Source: Phreatobacter stygius
Lineage (GTDB): Bacteria > Pseudomonadota > Alphaproteobacteria > Rhizobiales > Phreatobacteraceae
DNA length: 64,000 nucleotides
Direction of reading: 5' to 3'
NCBI RefSeq assembly: GCF_005144885.1
Contig: NZ_CP039690.1
Span: forward strand, 1,240,001 to 1,304,000
The notes under the pieces were generated by a model. It made no database searches. It was not told the origin of the DNA and saw only the letters and a list, made by a program, of their open reading frames with translations. Made by a program: the position numbers and the translations under genes. Numbering within the stretch: position 1 is the first letter of the stretch; every line of letters starts with the position of its first letter. Below are positions 1 to 64,000 of the stretch, in pieces.

Positions 1-27
1 CTCGGGTGCGATATCGGGCAAGGGCAT
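1..27 (-). CDS. 5' end of an unidentified CDS (partial)
   Basis: Only the first nine codons lie in the window (M-P-L-P-D-I-A-P-E, read on the minus strand). A strong ribosome binding site, AAGGAGATCC at 31-40, sits three bases before the ATG, so this is very probably a real start. It lies about 120 bp downstream of the ammonia-lyase on the same strand and may be cotranscribed with it. Function cannot be judged from nine residues. Confidence 0.6.
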
Positions 28-147
28 GACGGATCTCCTTCGTCGGCAGCGACGGACCGTCCTCGTCAGGCAAGTCCGGGGCCAAGATCCGGGGCCAAGA
101 TCCCGCGACAAGATCCGGTGAGGCGATGCCGGCCCCGTTGCCCAGGC

Positions 148-1779
148 CTATTCCAGGATGCCGATCGCCTGTTCGACCGCATCGACCACCGCACCGGAGC
201 GCACCAGGTCGAGCGCCTGGCCGATCTCGGTCGCATACCAGCGGTCACCGTCGAGCGCCGGCTGGATCACCGCGCGTACCGCGGCGAGCGCAGCCGACGT
301 GCCCTTGCCGAGCGGATAGCCCTTGGCCACCGGTTCGACCAGCGACAGGGCCTGGCAGGCCATCAGGATCTCGCCGGCGATGATCTGCTCGGCATTCTCC
401 ACCACGGTCCGCGCCTTGCGCCCGCACCAGGTGGAATTCGACACGTGGTCCTCGGCATTCGACTTACCCGGAATGCTGTCGACCGAGCCGGGCGCCGCGA
501 GATGGCGGTTTTCCATGACCAAGGCCGACATCGAGCACTGGACTGTGGCAAAGCCGGTATTGAGGCCGCGCTTGCCGGCGAGCAGGTTGCGCGGCAGGCC
601 ATAACTCATCGTCGGGTCGACCAGCCGGGCGAGCCGGCGCTCGGAGATCGAGGAGAGGTCGGCCACCGCGATGGCCAGGACATCCATCGCCTGGGCAACA
701 TACTGGCCGTGGAAATGACCGCCGGAAATCGAGACGTAACCGCCCTTGGCGTCATCGAAGATCAGCGGATTGTCGGTCGCCGAATTGATCTCGGTGCCCA
801 GAATGCCATCGACATAGGCAATGGCCTGACGCGCCGGGCCGTGGACCTGCGGCGCGCAGCGCAGCGAATAGACGTCCTGGACCCGCGGCGAAGCCGGCGC
901 GCCGGGCGTCCGCGCCTCGTCGGGAAACACCACATCGCGCGCCGCCTGCGAGCAGCGCTTGGTGCCCTCGGTCAGGCGCAGCACGTTGCGCGCGACACGC
1001 GCCTGGCCTTCATGCGGACGGGCGGCGTGGACCCTCGGATCGAACGCCGCGAGCTCGCCGCGCATGGCTTCGAGCGACAGCGCCAGGGCCACGTCGACGG
1101 CTTTCAGGAGGCGTCGGGCGTCATGGCTCGCCAACACGCCGAGCGCCAGCGACACGGTCGAGCCGTTGATCAGCGCGGATGCATCCTTGGCGCCCATCGG
1201 AAAGTCCGGCGAGAGCCCGGCCTTGGCGATCGCCGCGCGCGCCGCCATGCGTTTGCCTTTGTAGACGATCTCGGCCTCGGGAAAGCCGCAGACCGCACCG
1301 GCCATATGGGCGAGCGGCGCAAGGTCGCCGGAGGCGCCGACCGAGCCCTTTTCCGGGATCACCGGGTGCAGCCCGGCATTGAGGAAGCCGATCAGACGCT
1401 CGACCAGCTCGACCTGCGGACCGGAAAAATTCGAGGCGAAGGCATTGGCGCGCAGCAGCATGGTGGCGCGCGTCACATCCTCGGCGAAGGGCTGGCCGAT
1501 GCCTGTCGCATGGGCATAGACCGTCTTGGTCTGGTAGGGGATCATCTCGGCGATCAGCACGCGCTGATCCTTGAACAGGCCGACGCCGGTATTGAAGCCG
1601 TACATCAGCGGCACGTCGTCGGCCATCCAATGCTTGTCGATATAGGCACGTGTTGCGGCGATCTTGTCGCGGGCGGCTGGATGCAGCGCCGCCTTCTCGA
1701 ACCGGCCCGACGCAGCGGCGCGCGCCACGCGCACCACCTGATCGCCCTTCAGCTTCACGCCGTCGATCTTCACCGTCAT
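148..1779 (-). CDS. Aromatic amino acid ammonia-lyase (HutH/PAL family)
   Basis: The 543-residue protein belongs to the lyase class I-like family that eliminates ammonia from histidine, phenylalanine or tyrosine using the self-formed MIO cofactor. The MIO triad Ala-Ser-Gly is at about residues 149-151 inside GSVGASGDLAPL, and the family block NSATDNPL is present. Length fits HutH (about 510) slightly better than plant PAL. The start is placed at ATG 1779, with AGGGG upstream; a GTG one codon earlier is possible. No other hut genes (hutU, hutI, hutG) are nearby, so substrate is open: histidine, tyrosine or phenylalanine. Family certain; substrate not. Confidence 0.9.
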   Translation of the reverse strand: MTVKIDGVKLKGDQVVRVARAAASGRFEKAALHPAARDKIAATRAYIDKHWMADDVPLMYGFNTGVGLFKDQRVLIAEMIPYQTKTVYAHATGIGQPFAEDVTRATMLLRANAFASNFSGPQVELVERLIGFLNAGLHPVIPEKGSVGASGDLAPLAHMAGAVCGFPEAEIVYKGKRMAARAAIAKAGLSPDFPMGAKDASALINGSTVSLALGVLASHDARRLLKAVDVALALSLEAMRGELAAFDPRVHAARPHEGQARVARNVLRLTEGTKRCSQAARDVVFPDEARTPGAPASPRVQDVYSLRCAPQVHGPARQAIAYVDGILGTEINSATDNPLIFDDAKGGYVSISGGHFHGQYVAQAMDVLAIAVADLSSISERRLARLVDPTMSYGLPRNLLAGKRGLNTGFATVQCSMSALVMENRHLAAPGSVDSIPGKSNAEDHVSNSTWCGRKARTVVENAEQIIAGEILMACQALSLVEPVAKGYPLGKGTSAALAAVRAVIQPALDGDRWYATEIGQALDLVRSGAVVDAVEQAIGILE

Positions 1780-1831
1780 CACGAAACCCCTGCGAATTCA
1801 AACCTTCAGGGTTTGATCGCGGTTTTTCGCC

Positions 1832-1963
1832 GGTGCCGTCAAGCGCCGATGGCATCGCGCAGCAGAGATGGTACCGTCAAGCACCGATGACGGCATGCGG
1901 TAGAGATGGTGCCGCCGAGCGCTGATGACGCCGTGCGGCAGAGATGGTGCCGTCAAGCGCCGG
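1832..1963. repeat. 38-bp direct tandem repeat, 3.5 copies
   Basis: Units begin with GGTRCCG at 1832, 1870, 1908 and 1946, an exact 38-bp period. The first three are complete and end in RGAGAT; the fourth stops after 18 bp at the serA stop codon. Copies differ at several positions, so the array is not brand-new. It fills the gap between the serA stop and the ammonia-lyase start, where it could act as a protein-binding array or terminator-like element. Function unknown. Confidence 0.8.
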
Positions 1964-3211
1964 TCACGACCGGCTGTAGAGCAGCCGGCAGCGGATCGTG
2001 CCGGACAGTTGGCGGATCTCGTCGAGCACGCCGTCGGCGTCGTCGACACTGCCGTCGGCATCGAGCACGACGTAACCGACATCACCGTCGGTCTGATAAT
2101 ACTGGGCGGCGATATTGATCTCGCGCGCCGCGAACACGTCGTTCAGGCGACGCAGCTCGCCCGGCAGGTTGCGCTGCACCTGGATGAAGCGTGTGCCGGC
2201 CGGCCCCACCGGCAATTGCACCTGGGGGAAATTGACCGCCCCCCAGGTTGAGCCGACGTCCGAATAGTCGACGAATTTGCGTGCCACTTCCGCGCCGATG
2301 CGCTCCTGCGCCTCTTCCGTCGAGCCGCCGACATGCGGGGTCAGGATGACATTGTCGAGGCCCTGCAGGGGCGACGCGAACTGGTCGGCATTGGATGACG
2401 GTTCGACCGGGAAGACATCGACCGCGGCACCGCCGAGATGACCGCTCTTCAATGCCTTGGCGAGCGCTTGCAGGTCGAGAATCGTGCCACGGGCATTGTT
2501 GATCAGATAGGCGCCCTTCTTCATGGCGGCGATCTCGGCCTTGCCGATCAGCCCTTGCGTGCCGGGTGTCTCCGGCAGGTGCAGCGACACCACGTCGGCG
2601 CGCGCCATCAGATCCTTCAGGTCGGCCGCCGGCTCGACATTGCCGTGGCGCAGCTTGTCGGTCTGGTCGAAATAGATCACCCGCATGCCCATGGCCTCGG
2701 CCAGCATGGCGAGCTGCGAGCCGATATTGCCGTAGCCGACAATGCCCAGCGTCTTGCCGCGGATTTCATAGCTCGCCACCGCCGACTTGTCCCAGCCGCC
2801 CGCATGGGCCTTGACCGATTTTGGAAAGATGCGGCGGAACAGCATGACGATTTCGGCGATCGTCAGTTCGGCGACGCTGCGGGTGTTGGAGAACGGCGCG
2901 TTGAACACCGGCACGCCGGCGCGATTCGCCGCGACCAGGTCGACCTGATTGGTGCCGACCGAAAAACAGCCGATCGCGATCAGCCGGTCGGCGGCGGCGA
3001 GGATCTCCGGGGTGATCTGCGAACGCGAGCGTATGCCGAGCAGATGCACGCCGCGGACGGCTTTCGCCAGGGCCGCGCCGTCGAGCGCCTTCGGCAGGCG
3101 CTGGATGTTGCTGTAGCCGGCATTCTCCAGGAGACCGACCGCGGTATCGGAAATGCCCTCCAGCAGAAGGATCTTGATTCGGTCCTTCGGCAGCGACAAT
3201 GCGACCGTCAT
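1964..3211 (-). CDS. serA: D-3-phosphoglycerate dehydrogenase, SerA type
   Basis: 415-residue NAD-dependent dehydrogenase that oxidises 3-phosphoglycerate to 3-phosphohydroxypyruvate, the first step of serine synthesis. The N-terminal substrate domain (GCFSVGTNQVDL) and Rossmann motif (GIVGYGNIGSQ) match the short E. coli-type enzyme (410 aa), and catalytic Arg (NNARGTIL), Glu and His293 (TPHVGGST) are present. The last 80 residues form an ACT-like domain, which in this family binds serine for feedback inhibition. ATG 3211 is chosen because GAGGA precedes it and the protein then aligns to family length; the frame stays open further upstream. It is followed by the 38-bp repeat. Confidence 0.92.
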   Translation of the reverse strand: MTVALSLPKDRIKILLLEGISDTAVGLLENAGYSNIQRLPKALDGAALAKAVRGVHLLGIRSRSQITPEILAAADRLIAIGCFSVGTNQVDLVAANRAGVPVFNAPFSNTRSVAELTIAEIVMLFRRIFPKSVKAHAGGWDKSAVASYEIRGKTLGIVGYGNIGSQLAMLAEAMGMRVIYFDQTDKLRHGNVEPAADLKDLMARADVVSLHLPETPGTQGLIGKAEIAAMKKGAYLINNARGTILDLQALAKALKSGHLGGAAVDVFPVEPSSNADQFASPLQGLDNVILTPHVGGSTEEAQERIGAEVARKFVDYSDVGSTWGAVNFPQVQLPVGPAGTRFIQVQRNLPGELRRLNDVFAAREINIAAQYYQTDGDVGYVVLDADGSVDDADGVLDEIRQLSGTIRCRLLYSRS

Positions 3212-3326
3212 GGCGTGGTCCTCATGCTTGGGCGTGATGGTGGCGGCACGCCATCGCAGGAAGCGCGCATGGCTGCAAGTCGGCAATGGCGCATCGGCCT
3301 GCCGGCAAGCCGGGCTCCAGATGCAC

Positions 3327-3363
3327 GAAAACCGCCGTGAGGTCATTCCTCGCGACGGTTTTC
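3327..3363. terminator. Long imperfect hairpin between merR and serA
   Basis: A 16-pair stem with one mismatch and one G-T pair closes on a 5-base loop (TCATT). Its outer arms are GAAAACCG and CGGTTTTC. It lies downstream of the MerR gene and upstream of serA, both on the minus strand. It could terminate merR transcription or be a leader structure for serA; no long T-run follows. Confidence 0.45.
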
Positions 3364-3426
3364 GTAATCGAGCTTGTCGTCAATTCGGCCGCGGCTGGGC
3401 CGAAACCGGCCGCCACGGACAATCGC

Positions 3427-3888
3427 TCACTTCGAGCGGTCGATCATGGCGTTCAGCGTCTCGTGGGTGCGCTTCAACTCAGCGATCGCATCCTCGATAT
3501 CGCGCTTCTGCTGCTCCAGGTGACTGATCTGCTCGAGGCATTTCTCGCGCGACAGCTTGAGCTGCTGATCTGCACCGGCGTCATGGCGCTCATGCGCCTC
3601 GACCATCTCCGAGATCTCGGCCAGCGTGAAGCCGAGCCGCTTGCCTTTCAAGATCAGCTGCAGGCGGACACGATCGGTGGCGCTGTAGAGCCGGGTCAAA
3701 CCCTCGCGCCGAGGCGACAGCAGGCCCTTGTCTTCATAGAAGCGCAAGGCCCGCAACGTCACGTCGAACTCACGCGCGAGATCGCCGATCGTGTAGACGG
3801 CCGGCCCGCTCTTGGCGGCTTCGGCGTCGTCTTCGATCCAGAAGACGTCGTCGTCGTTGTTGCGTGTCATCAAAGCCTTCCGTTCCAT
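3427..3888 (-). CDS. MerR-family transcriptional regulator
   Basis: 153-residue protein with a MerR winged helix-turn-helix at about residues 30-100 (YTIGDLAREF, LRFYEDKGLL, RLYSATDRVRLQLI) followed by a long dimerisation coiled coil. It lacks the cysteine cluster of metal sensors such as MerR or CueR, and its C-terminal part is too short for a ligand domain. The pattern fits the alphaproteobacterial subgroup linked to acyl-CoA/branched-chain catabolism (LiuR-like), but that link is inference. The first 30 residues are acidic and probably disordered. ATG 3888 has GGAG six bases upstream; ATG 3870 is an alternative. Confidence 0.85.
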   Translation of the reverse strand: MERKALMTRNNDDDVFWIEDDAEAAKSGPAVYTIGDLAREFDVTLRALRFYEDKGLLSPRREGLTRLYSATDRVRLQLILKGKRLGFTLAEISEMVEAHERHDAGADQQLKLSREKCLEQISHLEQQKRDIEDAIAELKRTHETLNAMIDRSK

Positions 3889-4256
3889 TTTTTGCTCCGT
3901 CCTCTGGCTCGAGGGGATACGATCGGGTGGGATGGCTCACTCATAACCGATATGGACGTCTCAAAGGGCAATGCACCGCTTTCCGATAGGTTAGTTACCG
4001 TTAGGATAGGGCCGAATCCAAGCTCCATCGCAAGGTCGGTTCGCACAGTGTCTGATTCTATCAGTTAACGAGCAGGAACCAAAGTTAACAAAAATTTGTC
4101 GATGTTAACCCGGCCTTTACCATGATTGCCAAGATTGCCAGCTGGGAGTGTCCCGTGCCGGCGAAGCAGATTCGCCTGCTACGGCCACCCTGGGTGTAAC
4201 GCGGTCCGCTTGACCGGACATTACGCCCGATCAACCGCCAGGCGGGTGGGAACGTT
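3889..4256. promoter_or_regulatory. Divergent merR/podJ control region with cell-cycle-like sites
   Basis: This 368-bp gap has no credible gene and is notably AT-richer than its surroundings. It contains three perfect GTTAAC palindromes at 4064, 4084 and 4104, each exactly 20 bp apart, and three GANTC sites at 4014, 4054 and 4169. TTAA-type half sites are the core of CtrA boxes, and GANTC is the CcrM methylation site, so cell-cycle control of the downstream podJ-like gene is plausible. No mapped -35/-10 can be assigned with confidence. Confidence 0.55.
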
Positions 4257-7200
4257 ATGCGGCACACCGTTCCATGGAGTGTCAAAGGTGTCGATCACGA
4301 TGCGCGGGAAGCGGCCAAGGAGGCTGCCCGGCGCTCGGGGATGTCGCTTGGCGAGTGGCTGAACACGGTCATCGTCGATCAGGCCGCCGATGCCGATGAC
4401 GCCGTCCCGGGCATGTCCGCCGTCACCCGGCGCCTCGAAACCATCACCGAACGCCTCGATGCGGCCAATCGCCGCGAATCGGACACCGCCATCCCGCGCG
4501 CCCGGCTCGCCAGGGACGACAGCACCGATATTGTCCGCGCGCTCGACGCCGTGGCGCGGCTTGCCGAAATTTCCGAGCGCCGGTCGGCCGCCGCCATCGA
4601 GGCGGTCGAGCAGCTCGCGATTGCCCGCAACCTGTCCGTGCCGCGCGGCGAGGCGCCACCGCCGGCCGAACCGGCAGCCCCCCTCGCCGCCCGTGCCGCG
4701 GATCCGTCGGCCCAGGCCCAGCTCGACGAAATCGCCCGCTCGATCCGCGCCATGAATGCCGGCATCGCCGCCGGCCACGCTGCCGAGCGCGCCGTCCAGA
4801 CCCCGCCGAAACTGTTCGATCAGGATCTCGATGCAACGGTGGCCGAGATTGCCGCGCGTCAGCGCGCGCTGGATCTCGATGCTCCCGAAGCGGCGCCTGC
4901 GCCTGCGCCTGCCGAAATCGGCGACCACGACGAAGCCTATGTCCAGGCGCCGCTTCAACCGGGGCTCGGCCCGCTCGCCGAGCGGCTGGATTCGCTCGGC
5001 CGCCGCATGGACCAGATCCTCAAGGATCCGCCGCTGCGCGAAGCCGGGCCCGATCGGGCCGCGATATCGGCGGAAATCCAGAAGCTCTCGCAGCGCATCG
5101 ACACGGTGAACAAGCCGCAGGGCGACAATCTGGAGCGCGAGCTGAAGGCGCTGTCCGGCCGCATCGAAGCGATGCGCAAGGAAATGGCGGCCCGCGAAAC
5201 GGCGCAGACCGATCTCGCCGTGGCCGATCTGCGCGCCGATATCGCCCAGATTGCGGCGCGGCTCGATGATCTCGCACCGCGCCGGGCGGTCGAAACGCTG
5301 GAAGCCGAGATCCACGCCCTCGGGGACCGGGTCGCAACCGTCAGGGCCCAGGGTATCCCTGCCGAGGCGCTCGAACATCTCGTCGCGGAATTCGAACGGA
5401 CCGTCACCAGCCTGACGCCGGCCGAGGGCATCGCCGAGGAACTGAAGGCGATTTCGCTCAAGCTCGATCAGGTCAAGGCGCGTGGTGGCGGCCGCGATGC
5501 CAATCTCGATCGCCTGACCGATGAAATCCTGTCGATTCGCGAGCTGGTGGCGGGCGCCGCCACGCGCGAAGCCGTCGAGGCGCTCGCCGATCAGGTCGCG
5601 ACGCTCACCGAACGGCTGGAAAAGGCCGTACCGGCACCGACCGAGAACCATGCCGAAGCCGTCACCGCGGCCATCGAGGCCCGTATCGAAGAGATCGCCA
5701 ACCGGCTCGAGAAGGCCTCGCGCCGTCCTGGACCGGCTGTCGCCGCGGCGACCAATCCGCAGCTCGAAGAGGCACTCCGGCGCCTTGCCGACAAGCTGGA
5801 GGAGAGCCACAGCCGGACCAGCGATCCGAAGGTCCTGGGCGAGCTCGAGAAGCACATTCTCGCGCTGGCGGCCAAGATCGACGCGTCCGACGCCCGCTTC
5901 ACCCAGCTCGGCACGATCGAGCGCGGCCTGTCCGATCTGTTCGTTCAGATGGAGGAAATGCGCGCCTCGACGATCGACGCGGCCGAGCGCGCGGCCCGTG
6001 GCGCGGTCGCCGATCTGGGCAAGGCGGCGCGGACGCCGGACGCCGCGGTCAATGCGCTGAAGAGCGACATCGAAAACCTGCGCACCGCCCAGACCGCCAG
6101 CGAGGAACGCACTCACGGCAGTCTCGAAGCCGTCCATCAAACCCTGGAACGGGTGGTGCGACGGATTTCCGAACTCGACCCGGCGGCCCGCGCGCCGGCC
6201 ATGCCGGCCGCTGCTCCGCCTGTGGTCGCCAGGCCGGAGCCCGAACCATCGGCCGCCAGGCCGGCCGCCGCGCAACGCTCCCCCGAACCCGGTCCGGCGG
6301 TTGCCCCCCCGGCCGCCGGCGCACGTCCGGCGGCGGCGGCTGCCGCCGTCCAGGCGCCGCGCCTGCCGGTAGCCCCGCGCAGCGAAGCCCCGGCGGCCGG
6401 CGTCGACCTGCCGCTCGAGCCCGGATCCGGCGCGCCGCGTCTGCGGCCACCCGCGCCCGGCGCTGCGCCGATGGGGGGCTCGAAGGCCGATTTCATCGCC
6501 GCCGCCCGCCGCGCTGCGCAGGCCGCCGCCGACTCCACCGTGTCCGGCCCGCTGCCGGCCGACGACAAGCCCCGGTCGCTGTTCGCCAAGCTGCGCGGCG
6601 CGGTGACCCGGCCCAAGGCCGAACCGGCCGAGATTGCCGCACCGGCCCGCAGCCGGATCCGGCCGGCCCACGTGGCACCGAACGTCGCGCCGCCGGCCCC
6701 CGCCGCCACGCCCTTCGATCCGGTCATCGACCAGACGGCGGCCGACACCGACCAGGCCGGCCCCGGCTCCCGTCTTGCAGCCAATCGGCGCACCATCATC
6801 ATCGGCATCGCCGCGGCCCTCCTGGTCGTCGCCGCCGGGATCTCGACGCTGTCGAACCTGCGCCCGAAGGCGCCCGAAACCGGCGGCGGCACACCCGCCC
6901 CGAGCTCGGTCGCGCCGCAGGGCAAGACGGACAGCGAACAGGCACCGGTCGCAAGCCCCGAGCCGCGCCAGATCGCGCCGGGCGACCTGTCGCCGACCCT
7001 GCTGTCGCCCGCCGGCAGCGATGCGTCACCCGCCGGCGCTCAGCCGGCAACGCCCGCCGCGACGCCGCCCCAGGACGACGGCGCTCCGGCGACGACCGGC
7101 TCGGTCGCCGTCTCGCCACGCATTGTGCCGCCGGGCATGACGGTTTCACCAGCCGGCTGGCAAAGCGTCGGCCGCGCCGGCGAGCGCCAGGTCACGATTC

Positions 7201-7889
7201 CCCAGGCGCTGCGGGCAGCAGCCGAGGGCGGCAATCCGGCTGCGGCTTTCGAGCTCGGCACGCGTTACCTCGAAGGCCGCGGCGCGCCGGTCAGCGCCAC
7301 CGAAGCAGCGAGCTGGTATCAGCGGGCGGCCGATGCCGGCCTGGCGCCGGCGCAGTACCGGCTCGGCAGCCTCTATGAAAAGGGTACGGGCGTGACCCGC
7401 GACCTGCCCCGTGCCCGCGGCCTCTACGAGAAAGCCGCCGAAGCCGGCAACGGCAAGGCCATGCACAACCTCGCTGTCATGTTCGCCCAAGGCGCCTTGA
7501 GCGAGCGTCCGGATTACCGGATGGCGGCTCAATGGTTCCGTCGCGCCGCCGAGTATGGCGTCGCCGACAGCCAGTTCAATCTCGGCATCCTCTATGCGCG
7601 CGGCCTCGGCGTCGATCAGAGCCTTGCCGAAAGCTACAAGTGGTTCGCGCTGGCGGCCCTTGGCGGCGATCAGGATGCCGCCAAGAAGCGCGACGAGGTG
7701 GTTGACCGCCTCGACCCGCAGACCATGGTGGCGGCGCGCCTGGCGGTGCAGACCTTTGCCGCCAAGACCGAGCCTGAGAGCGCCGTCCGGGTCGCAGCCC
7801 CGGCGGGCGGCTGGGGTGACGAGCCACGCGCAGCGGCCACCGTGCCGCCGCCGCCGCGTCGCCCGGCGCAGCCGGTCTCGTCTCGCTGA
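4257..7889 (+). CDS. podJ: PodJ-like polar localization protein with SEL1 repeats
   Basis: 1210-residue protein with the typical alphaproteobacterial N-terminus (WSVKGVDHDAREAAKEAAR, then GMSLGEWLN), a long heptad-rich cytoplasmic region to about residue 640, a Pro/Ala-rich disordered stretch, one transmembrane helix near 845-865 (TIIIGIAAALLVVAAG) and a periplasmic part with about four SEL1 repeats (about 985-1150). This order matches PodJ, which marks the new pole and recruits pole-specific proteins for division, adhesion and flagellum placement. PodJ is processed in the periplasm in Caulobacter; whether this protein is cut cannot be seen. Transcribed from its own control region; it is followed by a short 21-bp repeat array. 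Confidence 0.85.
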   Translation: MRHTVPWSVKGVDHDAREAAKEAARRSGMSLGEWLNTVIVDQAADADDAVPGMSAVTRRLETITERLDAANRRESDTAIPRARLARDDSTDIVRALDAVARLAEISERRSAAAIEAVEQLAIARNLSVPRGEAPPPAEPAAPLAARAADPSAQAQLDEIARSIRAMNAGIAAGHAAERAVQTPPKLFDQDLDATVAEIAARQRALDLDAPEAAPAPAPAEIGDHDEAYVQAPLQPGLGPLAERLDSLGRRMDQILKDPPLREAGPDRAAISAEIQKLSQRIDTVNKPQGDNLERELKALSGRIEAMRKEMAARETAQTDLAVADLRADIAQIAARLDDLAPRRAVETLEAEIHALGDRVATVRAQGIPAEALEHLVAEFERTVTSLTPAEGIAEELKAISLKLDQVKARGGGRDANLDRLTDEILSIRELVAGAATREAVEALADQVATLTERLEKAVPAPTENHAEAVTAAIEARIEEIANRLEKASRRPGPAVAAATNPQLEEALRRLADKLEESHSRTSDPKVLGELEKHILALAAKIDASDARFTQLGTIERGLSDLFVQMEEMRASTIDAAERAARGAVADLGKAARTPDAAVNALKSDIENLRTAQTASEERTHGSLEAVHQTLERVVRRISELDPAARAPAMPAAAPPVVARPEPEPSAARPAAAQRSPEPGPAVAPPAAGARPAAAAAAVQAPRLPVAPRSEAPAAGVDLPLEPGSGAPRLRPPAPGAAPMGGSKADFIAAARRAAQAAADSTVSGPLPADDKPRSLFAKLRGAVTRPKAEPAEIAAPARSRIRPAHVAPNVAPPAPAATPFDPVIDQTAADTDQAGPGSRLAANRRTIIIGIAAALLVVAAGISTLSNLRPKAPETGGGTPAPSSVAPQGKTDSEQAPVASPEPRQIAPGDLSPTLLSPAGSDASPAGAQPATPAATPPQDDGAPATTGSVAVSPRIVPPGMTVSPAGWQSVGRAGERQVTIPQALRAAAEGGNPAAAFELGTRYLEGRGAPVSATEAASWYQRAADAGLAPAQYRLGSLYEKGTGVTRDLPRARGLYEKAAEAGNGKAMHNLAVMFAQGALSERPDYRMAAQWFRRAAEYGVADSQFNLGILYARGLGVDQSLAESYKWFALAALGGDQDAAKKRDEVVDRLDPQTMVAARLAVQTFAAKTEPESAVRVAAPAGGWGDEPRAAATVPPPPRRPAQPVSSR

Positions 7890-7925
7890 ACCGCCGGCCG
7901 GCGCCGATCTGCGAGCCGGCGACAT

Positions 7926-7988
7926 CAAGCCACCTCATCTTGGTTGCAAGCCTTCTCATCCTGGCTGCAAGCCTGGTCATCCTGGTTG
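7926..7988. repeat. 21-bp tandem repeat, three copies
   Basis: Three consecutive 21-bp units start with CAAGCC at 7926, 7947 and 7968 and share TCATCYTGGYTG at their ends. They lie 52 bp before the P450 start, between podJ and the P450 gene. Each unit has AGCC/GGCT-like inverted ends, so the array may be an operator or transcription-ending region. No family recognised. Confidence 0.75.
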
Positions 7989-8040
7989 ACAGAGTGCCGG
8001 CCGGCCCCCTCAATGCTTGAAAACATGAGGGGAAACATCC

Positions 8041-11000
8041 ATGGCCGCAGCGAATCCGCTGGCTCCGATCCCGCATCCGCCGAAGAAGCCGATCGTCGGC
8101 AACATGCTGACCGTCTCCAGCGAGACGCCGCTGCAGAGCCTGATGCAATTGACCCGCGAGAACGGGCCGATCTTCTGGCTCGACATGATGGGCACGCCGC
8201 TGGTGGTCGCCTCCAGCGCTTCGCTGATCGACGAGCTGTGCGACGAGAAGCGTTTCGACAAGGCGGTGCGCGGATCGCTCAGGCGCATTCGCGCGATCGC
8301 CGGCGACGGCCTGTTCACCGGCGACACCCAGGAGGCCAACTGGGCCAAGGCGCACAATATCCTGCTGCCGACCTTCTCGCAGCGCGCCATGGTCAATTAC
8401 CTGCCCATGATGCTCGATATCGCCTCCCAGCTGATGCTGAAATGGGAGCGCCTCAACGCCGATGACGAGGTCGACGTCGTCCACGACATGACCGCTCTCG
8501 CACTCGACACCATCGGCGTCTGCGGTTTCGACTATCGCTTCAACTCGTTCTACCGGCGCGACTACCACCCCTTCATCGACGCGCTGACCCGCACGCTCGA
8601 AACCTGCATGATGCAGCGCGGCCTGCCGTTCGAGAACGTGCTGCTGAGGAAACGGCTCAGCCAGCTCAAGACCGATGTCGACTTCATGAACAAGCTGGTC
8701 GACGACATCATCCGCGAGCGCCGGCGCGGCGGCCAGGGCGGCGACCAGAACGACCTGTTGAACTACATGCTGGCAGGCGTCGACAAGCAGACCGGCGAGA
8801 GCCTGTCGGACGAGAATATCCGCTACCAGATCAATACCTTCCTGATCGCCGGCCACGAGACCACGTCGGGCCTCCTGTCATTCACCCTCTATTTCCTGCT
8901 GAACCATCCCGACGTGCTGGCCAAGGCTTATGACGAGGTCGACCGGGTGCTCGGCAGCGATATCGGCGTGCTGCCGACGATCGCCCAGGTGAACCAGCTC
9001 ACCTATGTCGCGCAGATCCTGAAGGAGGCGCTGCGCCTGTGGCCGACGGCGCCGGCCTTCGGCCTCTACCCTTACAAGGACGAGGTCGTCGGCGGTCAGT
9101 ACAAGCTGAAGTCCAGGACCTTCGTCACCGCGCTCACCCTGATGCTGCATCGCGACCCCGCGGTCTGGGGCGACGATCCCGAAGCCTTCAATCCCGACCA
9201 GTTTTCGCGCGAGGCCGAAGCCGAGCGGCCGGTCAATGCCTACAAGCCCTTCGGCAACGGCCAGCGCGCCTGCATCGGCCGCCAGTTCGCCATGCAGGAA
9301 GCCGTCCTGGTGATCGGCATGCTGCTGCAGCGCTTCCAGCTGTTCGATCACACCAAATACCAGCTGAAGATCAAGGAGACGCTGTCGATCAAGCCCGATG
9401 GCTTCAAGATCAAGGTGAAGCCACGGCCGGGCCGGACCCGGGGCACGACGATCCCGGCGGCCGGCGCGCCGGCCACCACGGCGCCGGCAGCGGCCACCGC
9501 CGCCCGGCCGAAACACGGCACCGCGCTCACCGTGCTCTACGGTTCCAATCTCGGCGCGACCGAAGAGATCGCCCGGGCCATTGCCGAATCCGCCGAGATC
9601 AACGGTTTCGACGTCAATCTCGCCGAAATGGACACCTATGCCGGGCGTCTGCCGACCGAAGGCGCGGTGGTGATCGCCTGTGCGTCCTATAATGGCGGGC
9701 CGCCCGACAACGCCGCCCGTTTCGCTGCCTGGCTGGCGGAGGCGAGCGACCCTGCCCTGCTCGCCGGCGTGACCTATGCGGTGTTCGGTTGCGGCAACCG
9801 CGACTGGGCCTCGACCTATCAATCGGTGCCACGCCAGATCGACGAACGGCTGGCGGCGCTCGGCGCCCGCCGCATCCGCGATCGCGGCGAAGGTGACGCG
9901 CGCGAGGATCTCGACGGCCAGTTCCAGACGTGGTTTTCGAGCCTGTTCCCGGCCATTGGCGAAGCCCTCGATATCGGCGTCGATTTCACCGACAGCCCGG
10001 CGGCCGAGCCGCTTTACCTGGTCGAGACGCTGGCGCGCCCGGGCGCCAATCCGATCGTGACCGCAGCCGGCGCCCAGGCGATGACCATCGCCGCCAGCCG
10101 CGAGCTGCAGACCAGGACCGGCAACACGCCATCGGATCGCTCCACCCGGCATATCGAGGTGGGTTTGCCGACGGGGTCGACCTATCGGCCGGGCGATCAC
10201 CTGAGCGTCGTTCCGGTCAATGGCCAGGGGCTGGTCGCGCGCGCCGAGCGGCATTTCGGCTTCGAGCCGAACGCCTACGTCCGGCTCAGGACCCATGCCG
10301 GCCGGCGCAGCGCACTGCCGGTCGACGAGCCGCTGGCGGTGCGCCAGCTCCTGACCGAACTGGTCGAGCTGCAGGCGGTCGCGACCCGCAAGCAGGTCCA
10401 GGCCATGGCCGACCACACCCGCTGTCCGATGACCAAGCCGAAGCTCGCCGCGCTGGCAAGCGATACCGAGCCGGGCGGCTACCGGAGCGAGGTCTGGGCC
10501 AAGCGCAAATCGATCCTCGACCTGCTCGAGGAGTTCCCGGCCTGCGAACTCGGCTTCGGCGATTATCTCGAAATGCTGCCGTTGATGGCGCCACGCTATT
10601 ATTCGATCTCGTCCTCGCCGCTGGTGGCGCCCGACAGTTGCAGCATCACGGTGGGCGTGGTCACCGGGCCGGCACGGTCCGGCCGCGGCACCTATGAGGG
10701 GATCTGTTCGAACCACCTCGATCGCCTGGGCGAAGGTGCGGTGATCCATGCCATGATCAGGGAGACCAAGGCAGGCTTCCGGCTGCCCGACGACCCATTG
10801 AAGCCGATCATCATGATCGGTCCGGGTACCGGGCTTGCCCCCTTCCGCGGCTTTCTGCAGCAGCGCGCCCGGCTGAAGGCCCAGGGCCAGCCGATCGGGC
10901 CTGCAGTGCTGTTCTTCGGCTGCCGGCATCCCGACCAGGACTTCATCTATCGCGACGAGCTGGAGGCCTTCGCGCGCGACGGCATTGCCGACCTGCATGT

Positions 11001-11262
11001 CGCCTTCTCGCGCCATGACGGCAGCCGCACCTATGTGCAGGACCTGGTCAAGGCCGAGCGCGACAAGCTGAAGGCGATGATCGAGGCGGGCGCAGTCATT
11101 TTCATCTGCGGCGACGGCAGCCGCATGGAACCCGACGTCAAGCGGACGTTGGTCGGCATCTATTGCGACGAAAAGGACGTATCGCTGGAGGAGGGCGAGG
11201 CCTGGATCGACCGGATGGGCCGCGAAAACCGTTATGTTCTGGACGTTTGGGCCGGAAGTTGA
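8041..11262 (+). CDS. Self-sufficient cytochrome P450:NADPH reductase (CYP102/BM3 type)
   Basis: 1073-residue fusion of a P450 (about 1-470) and a diflavin reductase (FMN domain about 490-635; FAD/NADPH domain about 665-1073). Visible are the I-helix AGHETTSG, the K-helix EALRLWP, heme ligand Cys411 in FGNGQRACIG, the flavodoxin motif LYGSNLGATEE, the FAD motif PRYYSISSSP and the NADPH motif GPGTGLAPFRGF. BM3 enzymes hydroxylate fatty acids with NADPH and O2. Ungapped alignment around BM3 residues 46-87 keeps Phe87 and Ala82 but replaces the carboxylate anchors Arg47 and Tyr51 by Thr52 and Val56, so the substrate may differ. RBS GAGGGG lies just upstream. No BM3R1-type repressor is adjacent. 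Confidence 0.95.
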   Translation: MAAANPLAPIPHPPKKPIVGNMLTVSSETPLQSLMQLTRENGPIFWLDMMGTPLVVASSASLIDELCDEKRFDKAVRGSLRRIRAIAGDGLFTGDTQEANWAKAHNILLPTFSQRAMVNYLPMMLDIASQLMLKWERLNADDEVDVVHDMTALALDTIGVCGFDYRFNSFYRRDYHPFIDALTRTLETCMMQRGLPFENVLLRKRLSQLKTDVDFMNKLVDDIIRERRRGGQGGDQNDLLNYMLAGVDKQTGESLSDENIRYQINTFLIAGHETTSGLLSFTLYFLLNHPDVLAKAYDEVDRVLGSDIGVLPTIAQVNQLTYVAQILKEALRLWPTAPAFGLYPYKDEVVGGQYKLKSRTFVTALTLMLHRDPAVWGDDPEAFNPDQFSREAEAERPVNAYKPFGNGQRACIGRQFAMQEAVLVIGMLLQRFQLFDHTKYQLKIKETLSIKPDGFKIKVKPRPGRTRGTTIPAAGAPATTAPAAATAARPKHGTALTVLYGSNLGATEEIARAIAESAEINGFDVNLAEMDTYAGRLPTEGAVVIACASYNGGPPDNAARFAAWLAEASDPALLAGVTYAVFGCGNRDWASTYQSVPRQIDERLAALGARRIRDRGEGDAREDLDGQFQTWFSSLFPAIGEALDIGVDFTDSPAAEPLYLVETLARPGANPIVTAAGAQAMTIAASRELQTRTGNTPSDRSTRHIEVGLPTGSTYRPGDHLSVVPVNGQGLVARAERHFGFEPNAYVRLRTHAGRRSALPVDEPLAVRQLLTELVELQAVATRKQVQAMADHTRCPMTKPKLAALASDTEPGGYRSEVWAKRKSILDLLEEFPACELGFGDYLEMLPLMAPRYYSISSSPLVAPDSCSITVGVVTGPARSGRGTYEGICSNHLDRLGEGAVIHAMIRETKAGFRLPDDPLKPIIMIGPGTGLAPFRGFLQQRARLKAQGQPIGPAVLFFGCRHPDQDFIYRDELEAFARDGIADLHVAFSRHDGSRTYVQDLVKAERDKLKAMIEAGAVIFICGDGSRMEPDVKRTLVGIYCDEKDVSLEEGEAWIDRMGRENRYVLDVWAGS

Positions 11263-11270
11263 GCCCGCAG

Positions 11271-11305
11271 GACCGCACTGGCATGGCAGCGATGCCGGTG
11301 CGGTC
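11271..11305 (+). terminator. Hairpin after the P450 gene
   Basis: A 14-bp stem (GACCGCACTGGCAT paired with ATGCCGGTGCGGTC, one mismatch) with a 7-base loop begins 8 bp after the P450 stop codon. No clear T-run follows, so it may be a Rho-independent-like or stabilising structure. Confidence 0.55.
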
Positions 11306-11316
11306 ATCTGGTCGCA

Positions 11317-11345
11317 TTGACTTGTATGTTGCAGCGCACAATATA
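11317..11345 (+). promoter_or_regulatory. Sigma-70-like promoter with embedded operator before GNAT gene
   Basis: TTGACT (11317-11322) and AATATA (11340-11345) are separated by exactly 17 bp. The spacer contains TATGTTGCAGCGCACAATA (11325-11343), which recurs with two changes in the promoter region of the phasin gene at 12659-12677. A repressor bound here would block RNA polymerase. Confidence 0.6.
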
Positions 11346-11405
11346 CGCCATCTAGGGAAGTGAGCGCCCTCGGGGATTCCAAGGATCCACGAGGAGACCG
11401 CCGCA

Positions 11406-11963
11406 ATGGCACGAGCATCATCAGCGCTCGGCACCATCCGTGAACTGTCCGGCTTGGAGCAACAGCTTCATCGCGACCACCTTGTCCGGCTCGATCCGGA
11501 CGGGCGCAGAGACCGTTTCAACGGGATCGCCGACGATACGTTCATCGCACGTTATTCCGCACGCTGCTTTGCCGGCGTCACCCGCGTCTTCGCGCTCATC
11601 GATCAGGATGGGCATGTCCGCGGCACCGCCGAACTGCACCCGCCGCAAGGCGACGAGCCGGCCGACATCGCCTTTTCGGTCGAGCCGCAGCTGCGCCGCC
11701 AGGGCATCGCTTCGCGGTTGTTCGAGGCGGTGATCAGCGCCGCACGCCGCGAAGGTTTCACCCGGCTCCGGATTACCTCGTCGAGCGACAATCAGGCGAT
11801 GCGGGCGCTGGCCCGCAAGTTCGGCGCATCCTTCGCCTTCAGCCATGGCGAAGCCATCGGCACCTTGCTGGTCGAGGCTCGATCCTCGCCGCCGCTCGCG
11901 GTGGAGAAGAGCCAGGACCAGGCTTTCCCGCGAGCCCGCATGCCCGCCTTTGCCGGCTGCTGA
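11406..11963 (+). CDS. GNAT-family N-acetyltransferase
   Basis: 185-residue protein with the acetyl-CoA-binding motif A of the GNAT fold (EPQLRRQGIASRLFEAVI, residues about 95-112) and the usual beta-strand/alpha-helix order. The substrate cannot be told; similar domains acetylate small molecules or protein N-termini. GAGGAG lies ten bases before the ATG. The gene has its own promoter containing an operator-like site shared with the convergent phasin gene, which suggests coregulation with storage granule formation. The C-terminal 30 residues are low complexity. Confidence 0.8.
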   Translation: MARASSALGTIRELSGLEQQLHRDHLVRLDPDGRRDRFNGIADDTFIARYSARCFAGVTRVFALIDQDGHVRGTAELHPPQGDEPADIAFSVEPQLRRQGIASRLFEAVISAARREGFTRLRITSSSDNQAMRALARKFGASFAFSHGEAIGTLLVEARSSPPLAVEKSQDQAFPRARMPAFAGC

Positions 11964-12020
11964 GACCGCCGGCAGGCTCCGGCCGCAACCGCGGCCGGCG
12001 CGCCGAACCGAAACGCAAAA

Positions 12021-12046
12021 AAAGGCCCGCCGGATGGCGGGCCTTT
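12021..12046. terminator. Bidirectional Rho-independent terminator
   Basis: An 11-bp perfect stem (AAAGGCCCGCC / GGCGGGCCTTT) with loop GGAT lies between the converging GNAT and phasin genes. On the minus strand it is followed by a run of seven T, so it terminates the phasin transcript; on the plus strand it can end the GNAT transcript. Confidence 0.85.
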
Positions 12047-12078
12047 CGCTTAAGGCGAAGAGCTGGTCGGCCTGAACG

Positions 12079-12579
12079 TCAGGCCGTCTTGCCGAACGAC
12101 GTCAGCTTGCCGGCCTCGGCCTGCAGCGCCTTGGCACCATCGGTCGCCGCCTGGCGAACGGTGTTGAAGGCGTCCTGGGCACGAACGATATTGGCCTGGC
12201 CGAACTCGCGGACGAAAGCGACATAACGCTGCGCGGCATCGGTCGGGCAGGAAGCGTCGGCCAGCGACTGGATGCCGCCGAGCGTCAGATTGACATTGGC
12301 GATGGTGGCGTCGATCACGCCGCGGGACACCGAAGCGCCGGCGCCGACAACGGCAACCAAGGCCTTCTCGACGGTCGCGGTGGCATTCAGCGCGCCCTTC
12401 TCGGCATCAGCCGCACGCGCCTTGGCGGTCTCGGCATTGCGCTTGACGAAGTCGCGGGCAGCAGCGGGAACCTGGATCTTTTCCTGGGCGCTCTTGAGCG
12501 TCTCCATGATCTGGGCAACCGGAGCGAAAGCAGTGGTTTCGGCGGTCTGGGCTTTGGCCTTCGAGGTCTTGTCGGTCAT
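12079..12579 (-). CDS. phaP: Phasin family protein (granule-associated)
   Basis: 166-residue helical, alanine-rich protein without signal peptide or membrane segment. Pattern and length match the alphaproteobacterial phasin family: amphipathic helices (VAQIMETLKSAQEKIQ, RDFVKRNAETAKARA) and a C-terminal segment YVAFVREFGQANIVRAQDAFNTVRQ-like region. Phasins coat polyhydroxyalkanoate granules and set their number and size. Start ATG 12579 (GGAG upstream) is preferred; ATG 12591 and GTG 12597 are in frame. The gene converges with GNAT at a strong terminator, and its upstream region carries TGC-N3-GCA palindromes consistent with a PhaR-type repressor. Confidence 0.85.
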   Translation of the reverse strand: MTDKTSKAKAQTAETTAFAPVAQIMETLKSAQEKIQVPAAARDFVKRNAETAKARAADAEKGALNATATVEKALVAVVGAGASVSRGVIDATIANVNLTLGGIQSLADASCPTDAAQRYVAFVREFGQANIVRAQDAFNTVRQAATDGAKALQAEAGKLTSFGKTA

Positions 12580-12658
12580 CGTCGTCTCCATCCTCACATG
12601 AGCTATGGTTCGCCCCGTCCATCATTGGCCCGGGGAACGGTGACCTTATCGCACAACT

Positions 12659-12696
12659 TATTGTGCATTGCAACATAGAAAATTGCTGCTCTGCAA
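12659..12696 (-). promoter_or_regulatory. Two TGC-N3-GCA operator-like sites upstream of phasin
   Basis: TGCATTGCA (12664-12672) and TGCTCTGCA (12687-12695) lie 85-117 bp upstream of the phasin ATG in an AT-rich stretch. The first is embedded in a 19-bp sequence (12659-12677) that matches 17 of 19 bases of the site in the GNAT promoter when read on the opposite strand. PhaR repressors of other alphaproteobacteria bind TGC/GCA-rich palindromes at phasin promoters; the assignment here is inference. Confidence 0.55.
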
Positions 12697-12856
12697 CAAT
12701 TTAAAATAGCCGTTATAATACAAAATCTTATCGACTATCTTCTGGCTCTGCCCGCCGACATCTGGCACCTTGCGGCAGCAGCGATGCGACGATTGCGGCC
12801 TTTTCGACCGTCCGACGCGGCCTTATGTCGGAACCCAGGTTCAGCCGGAGGTAGTC

Positions 12857-14179
12857 ATGGCTCTCCCGGACGCGGCGCCCCGCGCCGCCACTTCCCGACG
12901 CCTGGCGGCCGGCGGCGAGATGACCGCCCGCGACCGCGAGAAGCTCGGCGCGCTCAGGCGCATCAAGGTCGTGGCGACCAGCTTGCTCGGCGCCAGCGTG
13001 TCGCTGATGGTGATCGCCAAGCTCCTGGAACATCGCCACCCGGCCTGGGGCTTCGTCGCGGCCTTCGCCGAGGCTGCAACGATCGGCGGGCTGGCCGACT
13101 GGTACGCCATCGTCGCTCTGTTCAAACATCCGGTCGGCGTGCCGATCCCGCACACCGCGATCATCCAGAACAACCAGGGCCGCATCGCCGACAGCCTCGG
13201 TGAATTCGTCGAGGCGAATTTCCTGGCCCCCGGCCCGGTCGAGGCCAAGCTGCGCGAGGTCAATTTCGCCGGATTGATCGCCGACTGGCTGTCGGACCCG
13301 GAGAAGAGCGGCAACCTCGCGCGCTTCGCATTGAAGCTGCTGCCGCGTGCCATCGCCGGCATGGATCAGTCGGGCATCAAGGAGTTCATGTCGGCGCGCA
13401 TGATGGAGCAGATCGGTGGGCTCAAGGTCGCCCCCCTGGCAGCCCAGATCCTGACCTCGATCACCGATGACGGCCGCCATCAGCGGCTGCTCGACGAACT
13501 GCTCGGCGCGCTGAAGAACCTGCTCGCCGACCAGGCCGCGCTCGATGGCATCCGCGACAAGATTCGCGAGGAGCTGCCGTCGCTGTTCAACCTGTTCAAG
13601 GCCGACGCCTATCTCCTGCGCAAGATCATCAAATCGACCTTGTCTTTCCTCGACGACATCCGCGCCAATCCCGACCATGCCCTGCGCGGCGAGTTCGACC
13701 GCTTCGTCCTGAGCTTCATCGAGAACCTGCGCGACAGCCCGGAATATGCCGAGAAGGCGGAGAAGCTGAAACAAGACCTGTTGACCCGCAAGGAGCTGCG
13801 CGGCCTGGCTCAGGACATGTGGAAAAGCGTCACGACCTTCCTCGAGAACGATCTGCAGTCGCCGCAATCGGTGATCGAGAAACAGCTCGGCAACCTGCTC
13901 ACCGATCTTGGCCGGCAATTGTCGACCGACCCGCGCATGGCCGCCGAAATCAACCAGGGTTTCGTCGTGGCGCTCGGAACCTTTGTCGAAGCCCAGAAGA
14001 GCGGCGTCTCGCAGTTCATCGCCGAGCAGGTGAAGTCGTGGGACATGCAACAATTGATCCGGCTCATCGAAATCAATATCGGCCGTGATCTGCAATATAT
14101 CCGGCTGAATGGCACGCTGATCGGCGGCCTTGCCGGTCTTTTGCTCCATACCATCGAGGTCATCTTCAAGATCGCTTGA
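12857..14179 (+). CDS. DUF445 family membrane-associated protein
   Basis: 440-residue protein of the DUF445 family (E. coli YjiN-like). The family block is evident near residues 50-110: FVAAFAEAATIGGLADWYAI, LFKHPVGVPIPHTAII, NNQGRIADSLGEFV. One hydrophobic segment follows the charged N-terminus (about 30-60) and another closes the protein (GTLIGGLAGLLLHTIEVIF), with a long amphipathic helical middle. The biochemical role of the family is unknown. GGAGG lies six bases before ATG 12857, which is preferred over the upstream in-frame start. It sits between two phasins and may be cotranscribed with the second. Confidence 0.85.
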   Translation: MALPDAAPRAATSRRLAAGGEMTARDREKLGALRRIKVVATSLLGASVSLMVIAKLLEHRHPAWGFVAAFAEAATIGGLADWYAIVALFKHPVGVPIPHTAIIQNNQGRIADSLGEFVEANFLAPGPVEAKLREVNFAGLIADWLSDPEKSGNLARFALKLLPRAIAGMDQSGIKEFMSARMMEQIGGLKVAPLAAQILTSITDDGRHQRLLDELLGALKNLLADQAALDGIRDKIREELPSLFNLFKADAYLLRKIIKSTLSFLDDIRANPDHALRGEFDRFVLSFIENLRDSPEYAEKAEKLKQDLLTRKELRGLAQDMWKSVTTFLENDLQSPQSVIEKQLGNLLTDLGRQLSTDPRMAAEINQGFVVALGTFVEAQKSGVSQFIAEQVKSWDMQQLIRLIEINIGRDLQYIRLNGTLIGGLAGLLLHTIEVIFKIA

Positions 14180-14240
14180 AACCTTGGCCGCACCCGCCTA
14201 GTTTTTCAAGGGTGGAGCATCGACAGGGCGCGATGGTGCC

Positions 14241-14257
14241 CTTGGTGCATTGCCAAG
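14241..14257. promoter_or_regulatory. 17-bp palindrome just upstream of second phasin
   Basis: CTTGG-TGCATTG-CCAAG is a perfect 5-bp inverted repeat around TGCATTG, ending 14 bp before the ATG and overlapping the approach to the Shine-Dalgarno region (GGGAGAAG). The core TGCATTGC resembles the site in front of the first phasin. It could be an operator or an mRNA stem. Confidence 0.4.
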
Positions 14258-14271
14258 CGGGAGAAGCGACC

Positions 14272-14694
14272 ATGACTCAAACGCCTCAGTCGATCCTGGA
14301 GATGTTCACCAAGCTCGGGCAGGACATGAAGATTCCGAGCGTCGATATGGACAAGATCATCGCCCATCATCGCAAGAATCTGGAGGCGTTGAGCGCCAGC
14401 GGCAAGGCGGCCGCCGAGGGCGCCACGGCTTTCGCGGCCAAGCAGCGCGAGATCATCGAGGCGGCGATCAAGGACATTCAGGCGGCGGCCCAGGGCTTCA
14501 AGATGCCCGGCAGTCCGCAGGAGGCAATGGCCGCCCAGTCGGAATTTGCCAAGAAGGCGATCGATGCCGCGATCAGGAACACCAAGGATGTCGCCGAGCT
14601 GATCCAGAAGTCCAATCAGGATGCCATGCGGATCATCCAGGACCGCATGAAGGAGAGCTTCGAGGAGATCAGGGCGAGCTATACCAAGAAATAG
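14272..14694 (+). CDS. phaP: Phasin family protein (second copy, short)
   Basis: 140-residue, nearly all-helical protein starting MTQTPQSILEMFTKLGQDMK. The sequence (MDKIIAHHRKNLEALSASGK, FAAKQREIIEAAIKDIQ, PQEAMAAQSEFAKKAIDAA) is a close match to the phasin family that coats PHA granules, and is clearly a different subfamily from the phasin at 12079-12579. GGGAGAAG lies before the ATG. An upstream in-frame start exists but lacks a ribosome site. A strong terminator follows 18 bp after the stop. Confidence 0.9.
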   Translation: MTQTPQSILEMFTKLGQDMKIPSVDMDKIIAHHRKNLEALSASGKAAAEGATAFAAKQREIIEAAIKDIQAAAQGFKMPGSPQEAMAAQSEFAKKAIDAAIRNTKDVAELIQKSNQDAMRIIQDRMKESFEEIRASYTKK

Positions 14695-14712
14695 GCCGCG
14701 CCCCTCAAAACG

Positions 14713-14744
14713 AAGGCGGAGCCGCGCGCGGCTCCGCCTTTTTT
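14713..14744 (+). terminator. Rho-independent terminator after phasin
   Basis: A 12-bp perfect GC-rich stem (AAGGCGGAGCCG / CGGCTCCGCCTT) with CGCG loop followed by TTTT. It ends the phasin transcript and, having A residues on its left side, may also end the converging hydrolase transcript. Confidence 0.9.
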
Positions 14745-14757
14745 ATGCGTGACGGCC

Positions 14758-15534
14758 TCAGTGCGGCCGGGCCGGATCGGGATAGAACACCTTGCGCCAG
14801 CCGTTGCGATCGAACGGCTTGAAGCTGCCCTCCGGCTGCGCCAGGCGATCGGCCACCGCATAGACCGCGGCCGGATTGTGCCCGAGCCCGCAATGGCTGC
14901 CCATCACCTCGATGTTCTCGGTGATCGGCCCTTCGACCTCGACGCAGCATTGCCAGGCACAAATGCCGTCGGTGCGGCTATAGACGGCGGTCGTCGGCAC
15001 CGGCGGCGGCGTGGCGACGACCCCGCCCATATGGTTGTCGCGGTTGTCGACCTTGTGGCCGGAGGTGAATTCATAAAGCCGCCAGGCATTGGTCGCCGTG
15101 GGCGGGCCGGCGAAAGGACTGCCGAGCGTGATCACCGAGCGCACCATGTCCGGCACGGTCTTGGCCAGCTGGCGGGCATAGATGCCGCCAAGGCTCCAGC
15201 CGACCAGGCTGACCTTGCGGCCATGTTCGTCGTTGAGCTGCTTGACCCGGTCGAGCATGCGCCGCTCGAAACCCGGCAGCAGGCCATAATTGCGGCCGAG
15301 ATCCCAACCGTGCGCGGCATAACCTTGGCCGGCAAGAAAGGTCCTGAGCGGTCCGGTCGACCGATCGGAGGTGATCAGCCCCGGCAGGACCAGGACCGGG
15401 TGACCGTCGCCGCGTGGGGCGGAAGCGATCAGGGGATAGGCCGCCACGAAGGCCGCCAGTTCGGGGATCGCCCGGCCTTCCATGAGCAGCAGCGCCGTCG
15501 ATGGCGGCGCGAGGGTCTGGGATGCTGATGCCAT
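14758..15534 (-). CDS. Alpha/beta hydrolase, lipase-like
   Basis: 258-residue protein with alpha/beta-hydrolase fold: oxyanion region HPVLVLPGLI, nucleophile elbow VGWSLGG, and a late His in MGSHCGLGHNP. It lacks a signal peptide, so it acts in the cytoplasm. The GWSLGGIYAR elbow and the following ITLGSPF are typical of bacterial triacylglycerol lipase/esterase relatives. Its place between phasin and WS/DGAT suggests mobilisation of stored neutral lipid, which is inference. Start ATG 15534 has GAGAGGAAG upstream. Two adjacent cysteines (WQCCVEV) are unusual. Confidence 0.8.
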   Translation of the reverse strand: MASASQTLAPPSTALLLMEGRAIPELAAFVAAYPLIASAPRGDGHPVLVLPGLITSDRSTGPLRTFLAGQGYAAHGWDLGRNYGLLPGFERRMLDRVKQLNDEHGRKVSLVGWSLGGIYARQLAKTVPDMVRSVITLGSPFAGPPTATNAWRLYEFTSGHKVDNRDNHMGGVVATPPPVPTTAVYSRTDGICAWQCCVEVEGPITENIEVMGSHCGLGHNPAAVYAVADRLAQPEGSFKPFDRNGWRKVFYPDPARPH

Positions 15535-15854
15535 GCCGCTTCCTCTCTCATACGGGAATTCGGCGTCCGAAAACCCGCTCTTTGGTCCAGGCTGATTTGC
15601 GCCGGACACCAAAGGTAGATCATTCCGTCGCCGTCATCACAAGCGGACAGTCTTCCCCTGTGGATAGGCAACAGTCGTCCCAGGACAGATAGGAAGCCGA
15701 TCGCCCGGGCGAAAGCTCAAATCCTCATCTTACGCGCTGAGCCCCCCGTCGGGTCTTGCGACCCGATCGGGATCTACTCAACCGATGGCCTTCACCTTTC
15801 CGCCTAAGGTCAGGACGCCGTGGACAATGTCGTCCTCGGCGCGCCTGGCTACGG
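15535..15854. other. Intergenic gap between WS/DGAT and hydrolase
   Basis: 320 bp without a credible gene. It must hold the promoter of the hydrolase and the end of the WS/DGAT transcript. The only clear structure is a small hairpin at 15749-15766 (TCGGGT / ACCCGA, 6-base loop) without a T-run. Nothing else is recognisable. Confidence 0.5.
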
Positions 15855-16390
15855 CTACTTCGGTGGGGCGGCCGCCTTGGCCTTGGCAGGTGCTGCAGCT
15901 TTCATTGCGACCGCAGCTTTGGCCTTGGCAGGGGCCTTGGCCTTGGCGGCAGGAGCCTTCGACTTTGCTGCCGCCGGAGCCTTGGCCTTGGCCGGAGCCT
16001 TGGCGGCAGGAGCCTTAGCGGCAGGAGCCTTCGACTTTGCCGCCGCCGGAGCCTTGGCCTTCGCCGCGGCCGGAGCCTTGGCAGGAGCCTTCGACTTCGC
16101 CGCTGCCGGAGCCTTGGCTTTCGCCGCGGCAGGAGCCTTCGACTTCGCCGCTGCCGGAGCCTTGGCTTTCGCCGCGGCCGGAGCCTTGGCTTTCGCCGCG
16201 GCCGGAGCCTTGGCCTTCGCCGCGGCCGGAGCCTTGGCCTTCGCCGGAGCCGGGGCCTTGGCAGGTGCTGCCGCCTTCGACTTCATTGCGGCGGCCGGCT
16301 TCGCAGCAGCCGGCTTCGCCGCAGCCTTGGGCTTCGCCGCATCCTTGGCATTGCCCGCCTTCTTTGTCTTCGCCGTCGTCTTCGCCATTG
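15855..16390. repeat. Low-complexity repeat DNA coding the Ala/Lys/Pro tail
   Basis: About 535 bp consist of degenerate 24-bp units (GCCGGAGCCTTGGCYTTCGCC-like on the plus strand) that code for KAKAPAAA/KSKAPAAA blocks on the minus strand. Unit count could vary by slippage. The opposite strand shows an apparent Ala-rich open frame that is only a mirror of this repeat. Confidence 0.85.
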
Positions 16391-17879
16391 CCATCTCCTT
16401 GGGCTCTGTAGCGACCTCGGCCGAGGCGGCAGGAGCGGCAAACACGCCGAACCTTTTCGCCACGGCCGCCTTCAGTTCGTCCAGGGCGTCGCCGAGATGC
16501 TCGGCGAGCCTGACGATATCCGGAACTGCGCGCCGATCGGCGGTCAGGCCGAAGTCGAGCTTGTCCAGATAGCTCTGCACTGTCAGATTCAATGCAATGC
16601 CGTGAGTTGGAATCGACACGGGATAGAGGGCCAAGACCTTGGCGCCGGCGCAGTAGAGCGGGAACGGCGGTCCGGGCGTATTCGAGATGACCACATTCGC
16701 GCCCATCGGGATGATGTCGGCGAGCCCGGACTTGCCGAACAGCTGCATCATTCCCGGCAGCAAGAACGGCGCGCCCAGCATGGTGAAGTCCTTGGGCGTC
16801 GCGTCCTTGGTGACGCCGGCGATCGACTTCGACGTGGTCGCGGTCTTCTGGATCGACATCAGCCGCTCCAGCGGATCGGCAATGTCGGTCGCCAGCGAGC
16901 AACTCATGCCCGAGACCTGATTGTTGATGTCGGTATTGCCGGCCTCGCGCAGCGAGATCGGCACGAAGGCAAGCAGCGGCGTTGCCGGCAGCGCCTTCTT
17001 GTCGATCAGATATTGCCTGAGCGCGCCGGCGCAGATCGCCATCACCACATCATTGATCTTGGTGCCGGTCGCCTTGCCGATGAGCTTGGCGTCGGTGAGC
17101 GACAGCGACCGCGCGGCATAGGATCGCTGGCCCGATATCGTCACGTTGAACGGCGTCTTCGGCGGCAGCAGGTTCGGCAGAACCGGCGCGCCGCCAGCCT
17201 CCGGTTTCTCCTTGTCGGCAGCGGTCGGAACCAGCAGGCCCGCGACCGTCGTCATCATCTGCGCGCCGGCCGCGAGCACGGTGAAGTGCTGGCGCACCGC
17301 ATTGGTCATCAAGGCGCCGAGATTTGCGAGCGCGCGCTCGGCGGTGTCCGGCTTCGGTTTTTTCGGACCGGGCTCCGGCGGCGGCTCGACCTCGCGCGGC
17401 GTTGCGGACACGTCGTAGAGCGCCTTGGTGATCACCATGCCGGCACCGCCGTCGACGGCGGCGTGATGGACCTTCGAATAGAGCGCGACGCGGCCGTCTT
17501 CGAAACCTTCGATGACGGTGAACTGCCACAGCGGCCGCGAGCGATCGAGCGTCACCGAATGCAGGTCGCCGACCATTGCTTCGAGCTGCGCGAAGCTGCC
17601 GGGCTTCGGCAGGTTGGTGTGCTTGATGTGATAGTCGAGATCGACATTCGAGGCATCGACCCAGCCGGGATGATCGAGATCGAAAACGGTGCGCGCGAGC
17701 TTCTTCGAAAAGATCGGGATCAGGTGCAGGCGGGTCGCGAAGAAGGTCCTGAAATGATCGTAGAACGAGCCCGTCAAACCCGGCGGTTTTTCGTACAGCG
17801 TCAGCCCCGCCACATGCATGGGCGTTTCCGGCGTCTCCATGTAGAGGAAGGTAGCGTCGATGCCGCTGAGCTGTTTCAT
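15855..17879 (-). CDS. Wax ester synthase/diacylglycerol acyltransferase with histone H1-like tail
   Basis: 674-residue protein. Residues 1-490 are a complete WS/DGAT acyltransferase: N-terminal SGIDATFLYMETPETPMHV, active-site HHAAVDG at about 138-144, and the late NTPGPPFPLY block. This family joins acyl-CoA to fatty alcohols or diacylglycerol, making wax esters or triacylglycerol on the inner membrane and inclusions. The last about 178 residues are an almost pure Ala/Lys/Pro tail of repeated units such as KAKAPAAA and KSKAPAAA. Such tails occur in histone H1-like proteins and in phasin PhaF, where they bind DNA. Normal family length is about 450-500, so the tail is an addition. ATG 17879 is preferred because it opens the conserved motif. 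Confidence 0.92.
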   Translation of the reverse strand: MKQLSGIDATFLYMETPETPMHVAGLTLYEKPPGLTGSFYDHFRTFFATRLHLIPIFSKKLARTVFDLDHPGWVDASNVDLDYHIKHTNLPKPGSFAQLEAMVGDLHSVTLDRSRPLWQFTVIEGFEDGRVALYSKVHHAAVDGGAGMVITKALYDVSATPREVEPPPEPGPKKPKPDTAERALANLGALMTNAVRQHFTVLAAGAQMMTTVAGLLVPTAADKEKPEAGGAPVLPNLLPPKTPFNVTISGQRSYAARSLSLTDAKLIGKATGTKINDVVMAICAGALRQYLIDKKALPATPLLAFVPISLREAGNTDINNQVSGMSCSLATDIADPLERLMSIQKTATTSKSIAGVTKDATPKDFTMLGAPFLLPGMMQLFGKSGLADIIPMGANVVISNTPGPPFPLYCAGAKVLALYPVSIPTHGIALNLTVQSYLDKLDFGLTADRRAVPDIVRLAEHLGDALDELKAAVAKRFGVFAAPAASAEVATEPKEMAMAKTTAKTKKAGNAKDAAKPKAAAKPAAAKPAAAMKSKAAAPAKAPAPAKAKAPAAAKAKAPAAAKAKAPAAAKAKAPAAAKSKAPAAAKAKAPAAAKSKAPAKAPAAAKAKAPAAAKSKAPAAKAPAAKAPAKAKAPAAAKSKAPAAKAKAPAKAKAAVAMKAAAPAKAKAAAPPK

Positions 17880-18123
17880 CTTCGTTTCCCCTTGGGCCGT
17901 TTTTCTCCTGCGCCGTGGCGGAGAGCCCGGCGCGGGGCTCGATGTGCCATTGAACGCCGAGACGGTGACCGAAGGCAAGTCTGTCCTCTCACCAGTCAAA
18001 CTGCTGATTTCCCGTGATTCTCGCAAGCCTTATGCGTGGGCCTCCAAGTTGGCGCCTCTTGAACGCGATGGCAAAGCCGCTCTAAGCTGATCGCAACGAT
18101 AAAATACGGGGGAGGTTGAGGAC
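17880..18123. promoter_or_regulatory. Divergent WS/DGAT-fadD intergenic region
   Basis: 244 bp separate the divergent WS/DGAT and fadD genes, so promoters for both must lie here. No copy of the TGC-N3-GCA phasin operator is present. The only clear element is GGGGGAGG before the fadD TTG start. Confidence 0.45.
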
Positions 18124-19821
18124 TTGGATCGGTTCTGGCTGAAGTCTTATCCAGCCGGCGTTCCCGAGAACGTCGACATCAATCAGTATTCCTCCGTCGT
18201 GGCCCTGCTCGAGGAGAGCTTCGCCAAATACCGCGGCGACAAAGCCTATATCTGCATGGACAAAGCACTCACCTTTGGTGAGGTCGATCAGCTGTCCGCG
18301 GCACTCGGCGCCTATCTCCAATCCAAGGGTTTGAAGAAGGGCGATCGCGTCGCGATCATGATGCCCAACCTGCTGCAATATCCGGTGGCGGTGGCCGCCG
18401 TGCTGCGTGCCGGATTCATCGTCGTCAACGTCAACCCGCTCTACACGCCGCGCGAGCTGGCGCATCAGCTGAAGGACTCCGGCGCCCAGGCCATCATCAT
18501 CCTGGAGAACTTCGCCGCGACGCTCGCCGAGGTGATCGCCGAAACGCAGATCAAGCACGTGATCCTGGCGGCTGTCGGCGACCTCCTGGGCTTTCCCAAG
18601 GGCGCGATCGTCAACGCCATGCTGCGCCATGTGAAGAAGGTGATCCCTGCCTTCTCGCTGCCCGGCGCCGTCCGTTTCAACGCGGCGCTCGCGGCAGGTC
18701 GCAGCCTGACATTCGCCAGGCCGGCGATCGGCCAGGACGATGTCGCGGTGCTGCAATATACCGGCGGCACCACCGGCGTCGCCAAGGGCGCCACGCTGCT
18801 TCACCGCACCTTGATCGGCAACCTTCTCGCCTCCGAGGCCTGGACCCAGCCGGGGCTGAAGCGCAAGGTGATCGACGGCCAGCCGGTGTTCATCTGCGCG
18901 CTGCCGCTCTACCACGTCTTCGCCTTCGTCTCCTGCGCGCTGCTGGCCATGCGCATGGGCGGCGTCAATGTGCTGATCCCCAATCCGCGCGATCTCGCCG
19001 GGCTGATCAAGGAGATGGCGAAGTACAAGTTCAACATCATGCCGGGCGTCAACACCTTGTTCAACGGGCTCGCCAATCACCCGGAATTCGCCAAGCTCGA
19101 CTTCTCGCATCTGCTGATCGCCAACGGCGGCGGCACCGCGGTGCAGGAGGCCGTGGCGAAGAAGTGGCTTGCCATTACCGGCTGCCCGATCGTCGAGGGT
19201 TACGGGCTGTCCGAGACCTCCTCCGGGGTCACCTGCAATCCGACGGATTCATCGGCCTATACCGGCACGATCGGACTGCCCTTGCCTGGCGTCGATATCC
19301 GGCTCATCGACGATGACGGCCGCGACGTGGCGCTCGGCGCGCCGGGCGAGATCGCCATTCGTGGCCCCCAGGTGATGGCCGGTTATTGGCAGCGTCCCGA
19401 CGAGACCGCCAGCGTCATGACGCCGGACGGTTTTCTCAAGACCGGCGATGTCGGCATCATGGACGAGCGCGGCTACACCCGGATCGTCGACCGCAAGAAG
19501 GACATGATCCTGGTCTCGGGCTTCAACGTCTATCCGAACGAGATCGAGGGCGTGGCGGCCGGTCATCCCGGCGTCGACGAATGCGCCGTGGTCGGCGTGC
19601 CCGATCGCAATTCCGGCGAGGCGGTGATGATGTTCGTGGTCCGCAAGGACCCGAACCTCACCAAGGACGAACTGATGAAGTTCTGCATGGACAACCTCAC
19701 CGGCTACAAGAAGCCGAAATATATCGAATTCCGCACCGATCTGCCGCGCACCAATGTCGGCAAGATCCTGCGCCGCGAACTGCGCGACCAGGCGATCAAG
19801 GACATGACCAAGGCTGCCTGA
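18124..19821 (+). CDS. fadD: Long-chain fatty acid-CoA ligase (FadD)
   Basis: 565-residue acyl-CoA synthetase that activates fatty acids with ATP and CoA. The AMP-binding P-loop YTGGTTGVAKGA is near residue 212, with YGLSETSS, TGDVGIMDERGY and the C-terminal GKILRRELRD lysine region. The start is TTG 18124 with GGGGGAGG ten bases upstream; no better ATG exists. It heads the fadD-phaC-phaZ cluster (46 bp to phaC), so its product acyl-CoA likely feeds polymer and wax/triacylglycerol synthesis. A paralogue lies at 51715-53448. Confidence 0.93.
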   Translation: MDRFWLKSYPAGVPENVDINQYSSVVALLEESFAKYRGDKAYICMDKALTFGEVDQLSAALGAYLQSKGLKKGDRVAIMMPNLLQYPVAVAAVLRAGFIVVNVNPLYTPRELAHQLKDSGAQAIIILENFAATLAEVIAETQIKHVILAAVGDLLGFPKGAIVNAMLRHVKKVIPAFSLPGAVRFNAALAAGRSLTFARPAIGQDDVAVLQYTGGTTGVAKGATLLHRTLIGNLLASEAWTQPGLKRKVIDGQPVFICALPLYHVFAFVSCALLAMRMGGVNVLIPNPRDLAGLIKEMAKYKFNIMPGVNTLFNGLANHPEFAKLDFSHLLIANGGGTAVQEAVAKKWLAITGCPIVEGYGLSETSSGVTCNPTDSSAYTGTIGLPLPGVDIRLIDDDGRDVALGAPGEIAIRGPQVMAGYWQRPDETASVMTPDGFLKTGDVGIMDERGYTRIVDRKKDMILVSGFNVYPNEIEGVAAGHPGVDECAVVGVPDRNSGEAVMMFVVRKDPNLTKDELMKFCMDNLTGYKKPKYIEFRTDLPRTNVGKILRRELRDQAIKDMTKAA

Positions 19822-19867
19822 CCGCCACCTTGTCGCTGCGCATGACGACATGACCAGGAGCATCACC

Positions 19868-21880
19868 ATGGCCCGCACGCCGGCACCCAAGACTGCGCCA
19901 TCCAAGGCCGCGGCATCGACAAGCAAGGAGCCACGCATCAGCACGCCGGAGACGCGCGCGGCCGAGGTGAAGGCCAAAGCTGCCAAGTCCGTCGCCAAGT
20001 CCGTTGCCAAGTCCGCCGCGGCGGCCCGGCAGGCCGCCACGAAACTGGCGGCGCCGCCGCTCGGCACCGCGAAGGCCAAGGCTGCTGTCGCACCGTCCGG
20101 TGCCGTTGCGAAACCGCCATCAAGCACCAGACCCGAAGCCCACGGGAAACCCGCGGCGGCGACCGCCGCGGCCTCGGCCGAGGCCACTGCCTCGACCAAG
20201 TCGCTCACCGACCAGATCGCCGAAGAAGCCTCGCAGAACACCCTTGCGCTCAATCCGCTGGTCGGTGTCCGCGGCGAGGACCTGATGAATGCGGCCAAGA
20301 CCGTCATCGGCGCACTCGCCGCCCAGCCGCAGATCGTCGCGCAGCAGTGGATGGGCTTCCTTGGCGAGCTCGGCAAGATCGTCACCGGCCGCTCCGAGGT
20401 TGCGCCCGACCCGAAGGACAAACGTTTCGCCCATCCCTCCTGGAGCGAGAACGCGCTTCACCGCGGCCTGATGCAGTCTTACGTCGCCTGGGCCAATACC
20501 GTCACCGAGGCGGTCGCCAAGACCAGCCTGCCCGACAAGGACGCGGCGCGCGCCCGCCTCGTCACCTCGATCTTCGTCGATGCCATGTCGCCGTCGAACA
20601 CGCTGATCGGCAATCCGCTGGCCTTGAAGCAGGCGCTCGACAGCAAGGGCCAGAGCCTGCTCGACGGCATGAAGAACTACCTCGCCGACCTCGCCCAGAA
20701 TGGCGGATTGCCGAGCCAGGTCGACATGTCCAAGTTCAAGGTCGGCGAGAACCTCGCCAACACGCCCGGCACGGTGGTGTTCAAGAACGAGGTGCTGGAG
20801 CTGATCCTCTATACGCCGACCACCGACAAGGTGTTCGCCCGGCCGCTGCTGATCGTGCCGCCGCAGATCAACAAATATTATGCGGTCGACATGTCGCCGA
20901 ACAAGAGCATGATCCGCTTCCTGCTCGCCAACGGCATTCAGCCGTTCTGCATCTCCTGGCGCAACCCGACGGTACGCGAGCGCGACTGGGGCCTCGACAC
21001 CTATATCCGGGCGCTCGACGAGGCGGTCGACGCGGCCCGCGAGATCACCGGCCAGGGCACGATCAATGTCATGGGCTCGTGCTCGGGCGGCATCACGACC
21101 TCGACCTATGCCGGCTGGCTCGCCGGCCAGAAGCTGGACAAGCTCAACGGCATCGTCCTGGCGGTCTGCGTCATCGATACCGAGGCTGGCACCGACACCG
21201 ACTTCGCCGCCCTGGTGACGCCGGAATCGGTGCTCGCCGCCAAGCAGATGTCGGCCACCCGCGGCATTCTCGACGGCCATGAGCTGGCCAAGATGTTCGC
21301 CTGGATGCGGCCGAACGATCTGATCTGGAACTACTGGGTCAACAACTACCTGATGGGCAACCAGCCGCCGGCTTTCGATATCCTGTTCTGGAACGCCGAC
21401 ACGACCCGGCTGCCGGCGCGCCTGCATGGCGATTTCCTCGACCTGATCTTCACCAATCCCTTCGTCAACGCCAACAAGATGGCCATCCACGGCACGCCGA
21501 TCGACATGGGCAAGGTCAAGGCCGACACCTATGTCATCGGTGGCACGACCGATCACATCACGCCCTGGAAGGCGGTCTATCAGACCGCCCGCATCTATGG
21601 CGAGGAGACCACCTATGTGTTGTCCAATTCAGGCCATCTGCAAAGCCTGCTGAACCCGCCGGGCAATCCGAAATCCTGGTTCGTCACCGGCAAGGCGAAA
21701 CAGGCCGATGCCGATGCCTGGGCCGGTGCCGCGACCAAACAGGAAGGCTCCTGGTGGACCCACTGGGCGGACTGGCTGAAGCAGCGTGGCAATGGCGAGA
21801 TTGCCGCGCCGAAACAGGCCGGCAGCCAGAAGCACAAGCCGATCGGCCCCGCCCCCGGCACCTATGTGTTCGAACCCTGA
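19868..21880 (+). CDS. phaC: Polyhydroxyalkanoate synthase, class II-like, with basic N-terminal extension
   Basis: 670-residue PHA synthase that polymerises 3-hydroxyacyl-CoA. The catalytic triad is visible: Cys405 in GSCSGG, Asp562 in TTDHITPW, His590 in NSGHLQS. PPQINKYYAVDMSPNKS, SWRNPTVRERDWGL and NTLALNPLVGVRGEDL match Pseudomonas class II synthases, which take C6-C14 monomers, rather than PhaB-linked class I. Class II proteins are about 560 residues; the extra about 110 at the N-terminus is Ala/Lys-rich (AKAAKSVAKSVAKSAAAA-like, 14 Lys) and probably disordered. ATG 19868 has CAGGAG at the right spacing; ATG 19850 is an alternative. No PhaE or PhaR subunit is adjacent. Confidence 0.93.
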   Translation: MARTPAPKTAPSKAAASTSKEPRISTPETRAAEVKAKAAKSVAKSVAKSAAAARQAATKLAAPPLGTAKAKAAVAPSGAVAKPPSSTRPEAHGKPAAATAAASAEATASTKSLTDQIAEEASQNTLALNPLVGVRGEDLMNAAKTVIGALAAQPQIVAQQWMGFLGELGKIVTGRSEVAPDPKDKRFAHPSWSENALHRGLMQSYVAWANTVTEAVAKTSLPDKDAARARLVTSIFVDAMSPSNTLIGNPLALKQALDSKGQSLLDGMKNYLADLAQNGGLPSQVDMSKFKVGENLANTPGTVVFKNEVLELILYTPTTDKVFARPLLIVPPQINKYYAVDMSPNKSMIRFLLANGIQPFCISWRNPTVRERDWGLDTYIRALDEAVDAAREITGQGTINVMGSCSGGITTSTYAGWLAGQKLDKLNGIVLAVCVIDTEAGTDTDFAALVTPESVLAAKQMSATRGILDGHELAKMFAWMRPNDLIWNYWVNNYLMGNQPPAFDILFWNADTTRLPARLHGDFLDLIFTNPFVNANKMAIHGTPIDMGKVKADTYVIGGTTDHITPWKAVYQTARIYGEETTYVLSNSGHLQSLLNPPGNPKSWFVTGKAKQADADAWAGAATKQEGSWWTHWADWLKQRGNGEIAAPKQAGSQKHKPIGPAPGTYVFEP

Positions 21881-22016
21881 GGCCGGCCCCCGCGGCGGCC
21901 GTTATCCCCATGCCCCGGCCGGCCGATGCGGACGCCGGCGGCGATCTGCTAACCTTGGCCGAGCCGAGCTCGATCGGTGATTCGCTGCGCCGGCGCGCGC
22001 CTTTGAGGAGCATGCC

Positions 22017-22850
22017 TTGACCCAAGCCCGGAAGGCCGCAGCGAGCGCCCCCGCCTTTGACATCCGGATGATCGACGTCGGCGGACAGATCCTGCGCGTC
22101 GGCATCAAGGCCGGCCGCAAGGACAAGCCGGCGCTGCTGATGTTCAACGGCATCGGCGCCAATCTGGAGCTCGCCGAGCCGTTCTTCCAGGCGCTGACCG
22201 ACACCGAGGCGGTGATCTTCGACATACCCGGCATCGGCGGCTCGCCGGCGCCCCTGCTGCCCTACCGGCCCTCGACGCTGGCCAAGCTCGCCCACGACCT
22301 GATCGTCCAGCTCGGTTATGACCAGGTCGACGTGTCAGGTGTGTCGTGGGGTGGCGGGCTGGCGCAGCAATTCGCCTTCCAGTTTCCCGAGACCTGCCGC
22401 AAGCTCGTCCTGGTCTCGACCTCGGCCGGCATGGTCATGTTGCCGGGCGCGCCCAACGTCCTGCTGAAGATGGCAAGCCCGAAGCGCTATACCGACCGCG
22501 GTTATATGAAGTCGATCGCCGCCGAGATCTATGGCGGCGCCTTCCGCCGGGATCCGCACCTGATCGATCGGCATGCCGCGGCCATGCGCGGTTCGACCCA
22601 ATATGGCTATGCGCTGCAGCTGATCGGCATGCTCGGCTGGACCAGCGTGCCCTGGCTCTGGATGCTGCAGCAGCCGACTCTCATCCTGTCCGGCACCGAC
22701 GACCCGCTGATCCCGGTGATCAATGCGCAACTGCTCGCGACCCTGATCCCAAAGGCTCGGCTGGAGCTGATCGACGACGGCCATCTGTTCGTCGTGACCG
22801 ACCCGCAGCGCTCGGCGAAAATGGTCGAAGCGTTTCTCGACGAGCCGTGA
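22017..22850 (+). CDS. phaZ: Intracellular mcl-PHA depolymerase (PhaZ)
   Basis: 277-residue alpha/beta hydrolase closely resembling the Pseudomonas medium-chain-length PHA depolymerase: FNGIGANLELAEPF, FDIPGIGGSPAP, GVSWGGGLAQQFAFQ with nucleophile Ser110, MASPKRYTDRGY, IYGGAFRRDP, and DDGHLF with the catalytic His. It degrades the polymer made by the neighbouring PhaC. The start is TTG 22017, with GAGGAG six bases before it; an ATG at 22012 opens only a two-codon frame that overlaps this start. 136 bp separate it from phaC, so a secondary promoter is possible. Confidence 0.9.
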   Translation: MTQARKAAASAPAFDIRMIDVGGQILRVGIKAGRKDKPALLMFNGIGANLELAEPFFQALTDTEAVIFDIPGIGGSPAPLLPYRPSTLAKLAHDLIVQLGYDQVDVSGVSWGGGLAQQFAFQFPETCRKLVLVSTSAGMVMLPGAPNVLLKMASPKRYTDRGYMKSIAAEIYGGAFRRDPHLIDRHAAAMRGSTQYGYALQLIGMLGWTSVPWLWMLQQPTLILSGTDDPLIPVINAQLLATLIPKARLELIDDGHLFVVTDPQRSAKMVEAFLDEP

Positions 22851-22875
22851 GCTCTCGGCGCCGGAAGGCGCGATA

Positions 22876-23172
22876 TCAGGTCTCGGCCGGGTTCAACTCT
22901 TTGCCCACCGCCGCGACGACCTGGACGAAGCCCTGGGCCGCCTCGATAGCGGTCGCAATCGAGGCGAGCGTGGCCGTGACGTCCTCCGGCAGGTCGCGCA
23001 AGGCCACGATCTCGGCGCAGATGCGATCGGTTGCCGCCCTGGCGTGATAGGCGAGGCCAACCGCCGCGAGCGCCACCATCCCGAAGCCCTTGCCGTTCTC
23101 GCCGGCCTCCGCCAGCTCCATGGTCGCCTGAAGCGCCAGCAGGTTGAACTGCGCAGCAATGCTGGTGATCAT
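22876..23172 (-). pseudogene. Fragment of a methyl-accepting chemotaxis protein signalling domain
   Basis: A 98-residue frame (ATG 23172, AGGA upstream) begins ITSIAAQFNLLALQATMELAEAG and continues GENGKGFGMVALAAVGLA. This is the hairpin tip of the MCP signalling domain (IAxQTNLLALNAxIEAARAGExGKGFAVVA) followed by one descending helix. Sensor, membrane and HAMP parts and the ascending helix are absent, and the tip is degraded (Thr to Phe, Asn to Gln). It is most likely a decaying remnant; a stand-alone small helical protein is possible. Confidence 0.6.
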
Positions 23173-23354
23173 GCGTCCTGTTCCATCCATCGCCGGGCAC
23201 GGCCCGCGGCATCGCGCGGCGACCGTTTCGAAGCCTGAGATCGAGCGGCAATCGCGAACCGCCCGAGGCCTGAAAAAGCGATGACCTGTCGACGGTCTCA
23301 ATTGCAAGCCAAATCGGCCGGGCTGGCCGCGCCGGAGCACGGCGAGGCACCGAT

Positions 23355-24650
23355 TCATTCGGCCGGCTGTTGGGTGCCGTTGGCCGGCGCCTTGGCATGA
23401 GCCTGGACCGCCAGGATACGGTCGGCCAGGCTGAGTTCGCCACGTGGCCTACCGGCCTTGGCCGTGCCGCTCGCCTTGCCTGCGGCATAGTCGGCCAGCA
23501 TCGCCTCGATCTTCGAATTCGGCCCTTCGAGCAGCGCCGCCACGCGAGCGACCTCGACGGCCACCTCGCTGACCCGCTCGCGCAGCAAGGTGCTGTCCCG
23601 GCCGTCGCGGGCCTTGGCCGCCTCGATATCGCGCTTCAGCGCGGCGAGCTCACGCTGGATCCGTTCGCGGTCGTCGCGGGCCTGGGCGAGCGAGCCGTCG
23701 AGCAGGCCTTTCTCGGCCTTCAGCGTTTCGGCCGTCTCACGCAGCCCCTTGACGGTCTCGGTATTGCGCATGGTCTGGGCCGCAAGCCTGGTCTTGAGTT
23801 TGTCGCGCTCGGTCTCGAGCACGCCGAGCGCCTGTTCGGCGGTGTCGCGGGCGACCTGCTCGCGGGTCGCCCGTTCCTGCTGCGTGGCGATTTCGGCTTT
23901 CAAGGTGTCGATCTCCGCCTTCAGCCCGGCGGTCAGGTCGGTCTCTGCCTTGAGCTTGCCGCGCAGCGCCAGGATGTCGTCACCGAGCCCGGCCGCCCGC
24001 TGGCGCTCGCCGGTCAGCAGCGTCGAGGTCTCGACGAAGGATTGCCGGTGGCCGGTGAGGTCGGTCTCGGCCTCGGCGAGATCCTTGGACAATTGGGTCA
24101 CCTGGCTACGCAGGTTTTCCGTTTGCGTGCGCAAGGCCACGATCTCGACGCGCTGGCCGTCGTTTTCCACCAGCTTGTCGGCCAGTTCCTTGTCGAGCGC
24201 GGCGAATTCAGCCTCCTTCTGCTCAAGGATCTTGGCCGATATCGTCAGCTCCCTGGCCTTTTCGGCGTCGGCCGCCTCGGCCGCGGCAAGGGCCGCCTCG
24301 AGCGCCGCCTTGCCGGCCTCGAGCCCCGAGATCGCCGCCGCTTTGGCCGCGAGTTCGGCATTCAGATCGCGGATCGCTTCGGTCTTGCGCGCCAGCTCGA
24401 CGATCTGGTCGTTGACCTTGCCGCGCAGCGCCTCGGCATTCATTTCCAGCCGGCGCGAGGCAACCGCGAATTCGGCCCGCAACTGATCCTTGTCGGCCTT
24501 GATTTCGGCCATCGAGAGCGGGATGGCGTTCTCCACCCGCCGGGTGGTCAGCCGGACGGCGCGCCGCCATACGGCGCCGAGCAGGCCGAGCGCCAGGAGG
24601 GCGGCCAACAGGAAACCCAGGGCGAAGACCATGGCGGTCTCGATCGTCAC
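23355..24650 (-). CDS. Membrane-anchored coiled-coil protein, function unknown
   Basis: 431-residue protein with one N-terminal transmembrane helix (about 7-29, MVFALGFLLAALLALGLL), a charged juxtamembrane segment and about 320 residues of nearly continuous heptads (TEAIRDLNAELAAKAAAISG and similar), ending in a flexible tail. Similar proteins are common in Hyphomicrobiales but have no assigned role. Start GTG 24650 gives the complete membrane segment, with GGGAG upstream; ATG 24632 would shorten it. Topology predicts the coil in the cytoplasm. No recognised catalytic domain. Confidence 0.7.
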   Translation of the reverse strand: MTIETAMVFALGFLLAALLALGLLGAVWRRAVRLTTRRVENAIPLSMAEIKADKDQLRAEFAVASRRLEMNAEALRGKVNDQIVELARKTEAIRDLNAELAAKAAAISGLEAGKAALEAALAAAEAADAEKARELTISAKILEQKEAEFAALDKELADKLVENDGQRVEIVALRTQTENLRSQVTQLSKDLAEAETDLTGHRQSFVETSTLLTGERQRAAGLGDDILALRGKLKAETDLTAGLKAEIDTLKAEIATQQERATREQVARDTAEQALGVLETERDKLKTRLAAQTMRNTETVKGLRETAETLKAEKGLLDGSLAQARDDRERIQRELAALKRDIEAAKARDGRDSTLLRERVSEVAVEVARVAALLEGPNSKIEAMLADYAAGKASGTAKAGRPRGELSLADRILAVQAHAKAPANGTQQPAE

Positions 24651-24783
24651 GGCCGGGCTACTCCCACTCGCGTGTCAGGGTCGGCAACCAACCTTCTGCC
24701 ACGCCAAAACGGCCGCGAAAAGGTCCGCGACCGTTCAATCATTACCATGAAAGGACTGCGCCGCGCGCGGCGCCGATTGCCGA

Positions 24784-25386
24784 TCAGAAGGGGTTCCAGG
24801 TCGCGCTCGGCGTGAACTTCAGATAGCCGCCATTGACCCCGAGCCGCGCACCGACGCCGGTCCGGATCGGCACCACCATCATATTGTCGGCGGCAAGCGC
24901 GGTCATGCCGAGCCCGCCGACCAGATAGGCCGAGCCGTCAATGCCGAGGAAACGCCGATAGAGGTCGTCCGGACCACGGACGCGATAGCCGAGCATCATG
25001 GTGCGCGCGCCGTCACCGCCGAAATCGAAGCCGAGCGACGGCCCCTGCCAGAACACCTTGGTGTCGCCATTGCCGGACTTGGTATAGAGCACGCCCTCGC
25101 CGTAGCGCAGCCCGGCGACGAAGGCGCCGGAGCCTTCCTGGCCCAGGATATAGGCGCTCGGGTGGCCCCATTGCTGGGTTGCCCGCTCCACCAGATTGGC
25201 CAATCCGCGGCTGGTGCCGCCAAAGAAGCGGTGGCCGGCGGTGACCACCTCGCTGCCCGAGAAGGTCTGCGGCCTTTCCGACTGATAGGATCGCTGCGCG
25301 AGCGCCTGCCGGTCGAACCCGACAAGCGTCGCGGCGGCGAGACCGGTCAGAACAGCCCGGCGATCGAACTTGGGAAGACTGCGCAT
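24784..25386 (-). CDS. eipA: DUF1134 / EipA-like periplasmic envelope protein
   Basis: 200-residue protein with an N-terminal export signal containing twin arginine (FDRRAVLTGLAAATLVGF) and a DUF1134 domain: TFSGSEVVTAGHRFFGGTSRGLA, GLRYGEGVLYTKSGNG, SLGFDFGGDGARTMMLGYR. In Brucella the DUF1134 protein EipA is a beta-barrel-like periplasmic protein needed for cell envelope integrity. The final residues TPSATWNPF match the conserved family end. Start ATG 25386. Transcribed alone on the minus strand. Confidence 0.85.
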   Translation of the reverse strand: MRSLPKFDRRAVLTGLAAATLVGFDRQALAQRSYQSERPQTFSGSEVVTAGHRFFGGTSRGLANLVERATQQWGHPSAYILGQEGSGAFVAGLRYGEGVLYTKSGNGDTKVFWQGPSLGFDFGGDGARTMMLGYRVRGPDDLYRRFLGIDGSAYLVGGLGMTALAADNMMVVPIRTGVGARLGVNGGYLKFTPSATWNPF

Positions 25387-25567
25387 GGGTCACCTCGCGG
25401 CAGGTTCGGCGCGGCCGGCATCGGCGCGCCCTTGGTCAAAAAAGCTAGTGGATGAAGGTAACGATTTGGTCACCAGGCCATGATTTCGCTGTTCTCAGTA
25501 ACCAAATGCACACCGTGAATCGCCAAGGTTGGATAGCGATTCGCGACTTGCAGATTTGGGGAAGAAG

Positions 25568-26083
25568 ATGTCGGTGATGAGGCAGTTTTTGCGTCCTCTG
25601 GCTTGGACCATGGCGATCACCGGGCTTTATGCGGGCTTTGCCTTGATCATCGCCATGGCCGATGGCCAGTCGTCGAGCCGCGCCGCGACCACCGAGCGTG
25701 TCGTCACTGACCGCCTCACCGGCCTTGCCCTCTATGGCATCGACCCTGTTGCCTATTTCACCGAACGCGCGCCCCGCGAGGGCCTGCGCGACTACGAATT
25801 GCCCTGGGCCGGCGCCACCTGGCGCTTCCTGAACGAGGGCAACCGCGCCGCCTTCATGCGCGATCCGGCCGTCTATGAGCCCCGCTTCGGCGGCTATGAT
25901 CCGATCGCGGTGGGCGAAGGCAATCCGGCGACCGGCCACCCCTCGGTCTGGAGCATCCACGAGGAGCGGCTCTACGTGTTCCATTCGGAACGCAACCGCG
26001 CGCGCTTCGCCGCCGATCCGGACGCGGCGATCGCCAGGGCCGACGGCCAGTGGCCAGCTCTGCTCGCCACCCTGGTGCCCTGA
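25568..26083 (+). CDS. YHS domain membrane-anchored protein
   Basis: 171-residue protein with one N-terminal transmembrane helix (about 10-30, MAITGLYAGFALIIAMA) and a YHS-type domain (LALYGIDPVAYFTERAPREG, WRFLNEGNRAAFMRDPAVYEPRFGGYDP). YHS domains are small metal-binding modules found with copper and zinc handling proteins. Here the domain is modified, without the usual Cys, and is probably periplasmic. ATG 25568 has GGGGAAGAAG directly upstream. Role unknown. Confidence 0.75.
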   Translation: MSVMRQFLRPLAWTMAITGLYAGFALIIAMADGQSSSRAATTERVVTDRLTGLALYGIDPVAYFTERAPREGLRDYELPWAGATWRFLNEGNRAAFMRDPAVYEPRFGGYDPIAVGEGNPATGHPSVWSIHEERLYVFHSERNRARFAADPDAAIARADGQWPALLATLVP

Positions 26084-26172
26084 ACGGCGGGCGCTCTCCC
26101 ATTGCCGCCGACCTGACGTGGCCGCCGGTCTAGTATAGGACCGTCCCGGCAACCAGGAAGGCATGAAGCGCG

Positions 26173-26921
26173 ATGACCATTTCCAGTGATGACGAGCTGA
26201 TCCGGCTGCAGGCCATCGGCCGGATCGTCGCCCGTGTCCTCGAGGCGATGGGCGCGGCGATCGAGCCGGGCATGACCACGGCCGAGCTCGATGGCATCGG
26301 CCGCAAGCTGATGGACGAGGCCGGCGCCCTGCCCGCCCCGAAATGGCCTATGGCTTTCCCGGCGCCACCTGCATCAGCGTCAACGAGGAAATCGCCCACG
26401 GCATTCCCGGCCCGCGCATCATCAGGGCGGGCGATCTCGTCAATATCGACGTCTCCGCCGAGAAGGACGGACTGTTCGCCGATACCGGCGCCTCCTTCCC
26501 GGTGCCGCCGGTCTCGGCCAAGGTCGCCAAGCTCTGCCGCGACGGCCGCCGGGCGATGTGGAGCGGCATTCGCGAGGTCGGCGCCGACCGGCCGCTCGCC
26601 GGCATCGGCGATGCCGTCGGCGCCTTCGCCCGCAAGCACGGCTATACCCTGGTGCGCAATCTCGCGAGCCACGGCGTCGGCCATTCGCTGCACGAGGAGC
26701 CGACCGAAATCGCCACGTGGCCGGACCGTTCCGAGCGCCGGCGGATGACCGACGGGCTGGTTTTCACCATCGAGCCGTTCCTGTCGCTCGGCGCCGAATG
26801 GGCCGAGGACGGCGACGACGACTGGACGCTCTACAGCGCGCCGATGGCGCCGACCGTCCAATACGAACATACGGTCGTCGCGACCCGCCGCGGCGCCGTG
26901 GTGGTGACCTTGCCGAACTGA
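26173..26921 (+). pseudogene. map: Methionine aminopeptidase type I, frameshifted
   Basis: Frame 1 from ATG 26173 codes the N-terminal helix region (RLQAIGRIVARVLEAMGAAI to GALPAPK) and the remainder continues in another frame from about 26340 (AYGFPGATCISVNEEIAHG to VVTLPN, ending 26921). All metal ligands are present: His in EEIAHGIPG, Asp in NIDVSAEKDGLFADTG, His in SHGVGHSLHE, Glu in FTIEPF and Glu in YEHT. One missing base near 26338-26343 explains the break. The enzyme removes N-terminal Met from proteins and is normally essential, so this is an extra copy, a sequencing error, or a frameshift site. Confidence 0.8.
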
Positions 26922-26936
26922 CGGCGACGGCCGGGT

Positions 26937-27317
26937 TCATTCCGGCGCGTGGCAGACCGCCTCGATATTGTAGCCGTCGAGATCATGGACGAAAGCGCCA
27001 TAATAGCTCGGGTGGTAATGGGCGCGCAGCCCCGGCGCGCCATTGTCGGTGCCGCCCGCCGCCAGCGCCGCGCGGTGGAAGGCGTCGACCTCGGCCCGCG
27101 ACGCCGCGCTGCAGGCAATATGGATGCGGCCCTGATGCGCGCCGCCGCCGCTGACCCAGAAGAATGGCCGGTCACCGCCGAAGCCTGAGACCTCCCGGCC
27201 GGGATCGGAGAATTCCATCAGGATCTTGATGCCGAGCGGCGCCAGCGCCGCTGCGTAGAAGGCCCGGGAGCGCGGGTAGTCGCTGGCCGAGACGCCGAGA
27301 TGATCAAGTCCGCTCAT
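26937..27317 (-). CDS. VOC family (glyoxalase/bleomycin-resistance fold) protein
   Basis: 126-residue protein with two beta-alpha-beta-beta-beta modules typical of the vicinal oxygen chelate superfamily: LDHLGVSASDYPRSRAFY, then GRIHIACSAASRAEVDAFH and FVHDLDGYNIEAVCH. First-position metal ligand His5 and late Glu (NIEAV) fit the fold. The superfamily includes glyoxalase I, dioxygenases and resistance proteins; the substrate cannot be assigned. Start ATG 27317. Lies 34 bp after the 2-hydroxyacid dehydrogenase stop on the same strand. Confidence 0.85.
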   Translation of the reverse strand: MSGLDHLGVSASDYPRSRAFYAAALAPLGIKILMEFSDPGREVSGFGGDRPFFWVSGGGAHQGRIHIACSAASRAEVDAFHRAALAAGGTDNGAPGLRAHYHPSYYGAFVHDLDGYNIEAVCHAPE

Positions 27318-27351
27318 GCTCGCCTCCTGTGCTGGCGCCGCGCGCCCGTTG

Positions 27352-28332
27352 CTAGATCACCTGATTGGCCAGGCTTGCCTCGCCACGGCCGAGCCGCGCC
27401 AGGTTCTCGATCAGGAGATCGACCACCCGCGCTTCATAAGCCGCGGTCTCCCCGCCGACATGCGGGGTGATCAGCACGTTCTCGAAACCCCAGAGCGGTG
27501 AAGTCGCCGGCAGCGGCTCTTCGCGCAGCACGTCGAGGCCGGCGCCGGCAATGCCGCCGGCCTCCAGCACGGCGACCAGCGCGTCCTCGTCGACCACCTT
27601 GCCGCGCGCGCAATTGACCAGCAGTGCCGAGGGCTTCATCAGACCCAGCATGCGCGCGTCGATCAGATCGGTCGTTTCCGGTGTCAGCGGACAGGTCAGC
27701 GCGACGATATCGGCCTCGCCGATGGCTTGCGCCAGCTTGTCCGGGGACACCAATCGGTCGACCCCTTCGAGCTTCACCGAAATGTCGCGCTTGACCCCGG
27801 TCACCGTCATGTCGAAAGCCCTCGCGAAGCGGGCGAGCCTCAGCCCGATGCCGCCGAGCCCGACGATCAGCAGCGACTTGCCGGCGAGCTCGTCCTCGCG
27901 CTCCGCCGGGTTGCCGATCATCGGCCGCCAGAACCGCCTGGTCTGATTGTCGCGGCTGGTGTGGATCTTCCGGGTCAGCGCCAGCATCAGCCCCATGGCA
28001 TGCTCGGCCACCGCATTCGCATTGACGCCCTGGGCGCTGGCGAGCCGGATATTGTGCGCCCTGAGCACGTCGAGATCATACTGGTCGAGGCCGGCGCTGA
28101 TCGATTGGATGAAGCGCAGCCTGGTCGCGCGTTCGACCGGGACGTTGCGCCACATGCCCGAGACAACCACGACGTCGGCCTCGCCGATGCGGGCAGCGAA
28201 ATCCTCGGCGTTGCGCACCTCGAAATAGTTCAGCCCGGTGTCGCGTCGGGCGAACTCCTCGCCCATGCGATAGGCGGCGTGGGCGAAGCAAATGGTGAGA
28301 TCGGCGGAAGCGGGAAACGGCGTGGTCATCAT
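27352..28332 (-). CDS. D-2-hydroxyacid dehydrogenase family protein
   Basis: 326-residue NAD(P)-dependent dehydrogenase. It has the Rossmann motif LLIVGLGGIGLRLA, catalytic Arg in VNCARGKVVDED, Glu in LREEPLPATSPLW, and His in TPHVGGETAAYE. In the family this catalyses reversible reduction of glyoxylate, hydroxypyruvate or other 2-oxoacids. It diverges from SerA, lacking an ACT domain. Two in-frame ATG codons occur at 28332 and 28329. Divergent from the polysaccharide deacetylase across 165 bp. Confidence 0.88.
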   Translation of the reverse strand: MMTTPFPASADLTICFAHAAYRMGEEFARRDTGLNYFEVRNAEDFAARIGEADVVVVSGMWRNVPVERATRLRFIQSISAGLDQYDLDVLRAHNIRLASAQGVNANAVAEHAMGLMLALTRKIHTSRDNQTRRFWRPMIGNPAEREDELAGKSLLIVGLGGIGLRLARFARAFDMTVTGVKRDISVKLEGVDRLVSPDKLAQAIGEADIVALTCPLTPETTDLIDARMLGLMKPSALLVNCARGKVVDEDALVAVLEAGGIAGAGLDVLREEPLPATSPLWGFENVLITPHVGGETAAYEARVVDLLIENLARLGRGEASLANQVI

Positions 28333-28497
28333 GGATCCGGACTGGGAGCTTCGGTTCGATCATGACGAGGCGCCCAATGAAGGCAAGCCGCGCACGACCA
28401 TGCTTGGAGGCGGTCGGCATGGCACTTGCCTTGAACTGCCGCGATCCGTCAAACCGTCAAGGCGCACATCGCCGCCGCCGCTTTCGCATAGGTCCCC

Positions 28498-29415
28498 ATG
28501 TCCGCCTCCCCGCCGGTCCCGCCTCTGCCGACCCATGGCCGCTACGACTATCATCCGATCAGGGGGCGACCGGTCTATGACTGGCCCGGCGGCAAGCGCC
28601 TGGCGGTCTATCTCGGCGTCAACCTCGAACATTTCGCCTTCGGCACCGGACTCGGCGCCGAGCTCGCCCCGGCCGGGCCGCAGCCTGACGTGCTGAACTA
28701 TGCCTGGCGCGACTACGGCAACCGTGTCGGCATCTGGCGGATGATCGACATGTTCGACCAGTTGCGGCTGCCGGCCTCGGTGCTGGTCAACAGCGCGATC
28801 TATGGCTATTGCCCGGAGGTGATGGACGCGTTCCGGGCGCGCGGCGACGAGGTGCTCGGCCATGGCCGCAGCAACTCCGAGCGCCAGGGCGTGCTCGACG
28901 AGGTCTCCGAGCGCCAGCTGATCGAGGAGACCACCGCAACCATTGCCGCGGCCGAAGGGGCCGCCCCCAGGGGCTGGCTCGGTCCGTGGATTTCGCAGAG
29001 CCACGCGACGCCCGACCTGCTCGCCGAGGCCGGCTACGGCTATCTGCTCGACTGGTGCCAGGACGACCAGCCGATCTGGTTTTCCACCCGCGACAAGGGG
29101 CGCATCCTCAGCCTGCCCTATCCGCAGGAATTGAACGACATCCCGGCGATCGTGGCGCGCAAGGATTCGGCCGAGCAATTCGCCGCGATGATCATCGACC
29201 AGTTCGACGAGATGCTGGAACAGTCGGCCTCGGGCCCGCTGGTCATGGGCATAGCGCTGCATCCCTATATCGTCGGCCAGCCCTATCGCCTGCGCCACTT
29301 GCGCCGGGCGCTCACGCATATCGCCACCAGGCGCGACGCGGTCTGGATCACCACGGCCGGCGCCATCGCCGCTCATGTCGAGCGTCTGCCGCAGGGGATC
29401 GTGCCGGGGTCGTGA
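28498..29415 (+). CDS. Polysaccharide deacetylase-like hydrolase (PuuE/allantoinase type)
   Basis: 305-residue NodB-like carbohydrate esterase 4 relative. The core shows VYLGVNLEHFAFG, SVLVNSAIYGYCPEVMD, DEVLGHGRSNSERQG and MGIALHPYIVGQPYRL, typical of cytoplasmic PuuE-type allantoinase/deacetylase rather than secreted chitin deacetylases. There is no signal peptide. The family hydrolyses C-N bonds, and the exact substrate (allantoin, peptidoglycan or other) is undetermined. Start ATG 28498. The neighbouring NMT1-like binding protein fits nitrogen compound uptake, but that is inference. Confidence 0.8.
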   Translation: MSASPPVPPLPTHGRYDYHPIRGRPVYDWPGGKRLAVYLGVNLEHFAFGTGLGAELAPAGPQPDVLNYAWRDYGNRVGIWRMIDMFDQLRLPASVLVNSAIYGYCPEVMDAFRARGDEVLGHGRSNSERQGVLDEVSERQLIEETTATIAAAEGAAPRGWLGPWISQSHATPDLLAEAGYGYLLDWCQDDQPIWFSTRDKGRILSLPYPQELNDIPAIVARKDSAEQFAAMIIDQFDEMLEQSASGPLVMGIALHPYIVGQPYRLRHLRRALTHIATRRDAVWITTAGAIAAHVERLPQGIVPGS

Positions 29416-29449
29416 AACGACGCCCCCGGCTGGCCAGCTCTCCTCCGCC

Positions 29450-30481
29450 TCAGCTCATCTTGTAGGCAAGCTCGCGCTCGGCACGCGGCGGCAGGAATGT
29501 CCGGTTGAAGATTTCGCCGGCCGCCGGCGTCCGCGGCAATTCGTAGCCGGTCACCACCATGTCGATGGCGCGCGTCAGCCGGTCGTCCTTGACGTCGCCC
29601 GAGCCGATCTCCTTCAGCTCCGGCGACATGATGAGCTTGTCGAAGGCATATTGCAGCCGGCGCTTTTCGACCGGGATATTGACCAGGCCGTCATAGCTCT
29701 GGACCGAAGCCATGGCCATGGTCTGGTCGGCCGCGACGTCGATGCTCGCCTTGTTCACCGCCTTGACCAGGCCAGCGACCGCGCGCGGATTGTCGCGGAT
29801 CAGCTTCTGCGACACCATCATGCCGTTGGAATAGAGGTCGAGGCCATAATCGCCGAAGGCGAACCAGGTGAAATCCTTGTCGGGATCCTGGCGGTTCAGC
29901 ACCAGGTTGAAATAGCTGGTGATGTTGAATACCAGCGCCGCGTCGATCTGGCCCTGGATCAGCATGGGCTCCTGCAGGTTGGGCGCCATGCTGGTCAGCT
30001 TCATCTTGGCAAGGTCGAGATTGTTGGCTTTCGCGAAGACCGGCAGCAGCCGCGTCGTCGGCGTTCCCGGCGCGCCGCCGAGCGTGCGGCCTTCCAGGTC
30101 CCTGATGGTCTTGATGCCGCTCGATGTCTTGGCGACGAAGGCGAAAGGCGGCTGGTTCCACATCTGATAGACCATGACCGGCGTGTCGGCCGGCCGCGTC
30201 GCTGCATTCTGAATGATCGCATTGATGTCGCCGAAGCCTGCATCATAGGCACCGCCCATGATGCGCGTGACGGTCGCGCCCGAGCCCTCGCCCTGGTCGA
30301 TGACCACGTCCAGGCCGGCCTCGCGGAAATAGCCCTTGTCGCGCGCCACGAAATAGGGCGCGTCCGACCCCTGAGTTTTCCAGCCCAGGGTGAATTTGAC
30401 CGATGTCAGGGCCTGCGCGCGCACATGTGGCGCAAAAAGCGTCAAGCCGAGAGCCGCGGCTGCTGTCCGGCGTGTGATCAT
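29450..30481 (-). CDS. ABC transporter substrate-binding protein, NMT1/THI5-like
   Basis: 343-residue protein with a twin-arginine-like signal (MITRRTAAAALGLTLFAPHV, cleavage after RAQA). The mature part has the NMT1 pattern: TLGWKTQGSDAPYFVARDKGYFREAGLDV, a YDAGFGDINA loop and KTIRDLEGRTLGG. Members bind pyrimidine precursors, taurine, sulfonates or nitriles for import. No permease or ATPase gene is adjacent, so it is an orphan binding protein in this window. Converges with the deacetylase gene (34 bp apart). Confidence 0.85.
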   Translation of the reverse strand: MITRRTAAAALGLTLFAPHVRAQALTSVKFTLGWKTQGSDAPYFVARDKGYFREAGLDVVIDQGEGSGATVTRIMGGAYDAGFGDINAIIQNAATRPADTPVMVYQMWNQPPFAFVAKTSSGIKTIRDLEGRTLGGAPGTPTTRLLPVFAKANNLDLAKMKLTSMAPNLQEPMLIQGQIDAALVFNITSYFNLVLNRQDPDKDFTWFAFGDYGLDLYSNGMMVSQKLIRDNPRAVAGLVKAVNKASIDVAADQTMAMASVQSYDGLVNIPVEKRRLQYAFDKLIMSPELKEIGSGDVKDDRLTRAIDMVVTGYELPRTPAAGEIFNRTFLPPRAERELAYKMS

Positions 30482-30607
30482 GATCTTGCTCCGTGCTGAG
30501 GCTCACGCGCTGCGTGGCCGGCCATGCCGGAGCCGGGCTTCGCAAGAACTTTGCCAAAGCTCACGCAAGACGTCCGTGCCGGCTCGCCGCGCCATCAGCG
30601 GCCCGCC

Positions 30608-31720
30608 CTAGCGGTGCTCGGGCGGCGCGCGAAAAATCTCCTCCTCGGTCATCCGGTCGATCCGGCGGCTGCCGTCGAGCGTCAGGCAATCGCTGCCCGC
30701 AACCGCGACGACCACGGCTTCGCCGCGCAGGATCCGCGTCGTCTGGACGAGGCTGCAGCGCCCGACATTCCAGCGGTGGCTGATCTGCTGCAGGCTCGAC
30801 CAGGCATCGACATCGCCGGGCAGATCGAGTGTCGGTGCGAACCGTCGCGCTTGCGGATTCCACACCGGCACGCGCAGCGGCGTGATCCGGTCGAGCGCCT
30901 CGCCCTTGGCAAGATAGAGCCGGCTCGCCGAGACACCGTCGCTGCGGCGGCAGAACACGACGAAGAGCGCATCGCCATTGCCGAGCCAGAGGCCGTGATT
31001 GACCGTGACATCGGCCGGCGGCGCGTCCCGGCGGCCGATCGCCGGAATGGCGCGCCAGCAGTCCGGCGCGAGCCGTCGATGAGCCGCCAGCACCTGCGGC
31101 GGCATGGCGGCGAGGCCGGCGTTCGGTTCGGCGAGCCGTTGAGCGATGGCGTCGAGAGCCTCGGTCGAAGACCCTGGCGCCGGCGGCGGCCCGACGGTGC
31201 GGTTGGTGTCGGAGCGGCCTTGCTGGCGATCGATCCAGGCGAGGTCGGCCCGCAGTGTCGGCATGTCGACGATCGTGCCGCGCGAGCGGCCAGGCAGAAT
31301 GACGGTCAGGCCCGAACGCCGGTCGCCCTGGGCCGCAAGGCGCGCCAGCAATGCGGTGGCTTTCGCCGGGTTGGTGAGCACCGCGCGACCGCCGCCCTGC
31401 CGGCTCCACGCGTCAGGCGGAAAGGCCAGTGGCGCGGCGGCACTCGGCGTCTCGGGCTCGAAGATCAGCGTGGCGCCGGCAACCGCCTCGTTGAGGACGG
31501 CGATCTGCCAGGTTGCATCGGGCGCGTAACTGCGGCCGATTTCGATCTGGCCCGCGCGCGCCACGCAGCGATCGAGCACGACGGAACAGCCGAGGCCCTG
31601 TGCCGCCGAATGATGGCTGCCATCGGCCCCGATCGGACTGGCAAGACCAAGACCCGGGGCGAGACATGCAGCCAGGCCAAGGCCGGCGGCGAGGACGAGA
31701 GCGAGGGCAACCCGGGTCAT
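30608..31720 (-). CDS. Exported protein, resembles DUF1176 family
   Basis: 370-residue protein with an N-terminal signal peptide (MTRVALALVLAAGLGLAAC; a lipobox-like AAC may make it a lipoprotein). Family-like blocks are SRGTIVDMPTLRADLAWIDRQQGR and WNPQARRFAPTLDL, which resemble DUF1176 proteins; three cysteine pairs are likely disulfides. It is otherwise unrecognised. ATG 31720 begins the hydrophobic signal; the frame is open further upstream but without any family resemblance. Envelope location, function unknown. Confidence 0.65.
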   Translation of the reverse strand: MTRVALALVLAAGLGLAACLAPGLGLASPIGADGSHHSAAQGLGCSVVLDRCVARAGQIEIGRSYAPDATWQIAVLNEAVAGATLIFEPETPSAAAPLAFPPDAWSRQGGGRAVLTNPAKATALLARLAAQGDRRSGLTVILPGRSRGTIVDMPTLRADLAWIDRQQGRSDTNRTVGPPPAPGSSTEALDAIAQRLAEPNAGLAAMPPQVLAAHRRLAPDCWRAIPAIGRRDAPPADVTVNHGLWLGNGDALFVVFCRRSDGVSASRLYLAKGEALDRITPLRVPVWNPQARRFAPTLDLPGDVDAWSSLQQISHRWNVGRCSLVQTTRILRGEAVVVAVAGSDCLTLDGSRRIDRMTEEEIFRAPPEHR

Positions 31721-31838
31721 GGCGGTCCGGCGGCAACGGAAACGAAGAGCAATCCCGTCTTCGCCCGCGCCGGTTTCAACCACCCGTCGCCGCGGACCCA
31801 AGCTTGTTTCAGATCTGCCTGTTTCAGGCTGGCCTGGT

Positions 31839-32831
31839 TCAGCCGGCAGCACGTTTCGGCCAGTGGATCTGGCCGGCAAGGGTGGCCTGAGCCTCGGCAT
31901 ATTCACGCTTCAGCCGGGTGACGAATTCGCCGGTGCTCTCGACGCCGTTGACCGCGCCGATGCCCTGGCCCGAGCCCCAGATGTCACGCCAGGCCTTGCT
32001 CTTCGACGACCCGCCCGAGCCGAAGCTCATCTTGGTCGGATCGCCGTCCGGCAGGTTGTCGGGATCGAGGCCGGCATTGACGATCGACGCCTTGAGGTAA
32101 TTGCCGTGCACGCCGGTGAACAGGCTCGAATAGACGATGTCGCCGGCCTTGCCCTCGACGATCGCCTGTTTGTACTCCGCCGTCGCATTGGCCTCGCGGG
32201 TGGCGATGAAGGCCGAACCGATATAAGCCAGATCGGCGCCCATGGCCTGGGCCGCCAGCACGGCGCGGCCGGTGGCAATGGCGCCCGACAGCGCCAGCGG
32301 GCCGTCGAAGAACTGCCGGATCTCCTGGATCAGCGCGATCGGCGAAATCATGCCGGCATGGCCGCCGGCGCCGGCCGCGACCGCGATCAGCCCGTCGGCG
32401 CCTTTTTCCAGCGCCTTCCGGGCATGGGTGATGTTGATCACGTCATGCAGCGTGACGCCGCCATAGGAATGGATCGCCTCGTTCAGCTCGGGCCTGGCGC
32501 CGAGCGAGGTGATGACGATCGGCACCTTGTATTTCACGCACAGATCGATGTCGTGCTGCAGCCGGTCGTTCGACTTGTGGACGATCTGATTGACCGCAAA
32601 GGGGGCCGACGGCGCCTGCGGATTGGCTTCGTCATAGGCGCCGAGTTCATCGATCACCCGCTTCAGCCACTCCTCCAGCACCGGCCCGGGCCGGGCATTG
32701 AGCGCCGGGAACGAACCGACGACACCGGCCTTGCACTGGGCGATCACCAGATCCGGATTGGACACGATGAACAGCGGCGAACCGATCACGGGAAGCTGCA
32801 GGCGGCCGGCGAGCGATGCGGGGAGCGTCAT
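31839..32831 (-). CDS. Nitronate monooxygenase family (NPD/2-nitropropane dioxygenase-like) flavoprotein
   Basis: 330-residue FMN TIM-barrel. Typical blocks: LPVIGSPLFIVSNPDLVIAQC, GVVGSFPALNARP, IVITSLGARPEL, GADGLIAVAAGAGGHAG and ALSGAIATGRAVLAAQAMGAD. The family oxidises alkyl nitronates or propionate-3-nitronate with O2 using FMN. The GAGGHAG phosphate loop and short insertions fit bacterial NMO class members; an enoyl-reductase-like role is also possible. ATG 32831 aligns with the family N-terminus. Confidence 0.88.
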   Translation of the reverse strand: MTLPASLAGRLQLPVIGSPLFIVSNPDLVIAQCKAGVVGSFPALNARPGPVLEEWLKRVIDELGAYDEANPQAPSAPFAVNQIVHKSNDRLQHDIDLCVKYKVPIVITSLGARPELNEAIHSYGGVTLHDVINITHARKALEKGADGLIAVAAGAGGHAGMISPIALIQEIRQFFDGPLALSGAIATGRAVLAAQAMGADLAYIGSAFIATREANATAEYKQAIVEGKAGDIVYSSLFTGVHGNYLKASIVNAGLDPDNLPDGDPTKMSFGSGGSSKSKAWRDIWGSGQGIGAVNGVESTGEFVTRLKREYAEAQATLAGQIHWPKRAAG

Positions 32832-32954
32832 GGGCTTAAGCGATCCGAGGCTGAGGGACGGGACGTGTATCGGCACGTCCCGCCATCAAAGCCGATGACG
32901 CGCCCTCGCGGAAGCCCCGTCGGAGGGCGGATGGTCTCGGCCGTGCCGGCTGTC

Positions 32955-34334
32955 TCAGCCGTAACGCATTTCGTAGCGCGCCTCGCCTTGAGGCGGCGGC
33001 GTGATCGGATGGCCTTCATCGGCATATTGGTTGAGCTTGTTGCGCAGCGTGCGGATCGAGATGCCCAGGATGTTCGCGGCATGGGTCCGGTTGCCGAGCG
33101 TATGGCCGAGCGTGTCGAGGATCAGGTCACGCTCGACGTCGGCGACGGTGCGGCCGACCAGCCCGCGGGTGATCGCCTCGGCGACCTCGGCCGCCTGCGC
33201 CGCAACCGCATCCGGGCCGCGCCGCTCGTCGAGCCTGGTGCCGTCGGGCGTGCGGATCGCGTCGGCGCCGATCTCGGCGCCGGACGACAAGAGCACCGCC
33301 CGGTGGATGGTGTTTTCCAGCTCGCGGACATTGCCCGGCCAGCGGGCGACGGTCAGCTGGCGGCGGGCGTCCGCCGACAGCACCCGGACCGCCATGCCAT
33401 TGGCTTCGGCATATTTTTTGGCGAAATGGGTGGCGAGTTCCAGCACGTCGGCCGGCCGGTCGCGCAACGGCGGCAGTTTCAGGTTCACCACGTTGAGCCG
33501 GTACAGCAGGTCCTCACGGAACGTGCCCTTGCGCACCTCGTCGGCGAGCGTCCGGTTGGAGGTGGCGAGAATGCGGATGTCGACCGGCACCGGCCGGGTG
33601 CCGCCGACCCGGTCGATCACCCGCTCCTGGATGGCGCGCAACAGCTTCGACTGCAGCCGGACGTCCATCTCCGAGATTTCGTCGAGCAGCAGCGTGCCGC
33701 CATTGGCCTCTTCGAACTTGCCGACGCGGCGGGCCAAGGCGCCGGTGAAAGCCCCCTTCTCGTGGCCGAACAGTTCGCTCTCCAGGAGATTGTCCGGGAT
33801 CGCCGCGCAATTCACCGCCACGAACGGCGCACTCGCCCGGTTCGACTTGGTGTGGACATAACGGGCCAGCACTTCCTTGCCGGTGCCGCTTTCGCCGGTG
33901 ATCAGGATCGAGGCATCGGAGCCGGCCACCTGGTTGGCGAGCTGCACCACGCGGGCCATGGCGTCGTCGCGATAGATCAGCTGCTTGGCATCGTTGGCGA
34001 CCGCCGCGAGCACGGCTGCGATCAGCTCCGGATCGGGCGGCAGCGGGATATATTCCTTGGCACCGGCATGGATCGCCGCGACCGCCGCACGGGCGTCGTT
34101 GGAGGTGCCGCAGGCGACCACCGGCACGGCGATCATTTCATCGGCCAGCGCCTTCACCAGTGCCCTGACATCGATGGCGACATCGACCATGATCAGGTCG
34201 GCGCCCTTGGCGCGCATCACCCTCAGTGCAGTATCGATGTCCTCGGCATTGGTCACCGCGGCGCCCTTGTCGACCGCCATCTTGGTGGCGATCGAGAGCT
34301 GGCCTTTAAGTGTTCCGACGATCAGGAGGCGCAT
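32955..34334 (-). CDS. flbD: FlbD-type sigma-54-dependent flagellar regulator
   Basis: 459-residue transcription activator. An atypical receiver domain (1-120) is followed by an AAA+ domain with Walker A GESGTGKE at 147-154, sigma-54 contact motif GAFTGA at 194-199, Walker [10 protein letters not shown] and arginine-finger region, then a Fis-type helix-turn-helix at the end ([19 protein letters not shown]). In Caulobacter FlbD activates late and represses early flagellar operons. The gene is the last of fliF-fliG-fliH-fliN-flbD, 13 bp after fliN, the standard alphaproteobacterial order. Confidence 0.93.
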
Positions 34335-34347
34335 GGTTCGGGTTCCT

Positions 34348-34719
34348 TCAGCGGTCGGCCTTGATGATTTCGGTCATGGTCACGCCGAGCTTGTCCTCGA
34401 CGAGCACCACTTCGCCGCGGGCGACGAGGCGGTCATTGACGTAGATGTCGATGGCTTCGCCGACCTTGCGGTCGAGCTCGAGCACGGCACCGGGGCCGAG
34501 CTTCAGCAGTTCGCCGACATCCATCCTGGAGCGGCCGAGCACGGCGGAGACATGCACCGGCACGTCGAACACCGCCTCCAGGTCAGCGGCGCTCTTGGCG
34601 CTGCCGTCGCTGTCATGCGCGCCGAAAGCCGGAAAACCGGCGTCGCCCGGCACCAGGTCGATATCGGCATCCTGCTCGAGATCGGGCAGCGGCATGCCGT
34701 TTTCCGGGGTATCGGTCAT
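34348..34719 (-). CDS. fliN: Flagellar motor switch protein FliN
   Basis: 123-residue C-ring protein. The SpoA domain is at about 50-122: [45 protein letters not shown] and [21 protein letters not shown]. With FliG and FliM it sets rotation direction and supports export. The N-terminal 45 residues are acidic and probably disordered. ATG 34719 overlaps the fliH stop codon by four bases, indicating translational coupling. Confidence 0.94.
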
Positions 34720-35360
34720 GGCGTGCTCTCCAGGGTGGCGGGCGTATCGGAGCCGACATAGCGCTGCACGGCCTCGGCGATCTGCTGGGTGGTCTCGTCG
34801 CGATCCAGCACGATGCCGCCGGTCGACCATTCGATCCGGCAATCGCCGGGGGCGATGATCGGTTCGGCCAGGATGACCAGGCGGCCGTCGAAGCCGCGCT
34901 CGGAGGCAAGACGGGTCAATTCGGTGCGGGCGTCCTCGAGCAGGTCGTCATGCACGCGCACGACCAGATGTGGCACGCTGCGCAGATTGGTGAAGCAGTC
35001 GCCGACCAGGGTGCGTATCTCGGCGAGCGGCTCGCGCTGGATCAGCGAGGCGGCGAGCTTGGACGCGACCGCCACCGCGATGTCGATCGCCTCCTGCTCC
35101 AGCCGGCCCTCCAGCGCCAGCAGCGCGCCGGCGGCCTCGATCATCCGGTCGCCGATGGCCGAAAGCGCCTGCGCCCGCTGCCGTTCGATCGATGCCATGG
35201 CCTGGCTTTCGCCCTGGGCGAAACCGGCCGAATGGCTCTCCTGACGGGCCAGCGCCACCAGCGCCTGGTGCTCGACGAGCGTCACCTTGGGTTCGGCCTG
35301 CTGCTTCGCCTCGGCGGCGAATTCAGTGTCGAACAGGAATTTGACCGGTCTTGCCATCAT
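34716..35360 (-). CDS. fliH: FliH-like flagellar export ATPase regulator
   Basis: 214-residue protein in the FliH position between fliG and fliN. It has the FliH plan: short N-terminus, helical coil (SHSAGFAQGESQAMASIERQ), and C-terminal domain (VPHLVVRVHDDLLEDARTELTRL, APGDCRIEWSTGGIV). The DCRIEWSTGGI block is typical of FliH/FlbE in alphaproteobacteria. It binds the export ATPase FliI, whose gene is not in this window. Start ATG 35360, 7 bp after the fliG stop. Confidence 0.88.
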   Translation of the reverse strand: MMARPVKFLFDTEFAAEAKQQAEPKVTLVEHQALVALARQESHSAGFAQGESQAMASIERQRAQALSAIGDRMIEAAGALLALEGRLEQEAIDIAVAVASKLAASLIQREPLAEIRTLVGDCFTNLRSVPHLVVRVHDDLLEDARTELTRLASERGFDGRLVILAEPIIAPGDCRIEWSTGGIVLDRDETTQQIAEAVQRYVGSDTPATLESTP

Positions 35361-35367
35361 TCGTTCC

Positions 35368-36453
35368 CTAGAAGACCAGTTCGTCGTCGGCACGGTTCTT
35401 GGAGATCATGATCTCGCCCTTGGCGGCGAGATCCTTGGCGAGATTGACCAGGATCGCCTGCGCCTCGTCGACATCCTTGAGCCGCATCGGTCCAAGCGCC
35501 TGCATGTCGTCCTGCAGCATCTTCGAGGCGCGGGTCGACATCTGCTTCAGGAAGAAGTCGCGCATGGTCTGGGTCGCGCCCTTCAGCGCCACGGCCAGCT
35601 TGTCCTTCTCGATCTGGCGGACCAGGGTCTGCGCCGAGCCGGAATCGAGCTTGGCGAGATCGTCGAAGGTGAACATCAGGTTCTTGATCCGCTCGGCCGA
35701 GTCGCGGCTCTGCTCCTCGAGCGCGGTCAAGAAACGTGTCTCGGTCTGCCGGTCGAACGAGTTGAAGATCTCGGCCATCGCCTCGTGGCTGTCGCGGCGG
35801 CTGGTCTGCGACAGGTTGGACATGAACTCGGTGCGCAGCGTCTGCTCGATGCGCTCCAGCACGTCCTTCTGGATCGCCTCCATCTTCAGCATGCGGCCGA
35901 CCACGTCGAGCGCGAATTCTTCCGGCAGGATCGCCAGCACCCGGCCGGCATGTTCCGGCTTGATCTTCGACAGCACCACGGCGACGGTCTGCGGATATTC
36001 GTTCTTCAGATAGTTGGCGAGCACCTGCTCCTGCACGTTGGAGAGCTTCTCCCACATGTTGCGGCCGGCAGGTCCGCGGATCTCCTCCATCAAGAGCGCC
36101 ACGCGTTCGGTCGGCATGAACTGCGACAGCAGCCGCTCGGTCGCGTCGAAATTACCCATCAGACCGCCGGCCGACGACAGCCGGCCGATGAATTCCATCA
36201 ACAGGCCCTCGACCACCTCCGCGCCAATCGTGCCGAGCTGCGACATGGCGATCGACAACTGGCGGATCTCGTCGTCGTCGAGCATCTTCCAGATCCGCGC
36301 CGACACCTTGTCGCCGAGCGACAGCATCAGCACGCCGGCGCGCTGCGCGCCGGTCAGCCCCTTGGCGGCGTCGATCGACACCCGGCCGCCGCCCGAGAGC
36401 GCGGCCATCGCGGAGGCGAATTCGGTTTCGCGGGCGGCGCTTGCGCTGCTCAT
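35368..36453 (-). CDS. fliG: Flagellar motor switch protein FliG
   Basis: 361-residue protein, usual FliG length (about 330-360). The N-domain binds FliF, and M/C-domains bear the torque helix: LTGAQRAGVLMLSLGDK, EYPQTVAVVLSKIKPEHAGRVL, MFTFDDLAKLD and the charged pair region LVRQIEKDKLAVALKGA. ATG 36453 overlaps the fliF stop by four bases. It couples ion flow through MotAB to rotation. Confidence 0.95.
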   Translation of the reverse strand: MSSASAARETEFASAMAALSGGGRVSIDAAKGLTGAQRAGVLMLSLGDKVSARIWKMLDDDEIRQLSIAMSQLGTIGAEVVEGLLMEFIGRLSSAGGLMGNFDATERLLSQFMPTERVALLMEEIRGPAGRNMWEKLSNVQEQVLANYLKNEYPQTVAVVLSKIKPEHAGRVLAILPEEFALDVVGRMLKMEAIQKDVLERIEQTLRTEFMSNLSQTSRRDSHEAMAEIFNSFDRQTETRFLTALEEQSRDSAERIKNLMFTFDDLAKLDSGSAQTLVRQIEKDKLAVALKGATQTMRDFFLKQMSTRASKMLQDDMQALGPMRLKDVDEAQAILVNLAKDLAAKGEIMISKNRADDELVF

Positions 36454-38099
36454 TTGGCCTCCGCGTCGCTCAGCCACTGACGGATGATCGACACCGTCTC
36501 ATGGGGATTTTTCTCGACGAGCTCGCCGACCTTGGCGAGCGAGGCGGCATGGACCTCGCCCTGGATCTGGGCCATCTCGATCATCCGCATGGTGGCGTTG
36601 TCGGTGGGCACCAGCGGCGGCGCCGGAACCGGCAAGCTGGCCGCCGCGATCTCGGCCGCCGTCGGGCCGGATTGCGGGACCACGGCCGGCAGCTTGGCTG
36701 GTGGATCGGGCGTGACGATGCGCTTCAACAGCGGCCGGACGACGAACAGGATGACCAGACCGGAAACGATCAGCAGGACCAGCAGCTCGACGCCCGAGCG
36801 GACGTCGTCCTTGCTCGGCTCATAGACCTGCCACCACGGCCGGGGCGGCTCGAGGGAGGCGAGTTGCGGTCCCTCGGCGAAGCGCAGGTTGACGATCTCG
36901 ACCTGGTCGCCGCGGCGCTGGTCGAAGCCGATCGACGAGCGCACCAGCGCGCCGATGCGCTCCAGCTCTTCCGTTCCGCGCGGCTGGTAGTTGATATTGC
37001 CCTGGCCGTCGCGGGCATAGATGCCGTCGACCAGCACGGCGACCGAAATGCGCTTGACCCGGCCACCCTCGACCACTTCGGTGCGCTGCGTGCGGGCGAT
37101 CTCGTAATTGATGATCTCTTCGGATTTCTTGCTCGCCTCGCGGCTGTTGTTGGCGGCGGCCGTCGTGTTGGCGCCGGGCAATTCATTGCCGACCGTCACC
37201 TGGCCGTCGCGATTGCCTTCGGCCGAGGTCGACTGTTCCTCGCGGGTCTGGGTCGAGCGCACCACCCGCCGTTCCGGGTCGAAATCATCCGAGGTCTGGG
37301 TGACCCGGTTGAAATCCATGTCGGCGGTGACCTGGACGCGGGCGCGGCCCGGACCGACGACGGAAGCGATGATGCTTTCGACCTGTTGGCGCAGGCGTTG
37401 TTCGTGGCCGACCCGACGCTCGTCGACGGTGGTGCCGGACATGCCGGAGGGATCGCCGGCGCCGTCGGCGAGCAGCCGGCCGCCTTCGTCGACGATCGAC
37501 ACACGCTGCGGCGACAGGCCGCGCACGGCGGAGGCAACCATGTGCCTGATGGCACGGATCTGCGGCGGCTCCAGACCGCCGCGCATGCGCAGCACGATCG
37601 ACGCGGAAGGCTCAACGCGTTCACGGGAGAACAGCGGCCGTTCCGGCATGACCAGATGGACCCGCGCCGACTGGACCCGCTCGATGCCGCGGATGGTGCG
37701 GGCGAGTTCGCCCTCCAGCGCCCTCAGGTGATTGATGTTCTGCACGAACGAGGTCGACGACAGCGCATCGCCCTTGTCGAACAGCTCGTAACCGACGCCG
37801 CCGCCGCGCGGCAGGCCACCTTCGGCGAGCTGCATGCGCACGCGCGCCACCTGGTCCTGGGTGACGAAGATCTGGCCGCCGTCATTGCGGATCTGGAAGC
37901 GCACCTGCCGGCGCTCGAGCTCCTTCACCACCTGGGCGGAATCTTCCAGCGTCAGGTCGGAGAACAAAAGCGCCATGTTCGGCTGGCTCATCCTGAGGAT
38001 GATGTAGACGAAAAAGCCGACCAGCCCGAGCGCCACCGCGCCCATGGCTGCGATCCGCGTCGCGCCGATGTTCCTCACAAACTCAAGGATGCCGTTCAA
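36450..38099 (-). CDS. fliF: Flagellar MS-ring protein FliF
   Basis: 549-residue membrane ring protein with transmembrane helices at about 16-36 and 435-455 and the ring-building motifs between (LTLEDSAQVVKELERRQV, ERPLFSRERVEPSASIVLRM, TQTSDDFDPERRVVRSTQT). The C-terminal cytosolic tail, which FliG binds, ends VSIIRQWLSDAEAK. The start is TTG 38099; AAGAGG lies about ten bases upstream and no in-frame ATG gives a better N-terminus. First gene of the five-gene operon. Confidence 0.95.
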   Translation of the reverse strand: MNGILEFVRNIGATRIAAMGAVALGLVGFFVYIILRMSQPNMALLFSDLTLEDSAQVVKELERRQVRFQIRNDGGQIFVTQDQVARVRMQLAEGGLPRGGGVGYELFDKGDALSSTSFVQNINHLRALEGELARTIRGIERVQSARVHLVMPERPLFSRERVEPSASIVLRMRGGLEPPQIRAIRHMVASAVRGLSPQRVSIVDEGGRLLADGAGDPSGMSGTTVDERRVGHEQRLRQQVESIIASVVGPGRARVQVTADMDFNRVTQTSDDFDPERRVVRSTQTREEQSTSAEGNRDGQVTVGNELPGANTTAAANNSREASKKSEEIINYEIARTQRTEVVEGGRVKRISVAVLVDGIYARDGQGNINYQPRGTEELERIGALVRSSIGFDQRRGDQVEIVNLRFAEGPQLASLEPPRPWWQVYEPSKDDVRSGVELLVLLIVSGLVILFVVRPLLKRIVTPDPPAKLPAVVPQSGPTAAEIAAASLPVPAPPLVPTDNATMRMIEMAQIQGEVHAASLAKVGELVEKNPHETVSIIRQWLSDAEAK

Positions 38100-38203
38100 A
38101 TGCGTCAGGCCTCTTGCACCCCGAACCGGTGTCGGCCGGTGCGGTGGGCAAGAATTGCCGGGTGGGTGGTTACCAGGGAGTTAACAAGGCGTAACGATCG
38201 CCG

Positions 38204-38581
38204 TCAGCGCAGCGATTTCAGCACCACGCCGATGCCGCCGGCGAGCAGCCCGAGCATCATGATCGTGTTGAACAGGCTGGTCGGCACGAAATAGATCGTC
38301 AGATTGGTCAGAATACCGGCGAAAATGATCACCAGGCCGGCGACCATGAGCAGGAAACCGAGGCGCGACGAGCCGTCGAAAAACAACATGCCGATGCCGA
38401 ACAACAGCGGCACCAGCGACAGGCCGAAAGCCGAATAGCCGCCGAGCGTCCAGGACCCACCGTAGACCGTCACCTGGGTGGTCAGGAGATAGGCGCCGGC
38501 AACCGTCATGCCGAGGCCGACGAAGAAGGCGACGAGCCCGCCGGGCGTGCCGCCGGCGCCGGTCAAACGAAAGTCGGGCAT
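38204..38581 (-). CDS. Small four-helix membrane protein, unknown
   Basis: 125-residue protein with four predicted membrane helices (GGLVAFFVGLGMTVAGAYLL, SAFGLSLVPLLFGIGMLFF, LGFLLMVAGLVIIFAGIL, FNTIMMLGLLAGGIGVVL). No catalytic motif. It lies upstream of fliF on the same strand and divergent from flhA, so it may be part of the flagellar locus, but I recognise no known flagellar protein in it. ATG 38581. Confidence 0.7.
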   Translation of the reverse strand: MPDFRLTGAGGTPGGLVAFFVGLGMTVAGAYLLTTQVTVYGGSWTLGGYSAFGLSLVPLLFGIGMLFFDGSSRLGFLLMVAGLVIIFAGILTNLTIYFVPTSLFNTIMMLGLLAGGIGVVLKSLR

Positions 38582-38801
38582 CGATCATCTCCTCATGCGG
38601 TCTTTTCCGGCACCCGAGCCGGCGACCAAGAACTGACATTCGGGCGCCCGCGCGGCAAGCCGGCGGACGCGTGGTGATGCGCGCGTGCCGCACCGGATGC
38701 CCGAACGTCCCGGGTCGATCAGATCGTAACTCTCCATTAACCATCGACCCGGCAAATCTTGCCCAGGGCCGTTCATGTCTTCGTCGGTCCGGGGGCGAAG
38801 C

Positions 38802-40931
38802 ATGACCGACGTGACGGCAGGTAGGGCGGCAGGGGCTGCCGGCGCGGGAGGCATGTCGCTCGGCGCGATGGCGGGCTGGCTGACCAGGCCCGACCTCTGG
38901 ATGGCGGTCGGCGTGCTCGGGATCCTGGTGATCCTGATCTTCCCGCTGCCTGCGCTGCTGCTCGACGTCATGCTGGCGGTGTCGATCATCACCTCGGTGA
39001 TGATCCTGATGACCGGCCTGTTCATTCATAAGCCGCTGGAATTCTCGTCCTTCCCGACCATCCTGTTGATCGCCACCATGCTCCGGCTGGCGTTGAATCT
39101 CGCCTCGACCCGCCTGATCCTGTCGCATGGCCACGAGGGCACGGCCGCCGCCGGCCATGTCATCGAGGCCTTCGGCAATTTCGTCATGGCCGGCAACTTC
39201 GTCATCGGCATCATCGTCTTCGCCATCCTGGTGATCGTGAACTTCATCGTCATCACCAAGGGCTCTGGACGTATCGCCGAAGTCGCTGCGCGCTTCTCGC
39301 TCGACGCCATGCCCGGCAAGCAGATGGCGATCGACGCCGATCTCTCGGCCGGCCTGATCGACGAGAAGGTCGCCAAGGCGCGACGCAAGGAACTCGAAGA
39401 CGAGAGCTCGTTCTACGGCGCCATGGACGGCGCATCGAAATTCGTCAAAGGCGACGCCATTGCCGGCCTGTTGATCACCTTCATCAACATCATCGCCGGC
39501 CTGATCATCGGCGTCGCCCAGCAGGGCATGCCGTTCGGCGAGGCGGCGCGCACCTATACCATCCTGACCGTCGGTGACGGCCTGGTCTCGCAGATCCCGG
39601 CGCTGATCATTTCGACCGCCGCCGGCCTCCTGGTGTCGAAGGCCGGCGTCACCGGCTCGGCCGACCAGGCGATGATCCGGCAGTTGACCGGCTATCCCAA
39701 GGCACTTGGCCTGTCGGCCGGCGTCATGGGCCTGATGGCCTTCCTGCCCGGCATTCCCTTCATCCCCTTCTTCGGCTTGGCGGCGCTCGCCGGCTACACC
39801 GCCTTCGCGGTGTCGCGCGCGGCCAACCGCACCGCCGCCGAGGAGGTGCAGCAAGCCGCCACCGATCACGCCGCCGCCAATGCCCCGCCGGCCGAAGAGC
39901 CGATGGCCAATATCCTGAAGATCGACGATCTCAAGATCGAACTCGGTTACGGCCTGTTGCCGCTGGTCCAGTCCGAGGGTGGCTCGGACCGGCTGACCGA
40001 CCAGATCAAGGCGTTGCGCCGGCAATTGGCCACCGACATGGGCTTCGTCATGCCCTCGGTGCGCATCCTCGACAATGTCCAGCTGCAGCCGAACCAGTAC
40101 ATCATCCGGGTCAAGGAAGTGGAGGCTGGCCAGGGCTATGTCTGGCCGGCCCAGTATATGGTGATGGACCCGATGGGCGGTCAGGTCGACCTGCCCGGCG
40201 TCCACACCACCGAGCCGACCTTCGGCCTGCCGGCCACCTGGGTCGACGCCAACCTGAAGGAAGAGGCGAGCGTGCGCGGCTACACCGTGGTCGATGCCGC
40301 GACGGTGCTCTCGACCCACCTCACCGAGATCCTCAAGGCCAATACCTCGGACCTCCTGAGCTATGCCGAGGTGCAGAAGCTGTTGAAGGAAATGGCCAAG
40401 GACCAGGCCGATCTGGTCAAGGACCTGGTGCCGAGCCAGATCACCATTTCCGGCATCCAGCGCGTGCTCCAGGTCATGCTCGCCGAGCGCGTCTCGATCC
40501 GCGACCTGCCGGCCATTCTGGAAGGCATTGCCGAAGCCGTCTCGTTCACCCGCTCGCCGCCGCAGATCGCCGAACATGTCCGCGCCCGGCTGTCGCGCCA
40601 GCTCTGCGCCCAATATGCCGGGCCCGACGGCGGGCTCGCGCTGATCGCGCTGTCGCCGCGCTGGGAGCAGGCCTTCGCCGATTCGATCATTGGCCAGGGC
40701 GACGACCGCCAGCTCGCCATGCAACCCTCCAAGCTCTCCGAATTCATCACTCTCGTGCGCGACGCCTTCGAAGACGCCGCCCGCATGGGCGAGGCGCCGG
40801 TCTTGCTGACCAGCCCGGGCATCCGGACCTTCGTGCGCTCGATCGTCGAGCGCTTCCGCTCCCAGACCCCGGTCATGAGCCAGGCCGAGATCCATCCGCG
40901 AGTGCGGTTGAAGACCGTCGGCAGCGTCTGA
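38802..40931 (+). CDS. flhA: Flagellar export apparatus protein FlhA
   Basis: 709-residue protein with eight membrane helices in the first about 330 residues and a large cytosolic domain that recruits ATPase, chaperones and substrates. FHIPEP-type markers: FLIHKPLEFSSFPTILLI-like stretch, LRLALNLASTRLIL, GKQMAIDADLSAGLIDE, and DLLPLVQ/GYVVVDAATVLSTHL-like region. ATG 38802 follows GGGGGCGAAG; an ATG 27 bp upstream is possible. The gene is divergent from the fliF operon rather than next to flhB. Confidence 0.95.
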   Translation: MTDVTAGRAAGAAGAGGMSLGAMAGWLTRPDLWMAVGVLGILVILIFPLPALLLDVMLAVSIITSVMILMTGLFIHKPLEFSSFPTILLIATMLRLALNLASTRLILSHGHEGTAAAGHVIEAFGNFVMAGNFVIGIIVFAILVIVNFIVITKGSGRIAEVAARFSLDAMPGKQMAIDADLSAGLIDEKVAKARRKELEDESSFYGAMDGASKFVKGDAIAGLLITFINIIAGLIIGVAQQGMPFGEAARTYTILTVGDGLVSQIPALIISTAAGLLVSKAGVTGSADQAMIRQLTGYPKALGLSAGVMGLMAFLPGIPFIPFFGLAALAGYTAFAVSRAANRTAAEEVQQAATDHAAANAPPAEEPMANILKIDDLKIELGYGLLPLVQSEGGSDRLTDQIKALRRQLATDMGFVMPSVRILDNVQLQPNQYIIRVKEVEAGQGYVWPAQYMVMDPMGGQVDLPGVHTTEPTFGLPATWVDANLKEEASVRGYTVVDAATVLSTHLTEILKANTSDLLSYAEVQKLLKEMAKDQADLVKDLVPSQITISGIQRVLQVMLAERVSIRDLPAILEGIAEAVSFTRSPPQIAEHVRARLSRQLCAQYAGPDGGLALIALSPRWEQAFADSIIGQGDDRQLAMQPSKLSEFITLVRDAFEDAARMGEAPVLLTSPGIRTFVRSIVERFRSQTPVMSQAEIHPRVRLKTVGSV

Positions 40932-40981
40932 GCACGGCGCCCGCCATGGCGCCCCGGCCGGCGGCGCGCTAGACAATCGCC

Positions 40982-41542
40982 ATGCGATCGAGGGGTCACC
41001 ACAAGACCGGCATCTCGGAATGGCCGCCCGCGGCGGCCAAGGCCATGCTCGGCGGCGCCTGGCTTGTCGCCGCATTGGCCTGCGCCGAACCAGGCTGGTC
41101 GCAGGCCAGCGGATTGCGCGCCGGCGATTGCTGGTACGCCGACCTGCAACGGACGAAGACCGAATTCCGCCTCTGCATCACCGCCGAGAACGTCGTGGAA
41201 GGCGTGGTCATCAGGCGCGATGCGCTGGGGCCCGGCGTCAACGAGGGCTGGCCCGTGCAGGCTCGCTTCCAGGTCGTCCAGGACCGCCTGCAGATCCAGG
41301 CGCCCAGCCTGCCGCCCAACTGGCTCGCCGCCGACAGCGACCCGTCGCGAACCGATGGCTGTGCCATCACGTTTTCGCGCGACGGCCAAAGGATGACATC
41401 CTCGGACTGCAAGCTCCTGGCAACCTGGTGCCGCCATTCGCCGCAGGAATTGCCGCCGCTCTGCCGCGACGACGAGCGGCGCGGCCGGCAGGCACCGGCG
41501 GGCTCCGGCACGAGCCGCCGGACCGGCGCCACCCGTCCGTAA
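40982..41542 (+). CDS. Hypothetical exported protein
   Basis: 186-residue protein with a charged start and hydrophobic stretch (AMLGGAWLVAALACAEPGWSQAS) that looks like a signal peptide cleaved near residue 42. The mature part holds five cysteines (GDCWYADL, RLCIT, DGCAIT, SDCKLLATWC) likely to form disulfides and has a basic tail. I do not recognise a family. It starts 50 bp after flhA on the same strand and may be cotranscribed, but nothing ties it to flagella. Confidence 0.6.
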   Translation: MRSRGHHKTGISEWPPAAAKAMLGGAWLVAALACAEPGWSQASGLRAGDCWYADLQRTKTEFRLCITAENVVEGVVIRRDALGPGVNEGWPVQARFQVVQDRLQIQAPSLPPNWLAADSDPSRTDGCAITFSRDGQRMTSSDCKLLATWCRHSPQELPPLCRDDERRGRQAPAGSGTSRRTGATRP

Positions 41543-41635
41543 CGCCCCCGCGTCGACAAGACGGCGGGTCGGACCTAGGCTCTTCAATAAGCGTCCGGGC
41601 CACGACAATCCGGCCGCACCGACGGGAGGCCGATC

Positions 41636-42694
41636 ATGACGACGAAATCCCTGATTGCCATGGCCGCCATGGCCGGGATCGCGCTTGCGGCATCGACGAT
41701 CGCCGCCGCGGCGCAGACGCCGCCGATCCGATCCGAAGAGTTCATGGTGCCGGCGCGCGATGCCGGCATCGAGATCTTCGTGCGCAACAAGCGCCCGGAA
41801 GCCATGACCAATTTCAGCCCGGACCGCACCGTGGTCTTCGTGCACGGCGCGACCTATCCGGCCCATACCGCCTTCGACCTTCGCCTCGATGGCCAGTCCT
41901 GGATGGATTACGTCGCGGCACGCGGCTACGACGTCTATCTCCTGGATCTGCGCGGTTACGGCCGCTCGACCCGGCCGCCGGAAATGAGCCGGCCGGCGGA
42001 GGCGAGCCCGCCGATCGTCGACACCGAGATCGCCCGCCGCGACGTCGACACGGTCGTCGACTTCGTCCGCCAGCGCCGTGGCATCGCCCAGGTCAATCTC
42101 ATCGGCTGGTCTTGGGGCACCGCCATCATGGCGAGCTATGCCGCCGAGAATCCGGCCAAGGTCAGTCGCCTGGTGCTCTATGCGCCGGTCTGGCTGCGCA
42201 ACACCCCGTCGCCGGTTCAGGTCCAGGGCCAGCTCGGCGCCTATCGCACGGTCCGGCGCGACCAGGCGCTTGCCCGTTGGCTGACCGGTGTGCCGGAGGC
42301 CAAGAAGGCCGCGCTGATTCCGGCCGGCTGGTTCGACGCCTGGGCCGATGCGACCTTTGCGACCGACCCGGCCGGCGCCACGGCAAACCCGCCGACGCTG
42401 CGTGCGCCCAACGGCGTCGTGAAAGACGGCCTCGCCTTCTGGTCAGCCGGCAGGCCCGGCTACGATCCGGCGCGCATCACCGCGCCGACGCTGCTGATCG
42501 TCGGCGAATGGGATCAGGATACTCCGCCCTATATGGCCCAGGCCCTGTTCCCCCTGCTGACCCAGGCGGCCCAGAAGCGGCTGGTTCTGGTCGGCGAGGC
42601 CACCCATACGATGATCATGGAGCGCAATCGGATGCAGTTGTTCCGCGAAGTCCAGACCTTCCTCGACGAGGGGCTGCAGCCGGCGCAGAACTGA
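41636..42694 (+). CDS. Exported alpha/beta hydrolase
   Basis: 352-residue protein with signal peptide (MAAMAGIALAASTIAAAAQT) and complete alpha/beta hydrolase core: VVFVHGATYPAHTAFDLRLDG, nucleophile elbow IGWSWGTAIMASYA, acid in VGEWDQDTPP, and late His in EATHTMIMERNR. Substrate unknown; similar proteins hydrolyse esters or epoxides in the periplasm. Convergent (17 bp) with another hydrolase at 42711-43760. Confidence 0.85.
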   Translation: MTTKSLIAMAAMAGIALAASTIAAAAQTPPIRSEEFMVPARDAGIEIFVRNKRPEAMTNFSPDRTVVFVHGATYPAHTAFDLRLDGQSWMDYVAARGYDVYLLDLRGYGRSTRPPEMSRPAEASPPIVDTEIARRDVDTVVDFVRQRRGIAQVNLIGWSWGTAIMASYAAENPAKVSRLVLYAPVWLRNTPSPVQVQGQLGAYRTVRRDQALARWLTGVPEAKKAALIPAGWFDAWADATFATDPAGATANPPTLRAPNGVVKDGLAFWSAGRPGYDPARITAPTLLIVGEWDQDTPPYMAQALFPLLTQAAQKRLVLVGEATHTMIMERNRMQLFREVQTFLDEGLQPAQN

Positions 42695-42710
42695 TCCGGA
42701 CGCCGGCGCG

Positions 42711-43760
42711 CTAGCGCCACAAGCCCTTCTGCTGCAGCCAGGTCTGGATCACCTGGGCGACCTCGCTGGAATTGCGGTCCATCATGATCATGTGGCTGTT
42801 GCCGCGGATGCCGGCAGCCGGCAGGTCGACGACATCGGCATGGCCGCCGGCCGCGCGGATCCGTTCGGCAAAGCCGATGCCGGTGCGCCGGATGGTCGGC
42901 CAGCGCGGGTCCTGCTCGATGAAGTCGCCATAGAGCATCAAGGTCGGCACCGCCTTGAGGACATCGACCCTAGCCGGATCGCCAACGCTCGACGGTTCCA
43001 CCGCGACCAGCGCCATGACCTTGTCGGGGCGCGCCTGGGCAACCCGGAAGCCGAACTGGCCGGCCTGGCTGTGGAACACGATCACGCAAGGGCAGACCTT
43101 GTCGACCAGCGCGATATAGGCCGCGATTGTCGGCTGGTCGGTGGTGGTCCAGCGCGGCGAGAGCTGGCGCGGAAACTGGTCATAGGCCTCGGTCGGAAAC
43201 TGATTGCCAGGCAAGACCCGGCGCTTGGCCGGGTCATGGCTGTAGGAGCCCTCGCCCTGGCCGATGCGGAACCGTTCGAAGGGATTGCCGACGGGCAGGT
43301 GCAGTGCCGGCGCCGGCCACACGTCGGGCGAAGCCCAGCCGGAGCGGCCACGCTCGACCGCATCGGAATTATACACGGTCCAGCCGCGGCGCAGGAACCA
43401 GTTGACCCAGCCCTCGCGGCCATCCGGCGTCGTTTCATAGGTGACGCCGGACAGCCCGCCGCCGTGCCACAGCAGGATCGGCACACGGCCACGCTCGGTC
43501 CGCGGCTTGAACCACTGGGCATACATCTGCTCGACCGCATAGAGCCCGTTCGGATCGATCCTGGCCGGCGGCGCTCCGGGAGTGAACACGATGTCGCGGG
43601 GCGGCTGCCCGGAGACCTCGGCAAGCCTGCCGCCGACATGGAACGAGCCCATGCCGACGATCTCCAGCGCCGGCTCCTCGGCGACCGCGGGGATGGCGAA
43701 CCCGAGCCCGCCGAAGGCCAGCGCGGCCACCAGGGAGCGAACCGACGGCAGACGGGACAT
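42711..43760 (-). CDS. Exported alpha/beta hydrolase / esterase
   Basis: 349-residue protein with a signal peptide (SLVAALAFGGLGFAIPAVAEE) and an alpha/beta hydrolase core: PILLWHGGGLSGVTYETTPDGREGW, nucleophile in VIVFHSQAGQFGF, acid near MLYGDFIEQD, and late His in IRGNSHMIMMDRN. The HSQAG elbow departs from the usual GxSxG (His in place of the first Gly), as in some bacterial esterases. Start ATG 43760 is taken from signal placement; the open frame extends 40 residues further upstream with no family likeness. Confidence 0.83.
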   Translation of the reverse strand: MSRLPSVRSLVAALAFGGLGFAIPAVAEEPALEIVGMGSFHVGGRLAEVSGQPPRDIVFTPGAPPARIDPNGLYAVEQMYAQWFKPRTERGRVPILLWHGGGLSGVTYETTPDGREGWVNWFLRRGWTVYNSDAVERGRSGWASPDVWPAPALHLPVGNPFERFRIGQGEGSYSHDPAKRRVLPGNQFPTEAYDQFPRQLSPRWTTTDQPTIAAYIALVDKVCPCVIVFHSQAGQFGFRVAQARPDKVMALVAVEPSSVGDPARVDVLKAVPTLMLYGDFIEQDPRWPTIRRTGIGFAERIRAAGGHADVVDLPAAGIRGNSHMIMMDRNSSEVAQVIQTWLQQKGLWR

Positions 43761-44006
43761 GGGCGTTTTCTCCAGCGTGGCGATTGTCCGGCGGCCGGTG
43801 ACCGGCCGGCTCGCATTGACCGACGCACTATCCCGGCACGCGGGAAGGCGCGTCAATCGCACCGTCCACCGGGGCGTCACGTGTCTCTGTTATTTATGCA
43901 AAAAAGGAAAAACTGAGCGAGAGTATCAGTCAATTGTTTCCAACGGAGACAGTGATCAGATGTTGACCGACCGCACAGTCCGCGGCGGCCTCAGAGGATC
44001 CACCCC

Positions 44007-44420
44007 ATGCCGATCATCCAGATCAAGTTCGCCACTCCCATCTCGCAGCCAAACCTGCCCGACCGCGTCGCAGCCGCAGCGGTTCGCATCACCACCGACA
44101 TCCTGCACAAGAACCCCAAGCTCACCGCCGTAGTTGTCGAGGAGGTTGAAGCCACCAGCTGGTTCGTCGGCGGTCCCTCGCTCGCCGCGCAGCACAAGGC
44201 TTCATTCTATCTCGACATCAAGGTGGTCGACGGCACCAATACCAAGGACGAGAAGGCGGCCTATGTGGCGGCCATTTTCGAAGCCATGGCGGCTCTGCTC
44301 GGCGAGCTGCACCCGGAAAGCTATGTCTATGTCCACGATGTCCGGGCCGAGGCCTATGGCTTCGGCGGGCTGACCCAGGAGCATCGTTATGTTGCCGGGC
44401 GCCTGGCGCAGGTGGCCTAG
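44007..44420 (+). CDS. Tautomerase superfamily protein
   Basis: 137-residue protein beginning MPIIQIKFATP; after Met removal Pro1 is the catalytic base that defines 4-oxalocrotonate tautomerase/MIF relatives. Two beta-alpha-beta modules are visible, with VEEVEATSWFVGGPSLAAQ in the first and YVYVHDVRAEAYGFGGLTQ in the second. Substrate unknown. The stop codon TAG (44418-44420) is completed by the first base of the IS element that follows; the sequence on the far side also starts TAG, so the gene lost nothing. Confidence 0.87.
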   Translation: MPIIQIKFATPISQPNLPDRVAAAAVRITTDILHKNPKLTAVVVEEVEATSWFVGGPSLAAQHKASFYLDIKVVDGTNTKDEKAAYVAAIFEAMAALLGELHPESYVYVHDVRAEAYGFGGLTQEHRYVAGRLAQVA

Positions 44421-45238
44421 GGCCTGTTGAGATTCAGCATTCTCAAGCGCGTGAGATCGTGATTCAAGCTTGGGATGGATCGATTCGTTTTAACCGACGC
44501 CCAATGGGCGAAGATGGCGCCGCATTGCCTTGGCAAGCCGAGCGATCCGGGCCGCAGCGGCAAGAACAGCCGGCTGTTCGTCGAGGCGGTTCTTGGATCG
44601 TCCGGACGGGAAGTCCCTGGCGTGACCTACCAGTCTCGTTCGGTAATTGGAGCACAGTCTACACCCGCTTTCGCGACTGGGTCGCGGCCGACGTCTTCGA
44701 TCGTCTGTTCGAGGCCATGTCGGACGAACCGGACATGGAATACGCCATGGTCGATGCCACCATCGTCAAGGTCCATCGGCACGGCCAAGGCGCAAAAGGG
44801 GGACTTCGGGCCAGGCCATCGGCCGCTCCAAAGGCGGCATGACGACCAAGATTCTGGCGCTGACCGATGCGCTCGGCAACCTCGTCCGTTTCGTGCTTCT
44901 GCCGGGGCAGCGCTTCGATACGGTCGGAGTCCCACCGCTGATCGAGGGCGTGACGTTCGAAGCCCTGATCGCCGACAAGGCCTTCGACTCGAACGCCATC
45001 GTGGTGGACCTCGATCAACGCGGCGCCAAGATCGTCATCTCGCAGCATCCGCGCCGCGCGAAGCCCCTCGCCATCGACGCCGAGATGTACAAATGGCGTC
45101 ACCGCATCGAGAACTTTTTCTGCAAGCTCAAGGAGTTCAAACGCATCGCCATGCGGGCCGACAAAACGGACCAGAGCTTCGCAGCGATCATCCACCTCGC
45201 AGCAGCCGTCATCGTATCACGATGAACCCCACAGGCCT
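44420..45238 (+). mobile_element. IS5-family insertion sequence (IS427-like), about 819 bp
   Basis: The element starts GGGCCTGTTGAGATTCA and its right end read inversely starts AGGCCTGTGGGGTTCA, giving imperfect terminal inverted repeats of 16-17 bp. A TA dinucleotide flanks both sides (44418-44419 and 45239-45240) within CTAG/TTAG, the usual IS427-group target. It holds a broken transposase gene. Inserted exactly at the tautomerase stop codon. Confidence 0.85.
44475..45225 (+). pseudogene. IS5-family transposase, two frame changes
   Basis: The transposase is split over three frames: MDRFVLTDAQWAKMAPHCLG (44475 on), WIVRTGSPWRDLPVSFG (to about 44800) and SGQAIGRSKGGMTTKILAL to AAVIVSR (ending 45225). 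DDE residues can be seen: Asp in AMVDATIVK, Asp in LIADKAFDS, Glu in RHRIENFF. The first break (GTTCTTGG, 44589-44596) looks like a lost base; the second (AAAAGGGGG, 44794-44802) is at a slippery run where IS427-group elements shift -1 by design. The first break should inactivate it. Confidence 0.82.
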
Positions 45239-45347
45239 TAGTCGCGAGGCGACCGGAATCCGCATGCGGCTTCCGCCCATAGGGGTGCCGGTCGCTCTCC
45301 CAAAGAGAGTAGCTACCCCGTATAGGTGCGCGGCGGCGCGCACTGTA

Positions 45348-45371
45348 AACTCGCGAACTCGCGAACTCGCG
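45348..45371. repeat. 8-bp AACTCGCG triplet repeat
   Basis: AACTCGCG occurs three times in tandem at 45348, 45356 and 45364, followed by AAC. It sits 24 bp before the SRPBCC gene start. It could be a slippage-prone spacer altering promoter or leader length; this is inference. Confidence 0.7.
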
Positions 45372-45394
45372 AACGACAAGAAGAAGGAGACGGC

Positions 45395-45874
45395 ATGAGC
45401 CCCAAGCCCACCGGCCACCTTCGTGGCAACGACCTGATCCTCACGCGCACGTTCCGCGCACCCATCGATGACGTCTGGACGAGCGTGACGAAGTCCGAGA
45501 ACACCGCGCTCTGGTTCGGCAGTTGGGAAGGCGACGCCGGCCCGGGCAAGATCGGGCGGCTGCAACTGGTCCATGAGAAGGGCCGGCCGTGGACGAACGT
45601 GACGATCGAAGCGTGCGAGGCGCCGCGCCGCCTAGTCGTCACGATGAAGGATGACTACGGCGAGTGGCGCATCGAGGTGACGTTGACGCAGACGGACGAC
45701 ACGACCGAGCTACGCTTTGTGCAGCACCTGAGCGACCGGAAACTCGCGGGCGACATAGGGCCGGGCTGGGAGTACTACCTCGATATGCTGGTCGCCGCGC
45801 GCGAAGGCAAGGCGCTGCCGTCGTTCGAAGACTACTACCCATCGCAGAAGGCACACTACCTGGAGGGCGCATAG
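45395..45874 (+). CDS. SRPBCC/AHSA1 domain protein
   Basis: 159-residue START/AHA1-like protein: LILTRTFRAPIDDVWTSVTKSENTALWF, VTIEACEAPRRLVVTM and GWEYYLDMLVAAREGKALP follow the family's helix-grip fold. Such proteins bind hydrophobic ligands and often accompany ArsR regulators; none is present here. AAGGAG lies five bases before ATG 45395. The gene stands alone between an IS5-type element and remnants of two further IS, so it was probably carried in by transposition. Confidence 0.85.
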   Translation: MSPKPTGHLRGNDLILTRTFRAPIDDVWTSVTKSENTALWFGSWEGDAGPGKIGRLQLVHEKGRPWTNVTIEACEAPRRLVVTMKDDYGEWRIEVTLTQTDDTTELRFVQHLSDRKLAGDIGPGWEYYLDMLVAAREGKALPSFEDYYPSQKAHYLEGA

Positions 45875-45932
45875 ACGATCGGCACGTCGCAGGCTGGACA
45901 AAAGCGTGCGTGTGGAGGCGCGCGGGCCAGCG

Positions 45933-46064
45933 TGGAGTTGACCCGGTTTCGTGGACACCTTTTCCGTTGAGCAGGAGTTGTTCCCATACCGAGGCGTCGA
46001 TCGCCATATCCGGCGGAGTTTCGCAGTCAGATGGTTTATCTGGTCCGATCCGTCGGAAATCCGT
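45933..46064 (+). mobile_element. Truncated IS3-type element, left end and orfA start
   Basis: The left-end sequence (TGACCCGGTTTCGTGGACAC near 45939-45958) is followed by GCAGGAG and a reading frame PRRRSPYPAEFRSQMVYLVRS (45989 on), the N-terminus of IS3-family OrfA. Its start codon is ATA (45986) where ATG is expected. The frame is cut after about 26 codons at 46064, where IS5-type sequence begins. Confidence 0.7.
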
Positions 46065-46105
46065 CTCGCCGCCGTCATCGCATCTCCATGAATCCCAACA
46101 GGCCT
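46065..46105 (+). mobile_element. Solo right end of a second IS5-type element
   Basis: CTCGCCGCCGTCATCGCATC and the following bases to CAACAGGCCT match the last 43 bp of the full IS5-family element at 44420-45238 with a few changes, and end at the same TTAG target context. Only the right end remains, joined to IS3-type sequence. Confidence 0.7.
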
Positions 46106-46241
46106 TAGAACGGGCGCGCCGAAGCGGGACCGCGGGTTAACCCTTTCTTCATCCTGTCGTCGACGGCGAGGCCCGCATCGGCCAGGATGATCGCCAGCGA
46201 CCGTTCCGCGATGGGAATGGAGCGCGGCCAAGAGGTTTCCG

Positions 46242-46334
46242 ATGTCACCGACCAAGGCCGTGGCGCTGACACTCACGGGCAATTTTATTGTCTGGGGGCT
46301 GATCATCGCTGCCGGGATGCACTACCTGACCTGA
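46242..46334 (+). CDS. Small single-helix membrane protein (30 aa)
   Basis: A 30-residue frame, MSPTKAVALTLTGNFIVW then GLIIAAGMHYLT, is one hydrophobic helix with a short basic N-terminus. It has AAGAGG six bases upstream and a strong terminator 20 bp downstream, which argues that it is expressed. It is too short for family assignment; regulatory or respiratory-complex small subunit are possible roles. Confidence 0.5.
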   Translation: MSPTKAVALTLTGNFIVWGLIIAAGMHYLT

Positions 46335-46353
46335 TCAGGGTCGAACGAACACG

Positions 46354-46383
46354 GCCCCGGCGGTTTTCACCGACGGGGCTTTT
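46354..46383 (+). terminator. Rho-independent terminator after the small ORF
   Basis: Stem GCCCCGGCGGT / ACCGACGGGGC (one mismatch) with a short T-rich loop, followed by TTTT. It follows the 30-codon gene by 20 bp and separates it from the convergent OmpA operon. Confidence 0.8.
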
Positions 46384-46405
46384 GCTCGTCTGGGCCGAAC
46401 CAGGC

Positions 46406-47458
46406 TCAGGCCTCGCGCCCGGCGCGCACGGCACGCGCATGTTCGGTTTCGCCACCGGCCGCCAGGATGCGGCTTTCACCCGACCAGTTCTCACGGATCG
46501 CCCGGTCGGGAAAACCGGCAAAATCAGAGACATATCTCAGCTCCGCCTCGCTCATCGCTGCGATCTGGTCGAAATGCCAGATGCCGAGTTCATAAAGCTT
46601 GGCCTGGATCGCCGGGCCGATGCCGCTGACCAATGTCAGGTCGTCGGCCTGCCCGCGACGCGGACCAACCAGCCCCGATGGCGCGTTGCTGCCGTAACGA
46701 TGGTCGAGATCGGCAATGTTGGCCTTGCCCAGCGTACCGTCGTCGCGCGAGCTCGCCACCTCGCCGCGTGCGGCACGTTCGGCGAACTCCGTCGCGCCCC
46801 CGGCCGCCAGGACTTTGGCCTGGCCAACCCAGTCTTCCCGTTCGATACGGCCCGGAAATGCCAGATAGCCGCCGACCCACTGGCTTTCAGCGGCGGTCCA
46901 TGACGCCATCTGATCGAAATGCCAGATACCCAGCGCGTGCAGCCGCGCCTCGTTCTGCTGGCCGACGCCACGGATCAGCTTGAGATCGTCGCCACCTCCG
47001 CCACGTGGCGCCGCAATCCCCTCCGGCTTGCTGCCGCGCGCCATGGCATCGGCGGCCGCGGCCGCCCCCGCGAGCGTCTGCGCCGGCGCCGCATGCGGAT
47101 GGGTATCGACCAGTCCCGCCGGCGGGTCGAGCGAGGTCTCGGCCGCCGCCTCCAGCCGTTCGATCGCCTCTTCGACCTGCTCGCCGCGCCGGGTCTGACG
47201 GGCCAGGCTGCCGATGACGCAGCCGCCGAGGAAGGCCATGGTGAACAGGAGCACGGTATCGAGCCAGAGGCCTGGCCGGCCCGGCAGCCATTTCAGCACC
47301 GCCGCCACCACCGCTGTCACCAGCAGGAAAGCGGCAAACGACACCCAGCCGCTGCGGCCGCGATGATCGGGGCGGCCGGCGGTCACCCAGCCCCAGATGA
47401 GGCCGCCCGCCAGGGCGAAGGCGAGCGGCAACCAGAAGGTCTGAACCAGGTACAACAT
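46406..47458 (-). CDS. Membrane protein with two helix-hairpin-helix (COG3743-like) domains
   Basis: 350-residue protein with three N-terminal membrane helices (about 7-95) and two copies of an about 65-residue domain (DDLKLIRGVGQQNEARLHALGIWHFDQ and DDLTLVSGIGPAIQAKLYELGIWHFDQ). The DLxLIxGIG block is a helix-hairpin-helix found in predicted 5'-flap nuclease-like proteins; here it lacks nuclease residues and may bind nucleic acid or protein. Start ATG 47458, 11 bp after the OmpA-like gene stop, so the pair is an operon. Confidence 0.8.
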   Translation of the reverse strand: MLYLVQTFWLPLAFALAGGLIWGWVTAGRPDHRGRSGWVSFAAFLLVTAVVAAVLKWLPGRPGLWLDTVLLFTMAFLGGCVIGSLARQTRRGEQVEEAIERLEAAAETSLDPPAGLVDTHPHAAPAQTLAGAAAAADAMARGSKPEGIAAPRGGGGDDLKLIRGVGQQNEARLHALGIWHFDQMASWTAAESQWVGGYLAFPGRIEREDWVGQAKVLAAGGATEFAERAARGEVASSRDDGTLGKANIADLDHRYGSNAPSGLVGPRRGQADDLTLVSGIGPAIQAKLYELGIWHFDQIAAMSEAELRYVSDFAGFPDRAIRENWSGESRILAAGGETEHARAVRAGREA

Positions 47459-47469
47459 GACCGTTCTCC

Positions 47470-49518
47470 TCAGGACCGCGGCAGCACGGCGAACTCGACC
47501 CGCCGGTTGAGCGCCATATTCGCTTCGTTGTCGTTTGGAACCACCGGCCGCGACGCGGCATGACCCACCACGACCAGCCGATCGGCGGCGATGCCGCGCC
47601 GCATCAGCTCGCCACGGATAACGACGGCACGGTCTTCCGACAGTTGCTGGTTCGAATTGGTCAGGTTGCGAATATCGGTGTGGCCGGCGACCTCGACGCG
47701 TACCGCCGGATCGCAGCGCCCGAGCGCCGCCACCAACCGGTCGAGCACCGGAGCGTGCTCGGCGCGTTGTTCGGCCTTCCAATAGTCGAACAGGATGCGG
47801 TCGCCCTCGAGCGCCGTCGAAATCAGCGACATGCAATCCGGCCAGGGCCGTGGCGCCGGCGGCGGCGTGGTCGCGGCCATCGGTCCGGCGGTCGATACCG
47901 GCGCGCCCGACATCGCCGACCCAGGCGCGGGGGCAGCGGTACCAACGCCCGCAGGGCTTGGCGCCACCACCGGAGACGGCGGAGCGGGTGGAGGGGGTGG
48001 AGGGGGTGAGAGGTCCGCGGCCAGCGGCGGCTCCTCCGCGGGCGCTGGAATCTCAGCCGGCGGCAGCGTGATATCGGAACTCGCAGTCAGCGGCGCCGCG
48101 AGGCTGGCGACGGCCTGCCGCACCCCACTGGCGATCTCGAAACTCGGTGCCTGGCCGGCCAAGGCAAAGGCGCTGTCGGAAAGCCGCGCGGTGCCTTCGG
48201 TCAGCTTCGCCAGCTGGCCGAGCGCCGATCCGGTCACGCCGCCATAATCGACCCCCGCGGCGAGCCCCGAGGCGATGCGCATCTCGTCGACGATCCGCGC
48301 CCGGCCCGCAACCGCCGTGGCCTGCGCCAGGACAGTCGCCTTGGCCGCCGCCGAGGGCGCGAAACCGGACAATGTCAGCACGCCCTCCCGCTTGGCCGCG
48401 CTCCAGGTAAACGGGCTGACCGCCGGTGGCGCTATGGCCAGACTGCCGATGCTGAAGCCATCCGCCGGATCTTGCGCCCTGGCAATGGTATCGAAGGCGA
48501 CGGGGGTCGAGGCGACGCCGGTCAACGAATAGACCCGATCGGCAATGGCCGCCGTGCCATTCGCCAGCTGGCTGATCTGGCCAAGCGCCGCGATGGCCTT
48601 GGCTTCGACCACCTCCGGCAGGCCGGCGGCAACGGTCATCCGGTCGATCACCTGGCCCGACGTCGCGGCGCGGGCGGCAGCCAGAATGCGCGTACGCGCC
48701 GCTTCCGAAGCGACGGTTCCGGTGAGCGTAATGCCCTCGGCGGTCTTGCTGGCGTTCCAGGCGGCCACCGGCGGCGGAACCGCGGCGGGGGGCGGTTCGG
48801 GCGCGGGCGCGGTCGCGACGGGCGGTGCCGGCGCGACGGCCGATAGTGTCGGCGGCGGCGGCGCGCTGACCCTGACGGCGCCGCGCGACACGCCCTGCGG
48901 CAGCGCCGCCAGGGCTGCCGTGATCAGTGCCTGGCTTGCCTGATCGCTGGCATTGCCGGCGAACGAAAAGGTCGAGCCGATCAGCGCGGTCGACCCGTTC
49001 GCCACCCGGCCGAGTTGCTGCAGGCCGATCAGAGCGGCGGCGGTCGCGTGTGCCGGCACGTCGCGTGCCGTGGTCATCTGGTCGACCACCTCGCCGCCGG
49101 GCAGGGCCGCCCGCGCCGCGGCGACGATCCGGTCGCGCGAACCGTCGGGCGCGACCTGGCCCGACAATGTCATGGTCTGGCCGTCGCGGCGAGCCGACCA
49201 CCCGAACGGATTGGCCGCCGGCAGCAGGCCTGTCGGCATTGCGGCGCGGCGCACACCGAATATGGCATCGGCCACGCGCGCGGCGCTGGCCTGGGCATCG
49301 GTCGCCGGCGCTTCGCCGGTGATCGTGGCGTCGCGGCCCGCCATCGAGACGGCCGCCCAGGGCTTGCCGTCGACCGTCGGACCGGCGGCGGCGATCGCGC
49401 CGGCGGCACGGTTGCCGAGGTCGCGCTCGATATCGGCCTGCTTCCACCACAAGGATCCGCCGGCCAGCAAGGCCAGGGGCAACAGACCGGAAAGCCAGGC
49501 ACGGGGCTGCAACGGCAT
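47470..49518 (-). CDS. OmpA-family protein with repeated BON-like modules
   Basis: 682-residue envelope protein. A short N-terminal membrane anchor (GLLPLALLAGGSLWWKQA) is followed by three long repeats, each with two BON-like halves (W-SxxxDGxxTLSGxV ... VDxMxxAxGxP ... LxNGxAxLxDxxFSLxGxA), a Pro-rich linker and a C-terminal OmpA domain (about 560-680) with peptidoglycan-binding residues in VEVAGHTDIRN, QQLSEDRAVVIRGELMRRGI and NRRVEFAV. The plan resembles mycobacterial ArfA. It likely bridges membrane and cell wall. Cotranscribed with the downstream HhH protein. Confidence 0.85.
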   Translation of the reverse strand: MPLQPRAWLSGLLPLALLAGGSLWWKQADIERDLGNRAAGAIAAAGPTVDGKPWAAVSMAGRDATITGEAPATDAQASAARVADAIFGVRRAAMPTGLLPAANPFGWSARRDGQTMTLSGQVAPDGSRDRIVAAARAALPGGEVVDQMTTARDVPAHATAAALIGLQQLGRVANGSTALIGSTFSFAGNASDQASQALITAALAALPQGVSRGAVRVSAPPPPTLSAVAPAPPVATAPAPEPPPAAVPPPVAAWNASKTAEGITLTGTVASEAARTRILAAARAATSGQVIDRMTVAAGLPEVVEAKAIAALGQISQLANGTAAIADRVYSLTGVASTPVAFDTIARAQDPADGFSIGSLAIAPPAVSPFTWSAAKREGVLTLSGFAPSAAAKATVLAQATAVAGRARIVDEMRIASGLAAGVDYGGVTGSALGQLAKLTEGTARLSDSAFALAGQAPSFEIASGVRQAVASLAAPLTASSDITLPPAEIPAPAEEPPLAADLSPPPPPPPAPPSPVVAPSPAGVGTAAPAPGSAMSGAPVSTAGPMAATTPPPAPRPWPDCMSLISTALEGDRILFDYWKAEQRAEHAPVLDRLVAALGRCDPAVRVEVAGHTDIRNLTNSNQQLSEDRAVVIRGELMRRGIAADRLVVVGHAASRPVVPNDNEANMALNRRVEFAVLPRS

Positions 49519-49814
49519 GATATCGTCCTCGCTTTCCAACCCGGACGACGAACGCGAAGGCCTCGACCGGCCATCAGCGCCCCCCGGCATCGGCTGCATC
49601 GATCTATCCTGATACAGCTTCGTGACCCGGGGGATGGAGAGTCAAGCCGGCTGTCGCAGATTCGCCCATGATTTCGGCATGTTCGGCCATTCGGGGCATG
49701 ACCACGTCCGCGGCGAAGGTGAATAGGACAGGGTGTAGCACTGCTGGCACGCGGCAGTTGCGACTTGGCGCGGCTCGCCATAGCCTGGATCCGAGGTCGA
49801 CCTGCGGAGGCCGC

Positions 49815-51317
49815 ATGAGTGTCGAGGGCATCACACCGGTCGCCGCGACGCCGGCGATCGATAGCGCGCAGATCCGCGCGCTGATCGATGCGCTGGGCCT
49901 GAAGCCCGGCCAGTCGGTCGAGGCACGCGTCGCCGCCATGATCAGCGACGGCATCGCCCGGCTGGTGATCGGTGACGGCACGCTCGATGTCCGCACGCCA
50001 CAGGCTTTGCCTGTTGGCGCGACCTTGACCATGACCGTCGAGCGTCAGGGCCAGGCGCTCCGCCTGTTGCTGGCAGCCGTGCCGGGCGGAACGGCACCAC
50101 CGGCCTCCGGCTTGCCCGCTGCGCCCGCCGCCGCCGCCTTGGCCGGCCTGCCGGCCGGCATCCCCGCCGCCCTGCCCGGCCAGGCCGCCGCCAATGTCGT
50201 CGGCGCGCTGATCGACCTGGTCGCACGCGAATCCGGTGGCGCACGGTTCGCCGGGCTGGTCGACGGCGCCCGCGCGACCGTCGCCGCACGCGGGTCTTCC
50301 GACATGTCTCGCGCATTGGAGGCGGCCTCCGCCGGACACGCCCAACCGGCAACGCCGCGCGAGGCCCTGGTCGAAGCGGTACGCGCTGCGGCGGCCCGCC
50401 AGGACAGCCTGAGCCCGCTGTTCGCCGACATTGCGGCGGTCGCCGAGGGCCGGGCATCCGCCGGGGCGACGACCTTGCCGGAGCCTGTCGCGCGCGCCCT
50501 GGCGCAGGTGCTTGGCTTCCGGCTGGCGGCCGAGGCCGCGGCCACGCCGGCCGGGCTGGCGCGTGCCGTCGCGGCCTCCGGGACTTTCCTTGAAGCCACA
50601 CTCGCCACCGGCGCCGCTCCCGCTGCCGATCTGAAGGTCGCCCTGACCGTCTTGCGCGGCGCGCTCGGCGCCTGGATGCATGACCTCGGCCTGACCGGCC
50701 AACCCCAGGCCGCGCCGCGCAATCCGGACCATGAACGCCCGCCGTTGCGCGGCGCGCTGCCCCACGGCCAACCGCCGGCCGCGGCCAGCCTCGCGGCCGG
50801 TGCCACACCGGCCGAGACGGCAAGCCTGCTGATCGAACGCACCGAGGCGGCACTGGCCCGCATCACCTTGCTGCAGGCCGCCTCGGTGCCGGATGCCCGC
50901 GAGATCGGCCGCCCGGATGCGCCGGTCCTGACCTCGGTCGAAGTGCCGATCCGCATCGGCAACGAGACCGCCATGATGCAGTTGCAGATCGTCCGCGAGC
51001 GTGATCCGGAGGACGACGCGGCCACCCCGGCGACGCCGAGACCGACCGACTGGACGATGCGCTTTTCCATGGAGGCCGAGCCGCTCGGCCCGATCCATGC
51101 CGCGGTGCGCTGGCGCGACGGCCATGTCAGGGTTCAGCTGTGGGCCGAACGCGACGGCATCGCTGCCCGCCTCGACCAGGCCCGGAGCAGGCTCAGCGAC
51201 GCCCTGGAGGCTTCGGCCTTCACCATCGACCAGTTGACGATTGTCGCCGGCAGGCCCGCCGATCCGCGCGCCGCGCCGCCGCCGGCAAGGCCGCCACGCC
51301 TGGACCGGCTGACATGA
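49815..51317 (+). CDS. fliK: Flagellar hook-length control protein FliK-like
   Basis: 500-residue Ala/Pro-rich protein with a long low-complexity middle and a C-terminal Flg_hook domain: VPIRIGNETAMMQLQIVRERD, MRFSMEAEPLGPIHAAVRWRDGHVRVQLWAERDGIAARL, TIDQLTIVAGRP. FliK measures hook length and triggers the export switch through FlhB. ATG 49815 has GGAGG upstream. Its stop overlaps the start of an FlhB-like small gene by four bases, an apt functional pair. It stands 9 kb from the other flagellar genes. Confidence 0.82.
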   Translation: MSVEGITPVAATPAIDSAQIRALIDALGLKPGQSVEARVAAMISDGIARLVIGDGTLDVRTPQALPVGATLTMTVERQGQALRLLLAAVPGGTAPPASGLPAAPAAAALAGLPAGIPAALPGQAAANVVGALIDLVARESGGARFAGLVDGARATVAARGSSDMSRALEAASAGHAQPATPREALVEAVRAAAARQDSLSPLFADIAAVAEGRASAGATTLPEPVARALAQVLGFRLAAEAAATPAGLARAVAASGTFLEATLATGAAPAADLKVALTVLRGALGAWMHDLGLTGQPQAAPRNPDHERPPLRGALPHGQPPAAASLAAGATPAETASLLIERTEAALARITLLQAASVPDAREIGRPDAPVLTSVEVPIRIGNETAMMQLQIVRERDPEDDAATPATPRPTDWTMRFSMEAEPLGPIHAAVRWRDGHVRVQLWAERDGIAARLDQARSRLSDALEASAFTIDQLTIVAGRPADPRAAPPPARPPRLDRLT

Positions 51318-51595
51318 CCGACGACGCCGAACAGCCGCGCCCGCCCATTGCCGTCGCCCTGCACTATGAACAGGGCCGGGACCACGCACCACGCGTCACC
51401 GCCACCGGCCGCGGCGCCGTCGCCGAGAAGATCATCGCGACGGCTCGCGAGCATGGCGTCGCGGTGGAAGGCAATGCGCTACTCGCCGAAGCCCTGTCCG
51501 GCGTCGAGCTCGACCAGGAGATCCCCGAAGACCTCTATCGCGCGGTTGCTGAAGTGATCGGTTTCGTGCTGCGCGCCGCCGGACGCCTGCGATGA
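51314..51595 (+). CDS. FlhB C-terminal-like protein (FlhX)
   Basis: 93-residue protein equal to the cytoplasmic autocleavage domain of FlhB: PIAVALHYEQGRDHAPRVTATGRGAVAEKIIATAREHGVAVEGN, LLAEALSGVELDQEIPEDLYRAVAEVIGFV. The NPTH cleavage motif of FlhB is absent; the equivalent is RVTATG. FlhX proteins of this type can replace the FlhB C-terminal part. ATG 51314 overlaps the fliK stop (ATGA), indicating coupling. Confidence 0.85.
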   Translation: MTDDAEQPRPPIAVALHYEQGRDHAPRVTATGRGAVAEKIIATAREHGVAVEGNALLAEALSGVELDQEIPEDLYRAVAEVIGFVLRAAGRLR

Positions 51596-51714
51596 CCGCG
51601 CTGATACGACGCCGGAAGTCGACAATATTGAGGCTTGTGACAATTTGACGGTTGTTGCCGCTCGCCTGATGCGCGCTAATGCGCCAAGGTGAAAAAAACT
51701 GGAGGGAGGATTTC

Positions 51715-53448
51715 ATGACAACGATTGCCGCCACGCCGAACCGGCCCTGGACGAAATTCTATCCTGTCGGCATCCGCGCCACCATTGACGAGGCGCCCTA
51801 CCCCTCGCTCGCCGCCATGGTGCGGTCGATCGCCCGCACCTATGCAAGCCAGCCGGCCTTCTCGCTCTGCCTGTCGAACGGCATGGGCGGCAGCCTGACC
51901 TTCGCCGACATCGACCGCCTGTCGGATGCCTTCGCGCTCTATCTGCGCGAACAGCTGCAGCTCAAGCCCGGCGCCCGCGTGGCGCTGCAGACGCCGAACG
52001 CCCTGGCCTTCCCGATCGTCGCCTTCGGCGTGTTCAAGGCCGGCTGCGTGCTGGTCAACATCAACCCGCTCTATACCGCCGACGAGATGGGCAAGGTATT
52101 CGCTGACGCCGAGCCGGACTGCCTCGTCATCATCGACATGTTCGCCGACAAGCTGCCGACCGCCTTCGCCATCCACAAGGTGCGCCATGTGGTGATCTGC
52201 CGGATCACCGAATTCATGCCCTGGCTGCAGGGCACGATCGTCGGCTTCGTCCAGAAGTACAAGGACAAGTCGGTGAAGCCGTCACCGGTGGCCCACACCA
52301 CGTTCCAGACGGCCCTGACCACCGGCGAAGCCAGGCGCGGCTCGGTCGACGTGACCGCCTATTCCAGCGATATCGGTCTCGAGACGCTCGCCTGCCTGCA
52401 ATATACCGGCGGCACGACCGGGGTTTCCAAGGGCGCCATGCTGACCCATGGCAACCTGATCATGAACATGGCCCAGTCGCTCGAAATGGTCGCCGGCGAC
52501 ATCGAGAAGGGCAAGGGAACCATCCTGACGGCGCTGCCGCTCTATCACATCTTCGCCTTCACGGTGAACATGCTGGGCTTCTGGTATCTCGGCGCCCACA
52601 ATATCCTGATCCCCAATCCGCGCCCGCTGACCAACCTGCAAAAGGCCTTCGAGAAATATCCGATCACCGCCATCACCGGCGTCAACACCCTGTTCAACGG
52701 GCTCAACAACGAAGCCTGGTTCAAGGACAACCCGCCGAAATACCTGAAAACCGCCTCGGCCGGCGGCATGGCGCTGCAGGAGGCGGTCGCCAAGCGCTGG
52801 CACGAAGTGACGGGAACGCCGGTCATCGAAGGTTATGGGCTGACCGAATCCTCGCCGGTTCTGTCGTTCAACCCGATGGGCAATGTGCGGCTCGGCACGA
52901 TCGGCATTCCCGTGCCGTCCACCGACATCAAATGTGTCGACGACGAGGGCCGCGAAGTGCCGCTCGGCCAGCCGGGCGAACTGGTCGCCAAGGGTCCGCA
53001 GATCATGGCGGGCTACTGGAAGAAGCCCGAGGATACCGCCAAGACCATCCGCGACGGCTGGCTCTATACCGGCGACATCGCGATCCAGGACGAGGACGGC
53101 TTCTTCAAGATCGTCGACCGCAAGAAGGACATGGTGCTGGTCTCCGGCTTCAACGTCTTCCCCAATGAGGTCGAGGATACGCTGGCCAAGAACCCGGCAG
53201 TGCTGGAGGTGGCGGTGGTCGGCGTGCCCGATGGCGCCGCCGGCGAGGCGGTGAAGGCCTATATCGTCAAGCGGCCCGGCACCGAGATCACCAGCGAAGA
53301 AGTCCGCGCCTATTGCAGGCTGCACCTGACCGCCTACAAGGTGCCGAAATTTGTCGAATTCCGCGACGAATTGCCGAAATCCAATGTCGGCAAGATTCTG
53401 CGCAAGGACCTGCGCGCCGAGGAGCTGGCCAAGAAACTGAATGGCTGA
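51715..53448 (+). CDS. fadD: Long-chain fatty acid-CoA ligase (second FadD)
   Basis: 577-residue acyl-CoA synthetase: AMP P-loop YTGGTTGVSKGA near residue 230, YGLTESSP, LYTGDIAIQDEDG, VSGFNVFPNEVED and GKILRKDLRAEE. It has an N-terminal about 20-residue stretch beyond the first copy (18124-19821) and differs widely in sequence, so the two likely act on different chains or steps. ATG 51715 has an excellent GGAGGGAGGA site. Downstream hairpin and nitrile hydratase genes follow. Confidence 0.94.
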   Translation: MTTIAATPNRPWTKFYPVGIRATIDEAPYPSLAAMVRSIARTYASQPAFSLCLSNGMGGSLTFADIDRLSDAFALYLREQLQLKPGARVALQTPNALAFPIVAFGVFKAGCVLVNINPLYTADEMGKVFADAEPDCLVIIDMFADKLPTAFAIHKVRHVVICRITEFMPWLQGTIVGFVQKYKDKSVKPSPVAHTTFQTALTTGEARRGSVDVTAYSSDIGLETLACLQYTGGTTGVSKGAMLTHGNLIMNMAQSLEMVAGDIEKGKGTILTALPLYHIFAFTVNMLGFWYLGAHNILIPNPRPLTNLQKAFEKYPITAITGVNTLFNGLNNEAWFKDNPPKYLKTASAGGMALQEAVAKRWHEVTGTPVIEGYGLTESSPVLSFNPMGNVRLGTIGIPVPSTDIKCVDDEGREVPLGQPGELVAKGPQIMAGYWKKPEDTAKTIRDGWLYTGDIAIQDEDGFFKIVDRKKDMVLVSGFNVFPNEVEDTLAKNPAVLEVAVVGVPDGAAGEAVKAYIVKRPGTEITSEEVRAYCRLHLTAYKVPKFVEFRDELPKSNVGKILRKDLRAEELAKKLNG

Positions 53449-53466
53449 CATGAAAACTTGAGATGA

Positions 53467-53495
53467 GCGGGCGGCAAGCTGTGCTTTTCGCCCGC
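53467..53495 (+). terminator. Weak hairpin after second fadD
   Basis: GCGGGCG pairs with CGCCCGC over a 15-base loop, 19 bp after the fadD stop. No T-run follows, so it is only a possible terminator. Confidence 0.35.
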
Positions 53496-53536
53496 GCCGC
53501 GTCGCGCTAGCCTTCCGCTATCCGCCGGAGGCGACC

Positions 53537-54193
53537 ATGCATGACGACCACGACAGCCATGATGATCATGACCACCATCATGATCATCACCATGATCACG
53601 ATCACAGCGAACTGTCGCCGATGGACGCGCGCGTGCGCGCCATCGAGACGATCCTGACCGAAAAGGGTTATGTCGATCCCGCAGCCCTCGATGCGCTGAT
53701 CGAGACCTACGAAACCAAGGTCGGCCCGCACAACGGCGCACGTGTCGTCGCCAAGGCCTGGGCCGACCCCGCCTTTCGCCGGCGCCTGCTCGACGATGCG
53801 ACCGCGGCGATCGCCGAACTCGGCTATGTCGGCCGCCAGGGCGAGCACATGGTGGCGATCGAGAATACGCCCGACACCCACAACATGGTCGTCTGCACGC
53901 TGTGCTCCTGTTATCCCTGGCCGGTGCTCGGCCTGCCGCCGGTCTGGTACAAGTCGGCGCCCTACCGCTCCAAGGCGGTGCGCGATCCACGCGGCGTGCT
54001 GGCCGATTTCGGCGTGACGCTGCCAGCCGACAAACAGATCAAGGTGTGGGATTCGACGGCGGAGGTGCGCTACCTCGTGCTGCCCGAGCGTCCTGACGGC
54101 ACCGAGGGGTGGAGCGAGGTCGACCTCGCCGCCCTGGTAACCCGCGACTCGATGATCGGCACGGGTCTGGCCAGCGCACCGGAGGCAGCATGA
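53537..54193 (+). CDS. nthA: Nitrile hydratase alpha subunit, cobalt type, His-rich N-terminus
   Basis: 218-residue subunit that hydrates nitriles to amides. The metal-binding motif V-C-T-L-C-S-C places ligands Cys120, Cys123 and Cys125; Thr in the third position marks the cobalt form (Ser in the iron form). [20 protein letters not shown] and the RYLVLPERP end match the family. Residues 2-23 are almost all His and Asp, which is unusual and could store or deliver cobalt. ATG 53537 has GGAGG upstream. Overlaps nthB by four bases. Confidence 0.95.
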
Positions 54194-54873
54194 CCGCGGC
54201 AAGCGCCCAGCAGGCCTATGTCACCCATGCCGACCTCGGCGGCCGGACCGGGCTTGGGCCGGTCGTCCCGGAAACCGACGAACCCTGGTTTCACGCGCCC
54301 TGGGAGAAACGCGCCTTCGCCCTGACGCTGGCCATGGGCGCGACCGGTTCCTGGAACATCGATCAATCGCGATCGGCGCGCGAACAGGAGCCGAACTATC
54401 TCGACATGAGCTATTTCGAGATCTGGACCGCCGGCATCGAGCGCCTGATGATCGAACGGGGCCTGGTTTCAGCCGCCGAGATCGCGGTCGGCCATGCCAT
54501 CGATCCGCCGAAGCCGCCGCAACGCAAACTGCTGGCGGAGAATGTCGCGGCGGTTCTGGCGCGCGGCGGGCCGACCGGCCGGGATGTCGCCACGCCCGCG
54601 CGTTTCGCGGTCGGCGACCGGGTCCGGACACGCGACGTGCCGGTGCCTCCAGGTCACACGCGGCTGCCGCGCTACGTCCAGGGCAAGACCGGCACCGTCA
54701 CCCACCTGCATGGCGGCCACGCCTTCCCGGACGCCAATGCCACCGGCCAGGGCGAGGCGCCCGAATGGCTCTACACGGTGCGTTTTGCCGGCACCGACCT
54801 GTTCGGTCCCGACGCCGACCCGACCACCTCGGTCTCGGTCGACGCCTGGGACAGCTATCTGAGCCCCGCGTGA
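54190..54873 (+). CDS. nthB: Nitrile hydratase beta subunit
   Basis: 227-residue beta subunit: [58 protein letters not shown] and the C-terminal SH3-like barrel ([45 protein letters not shown]). It pairs with alpha and shapes the active site. ATG 54190 overlaps the alpha stop; its TGA overlaps the accessory gene start. Alpha-beta order in a cobalt-type cluster is the reverse of the Rhodococcus order. Confidence 0.94.
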
Positions 54874-55259
54874 TGACCATCAGCTCGACCCCAGGCCTTT
54901 CGCCCCAGGACATATCCGCGCTACCGCACATCCCTTGCGATGCGGAGGGCCCGGTGTTCCGCGAGCCCTGGGAGGCGCATGCCTTCGCGCTGGCCGTCAG
55001 CCTGCACGGCAAAGGCCTGTTCACCTGGGCTCAATGGGCCGAGACGCTCTCCGCAGAAATCCGGCGGGCCCAGGCCGCCGGCGACCCCGACACCGGCGAG
55101 ACCTATTACGTCCATTGGCTGAAGGCGCTCGAGACCTTGGTCATTGCCAGGGGCGTGACCACCGAAGGCCGGATCGACGAAGCCACCGAAGCCTGGCATC
55201 GGGCCGCCGAAGCCACGCCTCACGGTCAGCCGATCGTGCTGGGATCCAGGACGATTTGA
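54873..55259 (+). CDS. Nitrile hydratase accessory/activator protein (P14K-like)
   Basis: 128-residue protein related to the beta-subunit N-domain: VFREPWEAHAFALAVSLHGKGLFTWAQWAETLSAEI, TYYVHWLKALETLVIARG. In cobalt nitrile hydratases this protein escorts the alpha subunit and aids cobalt insertion and cysteine oxidation. ATG 54873 overlaps the beta stop (TGATG). No amidase or cobalt transporter gene follows in the window. Confidence 0.9.
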   Translation: MTISSTPGLSPQDISALPHIPCDAEGPVFREPWEAHAFALAVSLHGKGLFTWAQWAETLSAEIRRAQAAGDPDTGETYYVHWLKALETLVIARGVTTEGRIDEATEAWHRAAEATPHGQPIVLGSRTI

Positions 55260-55324
55260 TGATCACCCGCAGCTGACCTGGAAAGGCCGCCCGGAGCCGC
55301 CACGTAAGTAGCTCCGCGAGGAAC

Positions 55325-56119
55325 CTATCCGCTGGTCGGCGGTGCGATGATGATTTCCACGCCCGCGCGGGCCAGTGCATCGGCCACGTTGCCGGTCGGC
55401 ATTCGATCGGTGACGAGGCGATCGACCTTGCCGAGCGGACAGACCTGGAACAGCCCCGTTCGGGTCAGCTTGGATGAATCGGCCAGCACCGTGATGTGCC
55501 GCGACTGCGCAATCATGGTGCGGGCGATCTCGGCCTCCTCCATGTCATAATCCATGAAGCCGGCTTCCTCGATCGCGCCAACCGTCAGCACCGCATATTT
55601 GGCGTGAAATCGGCCGATCTCCTCGACAGTCATCGCGCCGAGGTTCTCGCCACTCTCGTCGCGGTATTTGCCGCCTATCAGAAATGCAGTGTTCTGGTCG
55701 GAAGCGCGTGTCATGGCCTGCGCCACATGCACCGAATTGGTGATGACGGTCAGGCCGGAGAGCCGGCACAGCTCGTCGGCGAAGACGACGGTCGTCGTGC
55801 CGGTATCGATCAGGATTGTGTCACCGGGCTGGAACAGTGCGGCGGCACGGCGCGCGATGGCCCGCTTCTCGCGCAGGTTCTCCTGCATCCGCACCAGGAA
55901 CGGATTCTCGCCCCGGCCATCGAAAACCATGATCTCGGGCAGTGCCGCGCCACCATGGAATTTCTTGATCAGGCCGCGATGGGCGAGATCGGTCAGATCG
56001 CGCCGGATGGTTTCCCTCGAGGCCTCGAACGCGGCCGCCAGAGCGTCGACCGTGACCTTCTCATGCTGCCGGACGTAATCAACGATCAGCTCTTGTCGAA
56101 TTCTCGGCTTCATCGTCAT
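55325..56119 (-). CDS. glpR: DeoR/GlpR-family transcriptional repressor
   Basis: 264-residue regulator: N-terminal DeoR winged helix (RQELIVDYVRQHEKVTVDALAAAFEASRETIRRDLTDLAHRGLIKKFHGGA) and a sugar-phosphate isomerase-like sensor domain (DTILIDTGTTTVVFADEL, VLTVGAIEEAGFMDYD, LADSSKLTRTGLF). It is divergent from the GMC-GlpA-GlpB-GlpK-like operon across 543 bp, so it likely represses it; the effector may be a phosphorylated polyol. Start MTMKPRIR at 56119 is preferred. The symbol is by analogy. Confidence 0.88.
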   Translation of the reverse strand: MTMKPRIRQELIVDYVRQHEKVTVDALAAAFEASRETIRRDLTDLAHRGLIKKFHGGAALPEIMVFDGRGENPFLVRMQENLREKRAIARRAAALFQPGDTILIDTGTTTVVFADELCRLSGLTVITNSVHVAQAMTRASDQNTAFLIGGKYRDESGENLGAMTVEEIGRFHAKYAVLTVGAIEEAGFMDYDMEEAEIARTMIAQSRHITVLADSSKLTRTGLFQVCPLGKVDRLVTDRMPTGNVADALARAGVEIIIAPPTSG

Positions 56120-56662
56120 CTTTCGAATCGGAACGCGGGATACCGGCATGAATAGTCGAGAATGACTGATTCCGGCGACGACAGCCGCCGCAATCGACGA
56201 CTTTCCCCGGCACGGCCTCCGGTGCGAACGCATCACGCGGCAGCGCACCCAGGCCCCATTGTCCGGTCACTGTTAAAACAGTCATTTTTTTGACCGTATG
56301 AGCCATAACGGCAAAAAGCTTGGCATATCCGCGCAAAAATAGGCGCCGTGGCGCTTCTGGAGCCCAGGGAACCACGCAGTAATGACGACTAGGTCATAAA
56401 AATGACCGAACGGACATTTTGGTCTGGCAGAAAATCCTCCTGCGTGGTTCACTTGCTGGATCGATGAACCGCCGCGAGACCCGAATGAAGGCGATGCTGG
56501 CCGTAAAGGCACGTGAAGGGAGCCGCGAGCTGGCGGCGGCGGCTGCGCCCGGGAGGGCGCTCCGCGGTCATCGCGTCGGGAGTTCCGGCTTTTCCAGCGC
56601 GTCCCCCTTTGCCGATGCCCAGGCCGCACGATCCGCACATCTCGCCTTGGAGAACCAGTAAA
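56120..56662. promoter_or_regulatory. Divergent repressor/operon control region
   Basis: 543 bp between the DeoR-type gene and the GMC oxidoreductase. It contains AT-rich islands and repeated GGTCAT/ATGACC half-sites: GTCA-TTTTTT-TGAC (56281-56294), and a perfect 16-bp palindrome GGTCATAAAAATGACC (56392-56407), preceded by ATGAC (56382-56386). Single half-sites also occur near 56162. The repeated half-site suggests a multi-operator for the adjacent repressor. No -10/-35 pair is certain. An in-frame upstream extension of the GMC gene to 56513 is not supported by a ribosome site. Confidence 0.6.
56392..56407. promoter_or_regulatory. Palindromic operator candidate GGTCAT-N4-ATGACC
   Basis: Perfect 6-bp inverted repeat around AAAA. 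The same half-site reappears at 60010-60025 in opposite arrangement. Likely a binding site of the divergent DeoR-type repressor; inference from placement and symmetry. Confidence 0.6.
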
Positions 56663-58258
56663 TTGGAAGCCGACTATATCGTCGTAGGGGCCGGCAGCGC
56701 CGGGTGCGCGGTCGCCGCACGCCTGAGCGAAAAGCCGAACACATCGGTCCTGTTGGTCGAAGCAGGCAAACGGGATCGTCTAGGGATCACCAGTATCCCG
56801 GCAGCCCTGATGCACACGATCGGCAACCCCCGCTATGACTGGGCCTATATGTCGGAGCCGGACCCGACCCGAGGCGGCCTGTCGGAACTGTGGCCGCGGG
56901 GCCGGCTGCCGGGCGGGTCCTCGGCCATCAACGGCATGATCTTCATCCGCGGCGCACCGCATGACTTCGACCGCTGGGCGGCGCTCGGCAATGCCGGCTG
57001 GGGCTGGCAGGACGTGCTGCCCTATTTCCGCCGGCTCGAAACCGCCGATCATCCGGACAATGCAGTGCGCGGCGGCATGGGCCCGCAGCGGGTTTCGGCG
57101 CTTCAATGGCGCCACCCGGTCTCCCAAGACTTCATCGACAGCGGAGTTGCCGCGGGAATCCCGGCCAACGACGATCTCAACGGGCAGTCCCACGAGGGCA
57201 TCGCCTGGAACCAGGGCTCGACCCGCAACGGCGCGCGCCATTCCGCCTGGGACGCCTATGTCGCGCCCCGCCTCAAGCAATCCGGCCTGAAGGTCCTCGA
57301 CGGCGCGCAGGTCGAGCGCATCATTTTCGATGGACGGCGTGCGAGCGGCCTTGCATTCCGCCGCGACGGCCGATCGATCGAGGCCGTCGCGCGGCGCGGC
57401 GTCGTCCTCGCCGCCGGGGCGATCAACTCGCCACAGCTCCTGATGCTCTCCGGCATCGGCTGCGCGGCGCAATTGGCCGCATTGGGAATTTCCCCGGTCA
57501 TCGACAGCCCGGGCGTCGGCCGCGATCTGATGGAACATCCCGGCCTTTATGTTCAAGCCGAACTGGATGTCCCGACAGCCAACAGCACGGCGTCTCCTGT
57601 CAAGGCGGCCGCGGCCTTCGCGCGCTGGCTGATCAAGGGCACCGGCCCGATGAGCGTGCCGACGGCCCAGGTGCTCGCCTTCTTCCGGTCATCGCCGGCG
57701 GAACCGGAGCCCGACCTGCAGTTCCATCTCTTTCCATTCGGCAGCATCCTGCGCGGCGGCAAGCGGGTCATCCCGAAGCAGAACCTGGCGACGATCCTGG
57801 TCAATGCCAACTATCCAAAGAGCCGGGGCTGGCTGGAGCTGCGGTCGAAAGACCCCCTCGAACCGATCGCCATCCATCCGCGCCTGCTCGACCACCCAGA
57901 TGACCTGGCAGCCGTCATGCGCGGGCTCGCCTGGGTCCGGAAGATGGCGTCGACGCCACCTTTCGGACCGCATGTGCGCGAACTGATCGGCGTGCCCCCG
58001 CCCGATGCGGGCGCCGAGGCGGATGAGGCCTTCATCCGCTCGGCGACGCGGCCCTTCTACCACCCCGTCGGCACCTGCCGGATGGGGTCGGATGCCGCGG
58101 CCGTCGTGTCGCCGACCCTTCAGGTCCGTGGCGCGGAAGCGCTGTGGGTCGCCGATGCGTCGATCTTTCCCCATCACATCGCCGGAAATACCAACGCCAC
58201 CTCGCTGATGATCGGCGAGAAGGCCGCGGACCTCATCCATTCGCATCACGGTTGGTAA
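56663..58258 (+). CDS. GMC-family FAD oxidoreductase (choline dehydrogenase-like)
   Basis: 531-residue flavoprotein: FAD motif YIVVGAGSAGCAVAARLSE, RGRLPGGSSAINGMIFIRG, GVVLAAGAINSPQLLMLSGIG, and the C-terminal FYHPVGTCRMG and IAGNTNATSLMIGEKAADLI with active-site His and Asn. These enzymes oxidise alcohols such as choline, glucose or polyols. The start is taken as TTG 56663 with GGAG ten bases upstream, since it begins the FAD domain directly; ATG 56615 is in frame. First gene of an operon; 21 bp to the binding protein. Confidence 0.9.
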   Translation: MEADYIVVGAGSAGCAVAARLSEKPNTSVLLVEAGKRDRLGITSIPAALMHTIGNPRYDWAYMSEPDPTRGGLSELWPRGRLPGGSSAINGMIFIRGAPHDFDRWAALGNAGWGWQDVLPYFRRLETADHPDNAVRGGMGPQRVSALQWRHPVSQDFIDSGVAAGIPANDDLNGQSHEGIAWNQGSTRNGARHSAWDAYVAPRLKQSGLKVLDGAQVERIIFDGRRASGLAFRRDGRSIEAVARRGVVLAAGAINSPQLLMLSGIGCAAQLAALGISPVIDSPGVGRDLMEHPGLYVQAELDVPTANSTASPVKAAAAFARWLIKGTGPMSVPTAQVLAFFRSSPAEPEPDLQFHLFPFGSILRGGKRVIPKQNLATILVNANYPKSRGWLELRSKDPLEPIAIHPRLLDHPDDLAAVMRGLAWVRKMASTPPFGPHVRELIGVPPPDAGAEADEAFIRSATRPFYHPVGTCRMGSDAAAVVSPTLQVRGAEALWVADASIFPHHIAGNTNATSLMIGEKAADLIHSHHGW

Positions 58259-58279
58259 TTGGCACAAGGAGCGCTGGGC

Positions 58280-59872
58280 ATGCTGACATTCGCAAAACGA
58301 GCTTTCGGGAGCACCGCGGTGGCCGTGCTTCTCGCCTTCACACCCGCCGCGGTCGGGGCGCAGCCGGCGCCGGCGCCGACCACCACCCTGACGGCGGTCC
58401 TGGAAGCCGAGATCGCCACGCTCGATCCTCATTTCACGTCCGCCTACATCACCCGAACCTTCGGTTATGCGGTCTTCGACACGTTGTTCGCGATGGATTC
58501 GAAGGGCGAGATCAAGCCGCAGATGGTCCAGGACTATACGGTCTCCGAGGATCGTCTGACCTGGACGTTCAATCTGCGCGAGGGTCTCGCCTGGCATGAC
58601 GGCACGCCGGTGACGGCTGCCGACTGCGTCGCCTCGATCCGCCGCTGGGGGCCGAAGGCCGCACTCGGCCGCCTGTTGACGGCCGCGACCGCCTCGATCG
58701 ACGCAACCGGTCCCCGCACCTTTGTCATCAAGTTGAAGGAACCGTTCGGCCTGGTCCTCGATGCCCTCGGCCGCCCCAACGCGCCGGTGCCGTTCATGCT
58801 GCCCGAGCGCCTGGCACGCACCCCGGGCGAGCAGCGCATCCCCGAGGTCATCGGCTCCGGCCCGTTCAAGTTCCGCCCCGATCTCCACCGTCCAGGCGAC
58901 GTCCTGGTTGTCGAGCGTAACGCCCAATATGCGCCGCGCGCCGAACCTGCCGACTTCCTGGCCGGCGGCAAGGTCCCGCGGGTTGGACGGGTCGCATTTC
59001 GCACCATGCCGGATGGCTCGACGGCCACCTCGGCCCTGCAAACCGGAGAAATCGACTTCCTCCAATATGTGCCCTTCGACCTGCTGCCGATGCTCGAGCG
59101 CAATCGCCGCGTGACGGTGGTGCCCTTCGACGGCATGCAGAGCTTCCAGGGCTATTTCCGCATCAACTCCGCGAACAAGCCGTTCGACGACCCGGAAATT
59201 CGGCGTGTTCTGTGGCGGCTGATCGATCAGACTTCGGTCCTCAACGGCCTCGGCCTTCCCGATCGCTACATGCGGCCGGGCTGCCGCTCGTTCTTCATGT
59301 GCGGCACGCCTTACGAAACCACTGTTGGCGGCGAGATGGGCGAGAACCCCTCTGTCGAAGCCGCCCGCGAGGCTCTGAAGCGCACCAAATATGCCGGCGA
59401 GCCGATCATCGTCCTGCAGGCGACCGACATCGATGCCCCCCGGGTGTCGTCGGCGGTCGTCGCCGACCTGCTCCGTCGCGCCGGATTCAACGTCGAACTT
59501 CAGGCCATGGATTGGGGAACGGTGCTGGCGCGCCGCGCCAAACGCGACGGCTGGCACATGTTCGGCGTCCACGCCTCCGGCTTCGACCTCGCCTCGCCGC
59601 GGACCCATTTCTACGTCAGCAACAACTGTATCGATTATGCCGGCTGGCACTGCGACCCGCGCCTGACGGAACTGCTTGCGGCCTTCGCCAAGGCCCCGAC
59701 GGAGCCCGAGCGCAAGCGCCTTGCCGGCGAGATCTCCAAGGTCGCCTACGAGATCGTTCCGGCCGTCATGTGGGGCCAGTTGGCCCAGCCTGCGGCTCAT
59801 CGCAACGAGCTCGTCAACATCGTTCCCTCCGCCATTCCGGTATTCTGGAACGTCGAGAAGCGGACCAACTGA
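58280..59872 (+). CDS. Peptide/nickel-type ABC substrate-binding protein (SBP_bac_5)
   Basis: 530-residue exported protein with signal peptide (AVAVLLAFTPAAVGAQP) and the SBP family 5 layout: ATLDPHFTSAYITRTFGYAVFDTLF, LTWTFNLREGLAWHDGTPVTAADCV, GSGPFKF, and FNVELQAMDWGTVLARR. Such proteins bind peptides, opines or other larger solutes for import. No permease or ATPase follows before 64 kb, and the next genes are enzymes. ATG 58280 follows AAGGAG. A TTG at 58259 is an alternative start. Confidence 0.9.
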   Translation: MLTFAKRAFGSTAVAVLLAFTPAAVGAQPAPAPTTTLTAVLEAEIATLDPHFTSAYITRTFGYAVFDTLFAMDSKGEIKPQMVQDYTVSEDRLTWTFNLREGLAWHDGTPVTAADCVASIRRWGPKAALGRLLTAATASIDATGPRTFVIKLKEPFGLVLDALGRPNAPVPFMLPERLARTPGEQRIPEVIGSGPFKFRPDLHRPGDVLVVERNAQYAPRAEPADFLAGGKVPRVGRVAFRTMPDGSTATSALQTGEIDFLQYVPFDLLPMLERNRRVTVVPFDGMQSFQGYFRINSANKPFDDPEIRRVLWRLIDQTSVLNGLGLPDRYMRPGCRSFFMCGTPYETTVGGEMGENPSVEAAREALKRTKYAGEPIIVLQATDIDAPRVSSAVVADLLRRAGFNVELQAMDWGTVLARRAKRDGWHMFGVHASGFDLASPRTHFYVSNNCIDYAGWHCDPRLTELLAAFAKAPTEPERKRLAGEISKVAYEIVPAVMWGQLAQPAAHRNELVNIVPSAIPVFWNVEKRTN

Positions 59873-59887
59873 CCATCGGCCCAAGAC

Positions 59888-59938
59888 GTTCCGGCGGCGC
59901 TGTACTCCGCCGCCGGAACGGGTGCTCCGCCTTCGGAG
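59888..59938 (+). terminator. Double hairpin after the binding-protein gene
   Basis: GTTCCGGCGGCG / CGCCGCCGGAAC (12 bp perfect, 8-base loop; 59888-59919) is followed by CTCCG-CCTT-CGGAG (59925-59938) and TGTTTG. It likely ends or attenuates the upstream transcript, so the genes from 60093 may need their own promoter. Confidence 0.7.
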
Positions 59939-60009
59939 TGTTTGAGGACTTCGACGATCGTCCGAAATCACCCGAGCCACCTCCTTGCCGATCAGGCCTG
60001 CTGGCTTCG

Positions 60010-60025
60010 ATGACCGAATGGTCAT
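60010..60025. promoter_or_regulatory. Palindromic operator candidate ATGACC-N4-GGTCAT
   Basis: Perfect 6-bp inverted repeat around GAAT, 68 bp before the GlpA-like start. Half-sites equal those at 56392-56407 in the divergent region. It suggests a second promoter under the same repressor. Confidence 0.6.
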
Positions 60026-60092
60026 ATGACGGCCCGAAAGTTCATCTCGATTGAGGCCAGGATTGCATCCGGCCTTGCCAGGGGCTCGCAGC

Positions 60093-61490
60093 GTGGCCGA
60101 GCAGCCAAATCAGATCTTCGATGTCGCGATCGTCGGCGCCGGCGTCGTCGGCTGCGCCATCGCGCGCAAATTCGCGCTCGAGGGCGCCTCGGTCGTGCTG
60201 CTCGAAAAGGGCGCCGACATTCTGAGCGGCGCCAGCAAGGCCAATAGCGCGATCCTTCATACCGGCTTCGATGCGCCGCCCGCCAGCCTCGAACTCGCCT
60301 GCATGAAGGCGGGCCATGCGGAATTCCTTGCGATCCGCCAGCGCCTCAATCTGCCGGTACTGGAGACCGGCGCCATCGTCGCGGCCTGGGACGATGAACA
60401 ACTGGCGCGCCTCGACGCGGTCGAGGAGCGCGCCCATGCCAATGGCGTGACCGATGTCAGGCGTATCAGCCGCGTCGAGATCCTGGCGCGCGAACAACGA
60501 CTGTCCGGCGCGGTACTCGGCGGCGTTTTGGTGCCGGGCGAGCATGTGATCGACCCTTGGTCGACACCACTGGCCTATGCCCGACAGGCCGCCGCCCATG
60601 GAGCCTGCTTCGTCTTCGGCGCCGAAGTCGGCGAGGCGAAACGCCGGGACGATCTCTGGCTGCTGCGCACGCCGAAAGGCGCGATCCGGGCCAGGGTCGT
60701 GGTGAACGCCGCCGGACTGTTCGGCGACCGGCTCGAGCAACTCGCCTTCGAACGCTCCGCCTTCGAGATCAGGCCGCGCAAAGGACAATTCGTCGTCTTC
60801 GACAAGCAGGCTGCGGCCCTGCTCGGCACCATCCTGCTGCCGGTGCCGACCGAACAGACCAAGGGCGTCGTCATCGCCCGCACGATCTTCGGCAATCTTC
60901 TGGTCGGCCCGACCGCGGAAGAACAGGACGACCGCTGCCGCGCGGCGGTGGACGAGCAGACCCTGAACGATCTCACCGCCTTTGCCGCCCGCATGGTGCC
61001 GGACCTGAGGGACATGCCCGTCACCGCAGTTTATGCCGGCCTTCGACCGGCAACGGAGAAAAAGGACTATCGCATTGCTTCCGACCCGGCGAAGGGCTGG
61101 ATCACGGTCGGTGGCATCCGCTCGACCGGACTGACGGCAGCCCTCGGCATCGCCACGCACGTCTTCGATCTCTTCCGCGCCTTCGGCCTCTCGAGATCTC
61201 CGCCGCAAGATATCATCTGGCCGATGGTACCCAATCTCGCCGAGCACCTGCCACGCGATTGCACGCTGCCCGGATGCGGCGAAATCGTCTGTCATTGCGA
61301 GCGCGTCACGCGCCGGGAAATCGAGCAGGCCCTGCAGGGCCCGCTGCCGGCCGGCGACACTGGCGGCCTCAAGCGGCGAACGCGGGCCGGCATGGGCCGA
61401 TGCCAGGGTTTCTATTGCCAGGCCGACGTCGCCGAGATCGCAGGAGGCCGCCTCGCCAGCGCGGCCGCCACCCCGACGCGCGCACCATGA
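60093..61490 (+). CDS. GlpA-like FAD oxidoreductase with C-terminal [2Fe-2S] domain
   Basis: 465-residue flavoprotein of the DAO/glycerol-3-phosphate dehydrogenase family: VAIVGAGVVGCAIARKFALEG, ANSAILHTGFDAPP, GITVGGIRSTGLTAALGIA-like block. The C-terminus carries a BFD-like cluster site with cysteines in CGEIVCHCERVTRREIEQAL and GMGRCQGFYC, as in anaerobic GlpA. It likely oxidises glycerol-3-phosphate or a related polyol phosphate and passes electrons to its partner. Start GTG 60093 is preferred. Overlaps the next gene by four bases. Confidence 0.88.
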   Translation: MAEQPNQIFDVAIVGAGVVGCAIARKFALEGASVVLLEKGADILSGASKANSAILHTGFDAPPASLELACMKAGHAEFLAIRQRLNLPVLETGAIVAAWDDEQLARLDAVEERAHANGVTDVRRISRVEILAREQRLSGAVLGGVLVPGEHVIDPWSTPLAYARQAAAHGACFVFGAEVGEAKRRDDLWLLRTPKGAIRARVVVNAAGLFGDRLEQLAFERSAFEIRPRKGQFVVFDKQAAALLGTILLPVPTEQTKGVVIARTIFGNLLVGPTAEEQDDRCRAAVDEQTLNDLTAFAARMVPDLRDMPVTAVYAGLRPATEKKDYRIASDPAKGWITVGGIRSTGLTAALGIATHVFDLFRAFGLSRSPPQDIIWPMVPNLAEHLPRDCTLPGCGEIVCHCERVTRREIEQALQGPLPAGDTGGLKRRTRAGMGRCQGFYCQADVAEIAGGRLASAAATPTRAP

Positions 61491-62794
61491 CCGATGTCGC
61501 TTGCGATGTCGCTGTCATTGGCGCTGGCCCGGCGGGACTGGCTGCCGCCACCGAACTGCGCCGGCGTGGCATCGAAAAGGTGCTGGTCCTCGAGCGCGAC
61601 ACGGCCGCAGGGGGCCGGCCGCGGCTATGCGGCCACCCGCCTTTCGGCCTGCGCGAATATGGTCGCGTCCTGTCGGGGCCCGCCTATGCCCGGCGTCTCA
61701 CCGCCGACGCGCTGGCCGCCGGCGTCGAGATCCGGCTTGGCCACAGCGTCGCGGCGCTCAGGCCCGGCGGACGGATCGACCTCATGACTCCCGCAGGTCC
61801 TGCGATCCTCTCGGCGCGGCGCGTGATCGTCGCGACCGGTGCCCGCGAGACGCCCCGCTCGGCCCTCATGGTCTCCGGCGACCGCCCCGCCGGCATCATG
61901 ACAACCGGCAGTTTCCAGGCCTTCGTCTACGGCAAGGGCATCGTACCGTTCCGCCGGCCGCTGATCGTCGGCAGTGAACTCGTGACGCTCTCCGCGCTCA
62001 TGTCGTGCCGGACCGCCGGGATCGAGCCGGTGGCGATGATCGAACAGCGCGCCCGCCCGCTCGCGCGCTGGCCCCTGACGCTGTTCCCGCATCTGTTGCG
62101 CATTCCGGTTCACTACGGCGCTCGGATCGTCGATATTGAGGGACGAGCCCAGGTCGAAAGCGTCACGATCGCGACCGCTGATGGCACCATGAAAAAACTC
62201 GCCTGTGACGGTGTCCTGTTCACCGGCCGCTTCGTGCCGGAGGCGAGCCTCGTCGCCGAGAGCCATCTCGTCTTCGACCGCGGCAGCGCGGGTCCCTCCC
62301 TCGACCAGTTCGGCCGCTGTTCGGACCCCGTCTATTTCGCCGCCGGCAATGTGACGCGCGCCGTTGAGACGGCGGGGCGCTGCTTCCGCGAAGGCCGCCA
62401 GCTCGCGCGCGTCATCGTCGAAGATCTCGCGGCGCGCGCGCCGGTCACCATCGTCACGGTCGACCTGACGACGAGCGGGATCGTGAAATATGTCGTTCCG
62501 CAGCGACTGACCATCGGCGCCGGGCGGCCCGCCAGGATCAATCTGCAACTGCGTGTCGACGAGCCTGCGACGGGCACGATCGAGATCGCCTCCGGCGAGC
62601 GCGTCGTCGTCCGGCGCCGGCTTGCCGCCAAACCCGAGCGTCGCATCAGCCTGCGGCTCGACCTTGCCGCCCTGCCGCCCGACGCTTCTGCCTTGACCGT
62701 CGGCATGGGCGGGGGCCCGGCTTGCACATCGGGATGCGGGAAAGCCGCGAAACCGGGCGCATCGAAAGGCAATGAGCCCGGGATATCGCAATGA
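61487..62794 (+). CDS. GlpB-like NAD(P)/FAD oxidoreductase
   Basis: 435-residue flavoprotein: CDVAVIGAGPAGLAAATELRRRG FAD motif, RVIVATGARETPRSALM, FQAFVYGKGIVPFRRPLIVGSE and YFAAGNVTRAVETAG. The last about 110 residues form a beta-rich extension with YVVPQRLTIGAGRPA, seen in partners of GlpA-like dehydrogenases. It probably shuttles electrons from the GlpA-like subunit. A late CTSGC motif may hold a cluster. ATG 61487 overlaps the stop of the previous gene, and its stop overlaps the kinase start. Confidence 0.85.
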   Translation: MTDVACDVAVIGAGPAGLAAATELRRRGIEKVLVLERDTAAGGRPRLCGHPPFGLREYGRVLSGPAYARRLTADALAAGVEIRLGHSVAALRPGGRIDLMTPAGPAILSARRVIVATGARETPRSALMVSGDRPAGIMTTGSFQAFVYGKGIVPFRRPLIVGSELVTLSALMSCRTAGIEPVAMIEQRARPLARWPLTLFPHLLRIPVHYGARIVDIEGRAQVESVTIATADGTMKKLACDGVLFTGRFVPEASLVAESHLVFDRGSAGPSLDQFGRCSDPVYFAAGNVTRAVETAGRCFREGRQLARVIVEDLAARAPVTIVTVDLTTSGIVKYVVPQRLTIGAGRPARINLQLRVDEPATGTIEIASGERVVVRRRLAAKPERRISLRLDLAALPPDASALTVGMGGGPACTSGCGKAAKPGASKGNEPGISQ

Positions 62795-64000
62795 AATTCG
62801 CGGCGATCGACCAGGGGACCACCAGCACGCGCGTTCTGGTTACCGACGAGACCGGCGCCGCGCGCATCCACCATGCCGCCCGACACGCGCAGCATCATCC
62901 ACGGCCTGGCTGGGTCGAGCACGATCCGCGCGAACTGCTGGCCCATGTCCGGGACTGCCTGACGGCGGCCGGTCGGGTCGAGGCACTGGGGATCGCCCAT
63001 CAGGGTGAGAGCTGCCTTGCTTGGGATTCGATCACCGGCGTACCACTGTCGCCGGTCATCGTCTGGCAGGACAATCGGACGAGCGAGCACATCGCACACC
63101 TCGCCGCGGACGGCGCGGGAGATGAGGTCGCTGCGCGCGCCGGTCTGCCGCTCGATCCCTATTTTTCGGCGACGAAACTGGCCTGGCTGATCGACAACAT
63201 TCCCGAAGCGAAAGCTGCCCGCCGCGCCGGCCGGCTGCGGTTGGGCACGACCGATGCCTTTTTTCTCGACCGCCTGACCGGCTCCTTCGCGACCGACATA
63301 TCCACCGCGTCCCGGACCTCGCTCATGAATCTCGAAACAGGTTGCTGGGACGCCGCGCTCTGCGACCTTTTTCACGTTCCAATCGAATGCCTGCCAGAGA
63401 TCCGTCCGACCGTCGGGGATTTCGGTCTGGCCGGCTCGTCGCCGCTGAAGGCCTCGATCGTCGACCAGCAGGCAGCGCTCTTCGGTCACGGCTGCCGGCG
63501 CGACGGCGACGTCAAGATCACTTTCGGCACCGGCGCCTTTGCCCTCGCCCTGACGGGCGAGCGGATCGTCCGCTCAGCCGGCGATGGGCTGGTGCCGACG
63601 GTCGCCTGGCAGTGGGCCGGAACCAGAACCTATGCGGTCGATGGCGGCGTCTACGACGCGGGCGCGGCGGTCGAATGGGCCCAGCGTATCGGAATTGTCA
63701 CAGATGTCGCGGAGCTGAACACCTTCGCGGCGCTGCCGGCAATCGATCGCGGCTTGACCTTCGTGCCTGCCCTGTCCGGCCTCGCCTGTCCGCATTGGGA
63801 CCGTTCGGCCGCCTCGCTGTTCATTGGCATGACCGCCGATACCACCCGCGTCGACCTCTGCCAGGCTCTGCTGGAAGGCATTGCGCTGCAGACCTGCGAG
63901 ATGATCGAGGCGATCGACCGGCATGTGCCGCTGTCCGACCGCTTGCCGATCGACGGCGGCCTCGCACGCAGCGGCTATTTCGCTCAATTCCTCGCTGACA
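62791..64000 (+). CDS. glpK: FGGY-family carbohydrate kinase, glycerol kinase-like (partial)
   Basis: The frame opens at ATG 62791 (overlapping the preceding TGA) and runs off the window end without a stop, about 403 residues. It begins KFAAIDQGTTSTRVLVTDETG, the phosphate-binding DQGTTSTR motif of FGGY kinases, and continues GIAHQGESCLAWD, SATKLAWLIDN, TTDAFFLDRLTG, TFGTGAFALALTGE. Glycerol kinase is the nearest match, but the substrate may be another polyol, as several motifs differ. Phosphorylates the substrate that the upstream dehydrogenases then oxidise. Confidence 0.85.
   Translation, partial: MKFAAIDQGTTSTRVLVTDETGAARIHHAARHAQHHPRPGWVEHDPRELLAHVRDCLTAAGRVEALGIAHQGESCLAWDSITGVPLSPVIVWQDNRTSEHIAHLAADGAGDEVAARAGLPLDPYFSATKLAWLIDNIPEAKAARRAGRLRLGTTDAFFLDRLTGSFATDISTASRTSLMNLETGCWDAALCDLFHVPIECLPEIRPTVGDFGLAGSSPLKASIVDQQAALFGHGCRRDGDVKITFGTGAFALALTGERIVRSAGDGLVPTVAWQWAGTRTYAVDGGVYDAGAAVEWAQRIGIVTDVAELNTFAALPAIDRGLTFVPALSGLACPHWDRSAASLFIGMTADTTRVDLCQALLEGIALQTCEMIEAIDRHVPLSDRLPIDGGLARSGYFAQFLAD

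Follow-up and report, generated by a model that had tools for sequence, protein, structure and literature searches.

The wax ester synthase/diacylglycerol acyltransferase (WS/DGAT) encoded in the analysed window, a stretch of 64,000 nucleotides of the Phreatobacter stygius genome located at positions 1,240,001–1,304,000 of a single 7.35-Mb contig, ends in a long tail of lysine, alanine and proline. We infer that this tail may bind the nucleoid and that the enzyme may in this way position lipid inclusions, and for this reading, in which DNA binding, location and function are all taken together, we would give a probability of roughly 0.4. The tail is clearly a real part of the protein, as far as a sequence can say, and in the comparison of homologous sequences it is not unique to the protein of the window.

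The enzyme, its tail and the storage locus

The open reading frame runs from an ATG to a stop codon (Table 1), and by family models its product is a WS/DGAT, that is, a predicted acyltransferase. Both Pfam domains (WS_DGAT_cat, residues 4–279, E 1.5e-69; WS_DGAT_C, residues 320–470, E 2.3e-29) and the NCBIfam model TIGR02946 (450 bits, cut-off 310) score above the curated cut-offs. The protein contains the sequence HHAAVDG, which conforms to the active-site motif HHxxxDG of WS/DGATs, and across an alignment of 21 sequences no variation is seen at H138, H139, D143 and G144. The sequence-only reading of this DNA had described a complete WS/DGAT with this motif, and the family models as well as the invariant active-site residues bear this out. 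The profile search with PF03007 found this protein as the single match in the genome. The structures 6chj and 7nxg belong to the same catalytic family as residues 1–477 of the protein; however, their chains comprise 455 and 463 residues, and the alignments end at the start of the tail, at residues 470 and 477, respectively. In the core (residues 1–475) 45 basic residues are balanced by 45 acidic ones.

The tail comprises 178 residues: 94 Ala, 45 Lys, 24 Pro, 5 Ser, 3 Met, 3 Thr and one each of Gly, Asn, Asp and Val. The Asp is the sole acidic residue, and the net charge is about +44. Eight K[A/S]KAPAAA units are found in the tail (KAKAPAAA seven times, KSKAPAAA once); both the residue count and these units agree with the roughly 178 residues of KAKAPAAA/KSKAPAAA type that had been read from the letters before. 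When the eight units are compared in all 28 pairs, the codon differences are synonymous in 61 cases and non-synonymous in 7, and by codon position (1, 2, 3) they number 7, 0 and 68. This strong bias towards the third position indicates that the frame is coding and that the protein sequence has been kept. An ORF of 753 aa overlaps on the plus strand, but a frame error or an antisense reading is excluded by the third-position bias of the repeats and by the conservation of the minus-strand protein.

In the AlphaFold2 prediction, which was based on the 21-sequence alignment, 339 residues reach a pLDDT of at least 70 and the entire stretch 484–674 stays below 50. By composition and predicted disorder the tail is of the PhaF/AlgP type, i.e., long, disordered, rich in Lys/Ala/Pro and of high net positive charge. 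Neither Pfam nor NCBIfam contained a DNA-binding family model matching the tail: there was no match at all to the NCBIfam models, and in Pfam at E values up to 10 no histone H1-like or HC2 family appeared but only Cornifin (1.9e-6, below its cut-off and likely a matter of composition). Among short motifs we counted 16 KAPA, 3 AAKP and 2 KPAA, and no PAKKA, SPKK or TPKK in the tail.

Table 1. Features of the storage locus and the tailed SucC gene (window positions unless a contig is named)
Feature	Position	Strand	Basis and remarks
WS/DGAT gene	15855..17879	-	674 aa, stop codon included in coordinates; ORF, Pfam, NCBIfam
WS/DGAT core, residues 1-477	16449..17879	-	net charge nil; Pfam/NCBIfam, PDB relatives 6chj and 7nxg, predicted fold
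C-terminal Lys/Ala/Pro tail, residues 497-674	15858..16391	-	predicted disordered; translation, composition, AlphaFold2
48-bp tandem DNA repeat stretch within tail	16018..16262	-	encodes K[A/S]KAPAAA units; repeat search
Long-chain fatty acid-CoA ligase (FadD type)	18124..19821	+	divergent neighbour; Pfam/NCBIfam
PHA synthase	19850..21880	+	676 aa, scored highest by the class II model, under that model's cut-off; Pfam/NCBIfam
N-terminal Lys/Ala-rich basic extension of PHA synthase	19868..20209	+	~114 aa from likely start MARTPAPK
Second alpha/beta hydrolase	22017..22850	+	adjoins PHA synthase; Pfam, locus comparison
Alpha/beta hydrolase adjoining WS/DGAT	14758..15612	-	conserved, start codon uncertain; Pfam, locus comparison
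Phasin (Phasin_2)	14266..14694	+	without basic tail; Pfam
DUF445 protein	12770..14179	+	conserved in locus; Pfam, locus comparison
Second phasin-like protein	12079..12579	-	without basic tail; TIGR01985, below its cut-off
Tailed SucC, source genome (G000)	C1:4,054,881-4,056,455 (L116:4881-6455)	-	other genus loci L256-L267

The gene lies in a storage locus. In 16 relatives (L002–L017), several of whose loci end at contig edges, the neighbours of the WS/DGAT include an alpha/beta hydrolase (15 of 16), a class II-like PHA synthase (14), a phasin (13) and FadD (8). Just upstream of the storage locus the window encodes a fused cytochrome P450-reductase (8041–11262, plus strand), presumably of the BM3 layout, and parts of homologues occur in the loci of some relatives. 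The Mesorhizobium-type loci keep the storage genes, and their eight WS/DGATs stop 2–16 residues past the core. We considered that in such tailless loci the tail had been swapped for a separate tether gene; this is rejected, as the additional gene that these loci have between PHA synthase and FadD reads as a hydratase, which we take to be MaoC-like.

Distribution of basic tails

Matches were found in 33 of 397 genomes of the order, 26 of 385 of the class and 44 of 398 of the phylum, and 31 loci from named genomes were added. From these we obtained 128 distinct WS/DGATs with a stop codon and a near-full core, identical proteins being counted once. Eleven loci (L001, L003, L028, L029, L031, L032, L034, L035, L037, L038, and L064) were dropped because of a contig end, a partial or uncertain match or duplication, and the phylum-level matches without a locus and four partial class-level matches stand outside the 128. 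The sequence-only reading had proposed a search of the homologues for the tail. At least 35 residues past the core are present in 60 of the 128 proteins, and 45 of these have a net charge of at least +7, i.e., a long basic tail, and four are acidic (−2 or lower); 83 of the 128 have no long basic tail. That the tail is private to the source genome is excluded by the 45 tailed enzymes. Acidic tails of 35–39 residues are found on the WS/DGATs of L022, L181, L182, and L191, with a charge opposite to that of their tailed relatives.

A maximum-likelihood tree built quickly under LG+G4, with several long branches flagged, needs 17 changes of the label "basic tail", 14 of them forced by well-supported branches, compared with a mean of 37 for shuffled labels. 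As judged from this tree, the basic tails are clustered, yet they have been gained or lost many times, and a single tail inherited by every tailed member is excluded by the 14 forced changes. The four complete members of the genus form one fully tailed clade, and the Mesorhizobium-type clade (n=8) is untailed. In the four species of the genus the tails have 200, 208, 92, and 91 residues with 48, 48, 22, and 19 basic and 4, 4, 2, and 4 acidic residues. The sister species (G006), with a core identity of 92%, has the same 48 basic and 4 acidic residues in a tail that is 8 residues longer and has a different order of the units. The two further species (core identity 75% and 73%) have tails of 92 and 91 residues which are hardly alike and carry net charges of +20 and +15. 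In a fifth species (G008) the gene is split over two contig ends, and the C-terminal piece (L038) has a basic tail. Elsewhere the repeat units differ, for example, KKTAAKKKAAPK in L136 and KATVKKVAARK in L149. Since the units differ between lineages, it is charge and low complexity that recur and not one sequence. In a search of plasmids with the WS/DGAT no match spanned 80% of the query; the 20 matches listed cover the core alone.

To compare the WS/DGATs with their neighbouring genes we counted Lys-rich basic segments (at least 5 Lys) in the last 120 residues in regions around class-level alphaproteobacterial WS/DGATs. In 32 regions such a segment is present in 8 of 33 WS/DGATs, as opposed to 4 of the 450 predicted genes of other kinds (Fisher p 8e-8, paralogues and sister species not being independent). 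This count excludes L196–L199, which were picked after their tails had been seen, and includes six tailless WS/DGATs which gene calling had failed to find (L161, L162, L164, L166, L176, and L177). With L196–L199 and without the six missed enzymes the ratio in 36 regions is 12 of 31 versus 4 of 504, a count biased for these two reasons; at 8 of 33 the contrast is weaker and its direction is unchanged. A loose criterion in the 36 regions yields 15 of 31 WS/DGATs, one of them by a stretch inside the core, versus 17 of 504 other genes. The short regions L180, L191, L193, and L195, of 40 regions in total, are excluded from all these counts, and the genes were called with a purpose-built codon model which mistakes antisense frames in very GC-rich genomes. 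Three of the four tailed other genes are of lipid type by Pfam, namely a HAD-acyltransferase, a DUF3336-patatin and an alpha/beta hydrolase. The DUF3336-patatin protein, presumably of the TAG-lipase type, bears its Lys-rich C-terminal tail near a tailless WS/DGAT (L192:5922–7538, plus strand), and the HAD-acyltransferase with a Lys-rich C-terminus is also found near a WS/DGAT (L194:4115–5695, plus strand). In the same genome as the latter (G518) a phasin with a Lys-rich N-terminal stretch adjoins a WS/DGAT (L181:10266–10985, minus strand).

Within the source genome such segments are rare. We applied a strict test (60-aa segment with A+K+P at least 60%, K+R at least 15% and D+E at most 5%) to 998 predicted genes from 60 stretches of 20 kb, and two genes passed, SucC and a probable membrane protein of 204 aa; a looser 40-aa test was passed by 18 of the 998, many with ordinary basic regions only. 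Among the 46 predicted genes of the window the strict test is passed by the WS/DGAT and by the PHA synthase two genes away. A second PHA synthase, encoded at 6.90 Mb, likewise passes with a long, basic extension at its N-terminus, so that the test catches each of the three storage synthases found in the genome. The protein search of the own genome with the tail as query returned the tail itself alone. A DNA pattern for KAPAxK, which served only for finding further tails, had 15 sites versus 9 for the reversed control pattern. Two proteins which we take to be NuoE-like and an HxlR-like regulator end in short KKAPAKK and AKAPAAK stretches (L302, G000 near 6,993,845, and L299, near 6,134,303, respectively).

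SucC is succinyl-CoA synthetase beta, an enzyme of the TCA cycle. Its A/K/P tail measures 94–216 residues with a net charge of +24 to +51, and all 12 genomes of the genus have it; in one of them SucC is represented by its C-terminal part only. The source genome and G006 each have two extra SucC-like copies, whose frames of 406–454 aa are too short for such a tail. SucC is not known to be a granule protein and it is tailed genus-wide; thus, A/K/P tails are not confined to inclusions, and a strict limitation of these tails to storage enzymes is excluded.

Among the 12 genomes of the genus the WS/DGAT is found in five, exactly those five which have the PHA synthase of the locus at an identity of at least 78%; in G001 both genes are ∼38 kb apart. 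The extension of this PHA synthase, counted from the sequences, has ∼114 residues in the window, 85 in G006, 50 in G005 and G008 and 22 in G001, so that in this small sample the longest extensions pair with the longest WS/DGAT tails. The 30 best-scoring class I-type synthase loci of the order, a set therefore biased to close relatives and without fixed start codons, include 9 with a Lys-rich basic stretch ahead of the catalytic part (5 of 5 in the genus, 4 of 25 in the others). In the genus these class I-type synthases have Lys/Ala/Pro-rich N-terminal extensions, which are mostly long, and a few further lineages of the order have extensions like them (L070–L080, L227–L230, L232, L237, L244, and L252). 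A genome-wide search for PF05597, the PhaF family of phasins, had no match at E 0.001, the WS/DGAT contains no phasin domain, and the six Phasin_2 proteins of the genome, inspected by eye, are all without a long A/K/P tail. Neither of these two families thus provides a phasin that looks like an inclusion tether.

Proposed nucleoid tethering and competing explanations

How could the tailed enzyme act? The WS/DGAT would act at the surface of a neutral-lipid inclusion and make wax ester or triacylglycerol there. The tail would be a disordered polycation which binds nucleic acid non-specifically, chiefly the DNA of the nucleoid. With the folded half at the membrane or inclusion, the tail would keep the growing inclusions on the nucleoid, and by this hold the inclusions might be spaced and shared between the daughter cells. 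As the tails recur in many relatives, the link between fat droplets and the chromosome may be the enzyme itself. The N-terminal extensions of the two PHA synthases may tether polyester granules likewise; both synthases having similar extensions, tethering might be built into the polymer-making enzymes and not into a PhaF-type phasin.

Basic tails which tether inclusions are already known. The sequence-only reading had named PhaF as precedent; this kind of precedent is real, and MLDS of Rhodococcus jostii RHA1 is a closer one (PMC5504291). MLDS is a neutral-lipid inclusion protein with a Lys-rich C-terminus that attaches to DNA irrespective of sequence and recruits DNA to lipid droplets, as the tail of the window protein may do; in contrast, MLDS is the major protein of the droplets, has a domain at its N-terminus that targets it to them, is not described there as a WS/DGAT and has four PAKKA motifs, the window tail none (PMC5504291). 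PhaF and AlgP of Pseudomonas also have long disordered Lys/Ala/Pro repeat tails, which position storage granules, but their N-terminal half is a phasin or a helical domain, whereas that of the window protein is an acyltransferase (PMC3574117, PMC9239181). For AlgP, this source describes a KPAA domain of 154 aa which is required for granule spacing; it is similar in length to the window tail, but its repeat unit is KPAA instead of KAKAPAAA (PMC9239181). A storage-polymer synthase that itself has a long, basic and mostly disordered extension is PhaC2 of Cobetia, for whose histone H1-like C-terminus DNA binding has been proposed in silico; this enzyme is, however, a PHA synthase with an extension of 380 aa and with another fold and product (PMC8686332). 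Further basic-tailed granule proteins, PhaM, PhaF, and PhaH, are covered in a review (PMC13052382). Among the best-ranked literature matches no title reports a tail, whether basic or DNA-binding, on a WS/DGAT, which is weak evidence of absence as the subscription literature is thinly covered; on these matches, the case of the WS/DGAT and its recurrence in the family may be the new part.

The interpretation as an inclusion tether, as proposed in the sequence-only reading, finds partial support. It is favoured by the composition, length and predicted disorder of the tail, by its genus-wide charge and repeated gain or loss, by the contrast between WS/DGATs and neighbouring genes, by the basic segments on the three storage synthases and by the context of the storage locus. 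It is weakened by the SucC tail in 12 of 12 genomes, the tailless Mesorhizobium-type loci, the lack of PAKKA, SPKK and TPKK motifs and the lack of a matching DNA-binding family model. Also against it count the 83 WS/DGATs with no long basic tail, the four acidic tails, the small membrane-type protein that passes the strict test and the shorter stretch of the NuoE-like protein. Polycations also bind RNA, polyphosphate and anionic lipids, and this promiscuity, together with the SucC tail, limits how far tethering can be concluded.

One such alternative, which we consider improbable, is that the tail is a general polyanion binder without a chromosome-specific role, which by contacts with RNA, polyphosphate, acyl-CoA or condensates clusters the enzyme or concentrates the CoA substrate. 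Four of the tailed enzymes seen in the genome (WS/DGAT, two PHA synthases and SucC) presumably use CoA or CoA thioesters, as this explanation would have it. On the other hand, the neighbouring FadD is a CoA enzyme too and is absent from the proteins with an A/K/P basic segment in the scan of the window, and the small membrane-type protein which passes the strict test and the NuoE-like protein with its shorter stretch are, as far as known, not CoA enzymes. That AlgP with its similar tail locates to polyphosphate granules again agrees with polyanion binding (PMC9239181).

Rather improbable, too, is an electrostatic anchoring of the tail to anionic phospholipid of the inner membrane or of the lipid-body coat, where the enzyme would be near its substrates. 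WS/DGATs act at membranes and inclusions, and the similar basic tails of the HAD-acyltransferase and the DUF3336-patatin near WS/DGAT genes would fit. However, apart from Ala and the one Val, only 3 of the 178 tail residues are hydrophobic or aromatic (all Met), which is unexpected for a membrane anchor, and SucC, a soluble enzyme, has a like tail in the genus. A neutral expansion of low-complexity sequence, which a GC-rich gene may tolerate at the end encoding the C-terminus, would explain the tandem DNA repeats, their variable length, the missing tails in many relatives and their coming and going on the tree, but it is quite unlikely given that the net charge is kept genus-wide though the sequences of distant members are hardly alike, that synonymous differences prevail among the units and that segments so rare in the sampled genes are on all three storage synthases.

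Nucleoid tethering by the WS/DGAT tail could be one case of a wider pattern, which we put forward more tentatively. Inclusion enzymes of the Alphaproteobacteria may repeatedly have acquired basic tails like those of histone H1; droplets and granules would then be born on the chromosome and inherited with it by means of their synthases. The enzymes concerned would be the WS/DGAT with its C-terminus, the PHA synthases with their N-terminus and, with the same reserve, in some lineages a HAD-acyltransferase, a patatin-type lipase and a phasin.

Placement of lipid inclusions in bacteria

Little is known about how bacteria place and share out neutral-lipid droplets. In a 2025 review on carboxysomes, magnetosomes, PHB and polyphosphate granules the terms "lipid droplet", "MLDS", and "triacylglycerol" were not found by a term search of the text (PMC13052382). 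Because WS/DGATs have gained or lost the tail repeatedly, they offer natural pairs of tailed and untailed enzymes. If the tail binds the nucleoid, a single protein would couple the synthesis of the lipid with the positioning of the inclusion, and this may be of relevance to the production of oil and bioplastic, where number and size of the inclusions count.
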